Shown: positions 1 through 64,000 of the stretch, in pieces
Position numbering within the stretch: the first letter of the stretch is position 1
Layout of the letters: every line of letters begins with the position of its first letter
Assembly (NCBI RefSeq): GCF_029318685.1
Contig: NZ_CP119677.1
Location: forward strand, 3,649,001-3,713,000
Length of the DNA stretch: 64,000 nucleotides
Source: Ruminiclostridium papyrosolvens DSM 2782
GTDB taxonomy: Bacteria > Bacillota > Clostridia > Acetivibrionales > DSM-1351
Direction of reading: 5' to 3'
The notes under the pieces: generated by a model
Seen by the model: the letters and a program-made list of their open reading frames with translations, nothing else
What the model was told of the DNA's origin: nothing
Database searches by the model: none
Translations under genes and position numbers: made by a program

Positions 1-871
1 CAGTATACAATTCTACTGCTTTTTGGAGATCAACATTACCGCCTCTACCTTGGTAATTGTAAAATGCCAGCCCTTTGTACCCAGCAGGAATTCCCATTTT
101 CATTAATTCATCAAAATATCCTTTAGCTTTCGCATTGTCAATATCAACACCATTGCCCCCCAAATAAATATTTGATAAATTTATTTCTGCTTCTACATCA
201 CCGTCCGAAACTTGTTTTTCATATATTTTAATTGCTTCCGAATAATATTCTCGATATTTCTTTAAGTCAATTTGAACTCCTCTGCCCTCAAGATACATAT
301 CCCCTAACTGACAATATGCCGCAGCACTTCCCTTTTTCGCAGCCTGCTCAAATAATTCTTTTGCTTTATTGTAATCCAAGTCAACCGAATATCCATTTAA
401 ATACATCCAACCAAGATTCATTATCGCATCAGGATAATTTCTATCTGCAGCCTTTGAGAACAGTTGGAATGCTTTTTTATAATCAACTGGATATCCTTCG
501 TAACCATCGTAAATATCTCCGAGTCTATTTTGTGCTTCTGCATCGCCTTTATTTGCTGCTTCAGTATAAAATTTAAGTGTTTTCTCAATGTCAACATCGA
601 CACCTGCACCAAGTTCGTAAAGCATACCTAATCTTGTCTGTGCCTTACTATTGCCCAAGCTGGCAGCTTTCTCATAATAAAGTACTGACTCTGGAAACTT
701 ATGTGCTTTAGAATATCCATCTGCAATGAACATAAAAGCTTTACCAGTAAAGAAAAGGAATCCCAAAGCAATAATTATTAATACCAGAGCAGTCCCAATG
801 ATAAACTTTCCCATGCTGCGTTTTTTCTTGTTTTCTACAATTGAAGTTTCAGCTATCCCATTATTAATCAT
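1..871 (-). CDS. Sel1-repeat membrane-anchored protein (3' end outside window)
   Basis: The frame is open from an ATG at 871 to the window edge (290 codons, no stop), so the C-terminus is missing. GGAGA lies about 8 nt before the ATG. The N-terminus is a short charged cytoplasmic segment with KKKR, followed by a hydrophobic helix (about residues 22-45, FIIGTALVLIIIALGFLFF), so it is predicted to be a signal anchor. After that come at least five to six ~36-residue Sel1-like (TPR-related) units with the typical A-x-x-x-L-G-x-M-Y-x-x-G-x-G-V pattern and D-x-x-K-A spacing. Sel1 proteins usually scaffold protein-protein contacts; no enzymatic domain is visible. It starts 13 bp after the stop of the secreted stalk-domain gene and is probably cotranscribed with it, so both would originally have been downstream of the c-di-GMP riboswitch. 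Confidence 0.85.
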   Translation of the reverse strand, partial: MINNGIAETSIVENKKKRSMGKFIIGTALVLIIIALGFLFFTGKAFMFIADGYSKAHKFPESVLYYEKAASLGNSKAQTRLGMLYELGAGVDVDIEKTLKFYTEAANKGDAEAQNRLGDIYDGYEGYPVDYKKAFQLFSKAADRNYPDAIMNLGWMYLNGYSVDLDYNKAKELFEQAAKKGSAAAYCQLGDMYLEGRGVQIDLKKYREYYSEAIKIYEKQVSDGDVEAEINLSNIYLGGNGVDIDNAKAKGYFDELMKMGIPAGYKGLAFYNYQGRGGNVDLQKAVELYT

Positions 872-884
872 GTGTGTCTCCTTA

Positions 885-2000
885 TTATTTGTTATTTATA
901 ACTATTTCTTGGGATTCTGCGTTCCACTGTACCGAATACCCCATGTTTTCACTAACAAACCGCAGAGGAACCATGGTTCTTCCATTGATGGTCTGTGCTG
1001 CTTCCAGCATTTCCACAGCTTTCCCGTTAACATAGGCTGTTTTAGAGCCAATCTTAAGTTTAATGGTGGTATTGTCTTTTGTGATAAGCACTTCCTGGGT
1101 AGTACCGTTCCACTCCACTGTAGAGCCAAAGGCCTCGGTAATAGCTCTGACAGGAACCAGAGTTGTACCCTTTGGAGCTACTGGAGCTGTATCCAGTATC
1201 ACATTTGAAGATATTCCCGCTTGGTTAATTACCATTTGCTTGCTTTGAAGTTGCAAAGTAACTGTAACTTTCGATTTTTCATTAATGTATTTTTTAAGAT
1301 CATCTAAAGAAGCAAACTTGTCTTCGGTATTTTTAAACTCAATCTTTTCACCATCTGTTAGCTTATAATATTCTTGATAATTTTTAAGCAAGAAGCTTTT
1401 GAATACATAAACAGGCATTCTATCAATGTTATATTTGGCTTTGGCATCCTCAAAGCTCAATTTATCCTCAAAGATTCCTGCAGATAATCCGTTATAGTTC
1501 TTATCTTCACCAATTACATTAAGGTATTCTTGCTTTCCGTTATCCTTCATAGCCTGTATGTAATGGTCCTTATAAATACAATCTTGCCATGGCATCCAAT
1601 TGAGATAAATAACTTCCTTTTTAGGATAGAAAAAAGCAGCCGAACCAAATTCAAATTTGCCCATGTCAGCCTTCTCTCTCTCATAGTATTCATCTACTGT
1701 ATACTTCTTTTGCAGAAATGGTGTCGTTAAATAATCAGTCCATGTACTTGAGAGCCGCAAATTGCCATTAGTTTCTCCAGTATTGTAAATACTTTCATCC
1801 TCACGGGTAATTGTTATATAGTTCGGATACCATTTCCCAGCAATATTGACTTTTGTAAAATCCTCATTGAAGAACCAATCGGTATACTTTAGAGTCATCT
1901 GTTCATCTGCTGCACTGGCAACCGTAATATTAGCAGCCGAAAACATCATCGTAAAGACCATAAATATGGCCAGAATCTTTCTCGTAATTTTCTTTTTCAT
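885..2000 (-). CDS. Secreted stalk-domain (copper amine oxidase N-terminal-like) protein
   Basis: A protein of 371 residues. The start at 2000 (MKKKITRK) is preferred over upstream in-frame codons because it has a GGAG ribosome binding site about 11 nt upstream and begins a clear signal peptide (KKK, hydrophobic core, cleavage near ASA-AD at about residue 30). The middle (about 35-250) is not recognised. The C-terminal ~110 residues hold two copies of the stalk/copper-amine-oxidase-N1 type motif: LVPVRAITEAFG followed by VEWN, and MVPLRFVSENMG followed by VQWN. This domain family is common on extracellular proteins of Clostridia and is thought to bind wall or partner surfaces; it has no copper-oxidase catalytic core. 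Genes of this kind in Clostridia are known c-di-GMP riboswitch targets, which fits the switch found at 4083-4153, now separated from it by an IS. Confidence 0.85.
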   Translation of the reverse strand: MKKKITRKILAIFMVFTMMFSAANITVASAADEQMTLKYTDWFFNEDFTKVNIAGKWYPNYITITREDESIYNTGETNGNLRLSSTWTDYLTTPFLQKKYTVDEYYEREKADMGKFEFGSAAFFYPKKEVIYLNWMPWQDCIYKDHYIQAMKDNGKQEYLNVIGEDKNYNGLSAGIFEDKLSFEDAKAKYNIDRMPVYVFKSFLLKNYQEYYKLTDGEKIEFKNTEDKFASLDDLKKYINEKSKVTVTLQLQSKQMVINQAGISSNVILDTAPVAPKGTTLVPVRAITEAFGSTVEWNGTTQEVLITKDNTTIKLKIGSKTAYVNGKAVEMLEAAQTINGRTMVPLRFVSENMGYSVQWNAESQEIVINNK

Positions 2001-2015
2001 AAATACACACTCCGT

Positions 2016-2023
2016 TATTATTT
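2016..2023. repeat. Left copy of the 8-bp IS target duplication (TATTATTT)
   Basis: Identical to 3974-3981 on the other side of the IS. Removing the IS plus one copy rejoins the 5' leader that contains the c-di-GMP riboswitch to the ribosome binding site of the stalk-domain gene. Confidence 0.9.
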
Positions 2024-2187
2024 GGTAGTGTAAAGATTTACACCCCGTTTTTTTTATTAAACCTTGTATTTTCAAGGGATACACCATCTTTTTTTCAAAA
2101 AAAACAATGACCCCCTGATTTTTTGTCAATAATTGAATTACCACCAACAATTATGGTACAAAAACTCATGAAAGGAAGTCATTGTTT

Positions 2188-3651
2188 ATGGTTACAATTA
2201 TATACCAATTGCTGTTAATTATTCAATACCAGTACAAACAAATTTGCTGGCTAATTCTTTTTATTGCAAGATACATTCCGCTAAGGCAATGGGCACACGA
2301 TGAACTTCATAGCCCAAAGTATCAGAAGTTTCTAACTGACAAGCTCCCCATCATTATACCCTTTGCCAAGCAGGACTGGCAGCTCTGGAATGAGTACTAT
2401 CGTCTTCGCTATGGAAAGGCCACAAAGCCTGTGAAACCCCAAAAGGGTAAACCCCATAGTGTTCCAAGTGATACCATTTGCCCTCTCTGCGGAGCTCCGC
2501 ATGAATACATCTACGACAACAACGGCGGTCGTGGTCAGTTAAAATGCAAGGTTTGCGGTCAGACATTCGTCAATGGCAAAAGGGTCGTTTCCCCATTAAA
2601 ACTCCAGTGTCCCTACTGTGGTCATGCTCTCCAACCGGTCAAGAATCGTAAGCATTTCCGTGTCCACAAATGCATCAATAGCAACTGCTCATATTACAAG
2701 CGAAACACCAAGAAGATACCCAAGGATACTCCGCCATCTGACTACTGGAAGTACAAGCTCCACTACCTCTATCGGGAGTTCTCTGTCAACTTCTTCGACA
2801 TGGACTTGAGCCAGCTCCCTAAGTGGGCAACTTCCTTCAAGTATAAGAAGAACAGCGCCTATATCATGGGGTTGTGCCTAACATATCGAGTAAACTTAAA
2901 GCTATCCCTTCGCCAGACCGTACAGGCCTTAAAGGATATACACAACATTGAGATATCCCATACCATGGTTAACTCCTATGCTAAAACTGCTGCCGTTATC
3001 ATAAAGCCTTTTGTGGACTCATATGACTACAAACCTTCAAACGAACTGGCTGCTGACGAAACCTATATCAAAATCCGAGGCACAAAAGCCTACATATGGC
3101 TTATCATGGATAAAGTATCACGCTCCATACTTGGCTACTGGGTGTCGATGTCCCGTGATGCCGGTCCCTGCATCCTTGCCATGCGCATGGCCTTTGAGAA
3201 GTTCAAAGAGTTTCCAGGCAAGGCTTTGAAATTTATAGCCGATGGCTACAGCGCCTATCCTTTAGCCGCACAGCAGTTCAAGATCGAAAAGGACTGGGAC
3301 GTGTCCGTCACCCAGGTCATAGGGCTTACCAATGACGATGAGGTTTCCAAGGAACACCGCCCATTCAAGCAGATCATTGAACGCCTGAATCGCACCTTTA
3401 AGGAATCCTACCGTGTCACTTGTGGCTACAAGGCTGACGATGGCGCTGTATACAGCACCACTCTTTGGGTTGCCTACTACAATTTCCTACGCCCCCATGA
3501 GAAATCCTGTGGTAAGAAGCCGCTCAATCAGGTGGAGCTTCTGGAAGGCGCAGATAACATGCCTGGCAAGTGGCAACTTCTTATTTACCTTGGACAACAG
3601 GTAATTCTTAAACAACAAACATCCGTAGTCTCCGCTGTTCAGGTGGAATAA
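2188..3651 (+). CDS. DDE (rve-type) transposase with N-terminal zinc ribbons
   Basis: A protein of 487 residues. The ATG at 2188 is chosen because AAGGAAG sits 9 nt upstream; an in-frame TTG lies two codons earlier. A hydrophobic N-terminus is followed by two Cys4-like zinc ribbons (about residues 95-165: CPLCG...CKVCG and CPYCG...C....C). The integrase-like core shows Asp in ADETY (about 290), Asp in ADGYSAY (about 352) and Glu in ERLNRTFKE (about 398, with the E-x6-K pattern), then YYNFLRPH as in rve-type C-terminal regions. The gap between the second Asp and this Glu is larger than the classic ~35 residues; Glu 389 in KEHR is an alternative. It would act on the terminal inverted repeats by a cut-and-paste or replicative route. 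The frame is intact, so the element may be active. Confidence 0.9.
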   Translation: MVTIIYQLLLIIQYQYKQICWLILFIARYIPLRQWAHDELHSPKYQKFLTDKLPIIIPFAKQDWQLWNEYYRLRYGKATKPVKPQKGKPHSVPSDTICPLCGAPHEYIYDNNGGRGQLKCKVCGQTFVNGKRVVSPLKLQCPYCGHALQPVKNRKHFRVHKCINSNCSYYKRNTKKIPKDTPPSDYWKYKLHYLYREFSVNFFDMDLSQLPKWATSFKYKKNSAYIMGLCLTYRVNLKLSLRQTVQALKDIHNIEISHTMVNSYAKTAAVIIKPFVDSYDYKPSNELAADETYIKIRGTKAYIWLIMDKVSRSILGYWVSMSRDAGPCILAMRMAFEKFKEFPGKALKFIADGYSAYPLAAQQFKIEKDWDVSVTQVIGLTNDDEVSKEHRPFKQIIERLNRTFKESYRVTCGYKADDGAVYSTTLWVAYYNFLRPHEKSCGKKPLNQVELLEGADNMPGKWQLLIYLGQQVILKQQTSVVSAVQVE

Positions 3652-3689
3652 TATAACATGATTTTGTCCATAACTTTACTGTAGCATAA

Positions 3690-3840
3690 TTAGGGCAACG
3701 CTGAGGAGCGACCCAAAGCTTGCTGCAGCTTATACGGTGAAGCGGTGGACTATGAGTCTGCCGTTTTCCTTTTTACCGGTAAGCCTTAAGCAAATAAACC
3801 TCGGGAGTTTGAGGGCAGAGCCCTCAAGGTTTTGTGCTGC
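3690..3840 (+). other. Structured non-coding 3' segment of the IS
   Basis: Downstream of the transposase stop the sequence becomes richer in G+C and folds into successive hairpins: a nested stem around GGG...CGCT-GAGG-AGCG...CCC (about 3691-3713), an 8-pair stem GGTGGACT / AGTCTGCC with loop ATG, and a strong stem TTGAGGGC-AGA-GCCCTCAA followed by GGTTTT near 3808-3832. The last one could terminate transposase transcription. No open frame is present. It may be a transposon-end structure or an untranslated RNA; no family was recognised. Confidence 0.5.
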
Positions 3841-4042
3841 AATTATATAAACTATAATCTGACTGTATGCATCCCTATAAACTAAGATATTTACTGAACG
3901 TATCTGCAATTTTCAAGGTTCACCGGAGCATATTTTTTTAACTCTGATTTTTCATAGGATACTTTACACTACCTATTATTTTATAAATAGCACTTCTTTG
4001 AAATAATGTTTTAAGAGGTTTCAGCCTTCCCTCCTTTACACG

Positions 4043-4074
4043 AATAAAAAGCCGCAGCAACTATGCCACAGCTT
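4043..4074 (-). terminator. Intrinsic terminator of the c-di-GMP riboswitch
   Basis: On the minus strand AAGCTGTGGCA, loop TAGT and TGCTGCGGCTT form an 11-pair stem (with G-U pairs) followed by TTTTTATT. It lies directly 3' of the aptamer, as expected for an expression platform. Confidence 0.85.
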
Positions 4075-4082
4075 TCGCAATC

Positions 4083-4153
4083 AATCTGCAACCCGACTGT
4101 CATAGCATCATGCTTTAGACTCGTAGCTTTGTGTCTCTGCCTTTCGACAGATT
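4083..4153 (-). promoter_or_regulatory. c-di-GMP-I (GEMM-I) riboswitch aptamer
   Basis: Read on the minus strand, the segment has the class I hallmarks in order: P1 arm AATCTG, a GTCGAAAGGC hairpin with a GAAA tetraloop, the invariant CAAAGC, a second variable stem, and the tetraloop-receptor strand with CGGGTTGC, closed by the P1 partner CAGATT. Class I aptamers bind c-di-GMP and control transcription or translation of motility, adhesion and surface-protein genes. The terminator 9 nt downstream makes transcriptional control likely. Whether ligand turns it on or off cannot be told from sequence alone. Its natural target is inferred to be the secreted protein gene at 885-2000. Confidence 0.93.
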
Positions 4154-4324
4154 TACTAAAAATCCATATTCAATTTGATGGCAATCTTGTCGCCATTCAC
4201 ATCATGGTATTATATTACAATATTTAAAAGCCAATAGCAATATAATTTCGTATGCCATCAGCTTACTTTGTGCCCAGTCAGTAGCCAAGACAAAGATACA
4301 TATCCAACTGATTAGAATAACAAA

Positions 4325-4660
4325 TATTCAAATATCCATTGGACAACTCCTATATGCTTAAGCATATCCGAGCCATATCTGAAGCATATCCCAAGCCCAG
4401 CATATTGAATAAAACCGCTGTTCACTTCAATCAACCCTAATGGGAAGATAAAGCATATCTGTACAATCCCTTTACGGTCACAAACTCCCGAGTTCTCTTT
4501 ATATATATAAGAAATGCGGGAGTTCAACAAATATTTTTTATGCTGACATTAAGATATGGCTTAAGCATACAACTTCACAATTTTCTTGAGCGTATAGATT
4601 TAGATATGGCTTAAGCTTATACTTTGTTCTGCTTATCCATCCAGACTGGCGGAGTCCGCT
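4325..4660 (+). repeat. Hairpin-centred intergenic repeat, copy A (core inverted)
   Basis: Shares with copies B (22940-23225) and C (28605-28860) the ordered blocks AATAAAACCG, CCCTAATGGGAAGATAAAGC, a palindromic core bounded by AACTCCCG and CGGGAGTT (4483-4524), TATGCTG and GATATGGCTTAAGCATA. Flanking blocks run in the same direction in all three copies, but the AT-rich core between the 8-bp arms is reversed here relative to B and C. Several GCATATC/GATATGGC words occur on each side, iteron-like. No coding potential is seen. Confidence 0.8.
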
Positions 4661-4684
4661 AATATCACTCCATACCGACAGAAG

Positions 4685-4999
4685 TTATTTGATAATCTGC
4701 TTCTCTTTTAGAAATGTATATAGCAAATCTCTTGCTAAAGAGCTGGTACTCCGACCATACTTTTTTTCAAGCCTCTCAATGAACGTAATATCAGAGTCTC
4801 GTAATTTTACGCAAATCATTTTTCTTCTGGCATGTTGATAAGTATAGTCTGGCATTATTTCATCAGGTGAAAAATTATGCATTACATACATGATGAATTT
4901 TCCTCGTACTTTGGGCATATTCTTCCCGACCGAATAATATGCTTTCATCCCATCATATACGCACTCCGAAAGAGCAAACCAAACCTTCTGCTTATCCAT
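4685..4999 (-). CDS. Small ribbon-helix-helix-like DNA-binding protein
   Basis: A protein of 104 residues. ATG at 4999 is chosen because GAGGTG lies 8 nt upstream; longer in-frame versions lack a site. The C-terminal part (about residues 60-100) has a beta strand KMICVKLRDSD followed by two helices (ITFIERLEKKYG, SSLARDLLYTFLKEK), the arrangement of Arc/CopG-type ribbon-helix-helix proteins. Such proteins usually repress their own promoter on plasmids and ICEs. It is divergent from the gene at 5134, and a perfect palindrome (5094-5108) lies between them. Function in copy or transfer control is inferred only. Confidence 0.55.
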   Translation of the reverse strand: MDKQKVWFALSECVYDGMKAYYSVGKNMPKVRGKFIMYVMHNFSPDEIMPDYTYQHARRKMICVKLRDSDITFIERLEKKYGRSTSSLARDLLYTFLKEKQIIK

Positions 5000-5069
5000 T
5001 TTTTCACCTCGATTCTGATAATCATTGTTTATATAATAATCTACATTCAAATAAACAGTCAAACTTTTT

Positions 5070-5108
5070 GTTGCTGAAGGATAATTTTTATTGTATGCTA
5101 ATAGCATA
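5070..5108 (+). promoter_or_regulatory. Promoter with overlapping palindromic operator
   Basis: TTGCTG and TATGCT are separated by 17 bp and could be the -35 and -10 of the rightward gene. The -10 is embedded in a perfect 15-bp palindrome TATGCTAATAGCATA (5094-5108). This placement between divergent genes, one encoding a ribbon-helix-helix-like protein, suggests autoregulation. Confidence 0.55.
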
Positions 5109-5133
5109 ACAACTTACCTTTGGAGGTGAAACT

Positions 5134-5544
5134 ATGATCCAGCTTGTACCCAGCGAAACTCCTGAAACTGCAGCATATTATAACAGGTGCCTGGAAGCCG
5201 TCCGAATCGTACTGATGGATGAACAGGATGAAGCAGTGAATTATCGAGCCATTACCCGAATGGGCAAATATGTCTTACTGCCTATAGACAACTACTACAA
5301 TGTTATCGGCGGACTTGACTCGGATACAGAAAAGTTGGCAGATACAGCAAAAATACTGCGTGCAAAATTACAATACCTGTTAGGATTTCTGATTGAATCG
5401 CCAGAACCAGAGCTGCGTTTCAGCCTCTATCCAACCGCCCCTACACTGGAAGCCTACTATCTCAAGTACCGTTACTTAATAATGAAGATTGGCCCATTTG
5501 ACTGGGCAACATATAACCGCTTTGAGTCTCAAATATCAAAATAA
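5134..5544 (+). CDS. Hypothetical protein, 136 aa
   Basis: A clear ribosome binding site (TTTGGAGGTG) precedes the ATG. The product is mostly helical in appearance, soluble, with no signal peptide or recognised motif; it contains several tyrosine-rich stretches (AYYNRC, DNYYNV, EAYYLKYRYL). It faces away from the ribbon-helix-helix gene, shares its intergenic operator region, and is followed 37 bp later by another small gene with a strong binding site, so the two probably form one transcript ended by the hairpin at 5898-5927. No function is proposed. Confidence 0.6.
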   Translation: MIQLVPSETPETAAYYNRCLEAVRIVLMDEQDEAVNYRAITRMGKYVLLPIDNYYNVIGGLDSDTEKLADTAKILRAKLQYLLGFLIESPEPELRFSLYPTAPTLEAYYLKYRYLIMKIGPFDWATYNRFESQISK

Positions 5545-5581
5545 TATCTATGGGTAAGACACCCAGCAAGGAGGTTTTCCA

Positions 5582-5788
5582 ATGAAAACAGAAGTAATCG
5601 ACACCAAAATAGTATGGACAGGTAATAATCGCATATATCATCTATATCGCACCCGTTGCGGGTTCTTGGATAGTTTAACGCTCCGCTATCCAATCAAATC
5701 TGGAATTCGCACGATTACACGAAAGGTGCCCTTCTTTATGGGGCTCCCACTGCAAAAAGTAGTAGAACTTGCAGCGGACAGGATTTAA
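5582..5788 (+). CDS. Small hypothetical protein, 68 aa, possibly truncated by a nonsense codon
   Basis: AAGGAGG lies 8 nt before the ATG. The basic product (about one arginine or lysine in six) has no recognised domain. After the TAA at 5786-5788 the same frame stays open for another 28 sense codons, encoding a plausible helix-rich tail (LTDEIAILNYAQLSRIIRN), to a TAA at 5873-5875, immediately before the terminator hairpin. The ancestral gene may have been 97 residues long with the first TAA a later mutation; alternatively the open tail is chance. Confidence 0.5.
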   Translation: MKTEVIDTKIVWTGNNRIYHLYRTRCGFLDSLTLRYPIKSGIRTITRKVPFFMGLPLQKVVELAADRI

Positions 5789-5897
5789 CAGCCTATAGAT
5801 TATGAAGTGTTGACAGATGAAATAGCAATCCTTAATTATGCCCAGTTATCACGAATTATCCGTAATACGAGATAAATAAATACGTTTTTAGCACCGT

Positions 5898-5932
5898 GAC
5901 CGCAGGTAAGCTCTCTTTTCTGCGGTCTTTCT
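5898..5932 (+). terminator. Intrinsic terminator after the two small genes
   Basis: GACCGCAG and CTGCGGTC pair as an 8-bp stem followed by TTTCTCATTTC on the plus strand. Confidence 0.7.
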
Positions 5933-6466
5933 CATTTCTCAACAAAAGCTATCTATAAGACTGTTGCGTTTTTAAAAACCTAATCGAAGAAATGCCCACC
6001 AAGTCCCATACCAATTTGGGTCATTTGTAGCCTTTTTAAGTAGATTGAACGAAAAGATTAATTTATATTAGTTTGTCGTAATTTGAATTAATTTATTTTA
6101 ATTCATCTTAATCTGAATGTTGCAATATTTTCCATACAAACATTCCTCACTACTATTAACACAGCAGAATTGACAATCTATCACATTTCATTCCTAAATT
6201 ACTTACGTTTTTAAAAACGCATTTCAGCAAACTCCTATAAATGGGCATAAAAAAACCATGCTCCATCTCGGGAACATGGCAAATATGTAGTACAAGCCTT
6301 GATAGGCTTGCACGTCAGATCTTACAGAAGAAGAAGGATCTATATAAAGCTGGCATTCCAGCATTATATTAAAAAATTCAAGGGGTATGGGAAGACACCC
6401 CTTGTTGACAAAGGATTTTTATTATGATGATCAATAGCTCCAGTTCATCTTGTAAGATTATCTTGG
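5933..6466. other. AT-rich gap flanked by TTTTTAAAAA palindromes, candidate origin-like region
   Basis: Two near-identical palindromes, GCGTTTTTAAAAACC (5966-5980) and ACGTTTTTAAAAACGC (6205-6220), bracket a ~225-bp stretch with degenerate TTAATTTATTTTAATTCATC runs. Beyond it are hairpins CAAGCC-TTGATA-GGCTTG (about 6294-6311) and AAGGGGT...ACACCCCTT (about 6380-6404); the latter could end transcription of the CHC2 gene. No well-supported gene is seen apart from the weak frame at 6241. Lying next to zinc-primase-like and helicase genes, it is a candidate replication or transfer origin remnant. Confidence 0.4.
6241..6372 (+). CDS. Possible 43-aa ORF without a ribosome binding site
   Basis: ATG to TAA, with an in-frame stop directly before the ATG and no Shine-Dalgarno sequence. 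The end of the predicted peptide (DRLARQILQKKKDLYKAG) looks protein-like, so this may be a remnant of a longer gene rather than an expressed one. Confidence 0.2.
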   Translation: MGIKKPCSISGTWQICSTSLDRLARQILQKKKDLYKAGIPALY

Positions 6467-6525
6467 ATGAATAAAGCATATCTAATGACTCTCTCCAATG
6501 TCAAATATTTTTCTGCACGGAGGGA

Positions 6526-7515
6526 TTACTTCCGAATGCTGAATTCATTAGCCAGCAGTTTGACTGCGGTAAGCCCCAACAATCGCTTCACATGCCGCTC
6601 TTCAGGAAGTCCTTTCACTATCACTTCCCTATCACCATTCCAAGTTCGGTGAGCATCCAACTCATACCGTACACATTGAGAAGTTTCGCACAGAAGTATC
6701 AAAATTTGCTCGGAAGGAACAATCGATGCAATAATATCTTTCAGAAACGGCATCTGATGTTGTTCAATCAAAATTATGCTTTCAGACTGCATGAATTGGC
6801 AGACTGTAAGTAAATCCGCCTTTACTGTAACCACGATGCAGAATTTGGCTTCTTTTTTGATTTCACAGTACTCCAGCGGAATAGTTGTAATTATGCTGGA
6901 TTCATTTTCCTTCGTTTCTCCAGTTATCTGCTGTAGTATATCAGTAAGAGATAAAACTGCCTCCTTGTATCCTACACCATCATTCTTTTGAACAAATGTG
7001 ATAATATCCATAACATAGTGCATCTTACAGACTGGATCATAACATCCCGCAAATATGTTTTGTCGCACCTGATCCCAAGAGAAGTAAAACCGTCTGGCTC
7101 CACATAAAGGACAGTTGGTGTAGGCATACACCCGCCCCTTCTCCTCGTCAGTTTCCTGGTCCGCAACTTCTATGCCGAGCTGCTCAAGCATATCGAAGAA
7201 TACCTTTTCCGACAGTTTATCTTTCAAAAGCCGCTTAAATCGGTCCAAACGTGCAATCGGCAGATATAGCTGCAATGCAAAATTAATAACATCGGTCTCA
7301 TCAATGCCTCCTACTGCATACTGTTCGACTCCATGAACTACAATAGGTACATCGATACAGCTTTCCCGATTACAGTCATGCATAATGGTGTAGTTCTTTC
7401 GATGATCCAACTTTTTGAGGTTCTGTATTGCTCCGCTCACAGCCTCCTCCAGCGACATTCCAATGGCTTGGTATGCTTCAACATACTTGTTTTTGATTTG
7501 TGTTATCTTTGTCAT
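6526..7515 (-). CDS. CHC2-type zinc-finger (primase-like) protein
   Basis: A protein of 329 residues. The ATG at 7515 is used because AAAGGGG lies about 8 nt upstream; an ATG six codons earlier overlaps that site. The centre (about residues 134-190) carries CPLCG, a later C-x5-C-x2-H cluster, and DIITFVQKNDGVGYKEAV, which closely resembles the zinc finger and following helix of DnaG-type CHC2 domains (C..C...C..H, DIITF, F-x-EA). No TOPRIM motif is evident in the C-terminal part, so primase activity is not shown. The gene overlaps the end of the upstream helicase gene by 38 bp, so the two are translationally coupled, as expected for a replication pair of a mobile element. Confidence 0.65.
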   Translation of the reverse strand: MTKITQIKNKYVEAYQAIGMSLEEAVSGAIQNLKKLDHRKNYTIMHDCNRESCIDVPIVVHGVEQYAVGGIDETDVINFALQLYLPIARLDRFKRLLKDKLSEKVFFDMLEQLGIEVADQETDEEKGRVYAYTNCPLCGARRFYFSWDQVRQNIFAGCYDPVCKMHYVMDIITFVQKNDGVGYKEAVLSLTDILQQITGETKENESSIITTIPLEYCEIKKEAKFCIVVTVKADLLTVCQFMQSESIILIEQHQMPFLKDIIASIVPSEQILILLCETSQCVRYELDAHRTWNGDREVIVKGLPEERHVKRLLGLTAVKLLANEFSIRK

Positions 7516-9463
7516 GTGACCAACCCCTTTCATTTTTTATAAGCTTGCGATGCCCGACGGACACGCCAAGTCGTTTGAGAACTGAAAGCACAAATTCATT
7601 CTTCAAGTCGGCTCCGAGCGTATCCTGGTCTTTGTACTTCAACGCTTGAAATATTTGCTCTTTGGAAATACATGTTCCAATTTCCGCTATTTGAAAAGTC
7701 CTCTCCAAATACGTCACCAGTTCACAGATCCGTTTTTCTCTGTTCTTTCCGTTGCCCATATATTTCATACAGAATGACAATGGATACCACTCCACTTTTG
7801 TACACTCACTGAAATATTCCTGTAGAATAATCATCACTCGCCGATACTGGATGAAGCTGTATACCTTGGCGGGCTCCATTGTATTCCGTCGCAGTTTTAT
7901 ACGCATAATACCCTGGATTAAGTCAGTAGCCATCTCACTTTCAAAAATTGCCTGAAGTCCTTGATGCTGATATACTCTCCCGTATTTCTTTGTGGGAGGT
8001 GCTTTGACAAAATCAACCCGAATGCCATGTGATAATGCCTTTGCCACATAATAGACATCCGATTTATGATTAAGCCCGTACAGCAGAATTTGATCCGCAT
8101 TAGCATATAGATATTTGCCTTTAATATTGCCATAATGGTCAACATGAAGTTTTATATCTGCATTAAATCTTTTGTCTTCCAAAATGGCACGGAACCTTCC
8201 TTCTTGACCTTTATAAGTCAAAATAAGCATTTCACCGTGATTATCATTGATGATATCTTTGATCAAGGTCTCTGGATCAATTTGATTCTTTTTGCTTGCA
8301 AGTTTTGATCGGCTTAAGTTAGCATCTGGGCAGTTATAAAATGCAAGGTTTGAGAAACTTCGGATTCTCGGAACATCCAGTATCCGATATCGTTCATCCT
8401 GGTAATCCAGATCAATTCCCGCTGTGGCATCAAATATGACCGTTTTCATGTCAAAATCAGGATGTAAGATGTCGGCTGTAAATATCTTTCCTGGTCCATG
8501 CCATCTGGAACTAAATTCCTTGTATTGTACAACACCGCCCTTTCTGATAAAGCTGGCCAATAACCCCAGAACTGCGAAGTCATCACCATCGTATGTTTGA
8601 AAGTAGTATTTTTTCATCTCGTCTGACAGTTGAAACGATGGGTCGAAAGAATCTATAATCTTGTAATCATCCTTCAAATCGCCGACAGCAAAATTAGCCT
8701 CATAAATATATCGCTCGATTTGTTTTGCCTCTCCGTAAAGAGGTGATTCTGGACCTATCTTCATCAAAAATTGCCGAAGCGTATAAAGCTCCTTTTCAGA
8801 CAGGTTTTGGTTCAAGGAAATCTGCGGCTTTTCGTCGATCAGCAATAACGAACGCTTTTGCCTGACTCCATTTCCATCCGTAAAGTATGCAAGTTCCCCA
8901 AAACCATCTCCATACAACGCTCGCATCAGCAGGTGCTCATGGCTAACAAGCAGTACCTGGTATTTGGAATGTTCTTTCCTTGCTCGCTTCTTCTCGCAAA
9001 AATATTTGCATTCACTACATGCATGACGATTATATTCTGGCAATCCCTGCAGGCATGAGTCTGCATAGAAGCTGAAAAATGAGATCGCTCTCCCCTCCAG
9101 CTCCTGTTCCACTCGCTTCATATCCGAAATCCGCTCGACGGCAATCACAATTCCAACTTCTGGGGAGGCATCTGCAATCACTTTAACTATTTCAATCATT
9201 GCGGTAGTTTTGCCAAAACCACATTCGCCAGGATGAACAACAATACAATGTTCATCTTTCCAGTTGTTCATCACCACTCTACATAAGTCTCCGATGAGCT
9301 GTTCATGCTTCTCTCCCACAAACACGTTTCTCGTTCGCAGACGTTTCACAATATTTTGCGTTGCTTTGTACACCAAATCCTGGTAAAGATTAGACTCAAT
9401 AATTTGATCCAACATGTATTTTACAGGCAGATTTATTTGTTTATCTTTGTATTTGCCATTCAC
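7478..9463 (-). CDS. SF2 DinG/XPD-like helicase with probable Fe-S cluster
   Basis: A protein of 661 residues with a GTG start at 9463 (GGAGG 8 nt upstream; an ATG five codons earlier would overlap that site). Walker A is GECGFGKTT (about residue 78), Walker B is LLLIDEKP (about 209). Between them is a cysteine cluster C-x12-C-x2-C-x3-C (about 132-153), then VLLVSHEHLLM, the same order seen in XPD/DinG helicases, where four cysteines hold a 4Fe-4S cluster. DEKP replaces the usual DEAH. The C-terminal half has AFYNCPD and GLQAIFESE stretches typical of a second RecA-like domain, though motif VI is not clear to me. It likely unwinds DNA during replication or transfer of the element. Confidence 0.65.
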   Translation of the reverse strand: MNGKYKDKQINLPVKYMLDQIIESNLYQDLVYKATQNIVKRLRTRNVFVGEKHEQLIGDLCRVVMNNWKDEHCIVVHPGECGFGKTTAMIEIVKVIADASPEVGIVIAVERISDMKRVEQELEGRAISFFSFYADSCLQGLPEYNRHACSECKYFCEKKRARKEHSKYQVLLVSHEHLLMRALYGDGFGELAYFTDGNGVRQKRSLLLIDEKPQISLNQNLSEKELYTLRQFLMKIGPESPLYGEAKQIERYIYEANFAVGDLKDDYKIIDSFDPSFQLSDEMKKYYFQTYDGDDFAVLGLLASFIRKGGVVQYKEFSSRWHGPGKIFTADILHPDFDMKTVIFDATAGIDLDYQDERYRILDVPRIRSFSNLAFYNCPDANLSRSKLASKKNQIDPETLIKDIINDNHGEMLILTYKGQEGRFRAILEDKRFNADIKLHVDHYGNIKGKYLYANADQILLYGLNHKSDVYYVAKALSHGIRVDFVKAPPTKKYGRVYQHQGLQAIFESEMATDLIQGIMRIKLRRNTMEPAKVYSFIQYRRVMIILQEYFSECTKVEWYPLSFCMKYMGNGKNREKRICELVTYLERTFQIAEIGTCISKEQIFQALKYKDQDTLGADLKNEFVLSVLKRLGVSVGHRKLIKNERGWSHDKDNTNQKQVC

Positions 9464-9544
9464 ATCTGATACCTCCATTAAAAATTTTATGTGAATGTCC
9501 TCAAACGCCTTCAAACTCCCATATGCTGAAACGAACCAAATTGT

Positions 9545-9749
9545 TATAATCAATACATGCTGAAAAGGAGGTGCTGCCATGAGGACGGATGATTTTCAAA
9601 GTAAAAATCTTGCTGTTCTTGACGAAATCGTAGCAATAGCCAACCGCTCAAATGATCCCGTCGTTTTCGCAAGTGAAGTTGCAGAGTTCCTGCTGATAAA
9701 CGGCTTGATTTCCGAGGCCGTTTACGACATCCTTATGGGTGTCAATTAA
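9545..9749 (+). CDS. Small hypothetical protein, 56 aa (coding part 9579-9749)
   Basis: The coding frame runs from ATG 9579 to TAA 9747-9749, preceded by AAAAGGAGGTG (spacing 5-6) and a TATAAT box at 9545-9550, so signals are strong for such a short gene. The peptide (MRTDDFQSKNL..., ...EVAEFLLINGLISEAV) is acidic and probably helical. It is divergent from the helicase operon. No family is recognised. Confidence 0.6.
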
Positions 9750-9770
9750 GTCACATCCCAGCTTGAGCCA

Positions 9771-10160
9771 TCAATCGGCCAAGCTGGCTTGGCTTAAGGA
9801 GATTGTCAGCATATCTGATTCATCAGATGCTTCAGATATTTCCAAAACAAGTCCTGGAAGAATATCTTTAATTCGCTGTCCTGGATTGATCTCCACCCCT
9901 TGGTCCATCAGCTCAACCAGTTCATGCAGAATCGCCTCTGCCATAAATGGATCAATAGGCTCTCTGATTTGAAGATTAGGCTTTCCTCTGCTATGCAGGA
10001 GCCCAGAGGTAAAATAGTTAGCCACCGTAGGGTTCTCACGGTTCAACTTTGTACGGACGTAGTATCCATACCGTTCCCAGTTCTGCCGATCATTAAAAAA
10101 AACACATTTGTCCAATTTCACCATTCCTTCCCGATGTATAAGGGAGAAGTCCGAATCCAT
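9771..10160 (-). CDS. Hypothetical protein, 129 aa
   Basis: Start at 10160 is selected for a GAGAGG site 10 nt upstream; longer in-frame starts (10178, 10241) cannot be excluded and would overlap the preceding gene's end. The product is soluble with an aromatic, charged N-terminal half (WERYGYYVRTKLNREN) and an acidic C-terminus. No motif is recognised. It lies 34 bp after the HNH-repeat gene and is probably in the same transcript as that gene. Confidence 0.5.
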   Translation of the reverse strand: MDSDFSLIHREGMVKLDKCVFFNDRQNWERYGYYVRTKLNRENPTVANYFTSGLLHSRGKPNLQIREPIDPFMAEAILHELVELMDQGVEINPGQRIKDILPGLVLEISEASDESDMLTISLSQASLAD

Positions 10161-10194
10161 ACGTTTCAGACCTCTCATTGATGCAACTTGAACC

Positions 10195-10806
10195 TTACAT
10201 TTTGGGGCTGAATTGCATCGCCTTTGCTGCTGCATTCTCATGCAATCCTAATGCATTCCAAACATCTTGTATGTGTGTAGTCTCAAAGCACTTGAGTATG
10301 GTAGGAAGGCTTGGCAGGTTACGGTTGCTATTGACTTCTTTTGTTGTAAGCAAGTGTCCCGTTTTCTTCACTTCTTCGTTCAATAGACAAGCAACTTCCT
10401 CCTTGGTATATCTTCTTCTATCAACAATTGGCGGGTATCCTGCTGCTATCTTGAGCCCCCGCATCCCAACGAATTTCATGCAGTATGTCGATCCACTTGG
10501 CATACCACTGGCTGCATTGAGTTCACGGTAGGTTGCAGGTCTGCCAAGAGCTTCTGAATATTCTTTGTATTGGCGGAGCATGGTCTCTTTGTCTGAAGAC
10601 CCACGAGCCCATTCCCGTCTAATTTTCAGTCCAGCAGCTGCAAGTGCTTTGTTATAACTTCCAAAAGCTTTCCGTATTGAGTAGACTGGGAGTCTTGCTT
10701 TAAGGCTTTCATTTACAGACGGTGTATGCTTCAACTCCTGGGCCAAATCCTGAAGTAAAGCTTTGTAATAATCCTTGTTATTGGTGTTTGAGTATTTATA
10801 TGTCAT
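10195..10806 (-). CDS. Protein with homing-endonuclease-associated (HNH) repeats
   Basis: A protein of 203 residues. ATG at 10806 has AAGGAAGG about 8 nt upstream. Three ~50-residue units are visible (about 12-62, 75-125 and 140-190), each with a helix, a variable P-x-x-x-x-L turn and a strand such as FGSYNKALAAAGL or FETTHIQDVWNALGL. This matches the homing-endonuclease-associated repeat family, a small DNA-binding fold found beside HNH nucleases and in phage and plasmid proteins. No nuclease motif is present here, so a DNA-binding or regulatory role is more likely than cutting. Confidence 0.7.
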   Translation of the reverse strand: MTYKYSNTNNKDYYKALLQDLAQELKHTPSVNESLKARLPVYSIRKAFGSYNKALAAAGLKIRREWARGSSDKETMLRQYKEYSEALGRPATYRELNAASGMPSGSTYCMKFVGMRGLKIAAGYPPIVDRRRYTKEEVACLLNEEVKKTGHLLTTKEVNSNRNLPSLPTILKCFETTHIQDVWNALGLHENAAAKAMQFSPKM

Positions 10807-10907
10807 ATTCATCATCCTTCCTTTTATGGTCATTAATTGTATTTGTTGCGTATTGTCGCCAAAAGCAAAGTTGTGACTAATGAATTCTCCTCTGTAGGGA
10901 GAGGCTT

Positions 10908-11219
10908 TTAAGCCTCCTCCACCAGATCGGAAAAGTATTCATCAATGGCTTCGGTGCAGTCACGCTTTTGGCACCATTCAAATGCCTCTTGCTTTGTCAT
11001 TGGAATTATAGCTTCACCGCTGCAATAAGTGTACCTGCTTACCTGCTCGGCATAGCAGGTATATGGCCCGCCCTTCCCTGCAAGGAAATACTTTCCTTTC
11101 TTCGTTAAATAAAGCTCCTCGGAAATATAAGAGAAATCCGAGCTGTATCCATAACTGTATTCCGCCAACTTTGTTGCGGTTGCTGTGTTGTATACCTTAC
11201 CTTCGATCACTTTTTTCAT
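10908..11219 (-). CDS. Conserved mobile-element-associated hypothetical protein, 103 aa
   Basis: ATG at 11219 has AAAGGAGAG 8 nt upstream; a GTG three codons earlier overlaps that site. The N-terminus KKVIEGKVYNTATATKLAEY, then LYLTKKGKYFLAGKGG, is a pattern I recognise from short proteins common on Bacillota plasmids and ICEs, of unknown function. It ends with a predicted helix rich in acidic residues. The 102 bp between it and the HNH-repeat gene hold no obvious promoter. Confidence 0.6.
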   Translation of the reverse strand: MKKVIEGKVYNTATATKLAEYSYGYSSDFSYISEELYLTKKGKYFLAGKGGPYTCYAEQVSRYTYCSGEAIIPMTKQEAFEWCQKRDCTEAIDEYFSDLVEEA

Positions 11220-11228
11220 ATCGATCAC

Positions 11229-11898
11229 TCTCCTTTTATATTTTTAGGCTAAACTTAAATACACTACCGAAAAAAGGTTGCACTTAAGAAAGCCTATGTA
11301 TTTCAGGCTTTTTTTGAATTTTGGCAATAGGAAAGAAAGGCCTCCTATGTTGCCGAATTCATATGTTTTCAGTTGTTACTGCTTTTTAGGAAATTTTATC
11401 GTCGTCGATCGTCGGCATTTTGAATTACTGACTTTTTCTTCACTCTTTTTTCACGGTTTCTTCACTTGGTTACTTTGTTTATACTGCTGACATTTTCACA
11501 TTAGATTCATCCCCTTTTCAAGTATTTTATAAACTTTATTTCCCTTTGCTTGGAGTTTAACACCTCTCCCTGCCGATTTCAAATTCTACTCGATCTTTCT
11601 TCTGTAGTTTGTTCAGCAGGTCTGTTTGTTGGTGATGATTGAATTATATTCCGTTTTATTTTTTAATTCCGATTTCACTCATCAGAAATTTTCAACTCCT
11701 TGCCTTTTTCCTTTTCATGGGTTTTTTCCTCTTTTGTGGATTTGCTCCGTCCATGATTTCATAATACATAATTTTATTATTAAAGGCAAATTTCACTCGC
11801 ACTTATTTATAAAGTTTTTTCAAACGCAAAATAACCCAGCCACTACAAAGTCCTGAAAGCCTTAAAGCAACTGGGTTCCACCAAATATCAACTTTTTC
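11229..11898. other. Non-coding, strand-asymmetric AT-rich gap
   Basis: About 650 bp without a supported gene. The minus strand is strongly purine-rich (long GAAAAGG/AAAGAGG runs). A stem AAGCCT...AGGCTT followed by TTTTTT lies at about 11289-11320 (plus strand). AACCCAG...CTGGGTT (about 11832-11877) with an inner stem could terminate the R-M operon on the minus strand. Open frames on the plus strand here lack ribosome binding sites and have biased pyrimidine-rich composition. Confidence 0.4.
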
Positions 11899-12285
11899 TT
11901 ACGGAGCAACAACCTCTATGCTCCCATCTGCTGAAACAAAAAGCCAATATAAATTCAATGCTTTCCGCGCCCATGCCTGCACTTGATCGGTCTGCTGACG
12001 ATATGCTGGCATATCAGGTACTGCTACTCCATAACATACTTCTTCCGTGCTCATCCGCTGGAGCAACTGACCCAGACAGGTCCGAAAATCCAAGCCGATT
12101 GCTTTTGTTTCCCCTTTGGCCTCTATGGACCACTTTACCCCAGTTTCTGGATGAACGCAAACCAAATCCGTATACTTTTCATTCAATATACTATAACCAT
12201 GATTCTTGAAGTATTCTTCTATAGCCTTCTGGATAAATCCCTCATTTGGGAAATCATAACCTCTCTTAAATCCACCATCAACCAT
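11899..12285 (-). CDS. Small PD-(D/E)XK-like nuclease candidate
   Basis: A protein of 128 residues. A helix (FIQKAIEEYFKNHGYSIL) is followed by YTDLVCVHP, WSIEAKGE and a long helix (RTCLGQLLQRM). The D...E-A-K spacing and the following helix fit the core of restriction-endonuclease-like (PD-(D/E)XK) folds as found in Mrr/YraN-type proteins. It is the last gene of the R-M operon, 20 bp behind the YgjP-like gene. Enzymatic activity is inferred from the motif only. AAGGTGG precedes the ATG by about 10 nt. Confidence 0.55.
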   Translation of the reverse strand: MVDGGFKRGYDFPNEGFIQKAIEEYFKNHGYSILNEKYTDLVCVHPETGVKWSIEAKGETKAIGLDFRTCLGQLLQRMSTEEVCYGVAVPDMPAYRQQTDQVQAWARKALNLYWLFVSADGSIEVVAP

Positions 12286-12305
12286 TCCGCTATCACCACC
12301 TTCGG

Positions 12306-13025
12306 TTATAAATCCATTTTGATCCCGTTATTTTTTAGCCATTCTTTCCTGCTTCTGTAATCGGGTAACACCGCAGCAACAATATCCCAGAACTTCTGTG
12401 AATGGCCATACTCCAGCAAGTGGGCCATCTCGTGAACCACAATGTAATCCAAAACAGGCGATGGAGCCATAATGCTCTTCCAGTTGAATAGCAGTTCACC
12501 CTTGCTTGTACAACTGGCCCAACGCTTTTGCTGATCTTTGACCCGTATTTGCGTCGGCTTAACATGAAATTTGCTCTGATAAAGCTTCACTCTTTCCCTG
12601 ATTTTCTCCAAGGCTTTTTGCTTATACCAGTCTTCCAGAGCCTTGTGTATTTCGGCTTCATCCCTGGTTGCCACCGCAACTTGGAACTTTCCATTTATGA
12701 GCCCTACTCGTGGCCGTTCAATCCCTGGCTCAACCATTACCTGCATGGAGTAATTCCGCCCCAGATACATGAGCGACTCCCCATTGACCATTTCTCTCCT
12801 AATAGGAATATACGCCATATCCCGCATAGCAAAAAGCCGCTGGACAATCCAGCTGGCTCTGCTCCTGACCTTATTCAGGATTGCTTCCTCGGTTGCACCT
12901 TCAGGAGCCACAACATGCACCAGGTCAGGAGGCTCTACACTGATTTCCATAGTCCTGCGTCTGGAGGAATATGTCACATCATATATAATTGTCTTTGTCC
13001 CATACTGAAAGGACATCTGCATCAT
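12306..13025 (-). CDS. YgjP/SprT-like zinc metallopeptidase (DUF45)
   Basis: A protein of 239 residues. ATG at 13025 has TTGAGG 7 nt upstream and lies 9 bp after the hsdR stop. The C-terminal region has HEMAHLLEYGHSQKFW (about residues 196-211), the HExxH zinc motif with a further H-x3-FW signature of the YgjP-like family. The N-terminal part (RRRTMEISVEPPDLVHVVAP) and RWASCTSKGELLFNW also match that family. Members often sit beside hsdR genes of type I R-M systems; their role there is not established. Confidence 0.85.
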   Translation of the reverse strand: MMQMSFQYGTKTIIYDVTYSSRRRTMEISVEPPDLVHVVAPEGATEEAILNKVRSRASWIVQRLFAMRDMAYIPIRREMVNGESLMYLGRNYSMQVMVEPGIERPRVGLINGKFQVAVATRDEAEIHKALEDWYKQKALEKIRERVKLYQSKFHVKPTQIRVKDQQKRWASCTSKGELLFNWKSIMAPSPVLDYIVVHEMAHLLEYGHSQKFWDIVAAVLPDYRSRKEWLKNNGIKMDL

Positions 13026-13034
13026 CTATCTACC

Positions 13035-16000
13035 TCAATTCAAGACAGCATAGTGCTTCTTTGCCAGCATTAAAAGCGGCTGCACCAGCTGTTTCCTGAC
13101 ATTTATCTTTATTTGTTTAAAGTATTGCGTATTTAGCAGCATATAGATTGCCCGCTCTATATCCCCTGTCTTTGTCAGGTTAGTCGTCCAGTCTACAACA
13201 TAGTTTTGTTGGATAATATCGGCTACATCCTTTGCAATGCCTTTCGAGAGCTCAATCACATCTTGGCTGATGTATTCTGCTGCATCTTCCTTTACACTGC
13301 TTGCTGATGTTTCTTCCGTATCAGTCAAATACTTCTTCACGGTTTCAAAGAAAGCATATTCTTCCACAGACAATCCCAGAGCTTTCGCTTCATACTGCTC
13401 GCCCTTTTCCATGTGCCCATTCACAAATTCCTCAAGCTGCTTCTTTCGTTCTACCCAGTTGTTCTTGGTTTCCTCCAGAAGCTGCTGCAGCTTTTCCAAT
13501 AGACTTGTATAATAAACAGGGTTGTCGTCCATCTTGACATGGATGACATTTTTGATGGCATGTTCCATAGCAGAGGCTACGGCTTCATCGGACTTAAGCG
13601 TTTTCATTTTGGAAGAGAAGTCTGAATCGAACAGCGTCACAGGGGCAATCCACTGTCGGACTCCCAGAGATTCAAGGTGCTCCGAAATAATCTTCCTGAC
13701 CTTTTCCCCACAATCGGCAATGTCAAGTTCCTTCCCTGGCTCAAAGCGGGCTTTCGCCGCTGCTCTGATATATCCCAACCAACGCAGGTCGTTAATGTGC
13801 TCGGTCGGAACATGGGCAGGCAGGATCTGCTCCATGGCTGAAGCAAATCGCTTATAAGCAAGCTCGAACTCGGCACGTTTGTCCTCGGGCTCGATTTTTC
13901 TGACCAAGGCATCCAGATCATCTTTCTCTACGCCAACAAACATAGCCATAACAGCTTCACGGTACGACAACATTTGTTTATATATAGAATCCAACGACTC
14001 CATAGGCTGACCCAGCTCTTCACGATCAAAAATGGCCAGAGCTTCTTCCAGGAAATCCGTTACGCCGAAATAATCCACCACATAGCCACATTTTTTGTTA
14101 TCCCCACAGGTTCGGTTCACTCGGGCAATAGCCTGAAGTAATCCATGCTCCTTAAGGGGCCTGTCCAGATACATGACCTGCTCGATAGGGGCATCAAAAC
14201 CCGTCAGCAGCATGTCCTTGACAATCAGGAAGGCCAGCTTGTCCTTATCCAAAGGCTTGGTGAACCGCTTGATAATTCCGTCCTGCTCTTCCTTGGTCGT
14301 AAAATGTTCCTTCAAATGCGGCTGGTCATTTAGGTTCCCCGAGAAAATAACCTTTACCTCCAAGTCCACACCTATGATTTCCTTCATATTCTTGTTCAGG
14401 GCATTATAATATTTCACGCAAGCGTCACGGGACACGCAGACCACCTGGGCTTTGAAACCGTTTGGGAAAATCTGATCCTTATAATGCTGAAGCATATCTT
14501 TGGCAATATCCTCCACCCTGCTGTCGGCTTCCACGATGGTCCGTTTGTTGGCGTATTTCTGTTTGATGGCTTCTTTTTCATCATCGGACTTATCTTCAAA
14601 CGCCTGATCAAACAGCCCTTCCAGCGTATCTGCTTTAATATGCAGGTCAGGTCGTCTGCCTTCGTAAACGATTTTGACGGTTGCCCCATCATCAACCGCC
14701 TGCTGGATAGTGTATTTATCGATATAACTCCCGAAGGTACGGGGGGTCGATTTGTCTTCTTTGTCAATCGGAGTTCCAGTAAAACCGACAAAAGCGGCAT
14801 TCGGCAGAGCATCCCTCATATTTTTAGCCATACCTGTATACTGGCTGCGATGGGCTTCATCCGCCAGGACAATCACATTAGACTTTGTGGTGAGTACAGG
14901 AAATTCCTTCTCAAACACCAGAGCGGCTCTCTGCCTGCTGTCGTTCATAATTTCCGAAGTTTCCTTTTCGGACTGGAACTTATGAATGGTTGTCATTATA
15001 ATCTGCGGTTGTGCCTTGGACAGCAGCTCCTTCATCTCGCTGACACATTCAGCTCGGACAGGGGTCGTGATGCTGGAAAGTGTTCGCACAAAGGTATTGT
15101 AAATCTGCTTGTCCAAGTCGATACGGTCAGTAACTACAACAATGGTGGCATCCATCAGTTCAGCAACTCTGCGGATTTTTCGTGCAAGAAACACCATAGT
15201 CAGCGATTTACCAGAGCCCTGTGTGTGCCATACTACGCCGCCACGGCTGACAGAATCCTTTCCATGAACCAACCGTTCAAGTGCCTTGTTAACCGCCCGA
15301 TACTGCTGATAACGGCAGAGCTTCTTGACCTTTGTGCCCGTTTCGCTGTCGGCTTCAAAAAGCAGAAAGTTCCGCATTACATCCAGGAGATTCTTCTTTT
15401 CCAGCAATCCCTGTAGGAACAGGTTCTGCCCATTGTTTCCGACATCCTCAATGGATTCCTTCTTAAACGGATATGGATCTTTCCATTCCACATAATGACC
15501 ATACTTGGAGCTAATCGTTCCCGCATAGGCATGGTATTTGTTCAAAATTCCAGTAAAAAAATTGGTATAGAACAGCCTTGGTACGCCTTCGACCTTCTCT
15601 GAACCACGGGCATCCATATATCGGCGGAGCTGCTCATAGGCCTCATGCTTGCCCATTTTTTCATTTTTACTCTGTTCAAGAAATGGTGATTTGCACTCAA
15701 GAACCACCACTGGAATACCGTTGACGAACAACACAATGTCAGGAATAGCCTTTTCATTTGGCCCCTGAATCCTGAATTGCCGTGTCAATAGAAATTCATT
15801 ATTACTCGGATTCTCCCAGTCAATGAACGTCACGGTGTGATACTTCTTCTGTCCACTCCCATCCAGATCCTGATCCAGAGCGAAGGTCAGGTTCACAAGG
15901 GCATCATAGATCTTTTCGTTGATTTCCAGGAGATTGGTTCCCAGATTTTCAGGGCGTGCCAAAAGTCTAACTGCTTTGTTGATATTGCCTTCATCCATCC

Positions 16001-16187
16001 ATGGATTAAGGCGTTTCAAAGAACGCTCCAGCCGTTTGACAAGAATGACTTCTGTCATAGAATCCCGCTCTCCCTGTTCAGGGTTCAGCTTGTCTCCATG
16101 CACAAATTCATAGCCCAGTTTATCTTTTATGTATTGTATTGCTGGTAGCTCCACCAGCATTTCTTCGTTGCCTAAATAAGTTTTCAA
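13035..16187 (-). CDS. hsdR: Type I restriction endonuclease subunit R
   Basis: A protein of 1050 residues, the usual length for HsdR. Domains in order: PD-(D/E)XK nuclease core (PDIVLFVNG...VVVLECK, about residues 147-167), SF2 helicase motif I (HTQGSGKSL, about 320), motif II (DEAH, about 443), TGTP (about 473), and later helicase motifs including LLTGFDAP, then a helical C-terminal region that joins the methylase core. With HsdM and HsdS it would translocate and cleave DNA lacking the host methylation pattern. It follows the VRR-NUC gene by 30 bp. All motifs appear intact, so the subunit should be functional. Confidence 0.95.
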   Translation of the reverse strand: MKTYLGNEEMLVELPAIQYIKDKLGYEFVHGDKLNPEQGERDSMTEVILVKRLERSLKRLNPWMDEGNINKAVRLLARPENLGTNLLEINEKIYDALVNLTFALDQDLDGSGQKKYHTVTFIDWENPSNNEFLLTRQFRIQGPNEKAIPDIVLFVNGIPVVVLECKSPFLEQSKNEKMGKHEAYEQLRRYMDARGSEKVEGVPRLFYTNFFTGILNKYHAYAGTISSKYGHYVEWKDPYPFKKESIEDVGNNGQNLFLQGLLEKKNLLDVMRNFLLFEADSETGTKVKKLCRYQQYRAVNKALERLVHGKDSVSRGGVVWHTQGSGKSLTMVFLARKIRRVAELMDATIVVVTDRIDLDKQIYNTFVRTLSSITTPVRAECVSEMKELLSKAQPQIIMTTIHKFQSEKETSEIMNDSRQRAALVFEKEFPVLTTKSNVIVLADEAHRSQYTGMAKNMRDALPNAAFVGFTGTPIDKEDKSTPRTFGSYIDKYTIQQAVDDGATVKIVYEGRRPDLHIKADTLEGLFDQAFEDKSDDEKEAIKQKYANKRTIVEADSRVEDIAKDMLQHYKDQIFPNGFKAQVVCVSRDACVKYYNALNKNMKEIIGVDLEVKVIFSGNLNDQPHLKEHFTTKEEQDGIIKRFTKPLDKDKLAFLIVKDMLLTGFDAPIEQVMYLDRPLKEHGLLQAIARVNRTCGDNKKCGYVVDYFGVTDFLEEALAIFDREELGQPMESLDSIYKQMLSYREAVMAMFVGVEKDDLDALVRKIEPEDKRAEFELAYKRFASAMEQILPAHVPTEHINDLRWLGYIRAAAKARFEPGKELDIADCGEKVRKIISEHLESLGVRQWIAPVTLFDSDFSSKMKTLKSDEAVASAMEHAIKNVIHVKMDDNPVYYTSLLEKLQQLLEETKNNWVERKKQLEEFVNGHMEKGEQYEAKALGLSVEEYAFFETVKKYLTDTEETSASSVKEDAAEYISQDVIELSKGIAKDVADIIQQNYVVDWTTNLTKTGDIERAIYMLLNTQYFKQIKINVRKQLVQPLLMLAKKHYAVLN

Positions 16188-16217
16188 TATTTCTCACCAC
16201 CGAAATCATAATCCTTG

Positions 16218-17987
16218 TTATCTATCATTCAGCCGTTTAACAATCACATCAAGTATGGATTTTGCACCTTTGCGGAGTTTTTCTTTGTTTTTTATATAAT
16301 CTGCGAGCGGTGGGCTTAAGCGGTAGTAAATCCTGATAAACAGCCTTCCTAAAGGATTTTTATTTAGTGTCTTGTCCCTGAACTTACGAAGGGTCATCAC
16401 TTCTGGCAAGTCATATCCGCCATATACAGCAGTAGCAATAAAACATCCAGATTTTTTTTGAGGCTTTGGTACAACCCTGCTATTTGACAGGTATCTATCC
16501 ATTTTCTGCTCTTCTTTTATATCCCGAATGGCCTCATTAATCTCTTTTCTACTCATCTTGCATACACCAATCATAGCAGCAATCCCAGGGAAGTTAGTGT
16601 TTCCCCATGTTGTATACCATTTACCGTTATGATTGAACCACTCATTATGCTCACTTGATATGTATGCCCAGTCTTTATCCCTAATTGGATTTATTCTTTC
16701 AGGTATTTTTTCAAACACCTTCTCTACCTTTTTAGGATCAAAAAGCGGACAATAGCTTATATTTTGAAGTATGCTGTCTTTGTACTCCTCCAGTTCTTTT
16801 TTATCAAAAATCCAATCGCCCGAATCGGTACTGATATACCCGTATTCAGTCCAACGGTCTATATCCAAGGAAACCATCCTACAACTGAAATTGTTTTTAT
16901 CACCATCGTACCTGCCCTGTTTGCAATAATCCAGAGAAGCTCCTTGTTTGTTCTTTTCTCTAAAGCACCACAGCACGCTTCTCAACTCGGTTGATTTTAC
17001 TTCTTTGCCGTCAATTTCAATCCTTTGGCTCTTCCAACCACTTGTCAGGTCCAACATGGTATAAAGAGTTTCTATATCATTAACATCAAATATCGCACCG
17101 TGAATTTGTTCTTTTCCTTCACCAGAAGTAAAATATGTAGGCTGGTTTTTTACAAACTCAATAGCTTCATCCCTCTTCTTGCTTGTTGAGTTACCAAAGG
17201 ATACAGTTACCAGTTTCTTGCTTTCCTGCTCCTTCTTTTTGAGATTAGCGATCTGGCGTTCAGTATGGTTTATAAGGCACAATTCCACTCTAATACCCGT
17301 TGATTCCAGAAAGTCTATCCAATTCTTTTGTCCTTCTGACAATTTATCTTTTTCACTCTTTACTTCCGACATAAAAAGGATGGAGTCATTATATACTAAC
17401 AAATCAGGCAAGCCTGACCGATTTTCGCTAATATTCCGTAGAATTCTATCCAAAATTTTAATTACTGCCTCACCTGGCAATATTCTTGGTACTATACATA
17501 GTTCTTCTATGCTGAACCTGTTCCAGTTTTCAATCATTCTGAAATTCTGGCCATGATGCTTTTGATAAGATTGTCGTAGCACCGACTCAACATTTGAGTT
17601 CGACAGCTCCTTTATGCGGTTATTTATCATTGCTTCTCTATTTTTATAGAAATCAACTGTGAAGTAGTCTGCTGGCATACCATTTGTGCTTATTGTCCAT
17701 TGAAAAAGTTCGTTGAATTTTGGTGAGTCAACATATAATTCTTCGTCAATTCCGCCTCTGCTGATTTGAACGGCTCCTCTAACTTTTGCAAAAATAACAT
17801 CCCAAAAAAGCAAACCGAGGAGGCACCACCAGTAGTTGTTTTCACTCCAGATGGCATTATATCCATTCTGCTTATAGTGGTACATGACGGTTTCCTCTGC
17901 AAACAGTTCTCTGCCGTCTACTTTATACTTCGCTTTACCATTCTGTTCTTCTTCAGTCCTGTCGAATTTAATATTTATAAGTTCCAT
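16218..17987 (-). CDS. VRR-NUC nuclease with C-terminal CFI-box domain
   Basis: A protein of 589 residues. The ATG at 17987 has GAGGGGGG about 8 nt upstream; an ATG 12 codons earlier lacks a good site. The N-terminal third is unrecognised (about 1-160). Residues ~188-235 read [26 protein letters not shown] and IRVELCLI, the VRR-NUC pattern (D...E-x-K plus Q-x-W helix). A middle region is unknown. The C-terminal ~75 residues start CFIATAVYG and continue LRKFRD...[22 protein letters not shown], the CFI-box C-terminal domain found on otherwise diverse bacterial proteins, probably membrane-associating. It is embedded between hsdS and hsdR, so it is likely an accessory of the R-M system or a separate defence effector; role unknown. 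Confidence 0.75.
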
Positions 17988-18070
17988 GGTGTATCCCCCC
18001 TCAATGTCTCCACGGTTGTTCATACTTTCACATTCCTGAATTTACGACTTCATAGCTGTTTTACGAAAAA

Positions 18071-18406
18071 TTAAAATTGAATAGCAGTAACCCTGAACCC
18101 TTCACTTTCAATGTCTTCAGTTATTAGATTTAAAGTATCATTGCCATCATATCCTGTGTTTTCTGTCCATTTTTTATCGGAAATTAGCAAACACTGCTTA
18201 TCTGTATGAATAACTCTCCCGTGGTCTTTTTTGTGGAATTCGAGAAGCTTCCCAAACGCCCCTTTTTTATAATGAACTCCATCGTCACACATATTTACCA
18301 CATACTTATCTCCCTGCATCCATACTGGGCAGGGCTGATAAGCTAATTGATAAGATACCTGGTATCCATTTTCACATTTGATTACAATCGTAAAACATAA
18401 ATCCAT
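18071..18406 (-). CDS. Hypothetical protein, 111 aa, in R-M operon
   Basis: The ATG at 18406 has GGAGG 8 nt upstream; an ATG five codons earlier overlaps that site. The product is a small, probably all-beta cytosolic protein (CFTIVIKCENGYQVSYQL) with no motif that I recognise. It lies 27 bp after hsdS and about 80 bp before the VRR-NUC gene. Its place suggests a partner or immunity-like role for one of these, without direct evidence. Confidence 0.55.
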   Translation of the reverse strand: MDLCFTIVIKCENGYQVSYQLAYQPCPVWMQGDKYVVNMCDDGVHYKKGAFGKLLEFHKKDHGRVIHTDKQCLLISDKKWTENTGYDGNDTLNLITEDIESEGFRVTAIQF

Positions 18407-18433
18407 TACTATATCCTCCATCTGTTTTTTATC

Positions 18434-19633
18434 TTACTGCACCAAAACTCGGATTTTCCCAGTTAGCAAGTGATTCATCAGAGCTTTTTTTGCATTTTCC
18501 AATTTATTCTTTTTGCTTTCGTATACATCTATATCACTATCAACAGCAGATAGAATTTTTGATATTTTTTGTTGTTCTTTAAATGGAGGCACTAATATTA
18601 ATATTGTATTTAGAACAGCAACACTCAAGCTTGGAACACCAGTAGCTTCATTATATTTTTTTAAATCTATTTTATTTAAATAATAATAAAGCCACTTGGC
18701 TACATAGCCTTCATCCACTTTCGTATAAAATAGCGTGTCAACAGTCCAAAATGGTTCCTCAATATACATTGGTTTATCAATGGTTCCTTTTCTTCCAATA
18801 AGAACCGAAGGTTTATCCCAAAGATAGTCGTTTGTATTACCTATGACTCCACCTGTACCCAGTATCTTGTATATTCCGCCTTCAATTTCTACTTCTTTTT
18901 GATTTTTTCCGTAACATATTTGAACAATCTCTTCTAATTTTTTCACTTCCCACCCTTTAGGAATCCGCCCTATCTCCGTATCCCTAAACTCGGTATGCCC
19001 AATCCCCTTTATCAGAAGCTTCTGCATCAATCCTTTTTTGAGTTCCCTTGTTTTTTCAATCAATGCATCGGTTTTGTCAATCTGCTCGTCAATAGTAGAA
19101 AGGATATCGGCAATTTTGTATTGTTCTGAAAGAGGCGGTACTATGATATTAAACTTTTCTACATCTCCTTTAGTTATATTTGGATCCTTTCTTGTACTGG
19201 CGGCAACGTTCCTCCATACATTCCTATTTTTAATTAGAAAATAATTTAAATACTCTGGATATATCTCTTCTATAAGTGGTAGCGAACAAATAGCCTGATT
19301 TGTAGCAGCTTTGGTCTTTAAAATCCCAGTTCTTCCTATCTGATTGAAGCCACCATACATTGCAATTAGTACTGTCCCCTCATCTTGGACTTTGCAACTC
19401 GTTTCTTTTAAAGCTAAATCAGTAATCTTTTCTTGAGTATCGTAAATGTACCTATCATTTAAGTCCAATGTTTTTACCCATGCTACATTCCCATTTAAGT
19501 AATACTCTTGTTTACCTCTTAATGGAGTAGCCCCTGTTAAAACACTATATAAATCTTCTATTTTCCTTACTTCCCACTCCTGCGGTATCTCCCCGAGTTC
19601 GGTCATTTTATATCCTTCTCTAATCATTTTCAT
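18434..19633 (-). CDS. hsdS: Type I restriction-modification specificity subunit S
   Basis: A protein of 399 residues with two target-recognition domains (about 15-170 and 215-360), each opening with the W-E-V-(K/R)-K-(L/I)-(E/D) signature (PQEWEVRKIEDL; PKGWEVKKLEEI), and two conserved helical spacers (about 172-210: PPLSEQYKIADILSTIDEQID; and 362-395: PPFKEQQKISKILSAVD). TRDs set the bipartite DNA sequence; the motif cannot be read from this sequence. The start overlaps the stop of the small acidic gene by 14 bp, indicating translational coupling. An in-frame ATG two codons later has a somewhat better ribosome binding site. Confidence 0.93.
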   Translation of the reverse strand: MKMIREGYKMTELGEIPQEWEVRKIEDLYSVLTGATPLRGKQEYYLNGNVAWVKTLDLNDRYIYDTQEKITDLALKETSCKVQDEGTVLIAMYGGFNQIGRTGILKTKAATNQAICSLPLIEEIYPEYLNYFLIKNRNVWRNVAASTRKDPNITKGDVEKFNIIVPPLSEQYKIADILSTIDEQIDKTDALIEKTRELKKGLMQKLLIKGIGHTEFRDTEIGRIPKGWEVKKLEEIVQICYGKNQKEVEIEGGIYKILGTGGVIGNTNDYLWDKPSVLIGRKGTIDKPMYIEEPFWTVDTLFYTKVDEGYVAKWLYYYLNKIDLKKYNEATGVPSLSVAVLNTILILVPPFKEQQKISKILSAVDSDIDVYESKKNKLENAKKALMNHLLTGKIRVLVQ

Positions 19634-19892
19634 CCACCCACTCTATGCCCGTAGTCTCCTTCAAGATCTGCCGTGCTGCTTCTTCCTTGTCCTCAACTTT
19701 ACTGGTTCCTCCAAAAAAACATGCTCCCTTGCTTTCAAGCCACTGAAGCATTTCGTCAAGGAATTCTTCCCAGTCAGCACCTTGTGGTATTGTTATAGCC
19801 CCGTTTATATAAAAAGAGTTATCTCCTACTACATCATTGTCTTCTTCAAGAGTTTCTCCCTCAAAGTTCTCTTCAAATTTATCTTTATCCAT
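19620..19892 (-). CDS. Small acidic protein between hsdM and hsdS
   Basis: A protein of 90 residues, strongly acidic (DEEDND-rich N-terminus), with a segment GADWEEFLDEMLQWLESKG and a short strand CFFGG. It is 6 bp after hsdM and overlaps hsdS. No family name is recalled with confidence, though similar small proteins occur in mobile elements. The acidic character invites the idea of a DNA mimic, but nothing in the sequence proves that. Confidence 0.6.
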   Translation of the reverse strand: MDKDKFEENFEGETLEEDNDVVGDNSFYINGAITIPQGADWEEFLDEMLQWLESKGACFFGGTSKVEDKEEAARQILKETTGIEWVDEND

Positions 19893-19898
19893 ATATTA

Positions 19899-21416
19899 TC
19901 AAATCCCCTCAAATCCCAGTTCTTCAAGATATTCATTGAGTTTTTCTTCCGTATCCGCAATATCCATCTTCAAATCCCGAATATCCTGCAGCACCTGTTC
20001 AATGTCAATTTCCTCTTCCTCCTCTGATGTATCCACATATCGGCTGATGTTGAGGTTATAATCATTTTCCTTGATGGTATTCAGACTCACCACTGCAGAG
20101 AACTTCTCTTGGTCATCAAATGCGTCAAATGCTTGTGTGATAGCTTTAATATCCTCATCCCGTAGCCTGTTCTTGTTCCCGTTCTTTACAAAGCCCTGGC
20201 TTGCATCGATAAAAAGGATTTTACCCTTTCGTTCCTTTGATTTATTCTTATTGATTATCATCAGAGCTGCAGGAATACTTGCTCCATAGAAGCAATTGCT
20301 TGGCAATCCTACTATTGCTTCTATCAGGTCGTCTTTTGCAAACCCTTTACGGATCTTCCCTTCGGCCCCACTACGGAACAATACACCATGCGGAACAACC
20401 GTCCCCATCTTGCCCTTTGCATTGAGGCTGGCTACCATGTGCGACACAAACGCCAGATCGCCGTAGCTCTGCGGCGGAACGCCATAGACAAAACGATGAT
20501 ACGGGTCTGCCATAGCTTCTTCATGACCCCAGTTTTTCAGGGAGAACGGCGGATTTGCCAACACCTTGTCGAAGGTCTTCAATACACCACCTTCCAGATG
20601 CATCGGGTTGCGTATAGTATCACCCTTGCGGATGTCAGCCCCCTTCGCATTATGGAATATCATATTCATTTTGCAGATTGCCCAGGTTGATAAATTGATT
20701 TCCTGACCGAACAAAGACAGGTTCCGAGGATTGCCGCCATGGTCACGGACGTATTCGATACTCTTAATCAGCATACCGCCGCTGCCGACGGTCGGGTCGT
20801 AAATGCGATCCCCCTCCTGGGGCTTCAGTATATTTACGAGTACCTGAACCACCTCTGAAGGCGTATAGAATTCACCGCCCTTGGCTCCGCCTTCATCTGC
20901 AAACTCCTTGATGAGGTACTGATAAGCATCTCCCAGCATATCAGAGCTTTCCAAATTGTCAGCATCCAACTGCATGGTATCAAAGAGCAACAGCAGCTGT
21001 GAAAGCTTTTTATCACTTACACGTTCTTTGTCGTTAAAATTCGTTGTAGTCAGAACACCAATCAGTTCAACATTCTTGGGCTCGTCTTCAATAGCCTTGA
21101 AGGCTTTGTCCAATTCAGGACCGATATTCAGATTCAGGTTTTTGAGATTGTCCCAGCGAGCCCGTTCTGGAACAAAGAATGAAACATAAACCTGGGGATC
21201 TTCCAGCAGCTCGTCTACTTCTTCAGCAGGCATGCCCTGCTTCAGAAATTCCTGCTTCTTGGTTTCTCTTTCGGTCTGGAATTCATCATTCATGCGTTTC
21301 AGAAATAAAAGATCAAAAATATAGTCCTTATACTGGGCAGCATTCAGCTCTCCACGGAGAATATCTGCTGCTTTCCAGAGATTTGCTTCCAGTTCTTGCA
21401 GTGTCAGTTTCGCCAT
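19899..21416 (-). CDS. hsdM: Type I DNA methyltransferase subunit M
   Basis: A protein of 505 residues. The ATG at 21416 has GAGGGG about 9 nt upstream; an ATG two codons earlier is too near that site. The N-terminal helical HsdM_N domain (LEANLWKAADILRG, residues 8-140) is followed by motif I DPTVGSGGML (about 208-217) and the adenine-methylase motif IV NPPF (about 288). The enzyme transfers a methyl group from S-adenosylmethionine to adenine in the site defined by HsdS and is the first gene of the leftward R-M operon. An inverted repeat lies ~40 bp upstream of the start (21454-21483). Confidence 0.95.
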   Translation of the reverse strand: MAKLTLQELEANLWKAADILRGELNAAQYKDYIFDLLFLKRMNDEFQTERETKKQEFLKQGMPAEEVDELLEDPQVYVSFFVPERARWDNLKNLNLNIGPELDKAFKAIEDEPKNVELIGVLTTTNFNDKERVSDKKLSQLLLLFDTMQLDADNLESSDMLGDAYQYLIKEFADEGGAKGGEFYTPSEVVQVLVNILKPQEGDRIYDPTVGSGGMLIKSIEYVRDHGGNPRNLSLFGQEINLSTWAICKMNMIFHNAKGADIRKGDTIRNPMHLEGGVLKTFDKVLANPPFSLKNWGHEEAMADPYHRFVYGVPPQSYGDLAFVSHMVASLNAKGKMGTVVPHGVLFRSGAEGKIRKGFAKDDLIEAIVGLPSNCFYGASIPAALMIINKNKSKERKGKILFIDASQGFVKNGNKNRLRDEDIKAITQAFDAFDDQEKFSAVVSLNTIKENDYNLNISRYVDTSEEEEEIDIEQVLQDIRDLKMDIADTEEKLNEYLEELGFEGI

Positions 21417-21453
21417 TATCATTTACCCCTCATATATGTAAAAATTCGTTAAT

Positions 21454-21483
21454 AGTCAAATGTAATTTTATCACATTTCGACT
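21454..21483. promoter_or_regulatory. Inverted repeat upstream of hsdM (operator candidate)
   Basis: AGTCAAATGT and ACATTTCGACT are inverted copies (one extra base) separated by 9 bp containing the only good -10-like box for hsdM (GATAAAAT on the minus strand). This fits an operator that overlaps the promoter, but the regulator is unknown. Confidence 0.4.
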
Positions 21484-21640
21484 AAATTCTAAAGAAAACT
21501 TGTCCTCAAATGCCCACAAAATTCATTATACCACCAAACCCACTGTTCATGGGCTTTTTGAGTGATATTAGACTTTAACCCTTTTTGTAGCTATTATATA
21601 GTCATTACCAGACATTTTGATTTCAGTGGAGTGTGATGCT

Positions 21641-22060
21641 ATGCCAATTATGTATGAAACCATAAGAGATTTCCGTTCTTTGATTGTATATCAGCGAGCC
21701 AAAGAACTTGCTAATGATATATGCAAACTCTCGGACAAATTTCCGCCGTCCGAGAGATATGAAAGCACCAGCCAGATACGAAGAGCTGCAACTTCCGTGG
21801 CGGCTAATATCGCAGAGGGCAACAGTCAAATCTACCCATCAAAAGAATTGACCTTCATTAGCACTGCCATAGGGAGTCTCGGCGAAGTCCGATACTGGCT
21901 GGAATTCGCCTATGATCAGGATTTCGTCCCGCAATCAGAGTACGAGCGTCTGGATGCCCTGTGTCTTGAAATTACGAAGATGCTGTATGGATACATGCGG
22001 CGTGTCAAACAGGTTATCGACGGTGTCGGGCAGCATAAAGGCACTATTAAATATCCTTAA
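21641..22060 (+). CDS. Four helix bundle (S23-type) protein
   Basis: A protein of 139 residues. ATG at 21641 with GGAG 9 nt upstream. The motif order IRDFRSLIVYQRAKELANDIC, RRAATSVAANIAEG, SIGSLGEVRYWLEFA is typical of the four helix bundle family first noticed as the 23S rRNA intervening-sequence protein (S23). Family members are pentameric, of unclear function, and common in accessory regions near R-M and mobile genes. It is divergent from hsdM. Only the fold can be asserted. Confidence 0.85.
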   Translation: MPIMYETIRDFRSLIVYQRAKELANDICKLSDKFPPSERYESTSQIRRAATSVAANIAEGNSQIYPSKELTFISTAIGSLGEVRYWLEFAYDQDFVPQSEYERLDALCLEITKMLYGYMRRVKQVIDGVGQHKGTIKYP

Positions 22061-22153
22061 ATTCTACAATATACTTGAAAAGTATATATATCCCTTTGTA
22101 ATATAAAGGTAGTATTAAATATCATAATTTTGAAGAAGAAGGAGACTTGAGCT

Positions 22154-22885
22154 ATGGCAAAAACAAAAACAACTGTATTGAACCACGAAAAAATCGGAGA
22201 GATAATTCTTCCTGTTGATCAAAATGGTAAACCGATCTACAATAAGGAATCCATAGGTGCCATTCTGTTTGCTGGAATCTCTGCATTAAACCAAAAGCAG
22301 ATCATCACTGATAACGACATGGAAATTCTTGATTACAAGTTGAAAGAGGCACGAATCGATGTCATCGAGAACTTGGGTACTCGGATATCCTACGATTACA
22401 AGTACAATAGCCTTACTGGTGAGCCCGTGGATTTATCCATTTCATTCGATAGCATGAATGCATTGCTGGATATAAATGACACAATTGATTCACTGCTATG
22501 TATTTTATGTGATATTACATTGAGCGTCATACATCCAGAAAGCAATATCAAACGTGCCGCAGGAGAAGACTACAAAGGCAGCAATTGGGAAAAATACGCT
22601 TTTTCATTATTACCAGAGGAAAGAGCAACAAATGAAATCATTGAAGGAAAATTGCGTAAAGCTGCCCTGGATTATTTTGCAGAACACGTTAATCCTAAAC
22701 TCTCCGAGTTATTAACCGAAGAGTACGGTGAGGATTGGGAAGACTTTCTTGCTAATAATTATGCGGAAACAGTTGTGTCCGACCTGAATGAAATTGCAGA
22801 CTTTGAAAAAGGCGACTATCTACCAATAGATGGTTACGTTGAAGATTTAATTTACGACCATGAATGGGAAGAACAACTATCATAA
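22154..22885 (+). CDS. Hypothetical protein, 243 aa
   Basis: AAGGAGAC precedes the ATG. The product is acidic and probably helical, with no membrane segment and no motif I recognise; an acidic C-terminus (YGEDWEDFLANNY...DHEWEEQ) stands out. It stands alone between a palindrome ATATACTT-GA-AAAGTATAT (22069-22087), which might be an operator or hairpin, and a strong terminator. It lies just inside repeat copy B and thus at the right edge of the accessory island. Confidence 0.6.
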   Translation: MAKTKTTVLNHEKIGEIILPVDQNGKPIYNKESIGAILFAGISALNQKQIITDNDMEILDYKLKEARIDVIENLGTRISYDYKYNSLTGEPVDLSISFDSMNALLDINDTIDSLLCILCDITLSVIHPESNIKRAAGEDYKGSNWEKYAFSLLPEERATNEIIEGKLRKAALDYFAEHVNPKLSELLTEEYGEDWEDFLANNYAETVVSDLNEIADFEKGDYLPIDGYVEDLIYDHEWEEQLS

Positions 22886-22888
22886 TTT

Positions 22889-22919
22889 TAAGCCTCAACC
22901 GCTGGGTTGGGGCTTTTTA
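22889..22919 (+). terminator. Intrinsic terminator
   Basis: AAGCCTCAACC-GCTG-GGTTGGGGCTT forms an 11-pair stem followed by TTTATA. Confidence 0.85.
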
Positions 22920-22939
22920 TATATATCAGGCTTTTTTAG

Positions 22940-23225
22940 TATGTTTTATGTTGATAAGCTTAAGCCATAACAAAAACATATCTTAAGCCATATCTTGAGT
23001 ATAGCCTTAAACCCAGCATAAAAGGATGAAAACACCGCTCTGTACAATCGACCCTAATGGGATGATAAAGCATATATCTTAATCGTTCCAATTATAGCGG
23101 ATATAGCAAACTCCTGCATTTCTTATATATAAAGAGAATTCGGGAGTTTCTACTATGCTGCGATAAAGATATGGCTTTAGCATACGATTCTGCATACCAT
23201 GATTGAGCATATGGTTACAATTATT
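22940..23225 (+). repeat. Hairpin-centred intergenic repeat, copy B
   Basis: Same block order and direction as copies A and C: GCTTAAGCCATA words, CCCTAATGGGATGATAAAGC, core hairpin AACTCCTG...CGGGAGTT (23109-23148), TATGCTGCGATAAAGATATGG, then GCATAC. The core reads GCATTTCTTATATATAAAG between the arms, as in copy C and opposite to copy A. Confidence 0.8.
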
Positions 23226-23268
23226 TTATTTTGTTTCAAATAATCATAGAGTCACTTTATTGCCAAAA

Positions 23269-23970
23269 TCATGCCAGCATATAGGAGATTTGGTCAGAAA
23301 AGCTTATATTTGTGGTATCCCACTTCCTTGTTGGGCAATCCTTAAGTTCATATGCAGTCCCTAAACTGTCGACAAATTTTGCAAATCGCTCATCAAGCCA
23401 GGGTGGAGTCCATGCACCCGATCTGCATATATGAACTGCCGACACTTCAATTCCTGTGTCCAGGTCATTAAAACCTGGGTAACGAACATTGAAAGCATTA
23501 TTTATCGGCTTGAAATAATCTGGCTTTTCTGCTGTATACGGGCTGTAAATTATATTTGCTTCTCCAATCCAATTATCCTTTAAGAGCTTGCCAAGCCAGT
23601 TGGCACAATTAACCTCAAAATCAAGCGAAGATAGCCCTCCATAGCCCAGGTCTGCATGTGCATCAAAAAGATATACTGTATTACACCCCTGCTTCCTTGC
23701 TATATTATAGGATAAAGCGTGGGAGTCGGAAACATAGGCTTTAATTCCCTTTGCAAATATGAAATTCCCCTTGATTTTCTCCCAAAATCCGTCTATACAC
23801 GAAGAAAGCCGAAACGACTTTTGAATATCCTTTCCCAGTGCCTTCGCCTGGATATACCGCTTATACCACAAATTTATAACATTTTTAGTATTTTCTATAT
23901 ATGAACCCCAATTTTCTTTCTGTGTATGGATAAAATAGTCCCAATCTATTGATAATAAGCACTTTCGCAT
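23269..23970 (-). CDS. Arginase-fold-like (UPF0489-type) protein
   Basis: A protein of 233 residues; GGGGGGTG lies just before the ATG. The sequence SIDWDYF near the N-terminus and LFDAHADLGYGG in the centre (about residues 98-109) resemble the metal-binding motifs of the ureohydrolase/arginase fold (D-x-H-x-D). Other conserved ureohydrolase motifs are not clear. It may be a metal-dependent hydrolase of unknown substrate. It lies between repeat copy B and groEL and has its own ribosome binding site; relation to heat-shock genes is not evident. Confidence 0.5.
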   Translation of the reverse strand: MRKCLLSIDWDYFIHTQKENWGSYIENTKNVINLWYKRYIQAKALGKDIQKSFRLSSCIDGFWEKIKGNFIFAKGIKAYVSDSHALSYNIARKQGCNTVYLFDAHADLGYGGLSSLDFEVNCANWLGKLLKDNWIGEANIIYSPYTAEKPDYFKPINNAFNVRYPGFNDLDTGIEVSAVHICRSGAWTPPWLDERFAKFVDSLGTAYELKDCPTRKWDTTNISFSDQISYMLA

Positions 23971-24028
23971 TACATCACCCCCCCAAAAATGGAATTGGCT
24001 TATGATATAAAGACATTTTTATAGTAAA

Positions 24029-24054
24029 GGCTGCGGAGTTGAAATTCCGCAGCC
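24029..24054 (-). terminator. Terminator hairpin after groEL
   Basis: GGCTGCGGA and TCCGCAGCC form a 9-pair stem; on the minus strand it is followed by TTTACTATAAAAA. A second inverted repeat, AAAGGGAG/CTCCCTTT with inner stem CTTTG-CTGGA-CAAAG, spans about 24075-24121 directly behind the groEL stop and may protect or end the transcript as well. Confidence 0.65.
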
Positions 24055-24163
24055 CGTATACAAATCATTTGAGGAAAGGGAGCCTTTGGGGGACTTTGCT
24101 GGACAAAGCTGACTCCCTTTTCCATATATATGGCTAAAGGCTATTTAGGCCACAAGCCTTATT

Positions 24164-25801
<1,638 letters not shown>

Positions 25802-26086
25802 TTACTCTACAATTGCTAAAATATCTTCCTGTTGTACTATCAGGTATTTCTGACTGTCCAGTTTGATTTCGGTCCCTGCATACTTGCTGTAGAGTACCTT
25901 ATCTCCCTTTTTTACCTGCATTTTAATTTCCCTACCGTCCTTGATTTCACCAGGACCGACTTCAACCACTTCTGCCACAAACGGCTTCTCTTTTGCATTT
26001 GAGGGCAGAACAATGCCACTCTTTGTGGTCTCTTGTGTTTCTACCTCTTTAAGTAGAACTCTTGTTCCTAATGGTTTAACTTGCAT
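25802..26086 (-). CDS. groES: Co-chaperonin GroES (Hsp10)
   Basis: A protein of 94 residues, normal length. [13 protein letters not shown] at the N-terminus, the mobile loop [11 protein letters not shown] and [15 protein letters not shown] are diagnostic. It caps the GroEL ring. AAAGGAGC lies upstream of the ATG. It is 67 bp behind the CmpB-like gene and 15 bp ahead of groEL, with no terminator seen between them. Confidence 0.97.
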
Positions 26087-26153
26087 AATTGTTCAGCTCC
26101 TTTACTCTTATTTTTTATAGTAAAGCTACTTGATTAAGCAGCTTATAAACAAA

Positions 26154-26726
26154 TTACACCTTGAAGATATGAACAGGCAGGCTCACACGGGATTTTAACT
26201 CCTTCATAGAAGCAATTCTTGGAAGAATAGCCTTTATCATGTCCATTAAAATAAATCCAAGAAGCATGAAAGCGGCAATTATTTTCATATCTTCATTAAC
26301 TTCATTCATAAACTGTGCCACTATCGGATGTAAGCCATAAATGATAAAGCACCCAAGCAGTCCCCATAATATCGAAAACTTCAGGCAAATCCGCCCTCTT
26401 ATATTGCAAAATTCATTGCTGTAATCCCAGGCTTTCACCTTAAGGAACGTCTCCAGTATATATCCCGTCAGATACTCCAAAGCAGTGGTAAGCAGAATTA
26501 TGAATATGATATTGCTTAAAAAGCCTGGATTCTGGAGTTTCAAGAGGGAACCAATATTTAGAATCAAAAGTGTTCCAAAACCGTATATAGGACAGATAGG
26601 TCCTGCCAAAATGCCTCGATTTACAAATCTTCTTTCCTCATGGAAAGCGTACACAACCTCAAGAAGCCATCCGATAAAGGAGTACAGCATAAAATAAATT
26701 CCTACATCATAAAAGCTGCCACACAT
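26154..26726 (-). CDS. CmpB-type putative ABC-transporter membrane protein, first gene of the groESL transcript
   Basis: A protein of 190 residues with AGAGGAG 7 nt before the ATG. Four or five hydrophobic segments and the patterns YSFIGWLLEVVYA, RGILAGPICPIYGFG, EYLTGYILE and W-D-Y match the ABC_trans_CmpB (putative ABC transporter type IV) family, common in Clostridia, function uncertain. It lies between the CIRCE-bearing promoter and groES, so it is predicted to be heat-inducible through HrcA. No second promoter for groES is obvious in the 67-bp gap. This gene order is not the usual one. Confidence 0.8.
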   Translation of the reverse strand: MCGSFYDVGIYFMLYSFIGWLLEVVYAFHEERRFVNRGILAGPICPIYGFGTLLILNIGSLLKLQNPGFLSNIIFIILLTTALEYLTGYILETFLKVKAWDYSNEFCNIRGRICLKFSILWGLLGCFIIYGLHPIVAQFMNEVNEDMKIIAAFMLLGFILMDMIKAILPRIASMKELKSRVSLPVHIFKV

Positions 26727-26825
26727 TTTGATGTCTCCTCTTAATATTCATCTATATATTTTTTGAAAATCAAGTCCAGGCTTCGCCTGTAAGAATTGGG
26801 ATGCTACGTTATTCTATGTAAGAAG

Positions 26826-26867
26826 TCACAATGAATTTTTATTCAAAACTCTATTAAGATACGTCAT
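26826..26867 (-). CDS. Possible 13-aa leader peptide in groESL 5' UTR
   Basis: AGGAGG (26877-26882) sits 9 nt before an ATG that opens a 13-codon frame (MTYLNRVLNKNSL) ending TGA, inside the ~200-nt leader between CIRCE and the CmpB-like gene. The ribosome binding site is better than that of many real genes nearby. A short CAGGC-GAA-GCCTG hairpin follows. Translation is plausible but unproven. Confidence 0.4.
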   Translation of the reverse strand: MTYLNRVLNKNSL

Positions 26868-26934
26868 TAATAAAAGCCTCCTCTCACCAATCACTAATGT
26901 TATCCATTAAAAATCAGAAAAAGTTACTCGATGA

Positions 26935-26961
26935 TTAGCACTCATTCAACATGAGTGCTAA
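26935..26961. promoter_or_regulatory. CIRCE element (HrcA operator)
   Basis: TTAGCACTC, 9 bp, GAGTGCTAA: an exact match to the CIRCE consensus, starting 8-9 bp downstream of the -10 box on the minus strand. HrcA repression of the CmpB-groES-groEL transcript is expected from established knowledge. Confidence 0.97.
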
Positions 26962-26969
26962 CAATTTTT

Positions 26970-26997
26970 ATTTTAATCATATTTTTTTCAAAGTCAA
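26970..26997 (-). promoter_or_regulatory. Sigma-A-type promoter of the groESL operon
   Basis: On the minus strand TTGACT (26992-26997) and TAAAAT (26970-26975) are 16 bp apart, immediately upstream of CIRCE. Confidence 0.8.
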
Positions 26998-27143
26998 TAT
27001 ATAAAATTCAAATTTTGGTAGGATTATTTTTGATAAGCTTAAGATATTCCCAAAAGGATTTGATTTTTTTAAAAAAATCTCCCGATTTCTCAATCACAAT
27101 CAAAGTGAATATGTTGATGAACATGTATTATTTTAAATTGAAA

Positions 27144-27173
27144 AGGCAGCCTGTTAAGATCACCAGACTGCCT
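27144..27173 (-). terminator. Terminator after hsp20
   Basis: AGGCAGTCTG...CAGGCTGCCT pairs over 10 positions (one G-U) and is followed on the minus strand by TTTTCAATTT, 11 bp beyond the Hsp20 stop. It separates Hsp20 from the CIRCE promoter. Confidence 0.85.
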
Positions 27174-27184
27174 GCCATTCAGCT

Positions 27185-27610
27185 CTACTGAATATCAATC
27201 TTTCTACTCTTTATTTTTGAAGGCTCAACCTTCGGTACTGTAATTGAAAGGATACCATCCTTATACTCTGCTTTCGCCTGTTCTGATTTTACCTCGACAG
27301 GCAGCGGGATTGTCCTTGAAAAGCTGCCGTAATACCGTTCTGTCCTGTAAGCATTTTCATCCTTCAGTTCGTTTTCCCTCTTTGTCTGACCTGTAAGTCT
27401 TACAGTATTCTCGTCGATATATAAGTTCAGATCATCCTTTGAAACGCCAGGTATTTCTGCTTTTACAACTACATCCTCTTCCGTCTGGTAAACATCCACA
27501 CGGGGAGAAGAGAAGCCTCCAAATATTTTTGAGGGAAAATCAAAGAAACTGCTCATTTCCCTGCCGATATTATCCATATCCCTAAAAGGATTCCATGGTA
27601 CAAGAGCCAT
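27185..27610 (-). CDS. Small heat-shock protein, Hsp20/alpha-crystallin family
   Basis: A protein of 141 residues. ATG at 27610 (MALVPWNPF) has GAAGGAGG about 8 nt upstream. The alpha-crystallin domain runs from about residue 40 to 135, with the AEIPGV, LTGQ and A-x-YKDGILSITVPK motifs. It would form oligomers that hold unfolded proteins for refolding by GroESL or DnaK. It is separately transcribed from groESL; no CIRCE is present in its own upstream region. Confidence 0.95.
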   Translation of the reverse strand: MALVPWNPFRDMDNIGREMSSFFDFPSKIFGGFSSPRVDVYQTEEDVVVKAEIPGVSKDDLNLYIDENTVRLTGQTKRENELKDENAYRTERYYGSFSRTIPLPVEVKSEQAKAEYKDGILSITVPKVEPSKIKSRKIDIQ

Positions 27611-27802
27611 ATTAAATTCCTCCTTCATGTTTTTTATCAGTAATAGTTTTTCCTTTCATATGATTTTTTATAAGATTTTATGAAGGAAACATAATAATTC
27701 ACTTGCTTGATATTTATTACAGATACTTCAAGCGATTTGCCTTTCCATGATTTATGTTTGATTTATACTGGATTTGTTCCTGTAAAATATCAGTCTTTAT
27801 CT

Positions 27803-27900
27803 TGTGGATTAATTACTTGTTTGTTATGTGGATATTTCTTTAAACATTTTAAAATAAACAGGTTCCGATAACTCTCACATTGTGCATAACTTGTTGATAA
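27803..27900 (+). promoter_or_regulatory. Cluster of four DnaA-box-like 9-mers
   Basis: TGTGGATTA (27803), TGTGGATAT (27827), TGTGCATAA (27881) and TGTTGATAA (27892) each differ by one base from TGTGGATAA, all on the same strand within 98 bp upstream of hsp20. In an AT-rich genome single near-matches are common; four together are less so. Could be a DnaA-binding regulatory cluster. Confidence 0.35.
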
Positions 27901-27978
27901 CAAAATCAAAAACTCCCAGACCTTACATCATTTTGAATTATTGTTTTATATGTATTCAATAACTTTCCTGTATGTAAT

Positions 27979-28182
27979 TTACTTTTTTATATAAATTTTA
28001 TTTCCTATTCTTTTGCAGTCATTATTTTTCAGATATTCCACAATATATGCATACAGTTTCTGGCTTAATCGCAGAATCGATTGCTTATGTACATCACCGC
28101 TTATCACCTGTTTATTCAATTCTTCTCTCAATTCATTGATTTTATCCGTCAGCATTTGTTCCATCTCCCTGTTATAATTCAT
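27979..28182 (-). CDS. Spo0E-like protein lacking the signature Asp
   Basis: A protein of 67 residues. ATG 28182 overlaps the end of the small membrane-protein gene, implying translational coupling; its own ribosome binding site is weak. Helix 1 (LTDKINELREELNKQV) and helix 2 (ILRLSQKLYAYIVEYLK) match the two-helix hairpin of Spo0E-type aspartyl-phosphate phosphatases, which remove phosphate from Spo0A~P and delay sporulation. The usual SQ-x-LD signature reads SQKLY here, so the catalytically important aspartate is replaced by tyrosine. It may bind Spo0A without dephosphorylating it, or have drifted to another partner. Confidence 0.7.
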   Translation of the reverse strand: MNYNREMEQMLTDKINELREELNKQVISGDVHKQSILRLSQKLYAYIVEYLKNNDCKRIGNKIYIKK

Positions 28183-28303
28183 CAAGTTTATTTCTTTTTT
28201 TCTCAATAACCTTATCAATAATAAAGAGAACTATCGTCATCACAAATAATGCTCCATATGTAATCTTCCCTTCTCTTGTCTGGAAAAGCTCATAATACAG
28301 CAT
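28172..28303 (-). CDS. 43-aa single-pass membrane protein
   Basis: ATG at 28303 with AAAGGAG 7-8 nt upstream; stop TAA at 28172-28174. The peptide has one hydrophobic helix (YGALFVMTIVLFIID, about residues 16-31) and a basic C-terminal tail (KKRNK). It overlaps the Spo0E-like start by 11 bp in another frame. Family unknown. Confidence 0.65.
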   Translation of the reverse strand: MLYYELFQTREGKITYGALFVMTIVLFIIDKVIEKKRNKLDEL

Positions 28304-28604
28304 TTTGCATCTCCTTTGCTTATTGTTTGCACATCCCACATATTACACTAAATACCATAATATATACAAAATACTTTACTACTACAAATTGCTATTTGTA
28401 AATATTAATCGTATGCTAACTGCACATTCTGTCTTCTGAAATTGTCCAATATTTTGGAATGTTTAGAAGTCGGGATGATATGTGGAAGAAGAAATAACAG
28501 ATGTAGTTCTTGAGAAGGATCAGTTCCATCGGGCTTTTGCTCCAACTTTCCTGCTACATTGAAGAAGTTTATTTTTTAATAAAGAATTTTTTGCCGATAA
28601 CAAT
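28304..28604. other. Intergenic, nothing recognised
   Basis: AT-rich sequence upstream of the small membrane-protein gene; contains its presumed promoter region (TATTACACT... words) but no clear -35/-10 pair, gene or repeat that I can support. Confidence 0.4.
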
Positions 28605-28860
28605 TTCACTCATCATATTAAATAAAACCGTTGTTCTTCCCATTTATTCTCTAATTGGAAGATAAAGCATATCTATAGCAATCCCATTAAGAGTAATAAA
28701 CTCCCGCATTTCTTATATATAAAGAGAATTCAGGAGTTACTTCTATGCTGCGATAAGGATATGGCTGAAGCCATACATCGCTTACATATATGGATTCTGA
28801 TATGTTTAAGCATATGCTCCAGTTATCTCCCTTAATCTGACAGAGTCCGAATCCAAACCA
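28605..28860 (+). repeat. Hairpin-centred intergenic repeat, copy C
   Basis: Blocks AATAAAACCG, CTAATTGGAAGATAAAGC, core hairpin AACTCCCG...CAGGAGTT (28699-28738), TATGCTGCGATAAGGATATGG, GTTTAAGCATATG and GACAGAGTCCG in the same order as copy A; the core is oriented as in copy B. It lies downstream of glmS and upstream of the small sporulation-type gene pair. Confidence 0.8.
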
Positions 28861-29439
28861 CCACAGGCCCCATCTTTCTGGCCGTCATATGGCAGTCTTT
28901 TCTTGTGCCTTCCCACCTCATGGAAGAACTTTATTTTCCCTATAGAAGAACCGTTTTTACCGACTTTTTTAGCCCTTTGACCCTTTCCCCTTTTTTCTGA
29001 CCCCTAACTATATTCCCACCCACCAAAGTCCTTCCCTGCCCCTATCCCCAAACCCCTGATTTTACTGGCTCCTGATTTTCCGTCCAAAAACACTTCTTCC
29101 GTAAAATCGCCGAAATCTTCTTTTTTCTTTTTCCCGTTCAACCTAATAAGGTTCTTCCGTGAAAAAGGCAGGATTTAGGGGTAAGGGTTAAGGTCCATGT
29201 CCCTAAAACCTTGCAACCATGCCCCTTTCAGGATGTCCTAAAATAGTCCTTCCCTCGGCTGTACCTAAAAAGGGACGGAAGAACTTTGGCTGGTCTGCCG
29301 TGGTCCTCTCGTCCCTTAATTCTACTGGGTTTTATCTATATTTTTTATCCGTTTTCTTTTTCCCTGGCACGGAAGGGGTTGGGGCGGCTGGGAAGAAGAT
29401 GGAGGGCTGAAAATAATCACCACCACCAACCCCATTCCA
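28861..29439. other. G-quadruplex-prone non-coding stretch downstream of glmS
   Basis: The minus strand has GGGGTTTGGGGATAGGGG followed by CAGGG (29034-29056), four G-runs with 2-3-nt loops. The plus strand has GGGGTTGGGGCGGCTGGG (about 29374-29391). A word like ACGGAAGAAC recurs in both directions (about 28918, 28940, 29094, 29152, 29272, 29367). No frame here has a ribosome binding site. Base composition is unlike the rest of the window. Confidence 0.55.
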
Positions 29440-31266
29440 CTACTCCACCGTTACACTCTTTGCAAGATTCCTCGGCTTATCAACATCGCAGCCCTTTTCT
29501 ATTGCCATATAGTAAGCAAATAGCTGTAGAGGAGTAACGGCTGAAATCGGAGCAGTTAATGAGTCCACGTCCGGTATGGTAATTACAGTGTCCGCTGTCT
29601 TTCGCAGTTCTTCTGCATGCTTTTCCTGTGTAATGGCTAGAACCACTGCACCTCTGGCTTTAACCTCACGGATATTACTTACCATTTTATCAAACAGGGT
29701 ATCCTGAGTCATTGGGCAGACAACAAGAGTTCCTTTTTCAATAAGTGCTATAGTTCCGTGCTTTAATTCGCCACCTGCGTATGCCTCCGAGTGAATGTAG
29801 GAGATTTCCTTAAGCTTTAAAGAGCCTTCCAATGAGAGAGCATAATCAAGGCCTCTTCCGATAAAGAATATACTCTTGGCATTGTAATGCTGATGAGCAA
29901 ACTTCTGAATATCTTCTTTATTCTCCAGAATCTTTTCAATATCGTTTGGGATCTCCTTTAGCTGATTCAAAATAGTATCGGCTTCCTCTTTTGTTATTGT
30001 ACCCTTTTTGAGTCCAAGTTCCAGAGCCACCATATAAAGAGCCGTCAGCTGCGTGTTGTACGCTTTTGTTGATGCAACTGCAATTTCAGGCCCCGCCCAT
30101 GTGTACAGAACGTCGTCTGAGTCACGTGCAATAGAACTGCCTATAACATTAACTATAGATAGAATTCTTGCTCCTCTCTTCTTTGACTCACGGAGTGCAA
30201 ACAGTGTATCAAGAGTTTCCCCCGACTGGCTTATGATTATTGTCATATTCTTATCAGAAATAAGAGGATCACGGTAACGGAACTCAGATGCAACATCTAC
30301 TTCTACAGGGATTCTGCAAAGCTTCTCTATAATGTATTTTCCGATAACACCCGCATGATATGCTGTTCCACAGGCAACAATATATATTTTATCCAGCTTG
30401 TTAATATCTTCCTCAGTAATAGTTACATTATCAAGAACCAGTCCTCCGTCCTTTAAACGAGGATTTATAGTGTCTCTAATAACCTTTGGTTCTTCATACA
30501 TTTCCTTCATCATAAAATGCTCATAGCCACCCTTTTCAGCAGCTTCCACATCCCAATTTACCTTGAAAATCTCTTTATCAACAGGAGCTCCGAGGCTATT
30601 GAAAACCTGTACGCTGTCCCTTGTAAGAATAGCAACTTCCTTATCCTCAAGAATGTAAATATTTCTTGTATATTCAAGAATTGCAGGAATATCTGAAGCA
30701 ATGAAGTTCTCGCCTTCCCCAAGTCCTATAATCAAAGGACTGTCTTTTCTCGCACATACGAACATATTCTCATCGTCCTTGCAAATTACTCCCAGTGCAT
30801 AGGAACCTTCGATTTCATCAATAGCTTTCATTACTGCATCTACAAGGTCTCCATCGTAGTAATACTCCACAAGATGCGCAATAACTTCAGTATCAGTCTC
30901 TGACTTAAAAACATATCCCTGACCTTTTAAAAACTCTTTAATTTGCATATAGTTCTCAATAATTCCGTTATGGACAACAACTATTTCACCAGACTGACTT
31001 ATGTGTGGATGTGAATTAACATCGTTTGGCTCTCCGTGAGTAGCCCATCTTGTATGGCCGATTCCCATATTACCGTTTAACTTCTGTGATTCAAGCTTTT
31101 CTTCCAGACATGCAAGTCTGCCCTTGCACTTGATAACCTTTAAAATTCCGCCCTCATTAACAGAGACTCCTGCTGAATCATAACCCCTGTATTCAAGCTT
31201 TGACAATCCATTTATAAGAACAGGTACTGCTTTTTTATCGCCAATATATCCAACTATTCCGCACAT
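29440..31266 (-). CDS. glmS: Glucosamine--fructose-6-phosphate aminotransferase (isomerizing)
   Basis: A protein of 608 residues. The start at 31266 (MCGIVGYIG) puts the catalytic N-terminal cysteine at position 2, as the family needs, and has AAAGGAG upstream; longer upstream frames run into the ribozyme leader. The N-terminal class II glutaminase domain (about 2-240: GHTRWATHGEP) hydrolyses glutamine; two SIS domains (about 285-600: VACGTAYHAG; SQSGETLDT) make glucosamine-6-phosphate from fructose-6-phosphate. This is the first step of UDP-GlcNAc synthesis, with glmM next door doing the second. Expression is controlled by the glmS ribozyme. Confidence 0.97.
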   Translation of the reverse strand: MCGIVGYIGDKKAVPVLINGLSKLEYRGYDSAGVSVNEGGILKVIKCKGRLACLEEKLESQKLNGNMGIGHTRWATHGEPNDVNSHPHISQSGEIVVVHNGIIENYMQIKEFLKGQGYVFKSETDTEVIAHLVEYYYDGDLVDAVMKAIDEIEGSYALGVICKDDENMFVCARKDSPLIIGLGEGENFIASDIPAILEYTRNIYILEDKEVAILTRDSVQVFNSLGAPVDKEIFKVNWDVEAAEKGGYEHFMMKEMYEEPKVIRDTINPRLKDGGLVLDNVTITEEDINKLDKIYIVACGTAYHAGVIGKYIIEKLCRIPVEVDVASEFRYRDPLISDKNMTIIISQSGETLDTLFALRESKKRGARILSIVNVIGSSIARDSDDVLYTWAGPEIAVASTKAYNTQLTALYMVALELGLKKGTITKEEADTILNQLKEIPNDIEKILENKEDIQKFAHQHYNAKSIFFIGRGLDYALSLEGSLKLKEISYIHSEAYAGGELKHGTIALIEKGTLVVCPMTQDTLFDKMVSNIREVKARGAVVLAITQEKHAEELRKTADTVITIPDVDSLTAPISAVTPLQLFAYYMAIEKGCDVDKPRNLAKSVTVE

Positions 31267-31484
31267 ATTAATTCTCCTTTTAATTTGATAGTTTACATAA
31301 TTAATCATTATTTCAACAGTTTTAACACAAAAAAATATACACTTCTCCCTTAGTACAGGCGAAAAAACGATGCAAAATAACGCATCAGTGTAAAAAAGGG
31401 CAAAACTAAAAAACCCTTCCAAATTACTAAAAAACAATATTAAATTTTTATATAATGAATTTTATGAGATATATACAGGATCAG

Positions 31485-31650
31485 TTACATGAGACCATTT
31501 TGTTTTTGCAGTCGCCTGCAAGCTTTGTTTTGTCTCTCTCGACCGTAACAGCCGGAAGGTATCCGCCGAATCTTTCGATACGACACACGTTGTTTTGTGT
31601 ATCGCTTCCTTCTCCTCGTCAACAGACTTATAAAAATCTGCCCTGGCGCC
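31485..31650 (-). ncRNA. glmS self-cleaving ribozyme
   Basis: On the minus strand the leader has GCGCCAGGG, GTTGACGAGGAG, GATTCGGCGGAT, CCTTCCGGCTGTTACGG and AAAACAAAGCTTGCAGG in the family order. Cleavage is expected just 5' of the G at 31649. Binding of glucosamine-6-phosphate triggers cleavage and destabilises the glmS mRNA, giving feedback control. The distance to the glmS start (about 220 nt) is somewhat long. Confidence 0.95.
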
Positions 31651-31732
31651 TTTTTAATTCATATTAATCCTGCCTTTTTTCCCACCTCCCTATTATCCAG
31701 TTATTTCTTGAAGCTATTTACATCTATATTAC

Positions 31733-31762
31733 AATATATTATATATACTATAAAATTGTCAA
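31733..31762 (-). promoter_or_regulatory. Promoter of the glmS leader
   Basis: TTGACA (31757-31762) and TATATT (31733-31738) are 18 bp apart on the minus strand, about 80 nt before the ribozyme. Confidence 0.7.
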
Positions 31763-31830
31763 CACTATTCACAGTTTTTTAACTTTTGTGGGATATATAT
31801 ACTAAGGACATTTGACACTAAAAACAAAAA

Positions 31831-31869
31831 AATAGAAGGGCGGAAAAATCTCTTTCCACTCCTCCTATT
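31831..31869 (-). terminator. Terminator after glmM
   Basis: AATAGGAGGAGTGGAAAG and its partial complement TTTCCGCCCTTCTATT pair with a few mismatches and are followed by TTTTTTTG on the minus strand, 11 bp after the glmM stop. Confidence 0.7.
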
Positions 31870-31879
31870 ATGTGTAACT

Positions 31880-33229
31880 TTATGACAACCTTCCTTCAAT
31901 AACCCTTACGAGTTCCTTTGCACGTCTGGTAATAATGTCCTTGTTCTTGCCTTCAATCATTACCCTAACCAAAGGCTCGGTACCTGAAGGTCTTATAAGA
32001 ACTCTTCCTTCTCCCTTGAACTCGTCCTCTAGCTCCTTGCACATTTTCTTAATTACTTCGTCATCCAGATATTTGTACTTCTTTTCATTGGTTACTTTTG
32101 CATTTATTAATATCTGTGGCAATATCTGCATTACGCTGGCAAGCTCTGAAAGCTTTTTGCCGGAATCCTTTAAAACCTTCATCAGCTGAACGGCAGTTAA
32201 AAGACCGTCTCCGGTAGTATTGTGGTCTAGGAAAATAATATGTCCGGACTGCTCACCGCCAAGCATGTATCCTTTATTGAGCATTTCTTCCAGAACATAT
32301 CTGTCTCCAACCTTTGTCTTCTCAATATTAAGTCCGTTATTTTTAGCCATAATATCAAGTCCCATATTGCTCATAACTGTTGCTACAACTGTATTTTGAG
32401 CCAGCACCCCTTTATCTTTCAGGTATAGGCCTATAATAGCCATTATCTGGTCGCCGTCTACAATATTACCGTTTTCATCAACAGCAAGAACTCTGTCAGC
32501 ATCTCCGTCAAAAGCAAGACCTATGTCAGCCTTTATCTCCTTTACATACGCCTGAAGCTGCTGCATATGTGTAGAACCGCACCCGCTGTTTATATTTGTT
32601 CCGTCTGGTTCATTATTTATAACACTCACTTCTGCTTTTAAATCAAACAGCGCCATAGGAGCCGCTTGAAAGGATGCCCCGTTTGCACAGTCAATTGCTA
32701 CCTTTATTCCTTCAAGGTCACCTGAAATAGTTCCCTTTACAAAGTTTACGTAATCTTCGAGTGCATTTTCCTGATAGCATTTAAAGCCAATATTCTGACC
32801 AACAGGCTTAGGCAAATCTTCACCGTCATTTTGTATTATTTCTTCAATCTTGTCTTCAATAGCATCAGGCAGCTTATACCCGTTTGAATTGAAAAACTTT
32901 ATACCGTTATATTCAAAAGGGTTATGTGAAGCTGAAATAACAACACCGGCATCGGCATCATATTGTCTTGTAAGGTACGCTATTGCAGGAGTTGGAATTA
33001 CTCCAAGGCTGACAACCTGCGCCCCTACAGAGCAAATTCCCGAAATCAGAGCAGCTTCCAGCATATCCCCTGATATTCTTGTATCCATACCAACAAGTAT
33101 CTTAGGTGTATGCTTGGTTTCTCCCGTAAGTACGTAAGCACCTGCCTGACCAAGCTGATATGCAAGTTTTGGAGTCAACTCAAGATTTGCAACACCTCTG
33201 ACCCCGTCAGTTCCAAATAATCTTCCCAT
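31880..33229 (-). CDS. glmM: Phosphoglucosamine mutase
   Basis: A protein of 449 residues. ATG 33229 ([12 protein letters not shown]) has GGAGG 5-6 nt upstream. The phosphoserine loop ISASHNP is at about residue 98-104, the metal-binding loop AFDGDADR near 240, the sugar loop GGEQSGH and phosphate loop [12 protein letters not shown] near the end. It interconverts glucosamine-6-phosphate and glucosamine-1-phosphate in UDP-GlcNAc synthesis. It is at the end of the cdaA-cdaR cluster; CdaA, CdaR and GlmM are known to interact in other Bacillota. Confidence 0.97.
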
Positions 33230-33308
33230 TTTATCCTCCAAGTTCCATTTATTTCGAATTTAACTTTCAATATATAATATATCATTTTTTAATATGTTAT
33301 TAATAGTT

Positions 33309-34895
33309 CTATTTCGGAATTGCATAAGTTTTAATAATTTGTTCTGCTATCCGTATTCCATCCACAGCGGCACTAACTATTCCACCCGCATACCCTGCTC
33401 CCTCGCCTGCCGGGTAAAGTCCCTGCAAATCAACACATTCAAGCATATCGTTTCTTGGTATTCTCACGGGAGATGAGGTTCTTGTCTCAACACCTGTAAG
33501 CAATGCATCCTTCATACCAAACCCTTTTAACCTTCTGTCGAAATAGCTTATTGACTGTTTTATACTGTCCGTCACATATTTCGGCAGGCAATTATTAATA
33601 TCAGCACATTTGGTTTCTCCTGTATAGCTGGGCTTTACACTACCAAGTCCCCCTGTCCTTCCTTCCAGAAAATCCTCAAGCCTTTGTACGGGAGCGCTAT
33701 TATTTCTTCCTCCTGTTTCAAAAGCAAGTCTTTCCCACTTTCTCTGAAACTCGATTCCTGCAAGAGGGTGCTGACCTTCAAAATCTCCGGGTCCTACGGA
33801 AACTACTAATGCACTGTTGGCATTATCCTTGTCGCGTTTAAATTCACTCATACCATTAGTGACAATGGTGTCTGTCTCAGAGGCCGAGGCCACAACCACT
33901 CCCCCGGGACACATACAGAAGGAATACGCCGTACGCTCCAAAAATTTGCAGAAAAGTTGGTAATCTGCCGGCCCCAGAGTGGGATGTCCTGCTGCATCAC
34001 CATATTGTGCAGTGTCTATAACCTCCTGAGGATGTTCTATTCTCACCCCAATTGAAAATGGCTTCTGAACAAAGGTAATTCCCCTTCTATACAGCATTTC
34101 AAAGGTATCCCTTGCACTATGTCCAAGAGCCAGTACTACTGCATTTGTGTCAATCAAAGAGTTTGTATTGGTATGAACCCCGCAAATTTCTCCATCCAGA
34201 GTCTTAACATCTACCATCTTTGTGTTAAAAAGAACTGTTCCCCCAAGATGTTCAATTTCCCTTCTCATTTGTACTATAATATTCTTCAGAATATCAGTCC
34301 CAATATGAGGTTTTGCTTTGTATAATATTTCGTCAGGTGCACCAAACTTGTGAAATTCATTTAGAACCTTTTCGCACCTTGCATCATTTATTCTCGTTGT
34401 GAGCTTGCCATCGGAGAACGTACCCGCTCCACCTTCACCGAACTGTACATTTGTTTCGGTGTCAAGGTTTCCCCCGTTCCAGTAAACAGACACCTTTTGA
34501 GTACGTTCAATGACATTCCCGCCTCTTTCAATTACAATGGGCCTATATCCGTTCTGAGCCAGAACAAGTGCGCAGAAAATACCCGCAGGGCCAAAGCCTA
34601 CTACCAGAGGTCTTCCCTGCATTTGTTTATTTCCCGGAAGTAATTCTTCCTTGGGCAATTCTTCAAGGATTCGAATGTCCTTATCGGCAGGTATTTTAAT
34701 ACTATCCTTTAGCTCACATGAAACCGAGTAGACAAAACGTATGCCAGGTTTTTTCCTGGCATCTGTTGATTGTTTAACTATTTTTATATTTTTAACTAAA
34801 TCGCTGTTTATCCTAAGCTTTTGAAGCACCTGATGTTCAAGTTCCTTTTGGCCTCCATCAAGTGTCGTTACCAGATTTGATATTATAATTTTCAT
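33309..34895 (-). CDS. FAD-dependent dehydrogenase (NAD(P)/FAD-dependent oxidoreductase)
   Basis: A protein of 528 residues. ATG at 34895 with AAGGTG about 6 nt upstream, 4 bp after the cdaR stop. The N-terminal ~90 residues form a small domain of the HI0933-related/YbbR-neighbour type; FAD-binding GFGPAGIFCAL is at about 97-107; ALGHSARD and YPAGEGAGYAGGI (near the end) complete the Rossmann features. Homologues are annotated as FAD-dependent dehydrogenases of unknown substrate. Its position between cdaR and glmM, where most Bacillota have none, suggests a link to envelope or redox control, untested. Confidence 0.8.
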   Translation of the reverse strand: MKIIISNLVTTLDGGQKELEHQVLQKLRINSDLVKNIKIVKQSTDARKKPGIRFVYSVSCELKDSIKIPADKDIRILEELPKEELLPGNKQMQGRPLVVGFGPAGIFCALVLAQNGYRPIVIERGGNVIERTQKVSVYWNGGNLDTETNVQFGEGGAGTFSDGKLTTRINDARCEKVLNEFHKFGAPDEILYKAKPHIGTDILKNIIVQMRREIEHLGGTVLFNTKMVDVKTLDGEICGVHTNTNSLIDTNAVVLALGHSARDTFEMLYRRGITFVQKPFSIGVRIEHPQEVIDTAQYGDAAGHPTLGPADYQLFCKFLERTAYSFCMCPGGVVVASASETDTIVTNGMSEFKRDKDNANSALVVSVGPGDFEGQHPLAGIEFQRKWERLAFETGGRNNSAPVQRLEDFLEGRTGGLGSVKPSYTGETKCADINNCLPKYVTDSIKQSISYFDRRLKGFGMKDALLTGVETRTSSPVRIPRNDMLECVDLQGLYPAGEGAGYAGGIVSAAVDGIRIAEQIIKTYAIPK

Positions 34896-34899
34896 GTTT

Positions 34900-36138
34900 T
34901 CACCTTGCATCCTGCAAATTCTGATTTTCTTCTTCCGGTACTTTTGATATTTTTACAAGTACTTTCGTCTCACCTGATTGTGTAATGTTGGGCGGAAGCG
35001 TAATCTTTATGGGAATACGGTGTTCTCCTTCTTTAAGCCCGTTTACATCAACCTTTGCCGAAAGGCTGTTCACCGTTACATTAGCCATATCTTCCTTTTT
35101 CCCTTTTAAAGAAACCGACACAGGCTCTTTTATCTCATAAGCAAGTGTATTGTCATTTATGGTGCCTTCCAGAGTCATATCCCTTGGCTCAAATTTATAA
35201 GTCTTTACATCCAATGGAATAATCTTTACCTCAACACTAACTTCACGGGTAGAACTCACAAGCTTGAGTCCATTTGGTATCTGCAATAAAACCTGAGTAT
35301 TTAAAGTTTTATCTGCTTTATCAATATTTATCGGAACAGTCTTAACCTCATTAACTTTATCCATAATATCCGGTTCACCCGTAACTAGTATGCTGTTAGG
35401 TTTTACTGAATATTCGCCTTCAAGGAAGTTTTCCGCAGGAATACCTTGTGTAATAGGTATAACAGGTACTCTTTTACCTATCTCTATCTTTATGTCAACG
35501 TTAAGCTTCTTGCTTAATCCCGGCATCTCCACGCCTTTTTTGTCGTACACCTTACATTCCTTCCGGATTTCCAGATTTCTGTCAAGTCCGGTTACGTCAA
35601 CAAAGGCCTTTACAGAGCCAACCGAGGCTATAACAGTATCCACGTCCTGAATTGATACTGTATTTGGCCGTGCAGTTTTTGAAATTATTTCGTAACCTGC
35701 AGGAAGTTTGCCCTGAGTTTCCACCTGAACTATAAAAGGATTCTCCTCAATACGTGCCAAATCAAGTGTGATGGTTTTTTGCTTTAGCTCTATATTTTTA
35801 GGGTTAACTCTTTCCCTGCCCAAGTAAACAGGTGGTTCCAATGCAATAACCTTGTCATCTACACTTTTAACTTTTGACAAGTCAAGTGTTACTTCAAACT
35901 CACTGTCCTTTATATTATTAAGAACATCTCCCTTATCCCTGACATCCACTACAACGTATTTGTTGAAGTTTTTACTGTTCAGAACAAGTCCTTGTGATTT
36001 AAGACTCTCCTCATTTATTATATTTAATGGAACAGTATAATGTTGAGTCTGTACAGGGTTAATTGCAAACCACAGAGATATAGCAAATACTATTGAAAAT
36101 ATTTTTAATGTTAGATCCTTCTTCAGGAATTCTTTCAC
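34900..36138 (-). CDS. cdaR: YbbR-domain regulator of diadenylate cyclase
   Basis: A protein of 412 residues. A GTG start at 36138 overlaps the cdaA stop in a GTGA, with GGAAGGGG upstream; this beats a TTG six codons earlier. One N-terminal membrane helix (about 10-30: LKIFSIVFAISLWFAI) is followed by four YbbR-type beta repeats outside the membrane, each about 85 residues. CdaR binds CdaA and lowers or tunes c-di-AMP synthesis. The long YbbR region and coupling to cdaA match the family. Confidence 0.92.
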   Translation of the reverse strand: MKEFLKKDLTLKIFSIVFAISLWFAINPVQTQHYTVPLNIINEESLKSQGLVLNSKNFNKYVVVDVRDKGDVLNNIKDSEFEVTLDLSKVKSVDDKVIALEPPVYLGRERVNPKNIELKQKTITLDLARIEENPFIVQVETQGKLPAGYEIISKTARPNTVSIQDVDTVIASVGSVKAFVDVTGLDRNLEIRKECKVYDKKGVEMPGLSKKLNVDIKIEIGKRVPVIPITQGIPAENFLEGEYSVKPNSILVTGEPDIMDKVNEVKTVPINIDKADKTLNTQVLLQIPNGLKLVSSTREVSVEVKIIPLDVKTYKFEPRDMTLEGTINDNTLAYEIKEPVSVSLKGKKEDMANVTVNSLSAKVDVNGLKEGEHRIPIKITLPPNITQSGETKVLVKISKVPEEENQNLQDAR

Positions 36139-37019
36139 TTTGATTTCCCCTTCCAAAGTGCCAGCTTCTTGTTTACAGACTTCTTTTCAAGTAAATTTTT
36201 ATTTAACGCCTTTCGTAAAATATCAGGCGTAAGATTTCTGCTCAAACCGCCGTTTAAGGCATAAGATATTTTTCCCGTTTCTTCCGATACAACTACCGCT
36301 ATGCAGTCCGATACTTCCGTAATACCCAGCGCAGCTCTGTGTCTGGTGCCCAGCTCCTTGCTCAGGTTTGGGTTATCGGTAAGAGGAAGAAAACACGCCG
36401 CTGATTTAAGTTTATTATTCCTTAAAATCAAAGCTCCGTCGTGCAGCGGCGTATTCGGTGTAAATATATTCATAATCAGCTCAGCACTGACACTTGAATC
36501 AAGCCGTGTTCCCGTATTTATGATTTCACCTAGCTTTGTCTCACGTTCAACTACAATAAGCGCTCCGGTTTTTGTCCTTGACATCTCCGTACACGCTTTT
36601 ACTATTTCTTCTATTGTAAAAGTCGTATGTATAGTGATATCCTTTTCATCAAAACTGAAAAAGCCTTTAAAGTTGCTTCTTCCAATCTGCTCAAGTCCAC
36701 GCCTTAACTCAGGCTGGAATACAACTACCAGTGCAAATCCCGCAAGCTCTATAGTTTTGTTCAGTATATAAGCTAGTGTACGTAATTTAAGCCAGTCACT
36801 GAGCATTGCTACAACGAGAATTACAACAATACCCTTTACCAGCTGCCACGCTCTTGTCTCCTTTACAAGCTGAATCAGCTTATAAGTCAGATACGAAACA
36901 ATACTTACGTCAACTAGTGAGCGCAGTATTTCCAATGGCTGGGTAAATGGTACATATACCGATAAAAAATCCAATATGCTTTTAAAACTAACAGCAACAG
37001 CATCCAGCAAAAAATTCAC
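36135..37019 (-). CDS. cdaA: Membrane-bound diadenylate cyclase CdaA
   Basis: A protein of 294 residues; about 20 longer at the N-terminus than B. subtilis CdaA, so the GTG start at 37019 is uncertain. Three hydrophobic segments (about 35-110) precede the DAC domain, with the catalytic DGALIL at about 191-196 and TRHRAALG at about 221-228. It makes c-di-AMP from two ATP, a signal for wall, potassium and osmotic balance. First gene of cdaA-cdaR-dehydrogenase-glmM. No promoter was pinned down in the ~130 bp upstream. Confidence 0.94.
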   Translation of the reverse strand: MNFLLDAVAVSFKSILDFLSVYVPFTQPLEILRSLVDVSIVSYLTYKLIQLVKETRAWQLVKGIVVILVVAMLSDWLKLRTLAYILNKTIELAGFALVVVFQPELRRGLEQIGRSNFKGFFSFDEKDITIHTTFTIEEIVKACTEMSRTKTGALIVVERETKLGEIINTGTRLDSSVSAELIMNIFTPNTPLHDGALILRNNKLKSAACFLPLTDNPNLSKELGTRHRAALGITEVSDCIAVVVSEETGKISYALNGGLSRNLTPDILRKALNKNLLEKKSVNKKLALWKGKSK

Positions 37020-37150
37020 ACCCTTGTAAGATACATACTTTTACAGAAAAACACAAAGTCACATAATAATTTTATTATATTTACCGCATTCGTAAAATGG
37101 GTAAAATTGACTAATTTTTATGGATTTATAAAGCTATTTTTATAACACTG

Positions 37151-37252
37151 CTAACCTGCAGTAATAATTGAATATCCTGCCATCCCCAATGTGGTAAGCA
37201 GCATTATAATTGCAAGTATCAAAGCAACCGTTTTAACCCATTTCTTTTGCAT
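37151..37252 (-). CDS. 33-aa single-pass membrane peptide
   Basis: AGGAGG lies 5 nt before the ATG; stop TAG at 37151-37153. It has a basic N-terminus (MQKKWVK) and one membrane helix (TVALILAIIMLLTTLGMAG). The size and form resemble small Bacillota membrane peptides such as Prli42, a stressosome anchor, but the identity is not shown. It is 16 bp after nadE and may be cotranscribed. Confidence 0.65.
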   Translation of the reverse strand: MQKKWVKTVALILAIIMLLTTLGMAGYSIITAG

Positions 37253-37268
37253 AATAACCTCCTAAAAC

Positions 37269-39197
37269 TCATACATTTTTTAACTTATTCAACCATATTT
37301 CCACATCAGCATCACTTGGCATTCGCCAATCACCTCTGGGAGAGAGACTAATTGACCCCACCTTTGGTCCGTCCGGCAGACATGAGCGCTTGAACTGCTG
37401 ACTAAAGAACCTCCTTAAAAAGGTTTCAAGCCATTTTTTTATAGTAGCATTTTCATATTTGCCCGAGAAAGCCTGCTCCGCAAGTTTATAAATCTTATCA
37501 GGTTCAGCTCCGTATCTTACCAAATGGTAGAGGTAAAAATCATGAAGCTCATATGGACCTACAATATCCTCAGTCTTTTGCTGTATACAGCCTTCCTTGT
37601 CCGTTGGAAGAAGTTCGGGACTTATTGGAGTGTCCAGAACACTTAACAGTACATTTCTGATGTCATTGTTGAACAAGTAGTCTGCACACCATTGCACCAG
37701 ATATTTTACCAAAGTCTTTGGGACTCCGGAGTTAACCGCATACATTGACATATGGTCCCCATTATAAGTTGCCCAACCTAATGCAAGCTCGGATAAATCA
37801 CCTGTTCCGATAACCAGTCCACCAATTTTGTTTGCCATATCCATTAATATCTGGGTTCTTTCTCTGGCTTGAACATTTTCATAGGTGACGTCATATTTTA
37901 AAGGATCATGCCCTATATCCTCAAAATGTTTTAAACACGCTTCCTTTATATCTATACGGTGGGTTGTGACATTCATCAGCCTCATTAGTTCAAGTGAGTT
38001 ACCCAGAGTATTGGATGAAGTTCCGAATCCGGGCATTGTAACTGCATGAATATTCTTCCTGTCCAGCCCAAGCCTATCATAGGTTTTAACAATAACCAAC
38101 AGTGCCAGAGTAGAATCAAGGCCTCCTGAAATTCCTATGACACATTTGTTCAGACCGGTGTGCTTGAGTCTTTTACCAAGTCCAGAGGTCTGGATATTAA
38201 ATATCTCTTCACACCTCTTGTTTCTTGCATTTGGGTCTGACGGCACAAAAGGATGAGGATCTATCCACCTCTGGAGTTTACCTGTTTTATGCTCTGCTAC
38301 ACAAAATAATACTTTTCTGAAAACCATATCATTAGTGTTGTGCTTGAAAGCAGAGTTTTTAAATCTCTCATTAACAAGCCGCTGTATGTCTATATCCGAA
38401 ATAATCATTTTTTCATCAAAAGAAAACCTCTCTGTCCGGGCAAGCACCGAGCCGTATTCACTAATAAGTGAATGTCCCCCGAAAACCAAATCAGTAGTTG
38501 ATTCATTAGGCCCTGATGATGCATATACATAAGCAGCAGCACATTTTGCCGACTGCATTTTAATAAGTTCTTCCCTATATTCATGCTTTCCAACAATATC
38601 ATTGCTTGCGGACAAATTAAACAACAGCGTTGCACCATTGAGAGCCTGATTACTGCTAGGTGGTATCGGAACCCACAGGTCTTCGCATATTTCTATTCCA
38701 AAACAAAGGCCTTCCATGTTTGCAGCTTCAAATAACAGGTCAATACCAAATGGTACAGTCTTTCCGAGTATATTTACCGTTTCCGCAGGTTTGTCCAGCC
38801 CTGAGGAAAACCATCTCGCTTCATAAAACTCGCTGTAATTAGGTATATAACACTTTGGCACAACCCCCAGAATACTTCCGTTTTTAATAACTACAGCACA
38901 GTTGTACAGTCTGCTGTCCAAAGTCAACGGCATACCTACTATTATAACACATTCCATATGAGCCGTTTCAGAAATTATTACCTCTAGAGAACTTAATGCC
39001 CTTTTTTGCAGTGTAGTTTGTAAGAACAAATCTCCGCAAGTATAGGATGTAACAGCCAGTTCAGGGAATACAACAAACTGTGCCCCCTCGTTTTCAGCTG
39101 TTCTGACTGCCTTAATTATTTCCCCGGCATTAAAATCACAATTTGCTACTTTCAATTCCGGCACGATAGCTGCAACTCTAACAAATCCATAATTCAT
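37269..39197 (-). CDS. nadE: Glutamine-dependent NAD+ synthetase
   Basis: A protein of 642 residues, the length of the two-domain type. The N-terminal nitrilase-like glutaminase domain (about 1-290) holds the Glu in FPELA, the Lys in VVPKCY and the Cys in FGIEICED; the C-terminal synthetase has the ATP-pyrophosphatase loop SGGLDSTLAL (about 355). It converts deamido-NAD+ to NAD+ with ammonia from glutamine, the last step of NAD synthesis. AGGTGATAAAAA precedes the ATG. All active-site motifs are present. Confidence 0.96.
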   Translation of the reverse strand: MNYGFVRVAAIVPELKVANCDFNAGEIIKAVRTAENEGAQFVVFPELAVTSYTCGDLFLQTTLQKRALSSLEVIISETAHMECVIIVGMPLTLDSRLYNCAVVIKNGSILGVVPKCYIPNYSEFYEARWFSSGLDKPAETVNILGKTVPFGIDLLFEAANMEGLCFGIEICEDLWVPIPPSSNQALNGATLLFNLSASNDIVGKHEYREELIKMQSAKCAAAYVYASSGPNESTTDLVFGGHSLISEYGSVLARTERFSFDEKMIISDIDIQRLVNERFKNSAFKHNTNDMVFRKVLFCVAEHKTGKLQRWIDPHPFVPSDPNARNKRCEEIFNIQTSGLGKRLKHTGLNKCVIGISGGLDSTLALLVIVKTYDRLGLDRKNIHAVTMPGFGTSSNTLGNSLELMRLMNVTTHRIDIKEACLKHFEDIGHDPLKYDVTYENVQARERTQILMDMANKIGGLVIGTGDLSELALGWATYNGDHMSMYAVNSGVPKTLVKYLVQWCADYLFNNDIRNVLLSVLDTPISPELLPTDKEGCIQQKTEDIVGPYELHDFYLYHLVRYGAEPDKIYKLAEQAFSGKYENATIKKWLETFLRRFFSQQFKRSCLPDGPKVGSISLSPRGDWRMPSDADVEIWLNKLKNV

Positions 39198-39322
39198 TTT
39201 TTATCACCTAAATGTATTTTTATTATTTTTTCCATTTTTACCACAACCGATACTTCTTTCCCACAACGGGGTAATACTATGGTTTTATTTAGTGTATCAT
39301 ATTTATGTTTTTTTTTGTATAT

Positions 39323-40693
39323 TCAAACTTCGTTTTTGATATAGTATCTGCCTCTGGCGTTGCCATACTTATCAACATAATATTTTTTATTTAGAACTAT
39401 CTGATTAAGACAGGCAATAAATCTGTCTATTTCGTAAAACCCGTTATATATACCAAAACTAGCCCTCACAATTCCGGGGAATATACTATTGGGGTCTTTC
39501 ATCATATCTTCCATATCCTGCGCCGAATACCCCAGTAACCGCTCGCAATAAGGATGGGCACAGAAAAAACCGTTTCTTACAGCTATTCCTGCTTCATACG
39601 ATAAAATAGCAGACATAAGGGAATGATGTACACCCTCAACATTAAAAGGTATAACACCAATGGTTTCCTGAATTTCAGGGTGACTATAAAAGGTAATTCC
39701 CGGAATACTTTTCATCTTTTCATATGCATATTGCAGCAGTGCTGCTTCATGATTGAATATATTGTCCATCCCCAATGAAGTCAATGCTTTGATAGCTGAT
39801 AGCATTGCTGCTATTCCCAAGAGGTTTGGTGTACCTGCCTCATCCTTATGAGGAGGCTCCTCCCACCATATTTTATTATGTGTAACCAGAGAAATTGCGC
39901 TCCCTCCCTGACAATAAGGCAAGCCTTTCTCAAAGGCGGATTTAGGGCCTATCAAAGCACCGCTGCCATAAGGAGCATACATTTTATGAGCTGAAAATGA
40001 CATATAGTCTATGTAAGAAGCAGTTCTATAAGGTTTCATTTCCACCGGCAAATGTGGTACCAGTTGGGCACCATCTACGTGTATTTCCGCCCCATGCCTG
40101 TGTGCCAGCTCAGCTATCGTATTAATATCATTTAAGTATCCGGTAACATTAGACGCACCGGTGACTGTAACAAGCCTAACCTTATCCTTATACTTTTTCA
40201 GCTTATCCTCCAGATTATTCATGGACAGTCTTCCATAGTCATCTGTCTCGATATAGTCAACGGTAAATTTATCCCGCCATGGCAAGTCGTTTGCAGCATG
40301 TTCCATCCATGTGGACAGCACTACATCCCTTCCGTTTTTCTGCTGACTGAGTATGCACGCCAGTATATTTATTGCTTCTGTAGTATTTTTTGTATACACT
40401 ACAGTGTCATTGTCACGGTCTGCCTTCACAAAATCCTTTATAGTATTGCGTCCCTCTTCATATAAATTCGTTGATACAACAGACTTATACCCCTTGCCCC
40501 TGTGTACGGAGGAATACCAGGGTATAAAGCTGTCAACCTCATTAATTACAGACAGAAACGGAGGCGTGGTAGCTGCATTGTCAAAATTAATTCCCGTCGT
40601 GTATGAACCATTGTCCAAAGGTATTCTTGTATCCACTCCTGCTACAAGGTTACGGTATGAGTGCATATTGTTGTATCTAATGTTTTGTGGCAT
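39323..40693 (-). CDS. Class V aminotransferase, cysteine desulfurase-like
   Basis: A protein of 456 residues. NFDNAATTPPF at the N-terminus, HAANDLPW, VDGAQLVPHLP and the PLP-binding lysine in FSAHKMYAPYGSG (about 234) identify a fold-type I, SufS-like enzyme. A cysteine in NGFFCAHPYC near residue 370 could be the sulfur-transfer cysteine. It lacks an adjacent iron-sulfur scaffold gene, so the substrate is uncertain. Its ribosome binding site lies within the hairpin at 40696-40777 behind valS. Confidence 0.8.
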   Translation of the reverse strand: MPQNIRYNNMHSYRNLVAGVDTRIPLDNGSYTTGINFDNAATTPPFLSVINEVDSFIPWYSSVHRGKGYKSVVSTNLYEEGRNTIKDFVKADRDNDTVVYTKNTTEAINILACILSQQKNGRDVVLSTWMEHAANDLPWRDKFTVDYIETDDYGRLSMNNLEDKLKKYKDKVRLVTVTGASNVTGYLNDINTIAELAHRHGAEIHVDGAQLVPHLPVEMKPYRTASYIDYMSFSAHKMYAPYGSGALIGPKSAFEKGLPYCQGGSAISLVTHNKIWWEEPPHKDEAGTPNLLGIAAMLSAIKALTSLGMDNIFNHEAALLQYAYEKMKSIPGITFYSHPEIQETIGVIPFNVEGVHHSLMSAILSYEAGIAVRNGFFCAHPYCERLLGYSAQDMEDMMKDPNSIFPGIVRASFGIYNGFYEIDRFIACLNQIVLNKKYYVDKYGNARGRYYIKNEV

Positions 40694-40695
40694 AA

Positions 40696-40777
40696 AAATA
40701 CTCCTATCACTTGTTTAGGCTATTAACAGTATATTGGTTTATTATAAAACTGTTACCTAAGTGAATAGGAGTATTAA
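40696..40777 (-). promoter_or_regulatory. Long hairpin covering the aminotransferase ribosome binding site
   Basis: On the minus strand AATACTCCTATTCACTTAGG plus AACAGT pairs with ACTGTT...CCTAA...AAGTGATAGGAGTATT (one or two bulges), over nearly the entire valS-to-aminotransferase gap. The SD core AGGAG lies in the 3' arm, and the arm is followed by TTTTTATG. It can act as a valS terminator, an SD-blocking hairpin, or both. Confidence 0.7.
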
Positions 40778-40781
40778 TTTT

Positions 40782-43433
40782 TTACTTTTTCAAGCTTTCA
40801 AGTCTTTCAACTACCTTGTCATACATATCCTGATATTTTGCCTGTTTTGCCTTTTCTTCTTCAATTACCTTCTGTGGTGCTTTTGCAACAAAGCCTTCAT
40901 TGCTCAGCTTTCCTATTACTCTTTTTAGTTCTCCTTCAAGGTTTTTCTTTTCCTTTTCCAGTCTCTCAATTTCTTTCTCAATGTCTATAAGCTCATCAAG
41001 AGGAATGAATATTTCTGCACCGTGAACAACTGTTCCTACAGCATCAGAAGGAATTCCTTCCTTAGTCAGTTGTACTGTTACGTCAGAGGCACTTGCAAGT
41101 CTCTGGAAGAAAGAAGTTCCTTCTGTCAGAGTAGCTTTTTCTGCTTCGCCTGCTGCAACAAATATAATCTTTGCTTTTCTTGAAGGCGGAACATTCATTT
41201 CGGCACGGGTATTTCTTACGCTTCTGATGGCATCCATGATAATTGTCATTTTTGCTTCATCGTCAGCAAAGTTCAGTTCTTGGCTATACTCCGGCCATTG
41301 GGAAATCATTATGCTGTTGCCGTCATTTATCAGATGAGTATAGATTTCCTCTGTTACGAAAGGCATATACGGGTGCAGCAGCTTCATAGCGTTTCCAAGA
41401 ACAAAGTTAAGAACATACTGTGCTTCCAGTCTTCCTTCGCTTTCTCTGTCATACAGTTTTGGCTTAACCATCTCGATATACCAATCGCAGAACTCTTCCC
41501 ATATAAAGTCATATACTTTCTGCAAACCGAGACCAAGCTCAAACTTCTCTATATTTTCAGTAACCTCTTTAGTTACGGTATTTATTCTGCTCATTATCCA
41601 TTTATCCGCAATAGAAAACTTCTTTTTGTCTACCTTGCTGAAATCAAGGTCTTCGTCAAAATTCATCAGAACGAATCTTGAAGCATTCCATACCTTGTTT
41701 GCAAAGTTTCTTGCTGCTTCAACCTTTTCAGGTGAGTATCTCAAGTCATTTCCCGGTGAGTTTCCGATTGTAAGGGCAAATCTCAGTGCATCTGTACCGT
41801 ACTGAGCAATCACTTCCAGCGGGTCTATTCCATTGCCAAGGGATTTACTCATCTTTCTGCCCTGTGAATCCCTCACAATACCATGTATGAATACATACTT
41901 GAAAGGCTCCTGCTTCATATGTTCCATACCTGAGAATATCATTCTTGCAACCCAGAAGAATATAATATCATAGCCTGTTACCAGTACATCGGTAGGATAA
42001 AAATATTCCAAATCCTCTGTTTTATCAGGCCAGCCCAAGGTTGAGAAAGGCCAAAGTGCAGAGCTGAACCATGTATCCAGTGTATCCTGGTCCTGCTCAA
42101 TTCTCTTGCTTCCACATTTAGAACAGGTGTCGGGAGCAGTTCCCTGAACCATCATATGCCCGCATTCCTGACAATAGTATGCAGGTATTCTGTGTCCCCA
42201 CCAAAGCTGTCTTGAAATACACCAATCCTGAATATTTTCCATCCAGTTAAAGTATATTTTAGAAAATCTCTCGGGTACAAATTTAGTTGTTCCGTCCCTT
42301 ACAACATCTATTGCCGGTTCAGCCAACGGCTTCATGCGAACATACCATTGTTTTGAAATAAGAGGCTCAACAACCGTCCTGCATCTCTGACAAGTACCAA
42401 CATTATGTGTATGGGGTTCAATCTTTACCAGAAGTCCCAGTTTCTCAAGGTCCTCTACCATTTTCTTTCTGGCTTGGTATCTGTCCATACCCTTGTATTG
42501 ACCGGCGTTATCATTCATTATGGCATTGTCGTCCATTATCCTTATCTGAGGAAGATTGTGACGAAGCCCAACTTCATAGTCATTTGGGTCATGTGCAGGT
42601 GTTATTTTAACGCAACCTGTTCCAAATTCCTTGTCAACGTAGGAGTCTGCTATTACAGGAATCTCCTTGTTTACCAAAGGCAGCATCAAGGTTTTTCCTA
42701 TCAGGTGTGTATATCTCTCATCTTCCGGATTTACCGCAACAGCAGTATCGCCTAAAAGTGTTTCGGGACGGGTAGTGGCAATTATCACAAATTCATCAGA
42801 ATCCTTTACAGGATACTTGATATGCCAGAAGTTACCTGCCTGTTCCTCATACTCAACCTCTATATCAGATATGGAAGTATTACACTTAGGACACCAGTTT
42901 GTAATTCTTTCACCCTTGTATATAAGGCCTTTGTCATAAAGCTTCAGGAAAACTTCCTGAACCGCCTTGGAAAGTCCCTCGTCCATTGTAAAACGTTCAC
43001 GTTCCCAGTCACAGGAGCTGCCAAGTTTTTTGAGCTGCTCAACTATCCTGCCACCGTAAATCTTTCTCCATTCCCATGCCTTTTCAAGAAATTTCTCACG
43101 GCCCAGCATATCCTTTGATATACCATCTTTTGCCAGCGCATCAACAATTTTTGCTTCTGTCGCAATACTTGCATGGTCAGTTCCCGGAAGCCACAAAGCA
43201 CTGTAACCCTGCATTCTCTTTGTCCTTATGAGAATGTCCTGTAGGGTATTATCCAGAGCATGGCCCATATGAAGCTGACCCGTTATGTTTGGTGGGGGAA
43301 TCACAATTGTAAAGGGTTTTTTGTTCTTGTCAGGTACTGCGTGGAAGTAACCTTCATCCATCCATTTTTTATATAGCCTATCCTCAACCTGTCCCGGATC
43401 GTATTGCTTAGCTATGTTTTGCTGTTCATCCAT
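40782..43433 (-). CDS. valS: Valyl-tRNA synthetase
   Basis: A protein of 883 residues, the normal length. [15 protein letters not shown] holds the HIGH-type motif (about residue 55) and [11 protein letters not shown] the KMSKS motif (about 528). A CP1 editing domain lies between, with a C-x2-C...C-x2-C zinc-like insert (CQECG...CSKCG, about 420-440), then the anticodon-binding domain and a C-terminal coiled coil ([18 protein letters not shown]). It charges tRNA-Val with valine in the cytosol. AGGAGG precedes the ATG. A T-box leader lies upstream, beyond one small gene. Confidence 0.98.
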
Positions 43434-43466
43434 AAAAACAACCTCCTGTTTATTCTTAAATAAAAG

Positions 43467-43706
43467 CTATCTGAAAATAATTAATAAAGCAATTCCCGGT
43501 GTTGCCACAAGAAATCCTAACATTTTTATATTAAAAACAGCCTTGGTAAACTTGTATTCCTCTACTTCCTCAACAGTCATTTCTGTTTCATGCTCACAAG
43601 TCTGTTTTTTTGCCAAATCAAACTTCCTCACTATTGTTTTTGCCATATAAACAGTTATAAATCCAATAGCCATTAAGACCAGAGACAATATTTCAATTGG
43701 CTTCAT
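43467..43706 (-). CDS. 79-aa membrane protein between T-box and valS
   Basis: AAAGGAG precedes the ATG by 7-8 nt. Two hydrophobic helices (about 6-23 and 58-78) flank a charged cytosolic or outer loop (KFDLAKKQTCEHETEMTVEEVEEYK). No family is recognised. It is the first gene after the T-box and 33 bp before valS, so it is presumably controlled by uncharged tRNA-Val along with valS. Direct relation to tRNA charging is unlikely by its sequence. Confidence 0.75.
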   Translation of the reverse strand: MKPIEILSLVLMAIGFITVYMAKTIVRKFDLAKKQTCEHETEMTVEEVEEYKFTKAVFNIKMLGFLVATPGIALLIIFR

Positions 43707-43731
43707 GTCTTTTCTCCTTTCTGATTATAAT

Positions 43732-44020
43732 AAAAAAACTCCATCCAATATTTGGACGAAGTCTATTTCGCGGTACCACCAAAATTCACGAATAAATGTT
43801 ACAGGTCAAATTCCTATAAATCTATTGATGATCTCTGACGAGTTAACGTTCGCAACTCCGCTGCAGCCTACTGTTATTTCGGTGCAGAGCTCCCAAGCTA
43901 CCTTCTACAGTCCCGATCCGAAGCTTTTCACCAACCGCTTCTCTCTTTGGGTATCAACAAAACTGTATACTCCTCTTGTTCACAGCCTTTATTCCATATC
44001 ATTTCTTAACAAAAGCTTAT
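43732..44020 (-). promoter_or_regulatory. T-box leader (tRNA-Val sensing)
   Basis: The minus strand carries the T-box GGTGGTACCGCG, preceded by stems I-III (GAGGAGTA, AAAGAGAGAAGC, GGTTGGTGAAAAGC), and a terminator stem ACTTCGTCCA / TGGATGGAGT followed by TTTTTTTATT (43732-43760). Uncharged tRNA would stabilise the antiterminator and allow transcription into the membrane-protein gene and valS. A GUA triplet at 43901-43899 in GAAGGTAGC is a candidate valine specifier; I am not certain of that position. Confidence 0.92.
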
Positions 44021-44027
44021 TAAATTT

Positions 44028-44056
44028 ATGATATATAATATGAGCATTACTGTCAA
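44028..44056 (-). promoter_or_regulatory. Promoter of the T-box/valS transcript
   Basis: TTGACA (44051-44056) and TATCAT (44028-44033), 17 bp apart on the minus strand; it overlaps the last codons of the preceding 82-aa gene. Confidence 0.75.
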
Positions 44057-44301
44057 GTGTGATTTTCCTTGTCCTGTTCATCTGTTGTCACATCCGTTGT
44101 TTCATCAGTTGAAGAACGGTTATTTCTTTTGTTGTCACTGAAAAGCAGGGCAAAAGCCACTATCATAAGAACCATACCTACATTATTTACTGTTTTCGGG
44201 TTCAAATTAAAGGAAAAAATCCTGTCGAGTATACCATATAAAATCAATACTCCGGCTATTACTACAATTACAGTTAATTTGGTCTTTCTATTAAGCTTCA
44301 T
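44053..44301 (-). CDS. 82-aa two-helix membrane protein
   Basis: CGGAGAAG lies before the ATG. Two hydrophobic segments (about 9-28 and 38-53) and a hydrophilic, Thr/Asp-rich tail (TDETTDVTTDEQDKE). No family is recognised. It follows the AI-2E-type permease by 67 bp and precedes the T-box promoter, with the T-box -35 box lying inside its 3' end. Confidence 0.65.
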   Translation of the reverse strand: MKLNRKTKLTVIVVIAGVLILYGILDRIFSFNLNPKTVNNVGMVLMIVAFALLFSDNKRNNRSSTDETTDVTTDEQDKENHT

Positions 44302-44368
44302 ATCTTCTCCGTTTCAACACTCTTTTTATTTATATAATAAATAAACTTTTGTTTTAAAGCAATATATT

Positions 44369-45418
44369 CTATACTATCAAATCTATTGCCTTTTTAAAAA
44401 TAACTTTCAGCATTGCTGCAACAGGCACTCCTATTAACATTCCTATAATACCGAAGAATTCTCCTCCCACCAGTACTGCAATTATTGTTGTCACAGGATG
44501 CAACCCCAGTTTTCCTTCAATAATTTTAGGAGAAATGAATGCATTATCAATTTGCTGTACTACTATAAAAACAAGTGCCGCTAAAGCAGCTTTATAGGGC
44601 GATTGAAGTAAAGCCACCGCAACTGCCGGTATAGCCCCCAGAAAAGGGCCGAAATACGGAATCATATTTGCCACGCCCCCCAGCAGTCCAAGGACAAAAG
44701 GATATTTTATTCCCGCAAGATACAACCCGATAGTTTCCATACTGCCAACAATAAGTGCTGTGGTAAGCTGTCCCTGTATAAAGTGAGTCGCTATAGCATT
44801 CAGTTCTCTGCCTGTATTTATGAAATCATTTCTCATTTTCTTTGGAACAAGCATGAGAGTGGAATTTTTTAAAGTTTCAGCATCCTTTAAAAAGTAGTAT
44901 GCAATTATCATAGACAGTACTATGTTCAGAATGATTACTATTGAAGAAGCAAGTACGGATAGCGTTTTCTTCATTATCCTTCCCGCATAAATCTGCAAAA
45001 ACCCTGAGCCATAGTTAATTTCATTGAAAATCAGATTTTTTACTTCCGGGGGCCATTTGCTTGCCTTAATACGAGATATGCAGTTGTTAAAATATTCCTG
45101 ATAACTGTTCGTTATATTTGGTAAGGTCTTAAAAAGCTCCTTTGCATTACTTAAGACCTCCGGCATAATGTAAATACCAAAGAAAATCAGAGTCAGAGCA
45201 ATAAATACATAAATCATTATTATAGAAACACTTCTTTTTACGCCTTTACGCTCAAACCTTATAACCATAGGATATATAATGTACGCAATCAAGGCTGCTA
45301 TAAAAAACGGAAACAGAATCTTTATTATTTTATCAATATAGAAATAGACAAATACTGCTGTACCACTCACTAATAGTATTAATATTATGTAAAATATGAT
45401 TTTTCTTGTGTTAGTCAT
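44369..45418 (-). CDS. AI-2E family (PerM-like) membrane transporter
   Basis: A protein of 349 residues with about eight hydrophobic helices. The central soluble part (GRELNAIATHFIQGQL) and the C-terminal GGVANMIPYFGPFLGAIPA and GLHPVTTIIAVLVGGEFFGIIGMLIGVP motifs are diagnostic for the AI-2E/UPF0118 family. Members export or move small solutes; some are sodium-proton antiporters. Substrate cannot be told here. The gene follows the YtxH-like small gene and is probably in one transcript with it and the PRC-barrel gene. Confidence 0.92.
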   Translation of the reverse strand: MTNTRKIIFYIILILLVSGTAVFVYFYIDKIIKILFPFFIAALIAYIIYPMVIRFERKGVKRSVSIIMIYVFIALTLIFFGIYIMPEVLSNAKELFKTLPNITNSYQEYFNNCISRIKASKWPPEVKNLIFNEINYGSGFLQIYAGRIMKKTLSVLASSIVIILNIVLSMIIAYYFLKDAETLKNSTLMLVPKKMRNDFINTGRELNAIATHFIQGQLTTALIVGSMETIGLYLAGIKYPFVLGLLGGVANMIPYFGPFLGAIPAVAVALLQSPYKAALAALVFIVVQQIDNAFISPKIIEGKLGLHPVTTIIAVLVGGEFFGIIGMLIGVPVAAMLKVIFKKAIDLIV

Positions 45419-45509
45419 AAGTACACCCCATTTATGGTATTTGGGTCTGCTGCAATCAGATTTATACAGCAGACCCCTTGCCTAAGCTACCTGTTTTTTA
45501 ACATCTTGT

Positions 45510-45689
45510 TCATCTGAACAGCTGAATCATTTCACCAAACACATTGTTTGAACGATGTAAAATTTTTCTTCCTGACTTCATCATTTTTCTTCTCATTCTG
45601 GGATCAATTACCTCAGGATTTGTTAAAACACTGACAGATGCACCAATTAATCCTCCGATTACCAAGCCTTTTGTAAAATTTCTCAACAT
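45510..45689 (-). CDS. YtxH-like small membrane-associated protein, 59 aa
   Basis: GGAGGAG lies about 7 nt before the ATG. A short glycine-rich hydrophobic N-terminus (NFTKGLVIGGLIGASVSVL) is followed by a basic region (RMRRKMMKSGRK), as in YtxH/GvpP-type small stress proteins. It lies between the PRC-barrel gene (18 bp) and the AI-2E permease (about 90 bp). Confidence 0.65.
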   Translation of the reverse strand: MLRNFTKGLVIGGLIGASVSVLTNPEVIDPRMRRKMMKSGRKILHRSNNVFGEMIQLFR

Positions 45690-45706
45690 AACTCACTCCT
45701 CCTGTT

Positions 45707-46252
45707 TTACATTAAAGTATTTTGCCCAAGCCGGCCTTTTAAGCCTCCGCCTGTACTTACCATCTCTTCAACTGCACCGTTTTCAATTAAAATATTACTA
45801 TTGCTTATTTCAACCTTACCGATAAAAGGTAGAATACTTCTTCCTCTGAGGATGTCCTGAACAAGACCGTCGGAAACCTGCACTCCTTCAACTTTTCCTG
45901 TTCTGTAGTCAAAAAGGATATCTTGAACAACTCCTATATCCTCTCCCTGCCGGGTATATATTTTCAATCCACGAAGCTCAATTTTTTCTCTTTTTTCAAA
46001 GGATTTCTTAAACTTTCTGTAATTGAGCAGACAGTCCGGATTACTTACTATCAATGCATCATTACCCAGACTCAGAACGTCATGCAGCATTACCACGTTA
46101 CCTTTTACAGGATTACCTCCCTTTTCCATTACAAAAGCGACTACACCTTTGTTTTCTTTGGAAAACACAACATCCTTCAGATTTCCTATTTTCAATCCAT
46201 TGCTTGCACTTATTACAGGCAGTCCTAAAACATGGCTGTACATACTCAACAT
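45707..46252 (-). CDS. PRC-barrel domain protein
   Basis: A protein of 181 residues. ATG 46252 has AGGTGAG 5-6 nt upstream; a GTG five codons earlier is possible. Two PRC-barrel units: about 10-75 (GLPVISASNGLKIGNLKDVVFSKEN) and about 92-160 (GLKIYTRQGEDIGVVQDILFDYRTG). PRC-barrels occur in rRNA-processing and photosynthetic proteins and in sporulation or envelope proteins of Bacillota (YlmC/YrrD-like). First gene of a small leftward operon, divergent from the DUF1015 gene. Confidence 0.88.
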   Translation of the reverse strand: MLSMYSHVLGLPVISASNGLKIGNLKDVVFSKENKGVVAFVMEKGGNPVKGNVVMLHDVLSLGNDALIVSNPDCLLNYRKFKKSFEKREKIELRGLKIYTRQGEDIGVVQDILFDYRTGKVEGVQVSDGLVQDILRGRSILPFIGKVEISNSNILIENGAVEEMVSTGGGLKGRLGQNTLM

Positions 46253-46457
46253 TCTGCTCACCTGCACTTTAATTGGTCTGTTATTTATTAATTTTTACAC
46301 ACATTATTATTTGTTATATTTTTTAAATCATTCAAAGAAATTAAATAATAATAAAGGCAAAATTTATTATGGAAATTGGTGTGTTAAATTGACTAAAAAG
46401 TGCAATTAATGTAGAATTTACATGAATACTTTAATTCGCTAAATTGTGAGGTATATA

Positions 46458-47762
46458 ATGAATAATTACAAAAAAATACTATCCGAGTTAGGTTTAATAA
46501 TTCCTAAAATTATGCTTCCTGATTCAAAATGCCAGCTTGAAAAATGGGCGGTTGTTGCATGTGACCAATACACATCCCAACGTGGTTACTGGGAAAATGT
46601 GGCGGATATCACAAAGGGTAATCCCTCCACCTACAATATAATCTTTCCTGAGGTATATTTGGAGGATGGTGACAGTACTACCAGAATAAATACAATTAAC
46701 AATAACATGGATAACTATATACAATCCGGTACATTAAAAGAGCTGGAGGACTGTTTTATCCTTGTAGACAGAAAAACTACCCATGCTCCGTCCAGAAAAG
46801 GGCTTATGGTTGCACTAGACCTTGAATGTTATAACTATACAAAGGGTTCATGCACCTTTATAAGAGCCACTGAGGGTACAGTCATAGACAGACTTCCTCC
46901 ACGTATAAAAATTCGTCAGAATGCTCCTATAGAGCTCCCTCATATTATGGTTCTTATAGACGACCCCGACAGAAAGGTTATTGAACCTCTGGCTCAAAAA
47001 GCTGATAAACTGGAAAAATTGTATGACTTTGAGCTTATGATGGACGGAGGACATATAAAAGGCTATCGAGTGTCTGACGAAGAAGATATTTCCTCAGTTG
47101 CAGAAGCACTGTCACAACTTGCGAACTTGGAAAGCTTCCGCAAAAAATATGATTTGAGTAACCAAAAAGATGTACTTCTTTTTGCAGTAGGTGACGGTAA
47201 TCATTCTCTCGCCTCAGCAAAAGGCCACTGGGAAAATGTTAAAGCAGGTCTTTCACACGAAGAACAGCAAAACCATCCTGCAAGATATGCTTTAGTGGAG
47301 CTTGTAAACGTACACGATGAAGGTCTGGTATTTGAGCCTATTCACAGGGTACTGTTTAATGTAGATGCAAAAAATCTTTTAACTGAATTTTCTGCTTATT
47401 ACAAAAACAATTCAGACAGCGGGGCCTCAAAACCTCATGCATTTAAATACATAACCTCAGAGGGTTCAGGAGAAATGCTCATTGATAATCCCGTCAGCAA
47501 TCTGGAAGTAGGTACACTTCAGGCTTTTCTGGATTATTACATGAAAGAACACCCGCAAGTAAAAATTGACTATATCCACGGTGAGGATGTTGTAACAAAA
47601 CTAGGCTCACAACCGGGAAACATGGGTATTTATTTGCCTTCAATGAATAAGACAGACCTTTTCAAAACTGTTATTTTAGATGGCGCACTGCCAAGGAAAA
47701 CCTTCTCCATGGGAGAAGCAGAAGAAAAACGTTTCTATCTGGAATGCAGAAAAATTAAATAA
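46458..47762 (+). CDS. DUF1015 family protein
   Basis: A protein of 434 residues. ATG 46458 has GTGAGG 5-6 nt upstream. The N-terminal W-x-V-x-A-C-D-Q-Y-T-S-Q segment, RKGLMVALDLE, IRATEGTV, GDGNHSLASAKGHWE (about 247-261), and HPARYALVELVNV are characteristic of DUF1015. The GDGNHS motif suggests a nucleotide- or sugar-acting enzyme; in some species the gene neighbours serine or kinase-type genes. No function is established. It is monocistronic with a strong bidirectional terminator behind. Confidence 0.9.
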   Translation: MNNYKKILSELGLIIPKIMLPDSKCQLEKWAVVACDQYTSQRGYWENVADITKGNPSTYNIIFPEVYLEDGDSTTRINTINNNMDNYIQSGTLKELEDCFILVDRKTTHAPSRKGLMVALDLECYNYTKGSCTFIRATEGTVIDRLPPRIKIRQNAPIELPHIMVLIDDPDRKVIEPLAQKADKLEKLYDFELMMDGGHIKGYRVSDEEDISSVAEALSQLANLESFRKKYDLSNQKDVLLFAVGDGNHSLASAKGHWENVKAGLSHEEQQNHPARYALVELVNVHDEGLVFEPIHRVLFNVDAKNLLTEFSAYYKNNSDSGASKPHAFKYITSEGSGEMLIDNPVSNLEVGTLQAFLDYYMKEHPQVKIDYIHGEDVVTKLGSQPGNMGIYLPSMNKTDLFKTVILDGALPRKTFSMGEAEEKRFYLECRKIK

Positions 47763-47778
47763 TTGTATCTCTACACCT

Positions 47779-47821
47779 AAAAAACCTTCCTTTTTGCTTT
47801 TGGGCTAAAAGGAAGGTTTTT
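47779..47821. terminator. Bidirectional terminator
   Basis: AAAAACCTTCCTTTT and AAAAGGAAGGTTTTT form a 14-15 bp stem with a 12-nt loop; T runs lie on both strands. It serves the convergent DUF1015 and ABC exporter genes. Confidence 0.9.
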
Positions 47822-47837
47822 GTTTAGTTTATCTGTT

Positions 47838-49703
47838 TTAAGATGCTTCCGAAGTTTCAAACTGACTGTTGTACAGTGAAGCATAGAAACCGCCTGCTGC
47901 AAGGAGTTCCTCATGATTTCCCTGCTCTACTATGTCTCCGTCTTTCATAACCAGAATTAAATCTGCATCTCTGATTGTAGACAGTCTGTGAGCAATAATA
48001 AAGCTTGTTCTGTCTTTCATGAGGTTTTCCATGGCCTTTTGTATCAGTACTTCGGTACGTGTATCAACTGAACTTGTTGCTTCATCCAGTATCAGAATCT
48101 TAGGGTCTGACAAAATAGCTCTGGCTATTGTAAGGAGCTGTTTCTGACCTTGTGATACATTACTGGCCTCTTCATTCAAAACCATGTTGTAACCTTCTGG
48201 AAGAGTCTTAATGAAATGGTGGGCATGGGCAGCCTTTGCAGCTTCCTTAACCTCTTCATCAGTTGCATCCAGTCTTCCGTAACGTATATTTTCCATTATA
48301 CTTCCATTAAACAACCATGTGTCCTGAAGCACCATTCCAAACAAATCACGTAAATCATTTCGCTTGAAATCATTGATATTAGTACCATCAATGAATATGT
48401 CACCGCTGTTTATATCATAAAAACGCATTAGCAGCTTAACCATTGTAGTCTTACCGGCTCCGGTAGGTCCAACTATGGCAACTCTCTGACCCGGTTTTAT
48501 CTTGGCTGAGAAGTCATTAATAATGATTTTCTCAGGATTGTACCCAAAGTGAACATTCTTAAATTCAACTCCGCCCTTAACCATACCTGTATCAGCAGGC
48601 TCTTCAACATCTTTTGGTTCTTCCTCTTCTTCAAGGAAAGCAAAAACTCTTTCTGCTGCTGCCGCTGTAGACTGAAGTACATTAGCAATCTGTGCCGCCT
48701 GTCCTATAGGCTGTTGGAAGGTACGAACATATTGTATAAATGAAACTATATCTCCAACCTCAATTTTATTCTTGATTGTCAGCCATCCGCCAAGCATAGT
48801 TACTAAAACATATCCGATATTACCTATGAAGCCCATTATGGGGAACATCATTCCGGAAAGAAACTGTGATTTCCATGCTGACTTAAACAGTGTATTGTTA
48901 AGACTGTCAAACTGTTCAACGGCTTTTTCTTCACCGTTAAAGGCTTTCATTATGTTGTGTCCGCTGAATATTTCTTCAACATGGCCGTTAACATGCCCCA
49001 GATATTCCTGCTGGGATTTAAAGTACTTCTGTGACTTCTTAACTATCAGTGATATTAATATTATTGACAGAGGTATTATAAGCACCGCAGCCAATGTCAT
49101 AAGCCAGCTTATTGACAGCATCATTATCAATACACCGATAAGCACCGTAAATGAAGAAAACATCTGTGATAAGCTCTGGTTCAAAGTCTGACTGACGGTA
49201 TCAATATCATTTGTAACCCTTGATAAAACCTCTCCATGTGTAACCTTATCAAAGAACTTCAACGGCATACGATTTATTTTCTGAGAAAGATCCTTTCTCA
49301 TATTGTATGAAACCTTCTGTGCTACTCCTGTCATTACATAACCCTGTACAAATGAGAATATGGCACTTATGAAATACAAACCTACAAGAAATAATAAAGT
49401 CTTTCCTATATACCCAAAGTCAATGCCATTACCCGCACCACTGACTTTATCCATCAAACCGAGATAAATCTTTGTAACCGCTTTTCCCAATATTTTAGGT
49501 CCTGCAATCGAAAATGCGGCACTGGCTACAGCAAATATAAGTACTACTATCATAGACACTCTGTAGGGCTTCATATAGCCAAGCAACTTTTTCATTGTAC
49601 CTTTAAAGTCCTTGGCCTTTTCCGCCTTCATACCCATTGGGCCGCCACCGCCCATAGGGCCTCGTCTTCCGCCTCTTTCACGCTTTACTGAATTTCCACT
49701 CAT
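47838..49703 (-). CDS. ABC exporter half-transporter (second subunit)
   Basis: A protein of 621 residues: glycine-rich N-terminus (RRGPMGGGGPMG), six membrane helices (about 45-340), then the ATPase: Walker A GPTGAGKTT (about 418), signature NVSQGQKQ (about 518), Walker B ILILDEATSSVD with the catalytic Glu. The four-base overlap with the upstream half-transporter shows coupled translation, so the two likely form a heterodimeric multidrug-type exporter (LmrCD/TM287-288-like). Substrate unknown. Confidence 0.94.
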   Translation of the reverse strand: MSGNSVKRERGGRRGPMGGGGPMGMKAEKAKDFKGTMKKLLGYMKPYRVSMIVVLIFAVASAAFSIAGPKILGKAVTKIYLGLMDKVSGAGNGIDFGYIGKTLLFLVGLYFISAIFSFVQGYVMTGVAQKVSYNMRKDLSQKINRMPLKFFDKVTHGEVLSRVTNDIDTVSQTLNQSLSQMFSSFTVLIGVLIMMLSISWLMTLAAVLIIPLSIILISLIVKKSQKYFKSQQEYLGHVNGHVEEIFSGHNIMKAFNGEEKAVEQFDSLNNTLFKSAWKSQFLSGMMFPIMGFIGNIGYVLVTMLGGWLTIKNKIEVGDIVSFIQYVRTFQQPIGQAAQIANVLQSTAAAAERVFAFLEEEEEPKDVEEPADTGMVKGGVEFKNVHFGYNPEKIIINDFSAKIKPGQRVAIVGPTGAGKTTMVKLLMRFYDINSGDIFIDGTNINDFKRNDLRDLFGMVLQDTWLFNGSIMENIRYGRLDATDEEVKEAAKAAHAHHFIKTLPEGYNMVLNEEASNVSQGQKQLLTIARAILSDPKILILDEATSSVDTRTEVLIQKAMENLMKDRTSFIIAHRLSTIRDADLILVMKDGDIVEQGNHEELLAAGGFYASLYNSQFETSEAS

Positions 49704-51964
49704 GCCAATTCCTCCTTTGATAACTGAGATAAGGCAATCTGTTTATAAACATCGCAGGTCTCCATTAGCTCCCTATGAGTTCCCATACCCACAACCTGAC
49801 CTTCATCCAGCACAAGTATCTGGTCAGCAGACATTACTGTGCTTATTCTTTGTGCTACAACAAGCACTGTTGCACCCTCTGTCTTTTCTTTGAGCGCTCT
49901 TCTTAATGCCGCATCTGTTTTAAAGTCCAATGCCGAAAAACTATCGTCAAATATAAATATTTCAGGTTTTTTAACCAAAGCACGGGCTATGGAAAGCCTT
50001 TGCTTTTGTCCGCCGGATACGTTGGTACCACCTTGTGATATTTCTGTCTTAAAGCCATCTTCCTTTTCACCGATAAAGTCCATAGCCTGTGCTATATCAG
50101 CAGCAGTTCTTATATCTTCTTCACCTGCTGACTCATTACCGTATTTAAGATTGCTTTCAATTGTACCTGAGAATAAAATTCCTTTTTGCGGTACGTATCC
50201 TATTTTGTTCCTTAAATCATGTTGAGAAATATCTCTTATATCAATCCCGTTAATAAGAATCTTTCCTCCGGTAACATCATAAAACCTTGGTATCAGATTA
50301 ATAAGAGTTGATTTTCCGCTTCCTGTACTTCCTATAAATGCAGTAGTCTCACCGGGCTTTGCTGTAAAGTTTACATTTGATATAACATCATCCTCTGCAC
50401 CCGGGTATTTGAATGAAACATTTTTAAATTCTACAGTACCCTTCATTCCACTCACAAAATCTTTGGATACATCAGGGTCTTTTATAGAACCTTTTGTATC
50501 AATAACTTCACCTATACGTATTATTGAAACTGATGCACGTGGCAGAATTATGGAAACCATTGAAATCATAAGGAAGGCCATAATAATCTGCATAGCATAT
50601 TGTATAAATGCCATCATATTACCAACCTGCATATTCCCTAAGTCAACTTGGTGTGCACCAACCCATACAACTAATATCATAACTCCATTCATTAAAAGCA
50701 TCATTGCAGGAAACATAGCTGACATAATTCTTCCTACAAAAAGATTTGTTCTTGTGAAATTAGTGTTTGCCTGCTCAAACTTTTCTTCTTCTGTCTTCTG
50801 GGTACCGAATGCTCTTATTACAAGCATACCTGTCAGTGATTCACGTGTTACGAGGTTGAGTCTGTCAACCAGCTTCTGCATACTTCTGAATTTCGGCATT
50901 GCTACGGCGAACAAAACACCCACCAGAACCATTATGGCCAATACGGCAACACCGATAACCCATGTCATTGAAGTATCTGTCTGTAATACCTTTAATACAC
51001 CGCCTATACCTAATATAGGTGCATAGAATACCAATCTCAAAAACATTACAAGGAAAATCTGCACCTGCTGTATATCGTTGGTACTTCTGGTAATAAGTGA
51101 AGATGTAGAGAATTTATCAAATTCGGCATTTGAGAAGCCTACAACATTCTCAAATACGTTCTTTCTCATGCTTCTGCCAACACCTGCTGAAACTCTTGCT
51201 GCCATCAGACCAACTGTAACAGTAGCACACATACTGATAAGTGATATCAGAAGCATCTTTAAGCCGGCTATCAGTATATAATTGGACTGAAGATTTCCCG
51301 TATTCCTTCCAAGCTCCTTGTACTCAGCCTGAACATATTTAACTGCTCCCTGTGTGATTATACTGTCCGGCATGTCACTAAATTTGTCATTTACATTCTT
51401 CATTATGCCCTGTAACTGCTCTTTAGGCAGCTTGGTCAGAACAGTAAAGGGGTCAGTTCCGGGAGGAACACTGGCAAATAATTTCTCCAGTTCCTTGTCA
51501 CCGGTATTATTGCTTTTGTTTTCCGATGAATTCTCGGACATTTTAACACCTTCAATAGCTCCTACAAATAACATCGGCTTTCCGACTGCAGCATTTACCT
51601 TGTCAATAACCTCAATGTCGCTTGTATTCAACTTGTATACATCGTTATTTTTGATTTCAGGATACCTTTTTGAATACTTATCCAAATCGTCCTGAGATGC
51701 TTTACCTTTTTCAATTAAAGTATAATTGTCCAAAACAGTTTTTTTATCTTTATCATTCATAAAAAAAGTTATTTTGTCCATCTCAGTTTTTCTTATTACG
51801 TCAGGTACGGCATTCTTTATACCTCCCTGTTGAATACCTACATTAACAATATCAGACATATAGTCCGGCAGCGATAAATCACAATATGCCTGAACAAGTA
51901 AAAATAATACTATTCCGATAATTGATATTATATGAGGTTTCAAATGTCTCATTAGTTTCCCCAT
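49700..51964 (-). CDS. ABC exporter half-transporter (first subunit, degenerate site)
   Basis: A protein of 754 residues, longer than usual because of a soluble insert of ~190 residues between membrane helices 1 and 2 (about 45-240: KTEMDKITFFMNDKDKK...). The ATPase domain has Walker A GSTGSGKST (about 546), signature NVSGGQKQ (about 651), and Walker B IFIFDDSFSALD, where the catalytic Glu is Asp. Such a change is known in the non-canonical site of heterodimeric exporters. AAGGAG precedes the ATG. MarR-controlled promoter upstream. Confidence 0.94.
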   Translation of the reverse strand: MGKLMRHLKPHIISIIGIVLFLLVQAYCDLSLPDYMSDIVNVGIQQGGIKNAVPDVIRKTEMDKITFFMNDKDKKTVLDNYTLIEKGKASQDDLDKYSKRYPEIKNNDVYKLNTSDIEVIDKVNAAVGKPMLFVGAIEGVKMSENSSENKSNNTGDKELEKLFASVPPGTDPFTVLTKLPKEQLQGIMKNVNDKFSDMPDSIITQGAVKYVQAEYKELGRNTGNLQSNYILIAGLKMLLISLISMCATVTVGLMAARVSAGVGRSMRKNVFENVVGFSNAEFDKFSTSSLITRSTNDIQQVQIFLVMFLRLVFYAPILGIGGVLKVLQTDTSMTWVIGVAVLAIMVLVGVLFAVAMPKFRSMQKLVDRLNLVTRESLTGMLVIRAFGTQKTEEEKFEQANTNFTRTNLFVGRIMSAMFPAMMLLMNGVMILVVWVGAHQVDLGNMQVGNMMAFIQYAMQIIMAFLMISMVSIILPRASVSIIRIGEVIDTKGSIKDPDVSKDFVSGMKGTVEFKNVSFKYPGAEDDVISNVNFTAKPGETTAFIGSTGSGKSTLINLIPRFYDVTGGKILINGIDIRDISQHDLRNKIGYVPQKGILFSGTIESNLKYGNESAGEEDIRTAADIAQAMDFIGEKEDGFKTEISQGGTNVSGGQKQRLSIARALVKKPEIFIFDDSFSALDFKTDAALRRALKEKTEGATVLVVAQRISTVMSADQILVLDEGQVVGMGTHRELMETCDVYKQIALSQLSKEELA

Positions 51965-52041
51965 GTATTACTCCTTTCTGCAGTAGGGTAAAGTCTTGCC
52001 GAAGAACAAATTTATATTCAAGACCATATCCAATTTACTTT

Positions 52042-52063
52042 ACTAATTTGGTGTGTTATTAGT
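52042..52063. promoter_or_regulatory. Candidate MarR operator
   Basis: ACTAAT, 10 bp, ATTAGT: a perfect 6-bp inverted repeat lying ~10-30 bp downstream of the -10 box of the ABC operon. Confidence 0.45.
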
Positions 52064-52073
52064 TCATTTTTTA

Positions 52074-52102
52074 ATTATATTTATATAACTATTATATGTC
52101 AA
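52074..52102 (-). promoter_or_regulatory. Consensus promoter of the ABC exporter operon
   Basis: TTGACA (52097-52102) and TATAAT (52074-52079), exactly 17 bp apart on the minus strand; both hexamers are perfect sigma-A consensus. Confidence 0.9.
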
Positions 52103-52261
52103 TAACAATTTGATTGTATTATTACACTGAATCGTTTATAATAAAAATATAATTAATAAATCAATGATACTACTGTGTAACAAATAAATATACTCTGATA
52201 TTTATTTTATGTCTGTTTTGGGAATATATGGTAGTTCATTTATTTAAAAGGAGTCAATGGA

Positions 52262-52708
52262 ATGTTACCCGAAGAAGAAATTAATAGTATATCTGATGAT
52301 TTGTTTTTGCTTGTACTTCATTTAAGCGGCAGAATATTTAATCCGTCAACTATGTTCAAAGGACTGCCAATTCCGCCGTCCCATACCAAAGTACTGTTCA
52401 GGCTGTCGAAGCTTGGCCCCTGTCCTGTATCACAGTTGGCCAATGACTTGATAATTTCAAGGCCTAATATGACACCGATTATTGACAAGCTTATTGCCGA
52501 AGGTTATGCTGACAGATATGATGATCCTAATGACAGAAGGGTAATAATGGTTAAATTAACTGAAAAGGCATGTAAATTATTACACACCATCGAACAGAAA
52601 GCCAAAGATTTATTTGTTGAAAAGTTGGCTATTCTGGATGATAATGATTTATCGAATCTGAAAAAACTTGTACCTGAACTAAATAGTATTGTTTTAAAAA
52701 TTAAATAG
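52262..52708 (+). CDS. MarR family transcriptional regulator
   Basis: A protein of 148 residues. GGAG lies 8-9 nt upstream of the ATG. Winged helix: KVLFRLSKLGPCPVSQLANDLIISRPNMTPIIDKLIAEGYADR (about residues 45-88) followed by DDPNDRRVIMVKLTEKA (about 89-105), the wing of MarR proteins. It is divergent from the exporter operon, as is usual for local repressors that sense the exported compound. Ligand unknown. Confidence 0.92.
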   Translation: MLPEEEINSISDDLFLLVLHLSGRIFNPSTMFKGLPIPPSHTKVLFRLSKLGPCPVSQLANDLIISRPNMTPIIDKLIAEGYADRYDDPNDRRVIMVKLTEKACKLLHTIEQKAKDLFVEKLAILDDNDLSNLKKLVPELNSIVLKIK

Positions 52709-52720
52709 AGCTTTAACAAC

Positions 52721-52755
52721 AAAAATCCCGGTGGAATATGTCCTCCGGGATTTTT
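52721..52755 (+). terminator. Terminator after marR gene
   Basis: AAAAATCCCGG...CCGGGATTTTT: 11-pair stem with an 11-13-nt loop; T-run included in the 3' arm. Confidence 0.85.
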
Positions 52756-52976
52756 GCCAAATAATAAATCAGATGTTAAAGAAACTTATTACATTTACAG
52801 CATTTAATTAGGTTCGTATATAATCTTCGAATATCCAGCGTATGTAGTTACTAATATATCAATAATTATTTCAACGTATGTATCTGCTATTAGTTTAATC
52901 AATTTATGTATCAACTATTGTTATCAACATCTTAATACTAATTTACCATATATATTTTAATTTGTAAACATTTTTG

Positions 52977-53056
52977 TTGTAAAATATTGAACTTTGTTGT
53001 AAATTATTGATTTTCATTGTAATATCTTGATATTTACTGTAAATATTTGCATATTA
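52977..53056 (+). repeat. Four 20-bp degenerate tandem repeats
   Basis: TGTAAA/TGTAAT words recur at exactly 20-nt steps (52978, 52998, 53018, 53038) with TTGA or TTGC 9-10 nt later in each unit; a related TGTAAA is 15 nt before. The period is close to two helical turns, so all would face one side of the DNA. It lies between the convergent marR and TPR genes; no coding frame. Confidence 0.6.
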
Positions 53057-53067
53057 AAAATACATAA

Positions 53068-53096
53068 AAAAAGCCTAACAATCGTTAGGTTTTTTT
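53068..53096. terminator. Bidirectional terminator
   Basis: AAGCCTAAC-AATC-GTTAGGTTT stem with A/T runs on both sides, 30 bp beyond the TPR gene stop. Confidence 0.75.
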
Positions 53097-53125
53097 ATGT
53101 GCCTCTTTTTATGTGCCTCATAGTT

Positions 53126-54004
53126 CTATACATATGCGAATCTTTTTTTATACAATTCCATTTCTCTTAAAGGATCTATTTCATTATCGGTCTTCATGTA
53201 TTCTTCCAGCTCACTGCTTAAATCTGTTGCGGTGATTAAGTCGTTCAAGGCCATGCTCAGATTGCCCGTATGAACGTAAAAACATGCCCTGTTGTAGTAC
53301 AGAAAAGACGCATCAGAGTTATATACTATCCCGTTTGAAATAACCTCTATGGCTTTGCTTACGTCATGTTCCTCCATAAATATCAGAGAAAGATTCAGAT
53401 AGCTATAAGGATATCTGGGGTTCTTTTCTATAGAGGTATTATAGTATTCCACAGCCTTCTGAGTGTAACCAAGCCTGTTCATAATTACCCCTGCATTAAA
53501 AAGTGCTTTAAAATGATTAGGTTCCAGTCTTAAACCTTTTCTTATAGCAATCAGAGCTTTATCATATTTCCCCATTTCTTCGTAAACGGCAGCAAGATTG
53601 TTATATGCCCAGAAATGGTACGGCTCAAGCTCCGCCGCCTTTTCATAGTACTCAGCTGCTTCTTCTTTTCTACCACCCTCATCGCATGAATTGGCAAGAA
53701 AAAAATATGCTTTCGTGTAGTCAGGATTTATCTCAATAGCCTTTTGGTACATTTCAATGGCTTTGTCAAATTCCTTTCTGTCATCATATATTATTGCCAG
53801 ACCGTAATGTGCTCTGGCTTCGCAAGGATTAATTTCCAAAACCTTCCTGTATGTTTCAACCGCATCCTGCTGTTTTCCCAAGGAGTCAAGAGTCACCGCA
53901 ATATTCAGCAATAAATCTATAAAGTCAACTTCCAAACGCCTTCTAAAATAAATATTAAGAGCTTTGTTATAAAAATAAAGGGAGAGTTTTGGAGCCTTAT
54001 CCAT
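53126..54004 (-). CDS. TPR-repeat protein
   Basis: A protein of 292 residues. ATG 54004 has CGGAGG 8 nt upstream; the longer frame has none. From about residue 28 to 260 there are seven or so tetratricopeptide repeats with typical W/L-G-Y-A-F-A-P spacing (AHYGLAIIYDDRKEFDKAIEMYQKAIEINP is one unit; each ends near P). No signal peptide or other domain is seen, so it is a cytosolic scaffold. It follows the CooT-like gene by about 90 bp. Confidence 0.9.
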   Translation of the reverse strand: MDKAPKLSLYFYNKALNIYFRRRLEVDFIDLLLNIAVTLDSLGKQQDAVETYRKVLEINPCEARAHYGLAIIYDDRKEFDKAIEMYQKAIEINPDYTKAYFFLANSCDEGGRKEEAAEYYEKAAELEPYHFWAYNNLAAVYEEMGKYDKALIAIRKGLRLEPNHFKALFNAGVIMNRLGYTQKAVEYYNTSIEKNPRYPYSYLNLSLIFMEEHDVSKAIEVISNGIVYNSDASFLYYNRACFYVHTGNLSMALNDLITATDLSSELEEYMKTDNEIDPLREMELYKKRFAYV

Positions 54005-54093
54005 AACCAAACCTCCGCAAAAACAAAAAGTTTTATAACAAATTAAATACAATATTATCACTATCCCATATATTAAAATTGTTTTTTATAATA

Positions 54094-54288
54094 TTAATCA
54101 ATACTTTCTAAAATAATTCTATGTTCAACCAGTTCCATTTCTTTTATTCTTGCTCGTACTGTTTTTCTTTCGTTGTAAATATTTTCTAATATTATTTCAT
54201 CTTTATCAGGAATCACCTTGTCCACAGAGTCGAGAACAAGAGTCTCCTTGCCGTTCTTATCTAAAAGATATACATTAGCCTCGCACAT
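54094..54288 (-). CDS. CooT family nickel-binding protein
   Basis: A protein of 64 residues. ATG 54288 gives the conserved start MCEANVYLL, in which the second-position Cys is the metal ligand in the characterised CooT; AAGGAG is upstream. The short beta-rich chain (ETLVLDSVDKVIPDKDEIILEN) matches the family length. CooT proteins bind nickel and are linked with CO dehydrogenase maturation in some species, but no such gene is present here. It overlaps the DUF3842 gene by 14 bp. Confidence 0.85.
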   Translation of the reverse strand: MCEANVYLLDKNGKETLVLDSVDKVIPDKDEIILENIYNERKTVRARIKEMELVEHRIILESID

Positions 54289-54706
54289 TTTTATCACTCC
54301 TTATTACGTTACCAACCATAGCTATTGCATCGTCCAAATGATGTGGAAGAGGCTCATCACAAGTCCCGGTTACCAGAATGTTGCATCTGTTTAAAGGAAT
54401 TAATATCTTTACTGCCTGGCTCTGTGCAATAGACGCTGCCATTACAGGTGTGAGCTCGCCCAGCATGGAATTTGCACATACAATTCCTATTGTCCCGATT
54501 ATTATATCCACTTTCGATGCATTAAATGAAATTGCATTTTCACCGGAGGCTCCCTCATTTGCACCAGCCTTGAGCATTAGTGATGCGGCTAGTGCATTTG
54601 TTCCCAGGGCAAGCAGTTCAATTTCATTGCCAAATGAAGCCCGGAGCTTTTCAATCATGAGTTTGCCTATCCCTCCGCCCTGACCATCTATAACTGCAAT
54701 CCGCAT
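54275..54706 (-). CDS. DUF3842 family protein
   Basis: A protein of 143 residues. ATG 54706 has GGGAGG 5-6 nt upstream. MRIAVIDGQGGGIGKLMIEKL begins like a Rossmann-type nucleotide-binding fold, and VDIIIGTIGIVCANSMLGELTPVMA is the family core. These proteins occur with CooT in Clostridia, so the pair may act together in metal handling; the function is not established. Confidence 0.88.
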   Translation of the reverse strand: MRIAVIDGQGGGIGKLMIEKLRASFGNEIELLALGTNALAASLMLKAGANEGASGENAISFNASKVDIIIGTIGIVCANSMLGELTPVMAASIAQSQAVKILIPLNRCNILVTGTCDEPLPHHLDDAIAMVGNVIRSDKNVRG

Positions 54707-54905
54707 ATAACCTCCCAACAAATCCTTTGATTACCATCCTCACATGCTACTGTCTGAGTGAACATTCTATTACCATTATAAGTAATAAATATATTCTGTA
54801 AAGTATTGAATGTATTATTTCTTAATTTTTTTTAAGAATTTCCGTATATCAATTATCATGTCCAAGTCATGACTTGTTATAATTTCTATCCCTATTACAT
54901 AATAA

Positions 54906-54948
54906 TAGACCCATAAGGGTATGTATCTACTAGCCCTTGATGGGTCTA
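54906..54948. terminator. Large hairpin after ABC exporter permease
   Basis: TAGACCCATAAGGG and CCCTTGATGGGTCTA pair over about 13 positions with a 14-nt loop. It lies downstream of the permease gene on the minus strand (and upstream of DUF3842), with only weak T-tracts. Confidence 0.55.
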
Positions 54949-55021
54949 ATTAAATTTTCAACAAATAACAAGCCATAGCTATTTTACAATAAAGAATTTT
55001 CCATGTCAAACAAAATACATG

Positions 55022-56578
55022 TTAATCCATAAGTTCACTCTGCTCAAAAATACCCTTGCTAAGGTATGCCAACAGTATGGAAATTAAAACGTTTACAGCC
55101 AGCATACATAAAGATGTTTCTATAATATTGGGCATACCGTTTGAAATAATCGCTATTACAACTAATATTACTATGGCAGGTATACATGCCACAATTACAA
55201 ACAGCATTCTGAGCATTGTAACTACTACCGCATTGGAGTTTGATCCAATTAACCTGTATGTAAAGATTTCTGCAAAAACAAAAAGTATGGCAAAACTAAA
55301 AAATACAAGTATATAGTTAATTCCGGCGGCAGGACTTAGTTTGTATGCCACAGCAGCAATAGCTAAAGCTATTCCGCCGCTTATCATTGTTTTAATTAAT
55401 CCCGGCAACACGGAATAGATTAGTTTTTTGAAGGAGCTTTCCGGAATCAGAAAAACATAGGGTTTTTTAAAGTCTCTGTGCCATGAATCATTAAGAGACA
55501 TTGACAAAGCTCCAAAACCCACCATTGCAATAACAAAGTTAAATTTAAACCCAAAAATCAAACCAAAGGCTACGTAAAACAATTGGAGCAATATTTCCCT
55601 GTTACTGGACATTATACCAAGTTTTCCACTTTCCAGCATCTGTTTGGAATATATCGCCCCAGCTCCTGTTTTAAATTTAACAGAGACAGGCTTGTTTTTC
55701 AGCTTTGAAAATGCATGTGAATCTGCCTTACCCGATGTCTTTATATCATCCATTATTTTTTGGAGACTAACCGAGTCCTCCAAAGTTTTTTCATAGAAAT
55801 CAACTTTTACATTGTACAGCATGATACAAAGCACAGCATTTACAGCCAGCAGCAAACATACAGACGGAATAAATCCGGTCAATATCTTTCCTGTCAGAAG
55901 TGAACTTACAGCCCATTTTGTCCAGCCAAAAAGCGGTACCCAGTTATACCAGGAGCTTTCAAAGTACCTTTTTACCGTAATCTTTAATTCAAAATCATTA
56001 TTTAACAGCACAGCTGCAAAAGCAACTGCAAGTGCCCCTAAAAATGCCCAGAAAATCTTTTTTGCTTTCTTTTTAAAACCTGTATTCTCCGCATCAATTA
56101 TATAAATATAATAATACGAAAGAAATATGATTCCAAGAAATAAACTTATAACAACAAGAGTTATCAGATACTTACCAAAACTCAAGGCCGGGCCCATTAG
56201 CATTGGAAGATAAAAACACATAAAAAAGCCTATCATCAGCGAAGCAGGTGCCACTGAAATCAAAAGATACATCAGTACCTGCCTTTTTTCAAAGGGCCCT
56301 GTAAAAAGGAAGTTTGCGTCGGCCATTGTTAATATTCCCGTATCTCTTGAAAGGAATGAATTGTAAAGCAATACTCCCAAGAATAGTACAATTGCCGCAA
56401 CAATTGTTTCTGAAGAGGCACTCTCCAGCGGAGACTTTTTCATCCTGAAAGAAGCAATAAATATAAATATGAATCCTGCCACACCCAATACTGTCAGAAT
56501 GGCAGAGGGTATACTTTTAAATGAACGTTTTATCTTATTTAAATAGGTTTTTTTAATTAAATACATTATTGCCTGCAT
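55022..56578 (-). CDS. ABC exporter permease (putative ABC_export family)
   Basis: A protein of 518 residues with about 12 hydrophobic helices. ILTMADANFLFTGPFEKRQVLMY near residue 80-105 is characteristic of the clostridial putative ABC exporter family; SMSLNDSWHRDFKKPYVFLIPESS near 355-380 supports it. It overlaps the ATPase gene by 13 bp and is presumed to pair with it. Substrate unknown. Confidence 0.88.
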   Translation of the reverse strand: MQAIMYLIKKTYLNKIKRSFKSIPSAILTVLGVAGFIFIFIASFRMKKSPLESASSETIVAAIVLFLGVLLYNSFLSRDTGILTMADANFLFTGPFEKRQVLMYLLISVAPASLMIGFFMCFYLPMLMGPALSFGKYLITLVVISLFLGIIFLSYYYIYIIDAENTGFKKKAKKIFWAFLGALAVAFAAVLLNNDFELKITVKRYFESSWYNWVPLFGWTKWAVSSLLTGKILTGFIPSVCLLLAVNAVLCIMLYNVKVDFYEKTLEDSVSLQKIMDDIKTSGKADSHAFSKLKNKPVSVKFKTGAGAIYSKQMLESGKLGIMSSNREILLQLFYVAFGLIFGFKFNFVIAMVGFGALSMSLNDSWHRDFKKPYVFLIPESSFKKLIYSVLPGLIKTMISGGIALAIAAVAYKLSPAAGINYILVFFSFAILFVFAEIFTYRLIGSNSNAVVVTMLRMLFVIVACIPAIVILVVIAIISNGMPNIIETSLCMLAVNVLISILLAYLSKGIFEQSELMD

Positions 56579-57276
56579 TCTTCTTCCTCCCCGGTGAGTT
56601 CAAAGAATATTGTTTTTAAATCCCTTCCGTCAAGCTCCTCTTTCGTAATTTGTGAAACTATTTTACCTTTATTCATAATATATGCTCTGTCCCAAACATC
56701 ATTTATAGTATCAATTATATGAGTGCTGACCAGAATACTCTTTCCCTGCTCTTTAAGCTCACAGAATATTTTTAAAACCTCATTTATTGCTTTGGGGTCA
56801 AGACCGACCAAAGGCTCGTCAAAAAGTACCGCTTTGGGCTCTATAAGCATAGCCAGTGCAATACTAAGCTTCTGCGTCATACCTTTTGAAAGCTCCCTAA
56901 CGTATTTGTCCTTTTTATCATATATCTCAAGTCTTTCAAATATTACTTTTATCTTGTCCTCCCAATCCTTATCCATTTTGTAAGCTTTGGCAATAAATTC
57001 TGCATGTTCCATGGGAGTGAGCAAATCGTACAAAGCAGGAGTTTCGGGAATGTACCCGAAGACCTTCTTTGCATCTACTGTTTTGTTTGGGAAACCCAAA
57101 ATTGTTATTTCACCTTCGAATTTCAGAAGCCCGGCAATACTCTTAATTGTTGTGGATTTTCCTGCGCCGTTAGGTCCCAGAAGTATAGTTATTTCACCCG
57201 GTTTTGCAGTCAATGAAATTCCATCTACCGCTTTGAACTTACTATAGCTTTTTGTAAGATTGTTTATTGCAATCAT
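56566..57276 (-). CDS. ABC transporter ATP-binding protein
   Basis: A protein of 236 residues, single ATPase domain. Walker A GPNGAGKST (about 34), Q-loop GYIPETPALYD, signature LSKGMTQKL (about 134), Walker B AVLFDEPLVGLDP (about 155), and the H-loop STH. It pairs with the overlapping permease gene in an exporter. Both genes lie behind a promoter region shared with no regulator here. Confidence 0.94.
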   Translation of the reverse strand: MIAINNLTKSYSKFKAVDGISLTAKPGEITILLGPNGAGKSTTIKSIAGLLKFEGEITILGFPNKTVDAKKVFGYIPETPALYDLLTPMEHAEFIAKAYKMDKDWEDKIKVIFERLEIYDKKDKYVRELSKGMTQKLSIALAMLIEPKAVLFDEPLVGLDPKAINEVLKIFCELKEQGKSILVSTHIIDTINDVWDRAYIMNKGKIVSQITKEELDGRDLKTIFFELTGEEEECRQ

Positions 57277-57303
57277 TTTTTTCCTCCATGTTTTATTATT
57301 AAA

Positions 57304-58353
57304 CTAAGTGTTTAGTACCTTTAATATTTCGCTGTTTGTACAGCCTGCATTTTTCATTGGGTTAACAATGTCCCTTATTATGTCAGGTATATAAGTTTTT
57401 AGAGCCTTTAATTTCCCGGAAATCGTGTATTCCCCCAAAGCTGCAGGCAGAAATACTGTTTCTCCGGCATTTACTCTAACACTTTCTTTCTCTGTTTCAA
57501 CGACTCCATCTCCTTCTACAAATATGTAAATATAGAATTTGCTGCCATCGCTTTTTTCCGTAACCTCTCCAGTTAATTCATATCTTTCACATGCAAAATA
57601 TCTGTTTGCCAAAAATATTGTTTTGAAGCAGGTATTATTGATTTCAAGCTTTACACCATCGCATTTAACCTTTCGGCTTTCGGCTTTAAAGTTAATAACA
57701 TCAAGTGCTTTATCCAAATGCAGCTGACGTCCGACTCCTTTTGTGTCAACTCTGTTGTAGTCAAACAGCCTGTAAGTGATGTCTGAAGTCTGCTGGATTT
57801 CCGCTATTACTATACCCTTACCTATAGAATGAACTGTTCCCGCAGGTATATTTATGACATCTCCGGGCATAACCCCAACTTGTAACAGACAGTCTTCAAT
57901 GCGGTTTTCTTTAACAGCTTTTAAAAATTCCTCTTTGGTTGTATTTTTTTTAAGTCCGACTACCAGACTAGCATTTGGTTTTGCATCTATTATATACCAC
58001 ATTTCATTTTTTCCAAAGGCATTTTCAAAAACTGCAGCATATATATCATCGGGATGTACCTGAACGGAGAGTTTATCATTGGCATCTATGAGTTTTATCA
58101 ACAGAGGTATTTCTCTGCACCCTGAAGGAAAATTTGCTCCTGCAACACCGATTGGATCTGCTTTTATAAGCTCGGAGAGTGTTCTCCCTGCATATTCGCC
58201 ATTGGCTATGACGCTAAGTCCATTTTTATGACAGGATACCTCCCAGCTTTCAGCAATTAACCCTTCCGGCAGCTCCCTTCCCAGCTTCTGAAAGTACCGG
58301 CCTCCCCAGATATATTTTTTGTAGACAGGTTTGAATTTTAAAGGATAATACAT
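57304..58353 (-). CDS. manA: Mannose-6-phosphate isomerase, class I
   Basis: A protein of 349 residues. Zinc-binding QVHPDD (about 98-103), GKNEMWYII (about 114), and PAGTVHSIG (about 171) are all present; the C-terminal cupin-like barrel is normal. It interconverts fructose-6-phosphate and mannose-6-phosphate, feeding cell-surface sugars. TTTGGAGG precedes the ATG. It lies between the two ABC sets. Confidence 0.95.
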   Translation of the reverse strand: MYYPLKFKPVYKKYIWGGRYFQKLGRELPEGLIAESWEVSCHKNGLSVIANGEYAGRTLSELIKADPIGVAGANFPSGCREIPLLIKLIDANDKLSVQVHPDDIYAAVFENAFGKNEMWYIIDAKPNASLVVGLKKNTTKEEFLKAVKENRIEDCLLQVGVMPGDVINIPAGTVHSIGKGIVIAEIQQTSDITYRLFDYNRVDTKGVGRQLHLDKALDVINFKAESRKVKCDGVKLEINNTCFKTIFLANRYFACERYELTGEVTEKSDGSKFYIYIFVEGDGVVETEKESVRVNAGETVFLPAALGEYTISGKLKALKTYIPDIIRDIVNPMKNAGCTNSEILKVLNT

Positions 58354-58370
58354 AAATGTCCTCCAAAGAC

Positions 58371-58403
58371 AAAAATGCCAAATGATTTTTCATTTGGCAT
58401 TTT
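58371..58403. terminator. Terminator after the ABC-2 permease gene
   Basis: AAAATGCCAAATG-ATTTTT-CATTTGGCATTTT: a 13-bp perfect stem with T/A runs on both strands, in the gap upstream of manA. Confidence 0.85.
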
Positions 58404-58460
58404 AAATTTACATATTATTCAATTTATTCGAAGTCCTGTTATAGGGTGATTAAAATCTTA

Positions 58461-59741
58461 CTATTTAACGACAGCATCCTTATTTTCTTTTGAAAACTTC
58501 AGCAGTTTTCCTATTTTTAACCTGTCACCATAATGGAGTACCGCAAAGGAGTATAGTTTCACCGAAATCATCGCCACAAACGCTATGCTTATAAGTAATA
58601 TTCCCAGGGACAGTCCGATTTGCCACAAAGGTACATCTGCCGTAACCAGCCTTGATGGTATTGAAAATGGTGAAGTAAATGGTATTAATGAAGCTACTTT
58701 TGCAGCAGTACTGTTTGGAACCGCAAATGTTCCATATGAGAAGTAGAACGCTATCAATGCTATAAAGGACATAGGCATTATAGCTGAATTTACATCTTCC
58801 GCTTTGCTTACGGTTGCACCGACAACAGCATACATAAGTGCATACAGTGTATAACCAAGTATGAAATAGATTATCACCATTGCAAGTGAAAAGGGTGTAA
58901 AGCCTGAGAAATCCAATTTCATACCGCCTATAGTAAAATCTGACGGGAATACAGTCTTATACGTGAAAGCGCCAACCCCTATTATCAATGCAAGCTGTAT
59001 AAGTCCCAGCACTCCCATACCTGCCGTTTTTCCGAATATTATTCTTGAAGGCTTCACGGAAGTTATCAGAAGCTCCATAACTCTGGAGGTCTTTTCTGAT
59101 GCAACTGACATTGCTACTCCATAGCCATAGAAGTATATTGCAAAGAACAATATTATTACTATAAATATACTGGAGATATATCCTCCTATTTTACTGCTGC
59201 CCAATTCATTTACTTTGACATTTAAATCTGATAAAGTTTTTGCAATAACATCTTGTGAAACATTTTCACCTTTTAGCATGGTTGTCACGTAAATATTCTT
59301 GAGTACCTTGCTTATCACTTCAGGGCTAGGGCCGCTGCCATACTGCTTTGTAAAGTACTCTACATTCGGAAGGTTTTCTTTGAGACTGACAACTATCATA
59401 TAGCTCTCACCCTTATCCTTTATCTGAGTTTTCAGACCTTCCTCTTTATCGTCAGCTACTTTTTCAAGCTTATAGTCTGACATTTGCTTCTGTAAATCAT
59501 TTATTCCCTGTTCAAATATTCCTGTTTTATCAACAAAATACACTGTTTTGATATTCTTGGAGTCTGTCTGTGTTTGCTCTTTCGGATTGTCCTTGCCCGA
59601 GGATTTACTATTGGAAATTGCAGCCGGTATTATCATAGCTGCTATAACTATTATAATAATCAATACCGTTGATACAATAAATGATTTTTTCCGTGCATTC
59701 TCTCTGAATGTATACTTAAAAACTTCTAAAAATTCTTTCAT
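58461..59741 (-). CDS. ABC-2 type permease (NatB-like)
   Basis: A protein of 426 residues: N-terminal membrane helix, an extracytoplasmic region of ~140 residues (NPKEQTQTDSKN...), then five or six C-terminal helices (about 185-400). The ABC-2 motif ASEKTSRVMELLITSVKPSRIIFGK is clear (about 210-235). It overlaps the ATPase gene by four bases (ATGA). Similar pairs (NatAB) extrude sodium or drugs; the actual substrate is unknown. Confidence 0.92.
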   Translation of the reverse strand: MKEFLEVFKYTFRENARKKSFIVSTVLIIIIVIAAMIIPAAISNSKSSGKDNPKEQTQTDSKNIKTVYFVDKTGIFEQGINDLQKQMSDYKLEKVADDKEEGLKTQIKDKGESYMIVVSLKENLPNVEYFTKQYGSGPSPEVISKVLKNIYVTTMLKGENVSQDVIAKTLSDLNVKVNELGSSKIGGYISSIFIVIILFFAIYFYGYGVAMSVASEKTSRVMELLITSVKPSRIIFGKTAGMGVLGLIQLALIIGVGAFTYKTVFPSDFTIGGMKLDFSGFTPFSLAMVIIYFILGYTLYALMYAVVGATVSKAEDVNSAIMPMSFIALIAFYFSYGTFAVPNSTAAKVASLIPFTSPFSIPSRLVTADVPLWQIGLSLGILLISIAFVAMISVKLYSFAVLHYGDRLKIGKLLKFSKENKDAVVK

Positions 59742-60634
59742 TTTGCTTCACCAGCCTTTTCTATAAATATTTCGTGGAGAGATGGCTCTCTTATTTCAAA
59801 TTTATCAAGCACAAGCCTTTTGCTAAGTATTTTTTCCAGCAATCTGTACGCCTGCTCTTCATTTGATATTTTAAACTCATAGCCTGCTGCGGTGGTGTTA
59901 ACCTTTGTAATGCCCTCTTGTGCAGCAAGTTCAATAATATCTCCATCAGAATTTATTAACAGATTGTTTCTTCCGTAGCTGTGCTTAATTTTTTTAAGAT
60001 TTCCGTTAAGTACGGTGTTACCGTTTTTAAGAATTACTATGTCCCTGCAAAATTCCTCTACTGTGGACATTTGATGACTTGACATTATTATATATTTTTC
60101 TTTGCTTATAAGTTCATGTATTACACTCTTGAACAACTCTGTATTTACAGGGTCCAGTCCGCTGAAAGGTTCATCCATGAATATCAGGTCTGGGTCATGC
60201 AGTATAGATGCAATAAACTGTATCTTTTGCTGATTTCCTTTTGACAGCTTCTCTGCTGCCATATTTGCATATTGGCTTGCTTCCATTCTTTCCAACCAGT
60301 AGCTTATGTCCTTTTTTGCCTTAGCAGCACTGATTCTTCTCAAGCTTGCAAAATACATTAACTGCTCTGTAACTTTTACTTTAGGGTAAAGTCCTCTTTC
60401 TTCAGGAAGATATCCAAAATTTATAATCTGTCTTTCTACGGGTTTGTTATCCCACATAATGCTTCCCGAATCTTTTTTTACAATATTCAATATCATTCTT
60501 ATTGTTGTGGTTTTACCTGCTCCATTTGTACCTAACAGCCCAAACACACCCGGCTCGCTTACTTCAAATGAAATATCGTTAACAGCAAGCTTTTCTCCAA
60601 ACTTTTTTGATACATTTTGTACTTGTAAACTCAA
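59738..60634 (-). CDS. ABC transporter ATP-binding protein (NatA-like)
   Basis: A protein of 298 residues. A TTG start at 60634 is chosen because GAGGTGG lies 5-6 nt upstream; a GTG three codons earlier overlaps that site. Walker A GTNGAGKTT (about 36), signature LSKGNQQKI (about 133), Walker B LIFMDEPFSGLDP (about 154), and H-loop SSHQM are present. The C-terminal ~80 residues (PSLHEIFI at the end) are typical for DUF4162-type extension. With the permease and the PadR/DUF2812 pair it makes a four-gene cassette. Confidence 0.93.
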   Translation of the reverse strand: MSLQVQNVSKKFGEKLAVNDISFEVSEPGVFGLLGTNGAGKTTTIRMILNIVKKDSGSIMWDNKPVERQIINFGYLPEERGLYPKVKVTEQLMYFASLRRISAAKAKKDISYWLERMEASQYANMAAEKLSKGNQQKIQFIASILHDPDLIFMDEPFSGLDPVNTELFKSVIHELISKEKYIIMSSHQMSTVEEFCRDIVILKNGNTVLNGNLKKIKHSYGRNNLLINSDGDIIELAAQEGITKVNTTAAGYEFKISNEEQAYRLLEKILSKRLVLDKFEIREPSLHEIFIEKAGEAK

Positions 60635-60659
60635 ATTATCCACCTCTTTATTTTATTTT

Positions 60660-61181
60660 TTATTGATTCTTTCTGAATTTAGTTATTGTCATCACCAAAC
60701 TTGTAATTACAAATGAAAAGAATGCCAACATTACGGAACCACCTATACAAAGAGCAGGCAACATGACTTTGCTGCTGTCCTTATACGTGCTCCATATAAG
60801 ATTTCCGAATGTCACACACTCCATTACTAAAATAGCCAGTACTATTGCAAGCAATGCCTTATTTTTGGCAATAAGACTTTCAAAGTCAGTGTACAGGTCA
60901 GGTCTCTCCTCGTCATATTGTTTCCTCAATATATACCAGCCCATTCCAATCTGATACAGCTCCCATCCGTCGTCCTTAACCAGCGTAACATAATCAGGGG
61001 TAAGCTTAGATTGATAGTCAATACAATATCTGGCTTTCATAGGCTGACACCTTTCAAAGTAAAAGTATAAACCTTTCACTCTTGTTTCAACCAGTCTCAG
61101 ACCTTTTGATTCCATTTCTTCAAGCCAGTCTTCTATCTTTTCATAATCCCAGGCCCACCACCATTTAAATATCTTTATCAT
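60660..61181 (-). CDS. DUF2812 membrane protein
   Basis: A protein of 173 residues. ATG 61181 has GGGGGG 8-9 nt upstream. The N-terminal half KWWWAWDYEKIEDWLEEMESKGLRLV is the DUF2812 signature; two membrane helices (about 110-130 and 140-163) follow. The family regularly sits between PadR regulators and exporters. It overlaps the PadR gene by 17 bp, so the two are likely coupled. Confidence 0.88.
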   Translation of the reverse strand: MIKIFKWWWAWDYEKIEDWLEEMESKGLRLVETRVKGLYFYFERCQPMKARYCIDYQSKLTPDYVTLVKDDGWELYQIGMGWYILRKQYDEERPDLYTDFESLIAKNKALLAIVLAILVMECVTFGNLIWSTYKDSSKVMLPALCIGGSVMLAFFSFVITSLVMTITKFRKNQ

Positions 61182-61506
61182 GATTGCATCCCCCCAGAAC
61201 CTCATGCCCGTTCACATACATCTCGTCTATACGACGCATTTCCTGCTCAAGCAGCCATTTACCCTTCTCAGTTATCCTGTATAGCTTACGTCTGTCCTCT
61301 TCTCCTGAAGGCTCAATAAGACTATCCTTTTCAAACTTTGTAAGGGTTCCGTAAATAGTCCCTGCTCCAAGATTTATCCTGCCCCCGGTTAAGTCCTTTA
61401 CATGAAGTATAATTCCATATCCGTGTCTGGGCTCATTAAGTGAAAGCAGAATATAAAAACCCGTTTCACTCATGGGTAAATATGCTTTTATTAGTTTTTC
61501 ATTCAT
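61165..61506 (-). CDS. PadR family transcriptional regulator
   Basis: A protein of 113 residues. ATG 61506 (MNEKLIKAYLPMSE) has a weak GGGAATGAAGG region upstream; earlier codons would overlap the operator. Winged helix: SETGFYILLSLNEPRHGYGI, INLGAGTIYGTLTKFEKDSLI, DRRKLYRITEKGKWLLEQE, as in the PadR family. The protein represses its own operon and the ABC genes; the ligand is unknown. Confidence 0.92.
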   Translation of the reverse strand: MNEKLIKAYLPMSETGFYILLSLNEPRHGYGIILHVKDLTGGRINLGAGTIYGTLTKFEKDSLIEPSGEEDRRKLYRITEKGKWLLEQEMRRIDEMYVNGHEVLGGCNHDKDI

Positions 61507-61525
61507 ACCTTCATTCCCTTTCAGA

Positions 61526-61575
61526 TATATCACGCTGTGATATATCATGTTTGTAATATATCACAGCGTGATATA
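61526..61575. promoter_or_regulatory. 20-bp perfect inverted-repeat operator (PadR)
   Basis: Two arms TATATCACGCTGTGATATAT and its exact reverse complement (61526-61545 and 61556-61575), separated by 10 bp. Each arm is itself near-palindromic (ATATCAC/GTGATAT). It begins ~20 bp upstream of the PadR start, where a repressor would block transcription. Confidence 0.85.
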
Positions 61576-61626
61576 ACGTGTCAAGACATATCAGGGATAA
61601 ATTTCATAAATATTTTACGCATACTA

Positions 61627-61804
61627 AAAGAGCTATTGCAAAACAAAAAGTTTTCTTGTTTTAACACAGGTACTCCCGTATAAAATTGTATCAATGCATC
61701 GTCGATAAACAACTTCAAATATCTTTAACCCAGCTTTCATTGATATAATTTATACTCCGAGTACAGGTTAAAAAAGATAAAAACTAATTTTGCAATAGCC
61801 CTTT
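61627..61804. mobile_element. MITE-like non-coding element, ~178 bp
   Basis: Ends are inverted copies: AAAGAGCTATTGCAAAA at the left and its near-complement TTTTGCAATAGCCCTTT at the right (16 of 17 positions). No gene lies within. A target duplication could not be made out with certainty. It sits between the PadR operon promoter and the nucleotidase gene. The TTGCAAAA end is of a kind seen in several IS families. Confidence 0.6.
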
Positions 61805-61814
61805 ATAACATCTG

Positions 61815-63761
61815 CTATACGGCTGTCTTATTACTTTTCCTTTTTCGTACAAACCTGACTATACCTAGAACAGCAGCAGATATAACAGCAACTGCTGCAA
61901 ATACAAGCAAATATAACTTTACTGCTATACTGTTGGGATTACCCAAAATTGCCCCCAGACTGTTTGTGTTATCAATAATTTTTCGTCCGTGTAAGGTATT
62001 ATAATAATATGGTATTTGGGGTACACCCTCAACTTTTGGAAAGGATTGTAGATATCTGGCAGTTGCCAGCCATTCCTTTAGCTCGGTGGTATGTCCCCCT
62101 GAATTAGTGTAAATAATACGAGAATTAAAATTCTTAATGGGCTTACCGTCCCTTGTTTTAGGTATTATGGGCAGAAGTCCGAAAGACCTGTCACCCACAG
62201 TAGAGAGCATTTGTGCATTATATAAACCGCTTACTACCCTATATAGTTTTTTATCATTGATTTTTTCTTTTGTTCCGTCATGCTTTTGCAGGTAAGCTTC
62301 TGTAACCCTATTGAGCATCATTCTGTTAGGATTAAAGGTGTAGCTGATGCCTGACATATACAGTTGAGCATAACTCAGCATAGGAGATATGGAGGCATCC
62401 AGTTCACATAAATTTTTCAGTTCTTTTCCAGTAAGATACACTGATATAAGGGGATAGCCGGATATGTCATCAGGACCAATTCCAAGGCAGCTTGAAATAA
62501 AAGCATCCTGTACGGTTATTTCACCCTCTACAAAAGAGCCTCTAATTGTTCCCACAGGTGCAATAGCAACAGCTACAGGTTCGTAGGCTCCCCCCTCCGC
62601 CTGCTTGACGGAATAAATATATCCGTCGGAAATAAGGTTCCCCAAGGTATCCTCTTGCAGTTTTTTTCCTATTTGGTCAGTAGCAATGAAACTAAAAGGA
62701 GACTTGCACAAAACTTCATCAAATTGCAAGTCAAAATAATTAAGATATTTTTGCTGAACCATATCCTTGAATTTGCTTATGGTTTGGGAAATTTCTATGT
62801 TCTCATTAATTGATTGGTCAATATTCTTCAAATGGTAATCCTTTAGCGACCATCCTTTGCCGGAAGTCTGAACAAGTTCAATAACTCCCAGATTATTTCC
62901 ATATTCGCCACAGGAACCGATTACAGTATTTCCATGTATAATAGGCTTTTGTAAAAGGGTATGTGTGTGTCCGCTTATTATAACATTAATTTCAGGAACC
63001 TTCTTTGCAAGTATTTCATCCTCTGATTTTGAAGACTTTTCCCATGTACCTGAGTGAGAAAGGCATACTATAAGGTCTACGCCCTCCTGTTTGAGCTTTT
63101 TTACCACTTTTTTTGAACTCTCAACAATATTATCAAAGGTAATCTCCGAGGCTGTTCTGCAACTGTCAGCGTCCCTTCCCATAAGGCCGAATATACCAAT
63201 CCTGATTCCTCCTTTGTTGAGAATAGTATATTCTTTCACTCCATATGCTTTCATTGCCTGCTGCAGCTCATAGGAGGATTTATTCATTTTTTTCACATCC
63301 GGAAATTCAATATTCGAGGTGACTATCTGAGGAAGTTTGTCACCACTGTTTTTTGCAGCATACAAATGACCGGACAGACCGGTATCTTTAAATTCAAATT
63401 CATGATTGCCAAATGTGGTTACATCATAACCCATTTGCCCCATAATTCTAAGCTCCGGTGCATCTGTTGAAAACAATGATTGAAATAAATCTCCCATTGA
63501 ATAGTCTCCGGCATCTACCAGAACTGTATTTTTGCTGTCCGCTTTTTCCTTGTCAATTGCCGTTTTCAGTCTTGAATATCCCCCTGTCCAGACAGTGTTG
63601 CCGTTATATTCTCCCTTGTTTGGAAGCAGGTGATCATGTATGTCATGAGTAAATAGAATTTTTATTTCCCTTGCCTCCTGATATGCAAATGTTTTTGAAA
63701 ATACTGAAATAATAATTATTATGATTGTTATTGCAAATAAAGCCAGAATTTTATACCTCAT
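61815..63761 (-). CDS. Membrane-anchored 5'-nucleotidase/UshA-like metallophosphatase
   Basis: A protein of 648 residues. ATG 63761 has GGGGAG 8-9 nt upstream. N-terminal signal/anchor (about 5-25) and C-terminal helix (about 618-640: LYLLVFAAVAVISAAVLGIV) with RKRK. Metallophosphoesterase motifs in order: FTHDIHDH, DAGDYSMG, FGNHEFEF, LSHSGTW, ISGHTHT; then the 5'-nucleotidase C-terminal domain (about 340-560). It would hydrolyse nucleotides or cyclic 2',3'-phosphates outside the membrane. The first motif has D-I-H in place of the usual D-x-H-G, which is tolerated. Confidence 0.9.
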   Translation of the reverse strand: MRYKILALFAITIIIIIISVFSKTFAYQEAREIKILFTHDIHDHLLPNKGEYNGNTVWTGGYSRLKTAIDKEKADSKNTVLVDAGDYSMGDLFQSLFSTDAPELRIMGQMGYDVTTFGNHEFEFKDTGLSGHLYAAKNSGDKLPQIVTSNIEFPDVKKMNKSSYELQQAMKAYGVKEYTILNKGGIRIGIFGLMGRDADSCRTASEITFDNIVESSKKVVKKLKQEGVDLIVCLSHSGTWEKSSKSEDEILAKKVPEINVIISGHTHTLLQKPIIHGNTVIGSCGEYGNNLGVIELVQTSGKGWSLKDYHLKNIDQSINENIEISQTISKFKDMVQQKYLNYFDLQFDEVLCKSPFSFIATDQIGKKLQEDTLGNLISDGYIYSVKQAEGGAYEPVAVAIAPVGTIRGSFVEGEITVQDAFISSCLGIGPDDISGYPLISVYLTGKELKNLCELDASISPMLSYAQLYMSGISYTFNPNRMMLNRVTEAYLQKHDGTKEKINDKKLYRVVSGLYNAQMLSTVGDRSFGLLPIIPKTRDGKPIKNFNSRIIYTNSGGHTTELKEWLATARYLQSFPKVEGVPQIPYYYNTLHGRKIIDNTNSLGAILGNPNSIAVKLYLLVFAAVAVISAAVLGIVRFVRKRKSNKTAV

Positions 63762-63888
63762 TATTTTATCTCCCCTGTTCAATAAGCTATACTGCTACTT
63801 ATTCATGCACTTAGCAGTTTATGCATTTTATATGTGTTTTTGATATACTCTAGATATTATACTAAAAACAGAGGAGGTTTTGTAATAT

Positions 63889-64000
63889 ATGTATAAATTT
63901 ACAGATAAAACCATAATTGTAACAGGTGCAGGTCAGGGTATCGGAAGAGCAATATCAAGAAAATTTGCCCAAGAAGGGGCTAAAGTTGTAATCGCAGATA
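63889..64000 (+). CDS. Short-chain dehydrogenase/reductase, N-terminus only
   Basis: ATG 63889 follows GAGGAGG. The visible 37 residues, [20 protein letters not shown] and beyond, hold the NAD(P)-binding T-G-x3-G-x-G motif. The rest lies beyond the window, so substrate cannot be inferred. It is divergent from the nucleotidase gene. Confidence 0.85.

Follow-up and report, generated by a model that had tools for sequence, protein, structure and literature searches.

Target-specific insertion sequences (IS) are already known. IS110/IS1111 and Tn7-type elements choose defined targets by means of enzymes that differ from the transposase described here, and IS110/IS1111 are said to use a guide RNA for this choice. 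The targets of these elements are not known to be translation starts.

The IS described here is related to the IS6 family. The long clostridial members of this family were assigned to clade VIII or clade i (PMC7986276, PMC6807381). According to the available parts of these papers, members such as ISHahy6, ISHco2, and ISTet2 are about 1.7–1.8 kb long and encode a transposase of about 450 aa with an N-terminal extension, a zinc finger, and an IS6-type DDE domain, with an 8-bp duplication where one was recorded. The same parts assign ISCbo1, which has a 344-aa transposase, to clade h/VII, a clade also described with a zinc finger. In 2011, ISCbo1 was reported to carry 8–9-bp direct repeats and to lie mostly "directly upstream a gene" (PMC3098183, available part). 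This placement is a partial prior notice of the pattern reported below.

Start-site targeting was not mentioned for clade i/VIII in the available parts of these papers. The terms "ribosome binding" and "Shine" did not occur in PMC7986276, nor did "ribosome" and "start codon" in PMC6807381. For ISCbo1, spacing, orientation, and a Shine-Dalgarno (SD) motif were not given, and "ribosom" was absent from the available part of PMC3098183. In open-access full texts, no IS was found that targets translation starts by SD and start codon at a fixed spacing and orientation.

The insertion sequence and its transposase

The analyzed stretch of 64,000 bp, called the window, covers positions 3,649,001–3,713,000 of the 5.03-Mb single-contig genome of Ruminiclostridium papyrosolvens DSM 2782. 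The features of the locus are listed in Table 1.

Table 1. Features of the riboswitch and IS locus in the window, by position.
Feature	Position	Strand	Basis or remark
Sel1-repeat protein, second gene of the unit, N-terminal hydrophobic stretch	1..871	-	Pfam Sel1 8.9e-36
Secreted protein with Cu_amine_oxidN1 (stalk) domain	885..2000	-	Pfam 2.5e-37
SD sequence GGAG of the stalk gene, within the target motif	2010..2013	-	
Target duplication, left copy TATTATTT	2016..2023	.	
Insertion sequence, zinc-ribbon IS6-like, 1,950 bp	2024..3973	.	Ends and duplication
Transposase, 487 aa	2188..3651	+	N-terminal extension, Cys motifs, IS6/IS240-type DDE domain
Candidate outward promoter TTGAAT-N18-TATAAT toward the stalk gene	2197..2226	-	10/12 consensus bases
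Two terminator-like hairpins behind the transposase gene	3739..3828	+	4 terminator-like sites versus 2.3 expected in the region
Target duplication, right copy TATTATTT	3974..3981	.	
Intrinsic terminator, riboswitch expression platform	4042..4076	-	13-bp stem 4047-4076 and U-run
c-di-GMP-I riboswitch aptamer (RF01051)	4084..4167	-	Rfam 70.8 bits, gathering 35
Candidate -10 box TATAAT of the riboswitch transcript	4209..4214	-	Sequence reading; surrounding stretch identical in R. cellobioparum

The IS has 12-bp inverted ends, GGTAGTGTAAAG and CTTTACACTACC, which match at 12/12 positions, and it is flanked by a perfect 8-bp repeat, TATTATTT. The sequence-only reading, a first interpretation of this DNA made without database searches, had taken the duplication as proof of insertion, and this was borne out by the repeats on both sides, the matching ends, the relatives with duplications of their own, and an empty site in another genome. 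The possibility of a direct repeat by chance was rejected on the basis of the other repeats of the relatives and of the empty site. No second full copy of the IS was found in the genome. Two other families of the order (G046 and G047) have DNA relatives about 89–90% alike, with the same ends and each with its own, different 8-bp duplication. In the flanks of these close relatives, the left end (transposase 5' side) stops shortly before an RBS. No transposase relatives were found in viral contigs.

In the alignment, the transposase has three CxxC motifs and a further Cys pair, which is consistent with two zinc ribbons. The DDE domain matched Pfam DDE_Tnp_IS240 (PF13610) at 1e-12 and 48.8 bits against a cut-off of 27, which places it in the broad IS6 family (ISfinder). 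The NCBIfam model of the IS26-like core, transpos_IS6 (NF033587), gave 77.4 bits, below its cut-off of 125. Compared by published descriptions only, the window IS shares with the clostridial elements of clade i/VIII the N-terminal extension, the zinc finger, the IS6-type DDE domain, and the 8-bp duplication, whereas it is longer (487 aa and 1,950 bp) and scores below the NCBIfam IS6 cut-off. These features suggest a zinc-ribbon relative of the IS6 family that is "clade i"-like. By description, it also resembles ISCbo1 in belonging to a zinc-finger clade, in its short direct repeats, and in its position directly upstream of genes, and differs from it in having an extra N-terminal domain.

Most left ends aligned for the lineage contain a conserved inverted repeat, AACAATGAC ... 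GTCATTGTT, near the transposase start (window ~2090–2190); it is perhaps an operator.

The riboswitch leader and the IS-free locus

The c-di-GMP-I aptamer matched positions 1–87 of its model, above the Rfam gathering cut-off, and a genome search returned three such riboswitches including this copy. The sequence-only reading had correctly recognized a c-di-GMP-I aptamer (70.8 bits), but its extent of 4083–4153 was too short on the 5' side. The leftward terminator that it had placed at 4043–4074 was found as a 13-bp stem with a U-run that folds. This stem is conserved in two homologous leaders, one from Ruminiclostridium cellobioparum DSM 1351 (G001), a member of the same genus, and one from a paralogue in the window's own genome. 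The hairpin folds in all three leaders taken alone and in the whole-leader minimum of two.

Binding of c-di-GMP and switching of expression by the 4084–4167 leader are predicted. In folding, the aptamer is able to pair with the 5' arm of the terminator, with energies that do not decide between ON and OFF. The riboswitch might perhaps be an OFF switch, in which the ligand would hold the aptamer together so that the terminator forms.

On the minus strand, the order leftward from 4170 is aptamer, terminator, right end of the IS, ribosome binding site (RBS) and stalk gene, and Sel1-repeat gene. The stalk gene starts 23 bases past the IS end, and the Sel1-repeat gene has a complete ORF of 579 aa (in L069). 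The first description was correct for the RBS, for the start codon (ATG) at 2000, and for the second gene at 1–871. With its aptamer and terminator leader before a surface-protein gene, the locus resembles known riboswitches of RF01051; it differs in that an IS stands between the leader and the gene in this genome.

R. cellobioparum has the same locus without the IS. The gene order is a 136-aa and a 140-aa gene upstream, the aptamer, the terminator, the stalk gene, and the Sel1 gene, and the junction is uninterrupted at the point where the window has repeat, IS, and repeat. The distance from aptamer to ATG is 125 bp in R. cellobioparum, and the window has the identical distance of 125 bp after subtraction of the IS and one repeat. 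The empty site also puts the ATG at 23. In the paralogue, an aptamer, a similar terminator, an RBS, and a stalk gene (50% identical) follow one another with 70 bp from aptamer to ATG. The riboswitch therefore belongs to the stalk gene, since both the IS-free junction and the leader of the paralogue have this arrangement.

The main proposal of the sequence-only reading was that the IS separates the riboswitch from the stalk-domain gene and that its removal rejoins the leader to the RBS. This is supported by the IS-free locus with its identical 125-bp distance. In the comparison it had suggested, a relative free of the IS has these two genes immediately downstream of the riboswitch. A riboswitch always placed before another gene, or the lack of an intact junction, would have argued for the opposite, and intact junctions were found in both R. 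cellobioparum and the paralogue. The third riboswitch of the genome precedes a transglutaminase-type gene. Among 11 genomes of the genus, the leader was found in G000 and G001, and G010 gave only a 32-base match. One relative of the stalk protein was found in named genomes.

The stalk gene is a mosaic when compared in 30-column blocks (window 885–2000; L066:6830–8014; L067:6215–7357). The signal peptide and the C-terminal stalk domain are 83–100% identical to R. cellobioparum, and the middle is 12–56% identical. The middle of the R. cellobioparum protein is instead 63–100% like the paralogue of the window's genome.

The locus lies inside an apparent mobile island (window 1–21422 and L069:36–6113) with TnsA-like and Mu/TnsB-like genes, a tyrosine recombinase, HTH regulators, and a type I restriction-modification set; homologous blocks in G001 show 71–93% identity. 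Iteron-like repeats of the GATATGCTTAAG type occur upstream of the riboswitch (window ~4330–4620 and L066:10397–10656), and a second, related stretch lies elsewhere in the same island. The window also contains a T-box leader at 43749–43992 (-) and a glmS ribozyme at 31481–31661 (-).

Distance between the IS and the downstream start codon

To compare insertion sites, left ends were located by a script from the terminal repeat alone and never from the flank, and distinct flanks were kept. The main sample comprised 56 distinct copies from 16 genomes, and in 43 of these the 8-bp repeat recurs exactly at the opposite end. G314 contributed 19 copies, G012 13, and G239 7; copies of the same genome are not independent histories, although every counted flank differs. 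Eleven loci without a locatable left end were dropped before counting (L091, L094, L123, L126, L128, L172, L178, L186, L189, L190, and L196). Also uncounted were L087 and L124, with an ATG at about +23 by hand reading, and L125 (+22), L127 (+25), and L095 (+24).

An ATG was found at +23 (43 copies) or +24 (10 copies) past the transposase-5' end in 53/56 copies, with the gene directed away from the IS. The background frequency of ATG in the flanks was 0.019 per position. Among the 43 repeat-bearing copies, the ATG at this spacing was present at 41 left ends versus 0 right ends. The window copy, with ATG at +23 and GGAG at +10, falls into the proposed group of start-site-targeting elements. A 689-bp copy in G047 (L111) has an internal deletion, intact ends, an 8-bp repeat, and ATG at +23; it was probably moved in trans.

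A GGRGG SD sequence was present in most copies, most often at +11 to +15, and was less exact than the ATG. The SD was considered as a possible part of the IS, and this was rejected because its sequence varies from copy to copy and its position is beyond the duplication. In a looser test (an SD match of 5 in 7 together with a flank ORF of 50 codons), 48/56 copies passed compared to 2.2% of random positions. The second codon was AAA in 33/53 targets (62%) versus 19% in a small control of 36 neighboring genes with an SD. Nearly all counted copies spare coding DNA. Three copies lacked the ATG: L182 is inserted in a sister IS, L133 has neither sign, and L148 (G314) lies at GCGGGGG inside a permease-like ORF, presumably of the uracil-permease type.

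A later search of 398 genomes of the phylum yielded 11 new loci. Ends were located in 10 of them, and L201, without a located end, was dropped before counting. For L198 and L204, the ends were placed manually with the help of the repeats and of the boundary common to both copies, a step that was not blind. The ATG was at +23 or +24 in 9/10 loci; the tenth, L206, has GGAGG in place and ATT instead of ATG. L207, one of the nine, has neither a clear SD nor a long ORF beside its ATG at +23, and L199 is without an exact repeat.

Eleven plasmid records were matched and six of them examined, with ends located in three: CP008935.1 and CP128455.1 of Geobacillus stearothermophilus and NZ_CP012280.1 of Pediococcus damnosus. 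All three agree with the pattern, although the CP008935.1 copy is without the 8-bp repeat. The deposited CDS start equals the predicted ATG in both Geobacillus records.

A group of relatives with shorter transposases (354–370 aa, CxxC motifs, no N-terminal extension) comprised seven copies in G480 together with L097 and L098. Here GGAGG was at +13 to +17 in 8/9 copies and GGAGA in the ninth. The ATG was anywhere from +23 to +30, and two copies had a further ATG at +20 or +21. Short IS6 elements of the IS26 type have a related DDE domain and no CxxC motifs. In a small sample of three G667 copies of an IS6 member without CxxC, GGRGG and ATG at the spacing and the 8-bp repeats were absent.

Target selection and expression of the displaced gene

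An ordinary, random insertion into a single leader, as an isolated accident without a wider pattern, would agree with the single full copy in this genome. It is scarcely credible, however, as 53/56 and 9/10 copies elsewhere share position and orientation and a purine riboswitch has likewise been split from guaB. The target might also be chosen through translation or transcription at the start, by an initiating ribosome, an R-loop, or a guide RNA of the kind said to be employed by IS110/IS1111, rather than through DNA sequence. The sites do coincide with gene starts. We regard this as quite improbable, since only the short SD/ATG motif is common to the targets, L148 without a start and L207 without a long ORF are hard to explain in this way, and zinc-ribbon-like Cys motifs are a simpler reader.

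Insertion could occur anywhere in intergenic DNA, with survival of only those copies just upstream of an RBS, where the ORF and RBS stay intact and a promoter is supplied. This would agree with the intact coding DNA next to nearly all counted copies and with the available part of a report in which ISCbo1, like most other IS in the genome studied, leaves genes undisrupted (PMC3098183). Survival cannot, however, fix the ATG at +23 or +24 without other spread, enrich AAA behind it, or account for a shorter group in which GGAGG is fixed and ATG is not. Furthermore, L148 and L207 bear half of the motif away from a gene start, and right ends show nothing. As the whole explanation, such survival is improbable, and placement could partly reflect it.

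It is likely that a zinc-ribbon IS6-related element inserted between the riboswitch and the stalk gene because its transposase selects translation-start DNA. The transposase would read the SD and start codon as a DNA motif. A search of 244 kb of non-IS DNA returned 16 occurrences of GGRGG-N7/8-ATGAA, and 16/16 start an ORF of at least 60 codons; DNA reading alone would therefore suffice to find gene starts. The zinc ribbons may read the SD DNA, and recognition of the start codon may fall to the additional N-terminal domain found in the longer transposases, because the shorter relatives without the extension fix GGAGG only.

Upon such an insertion, the SD and ORF would stay intact, and the native promoter and riboswitch would be shifted 1.95 kb away. 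The gene would then be transcribed from an outward promoter located at the 5' end of the transposase and would thereby escape c-di-GMP control. The motif TTGAWW-N18-TATAAT, directed outward, was present in 14/16 distinct transposase 5' ends, and the region has 10 promoter-type sites versus 7.0 expected. The candidate lies within coding DNA, and synonymous shuffles reached its score in 1–12% of trials per sequence; therefore, protein constraint explains part of the motif. Since the outward motif is conserved, IS-driven expression of the stalk gene is plausible. This gene has probably lost c-di-GMP control.

The riboswitch might instead still control the stalk gene by read-through across the IS, antisense to the transposase. 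The geometry permits this, and only two terminator-like sites on the minus strand were found, both short and both within the transposase gene. Such control would need 1.95 kb of untranslated RNA and passage through an oppositely transcribed transposase gene, and we consider it doubtful. An antisense effect of the riboswitch transcript on the transposase is geometrically possible.

A broader reading, to which we give an even chance, is that a lineage of DDE IS reads a two-part DNA word of SD and start codon by two separable modules, zinc ribbons for GGRGG and the N-terminal domain for ATGAAA. It would dock base-exact upstream of genes in a fixed orientation and act as a mobile replacement 5' leader that frees genes from riboswitch or leader-RNA control. 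If true, this would explain how an IS multiplies while sparing ORFs, and the transposase would be a natural reader of gene starts. Leader-controlled genes would be a predictable casualty, with two riboswitches split so far.

The second of these is in G239 (L181:1–3518), where a copy of the lineage stands between a purine riboswitch and the IMP dehydrogenase gene guaB. The riboswitch scored 70.7 bits and lies ~65 bp beyond the IS right end; guaB (TIGR01302, 656 bits with a cut-off of 481.5) has its ATG at +24. When 60 IS loci were scanned against Rfam, four leader RNAs and one tRNA were identified. Of these leaders, the purine riboswitch alone is directed toward the IS and has the start of its gene behind the left end. 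The TPP leader is ~850 bp off, the cobalamin leader is directed away, and the PyrR-type leader at L148 faces the permease-like ORF that is cut by the IS.
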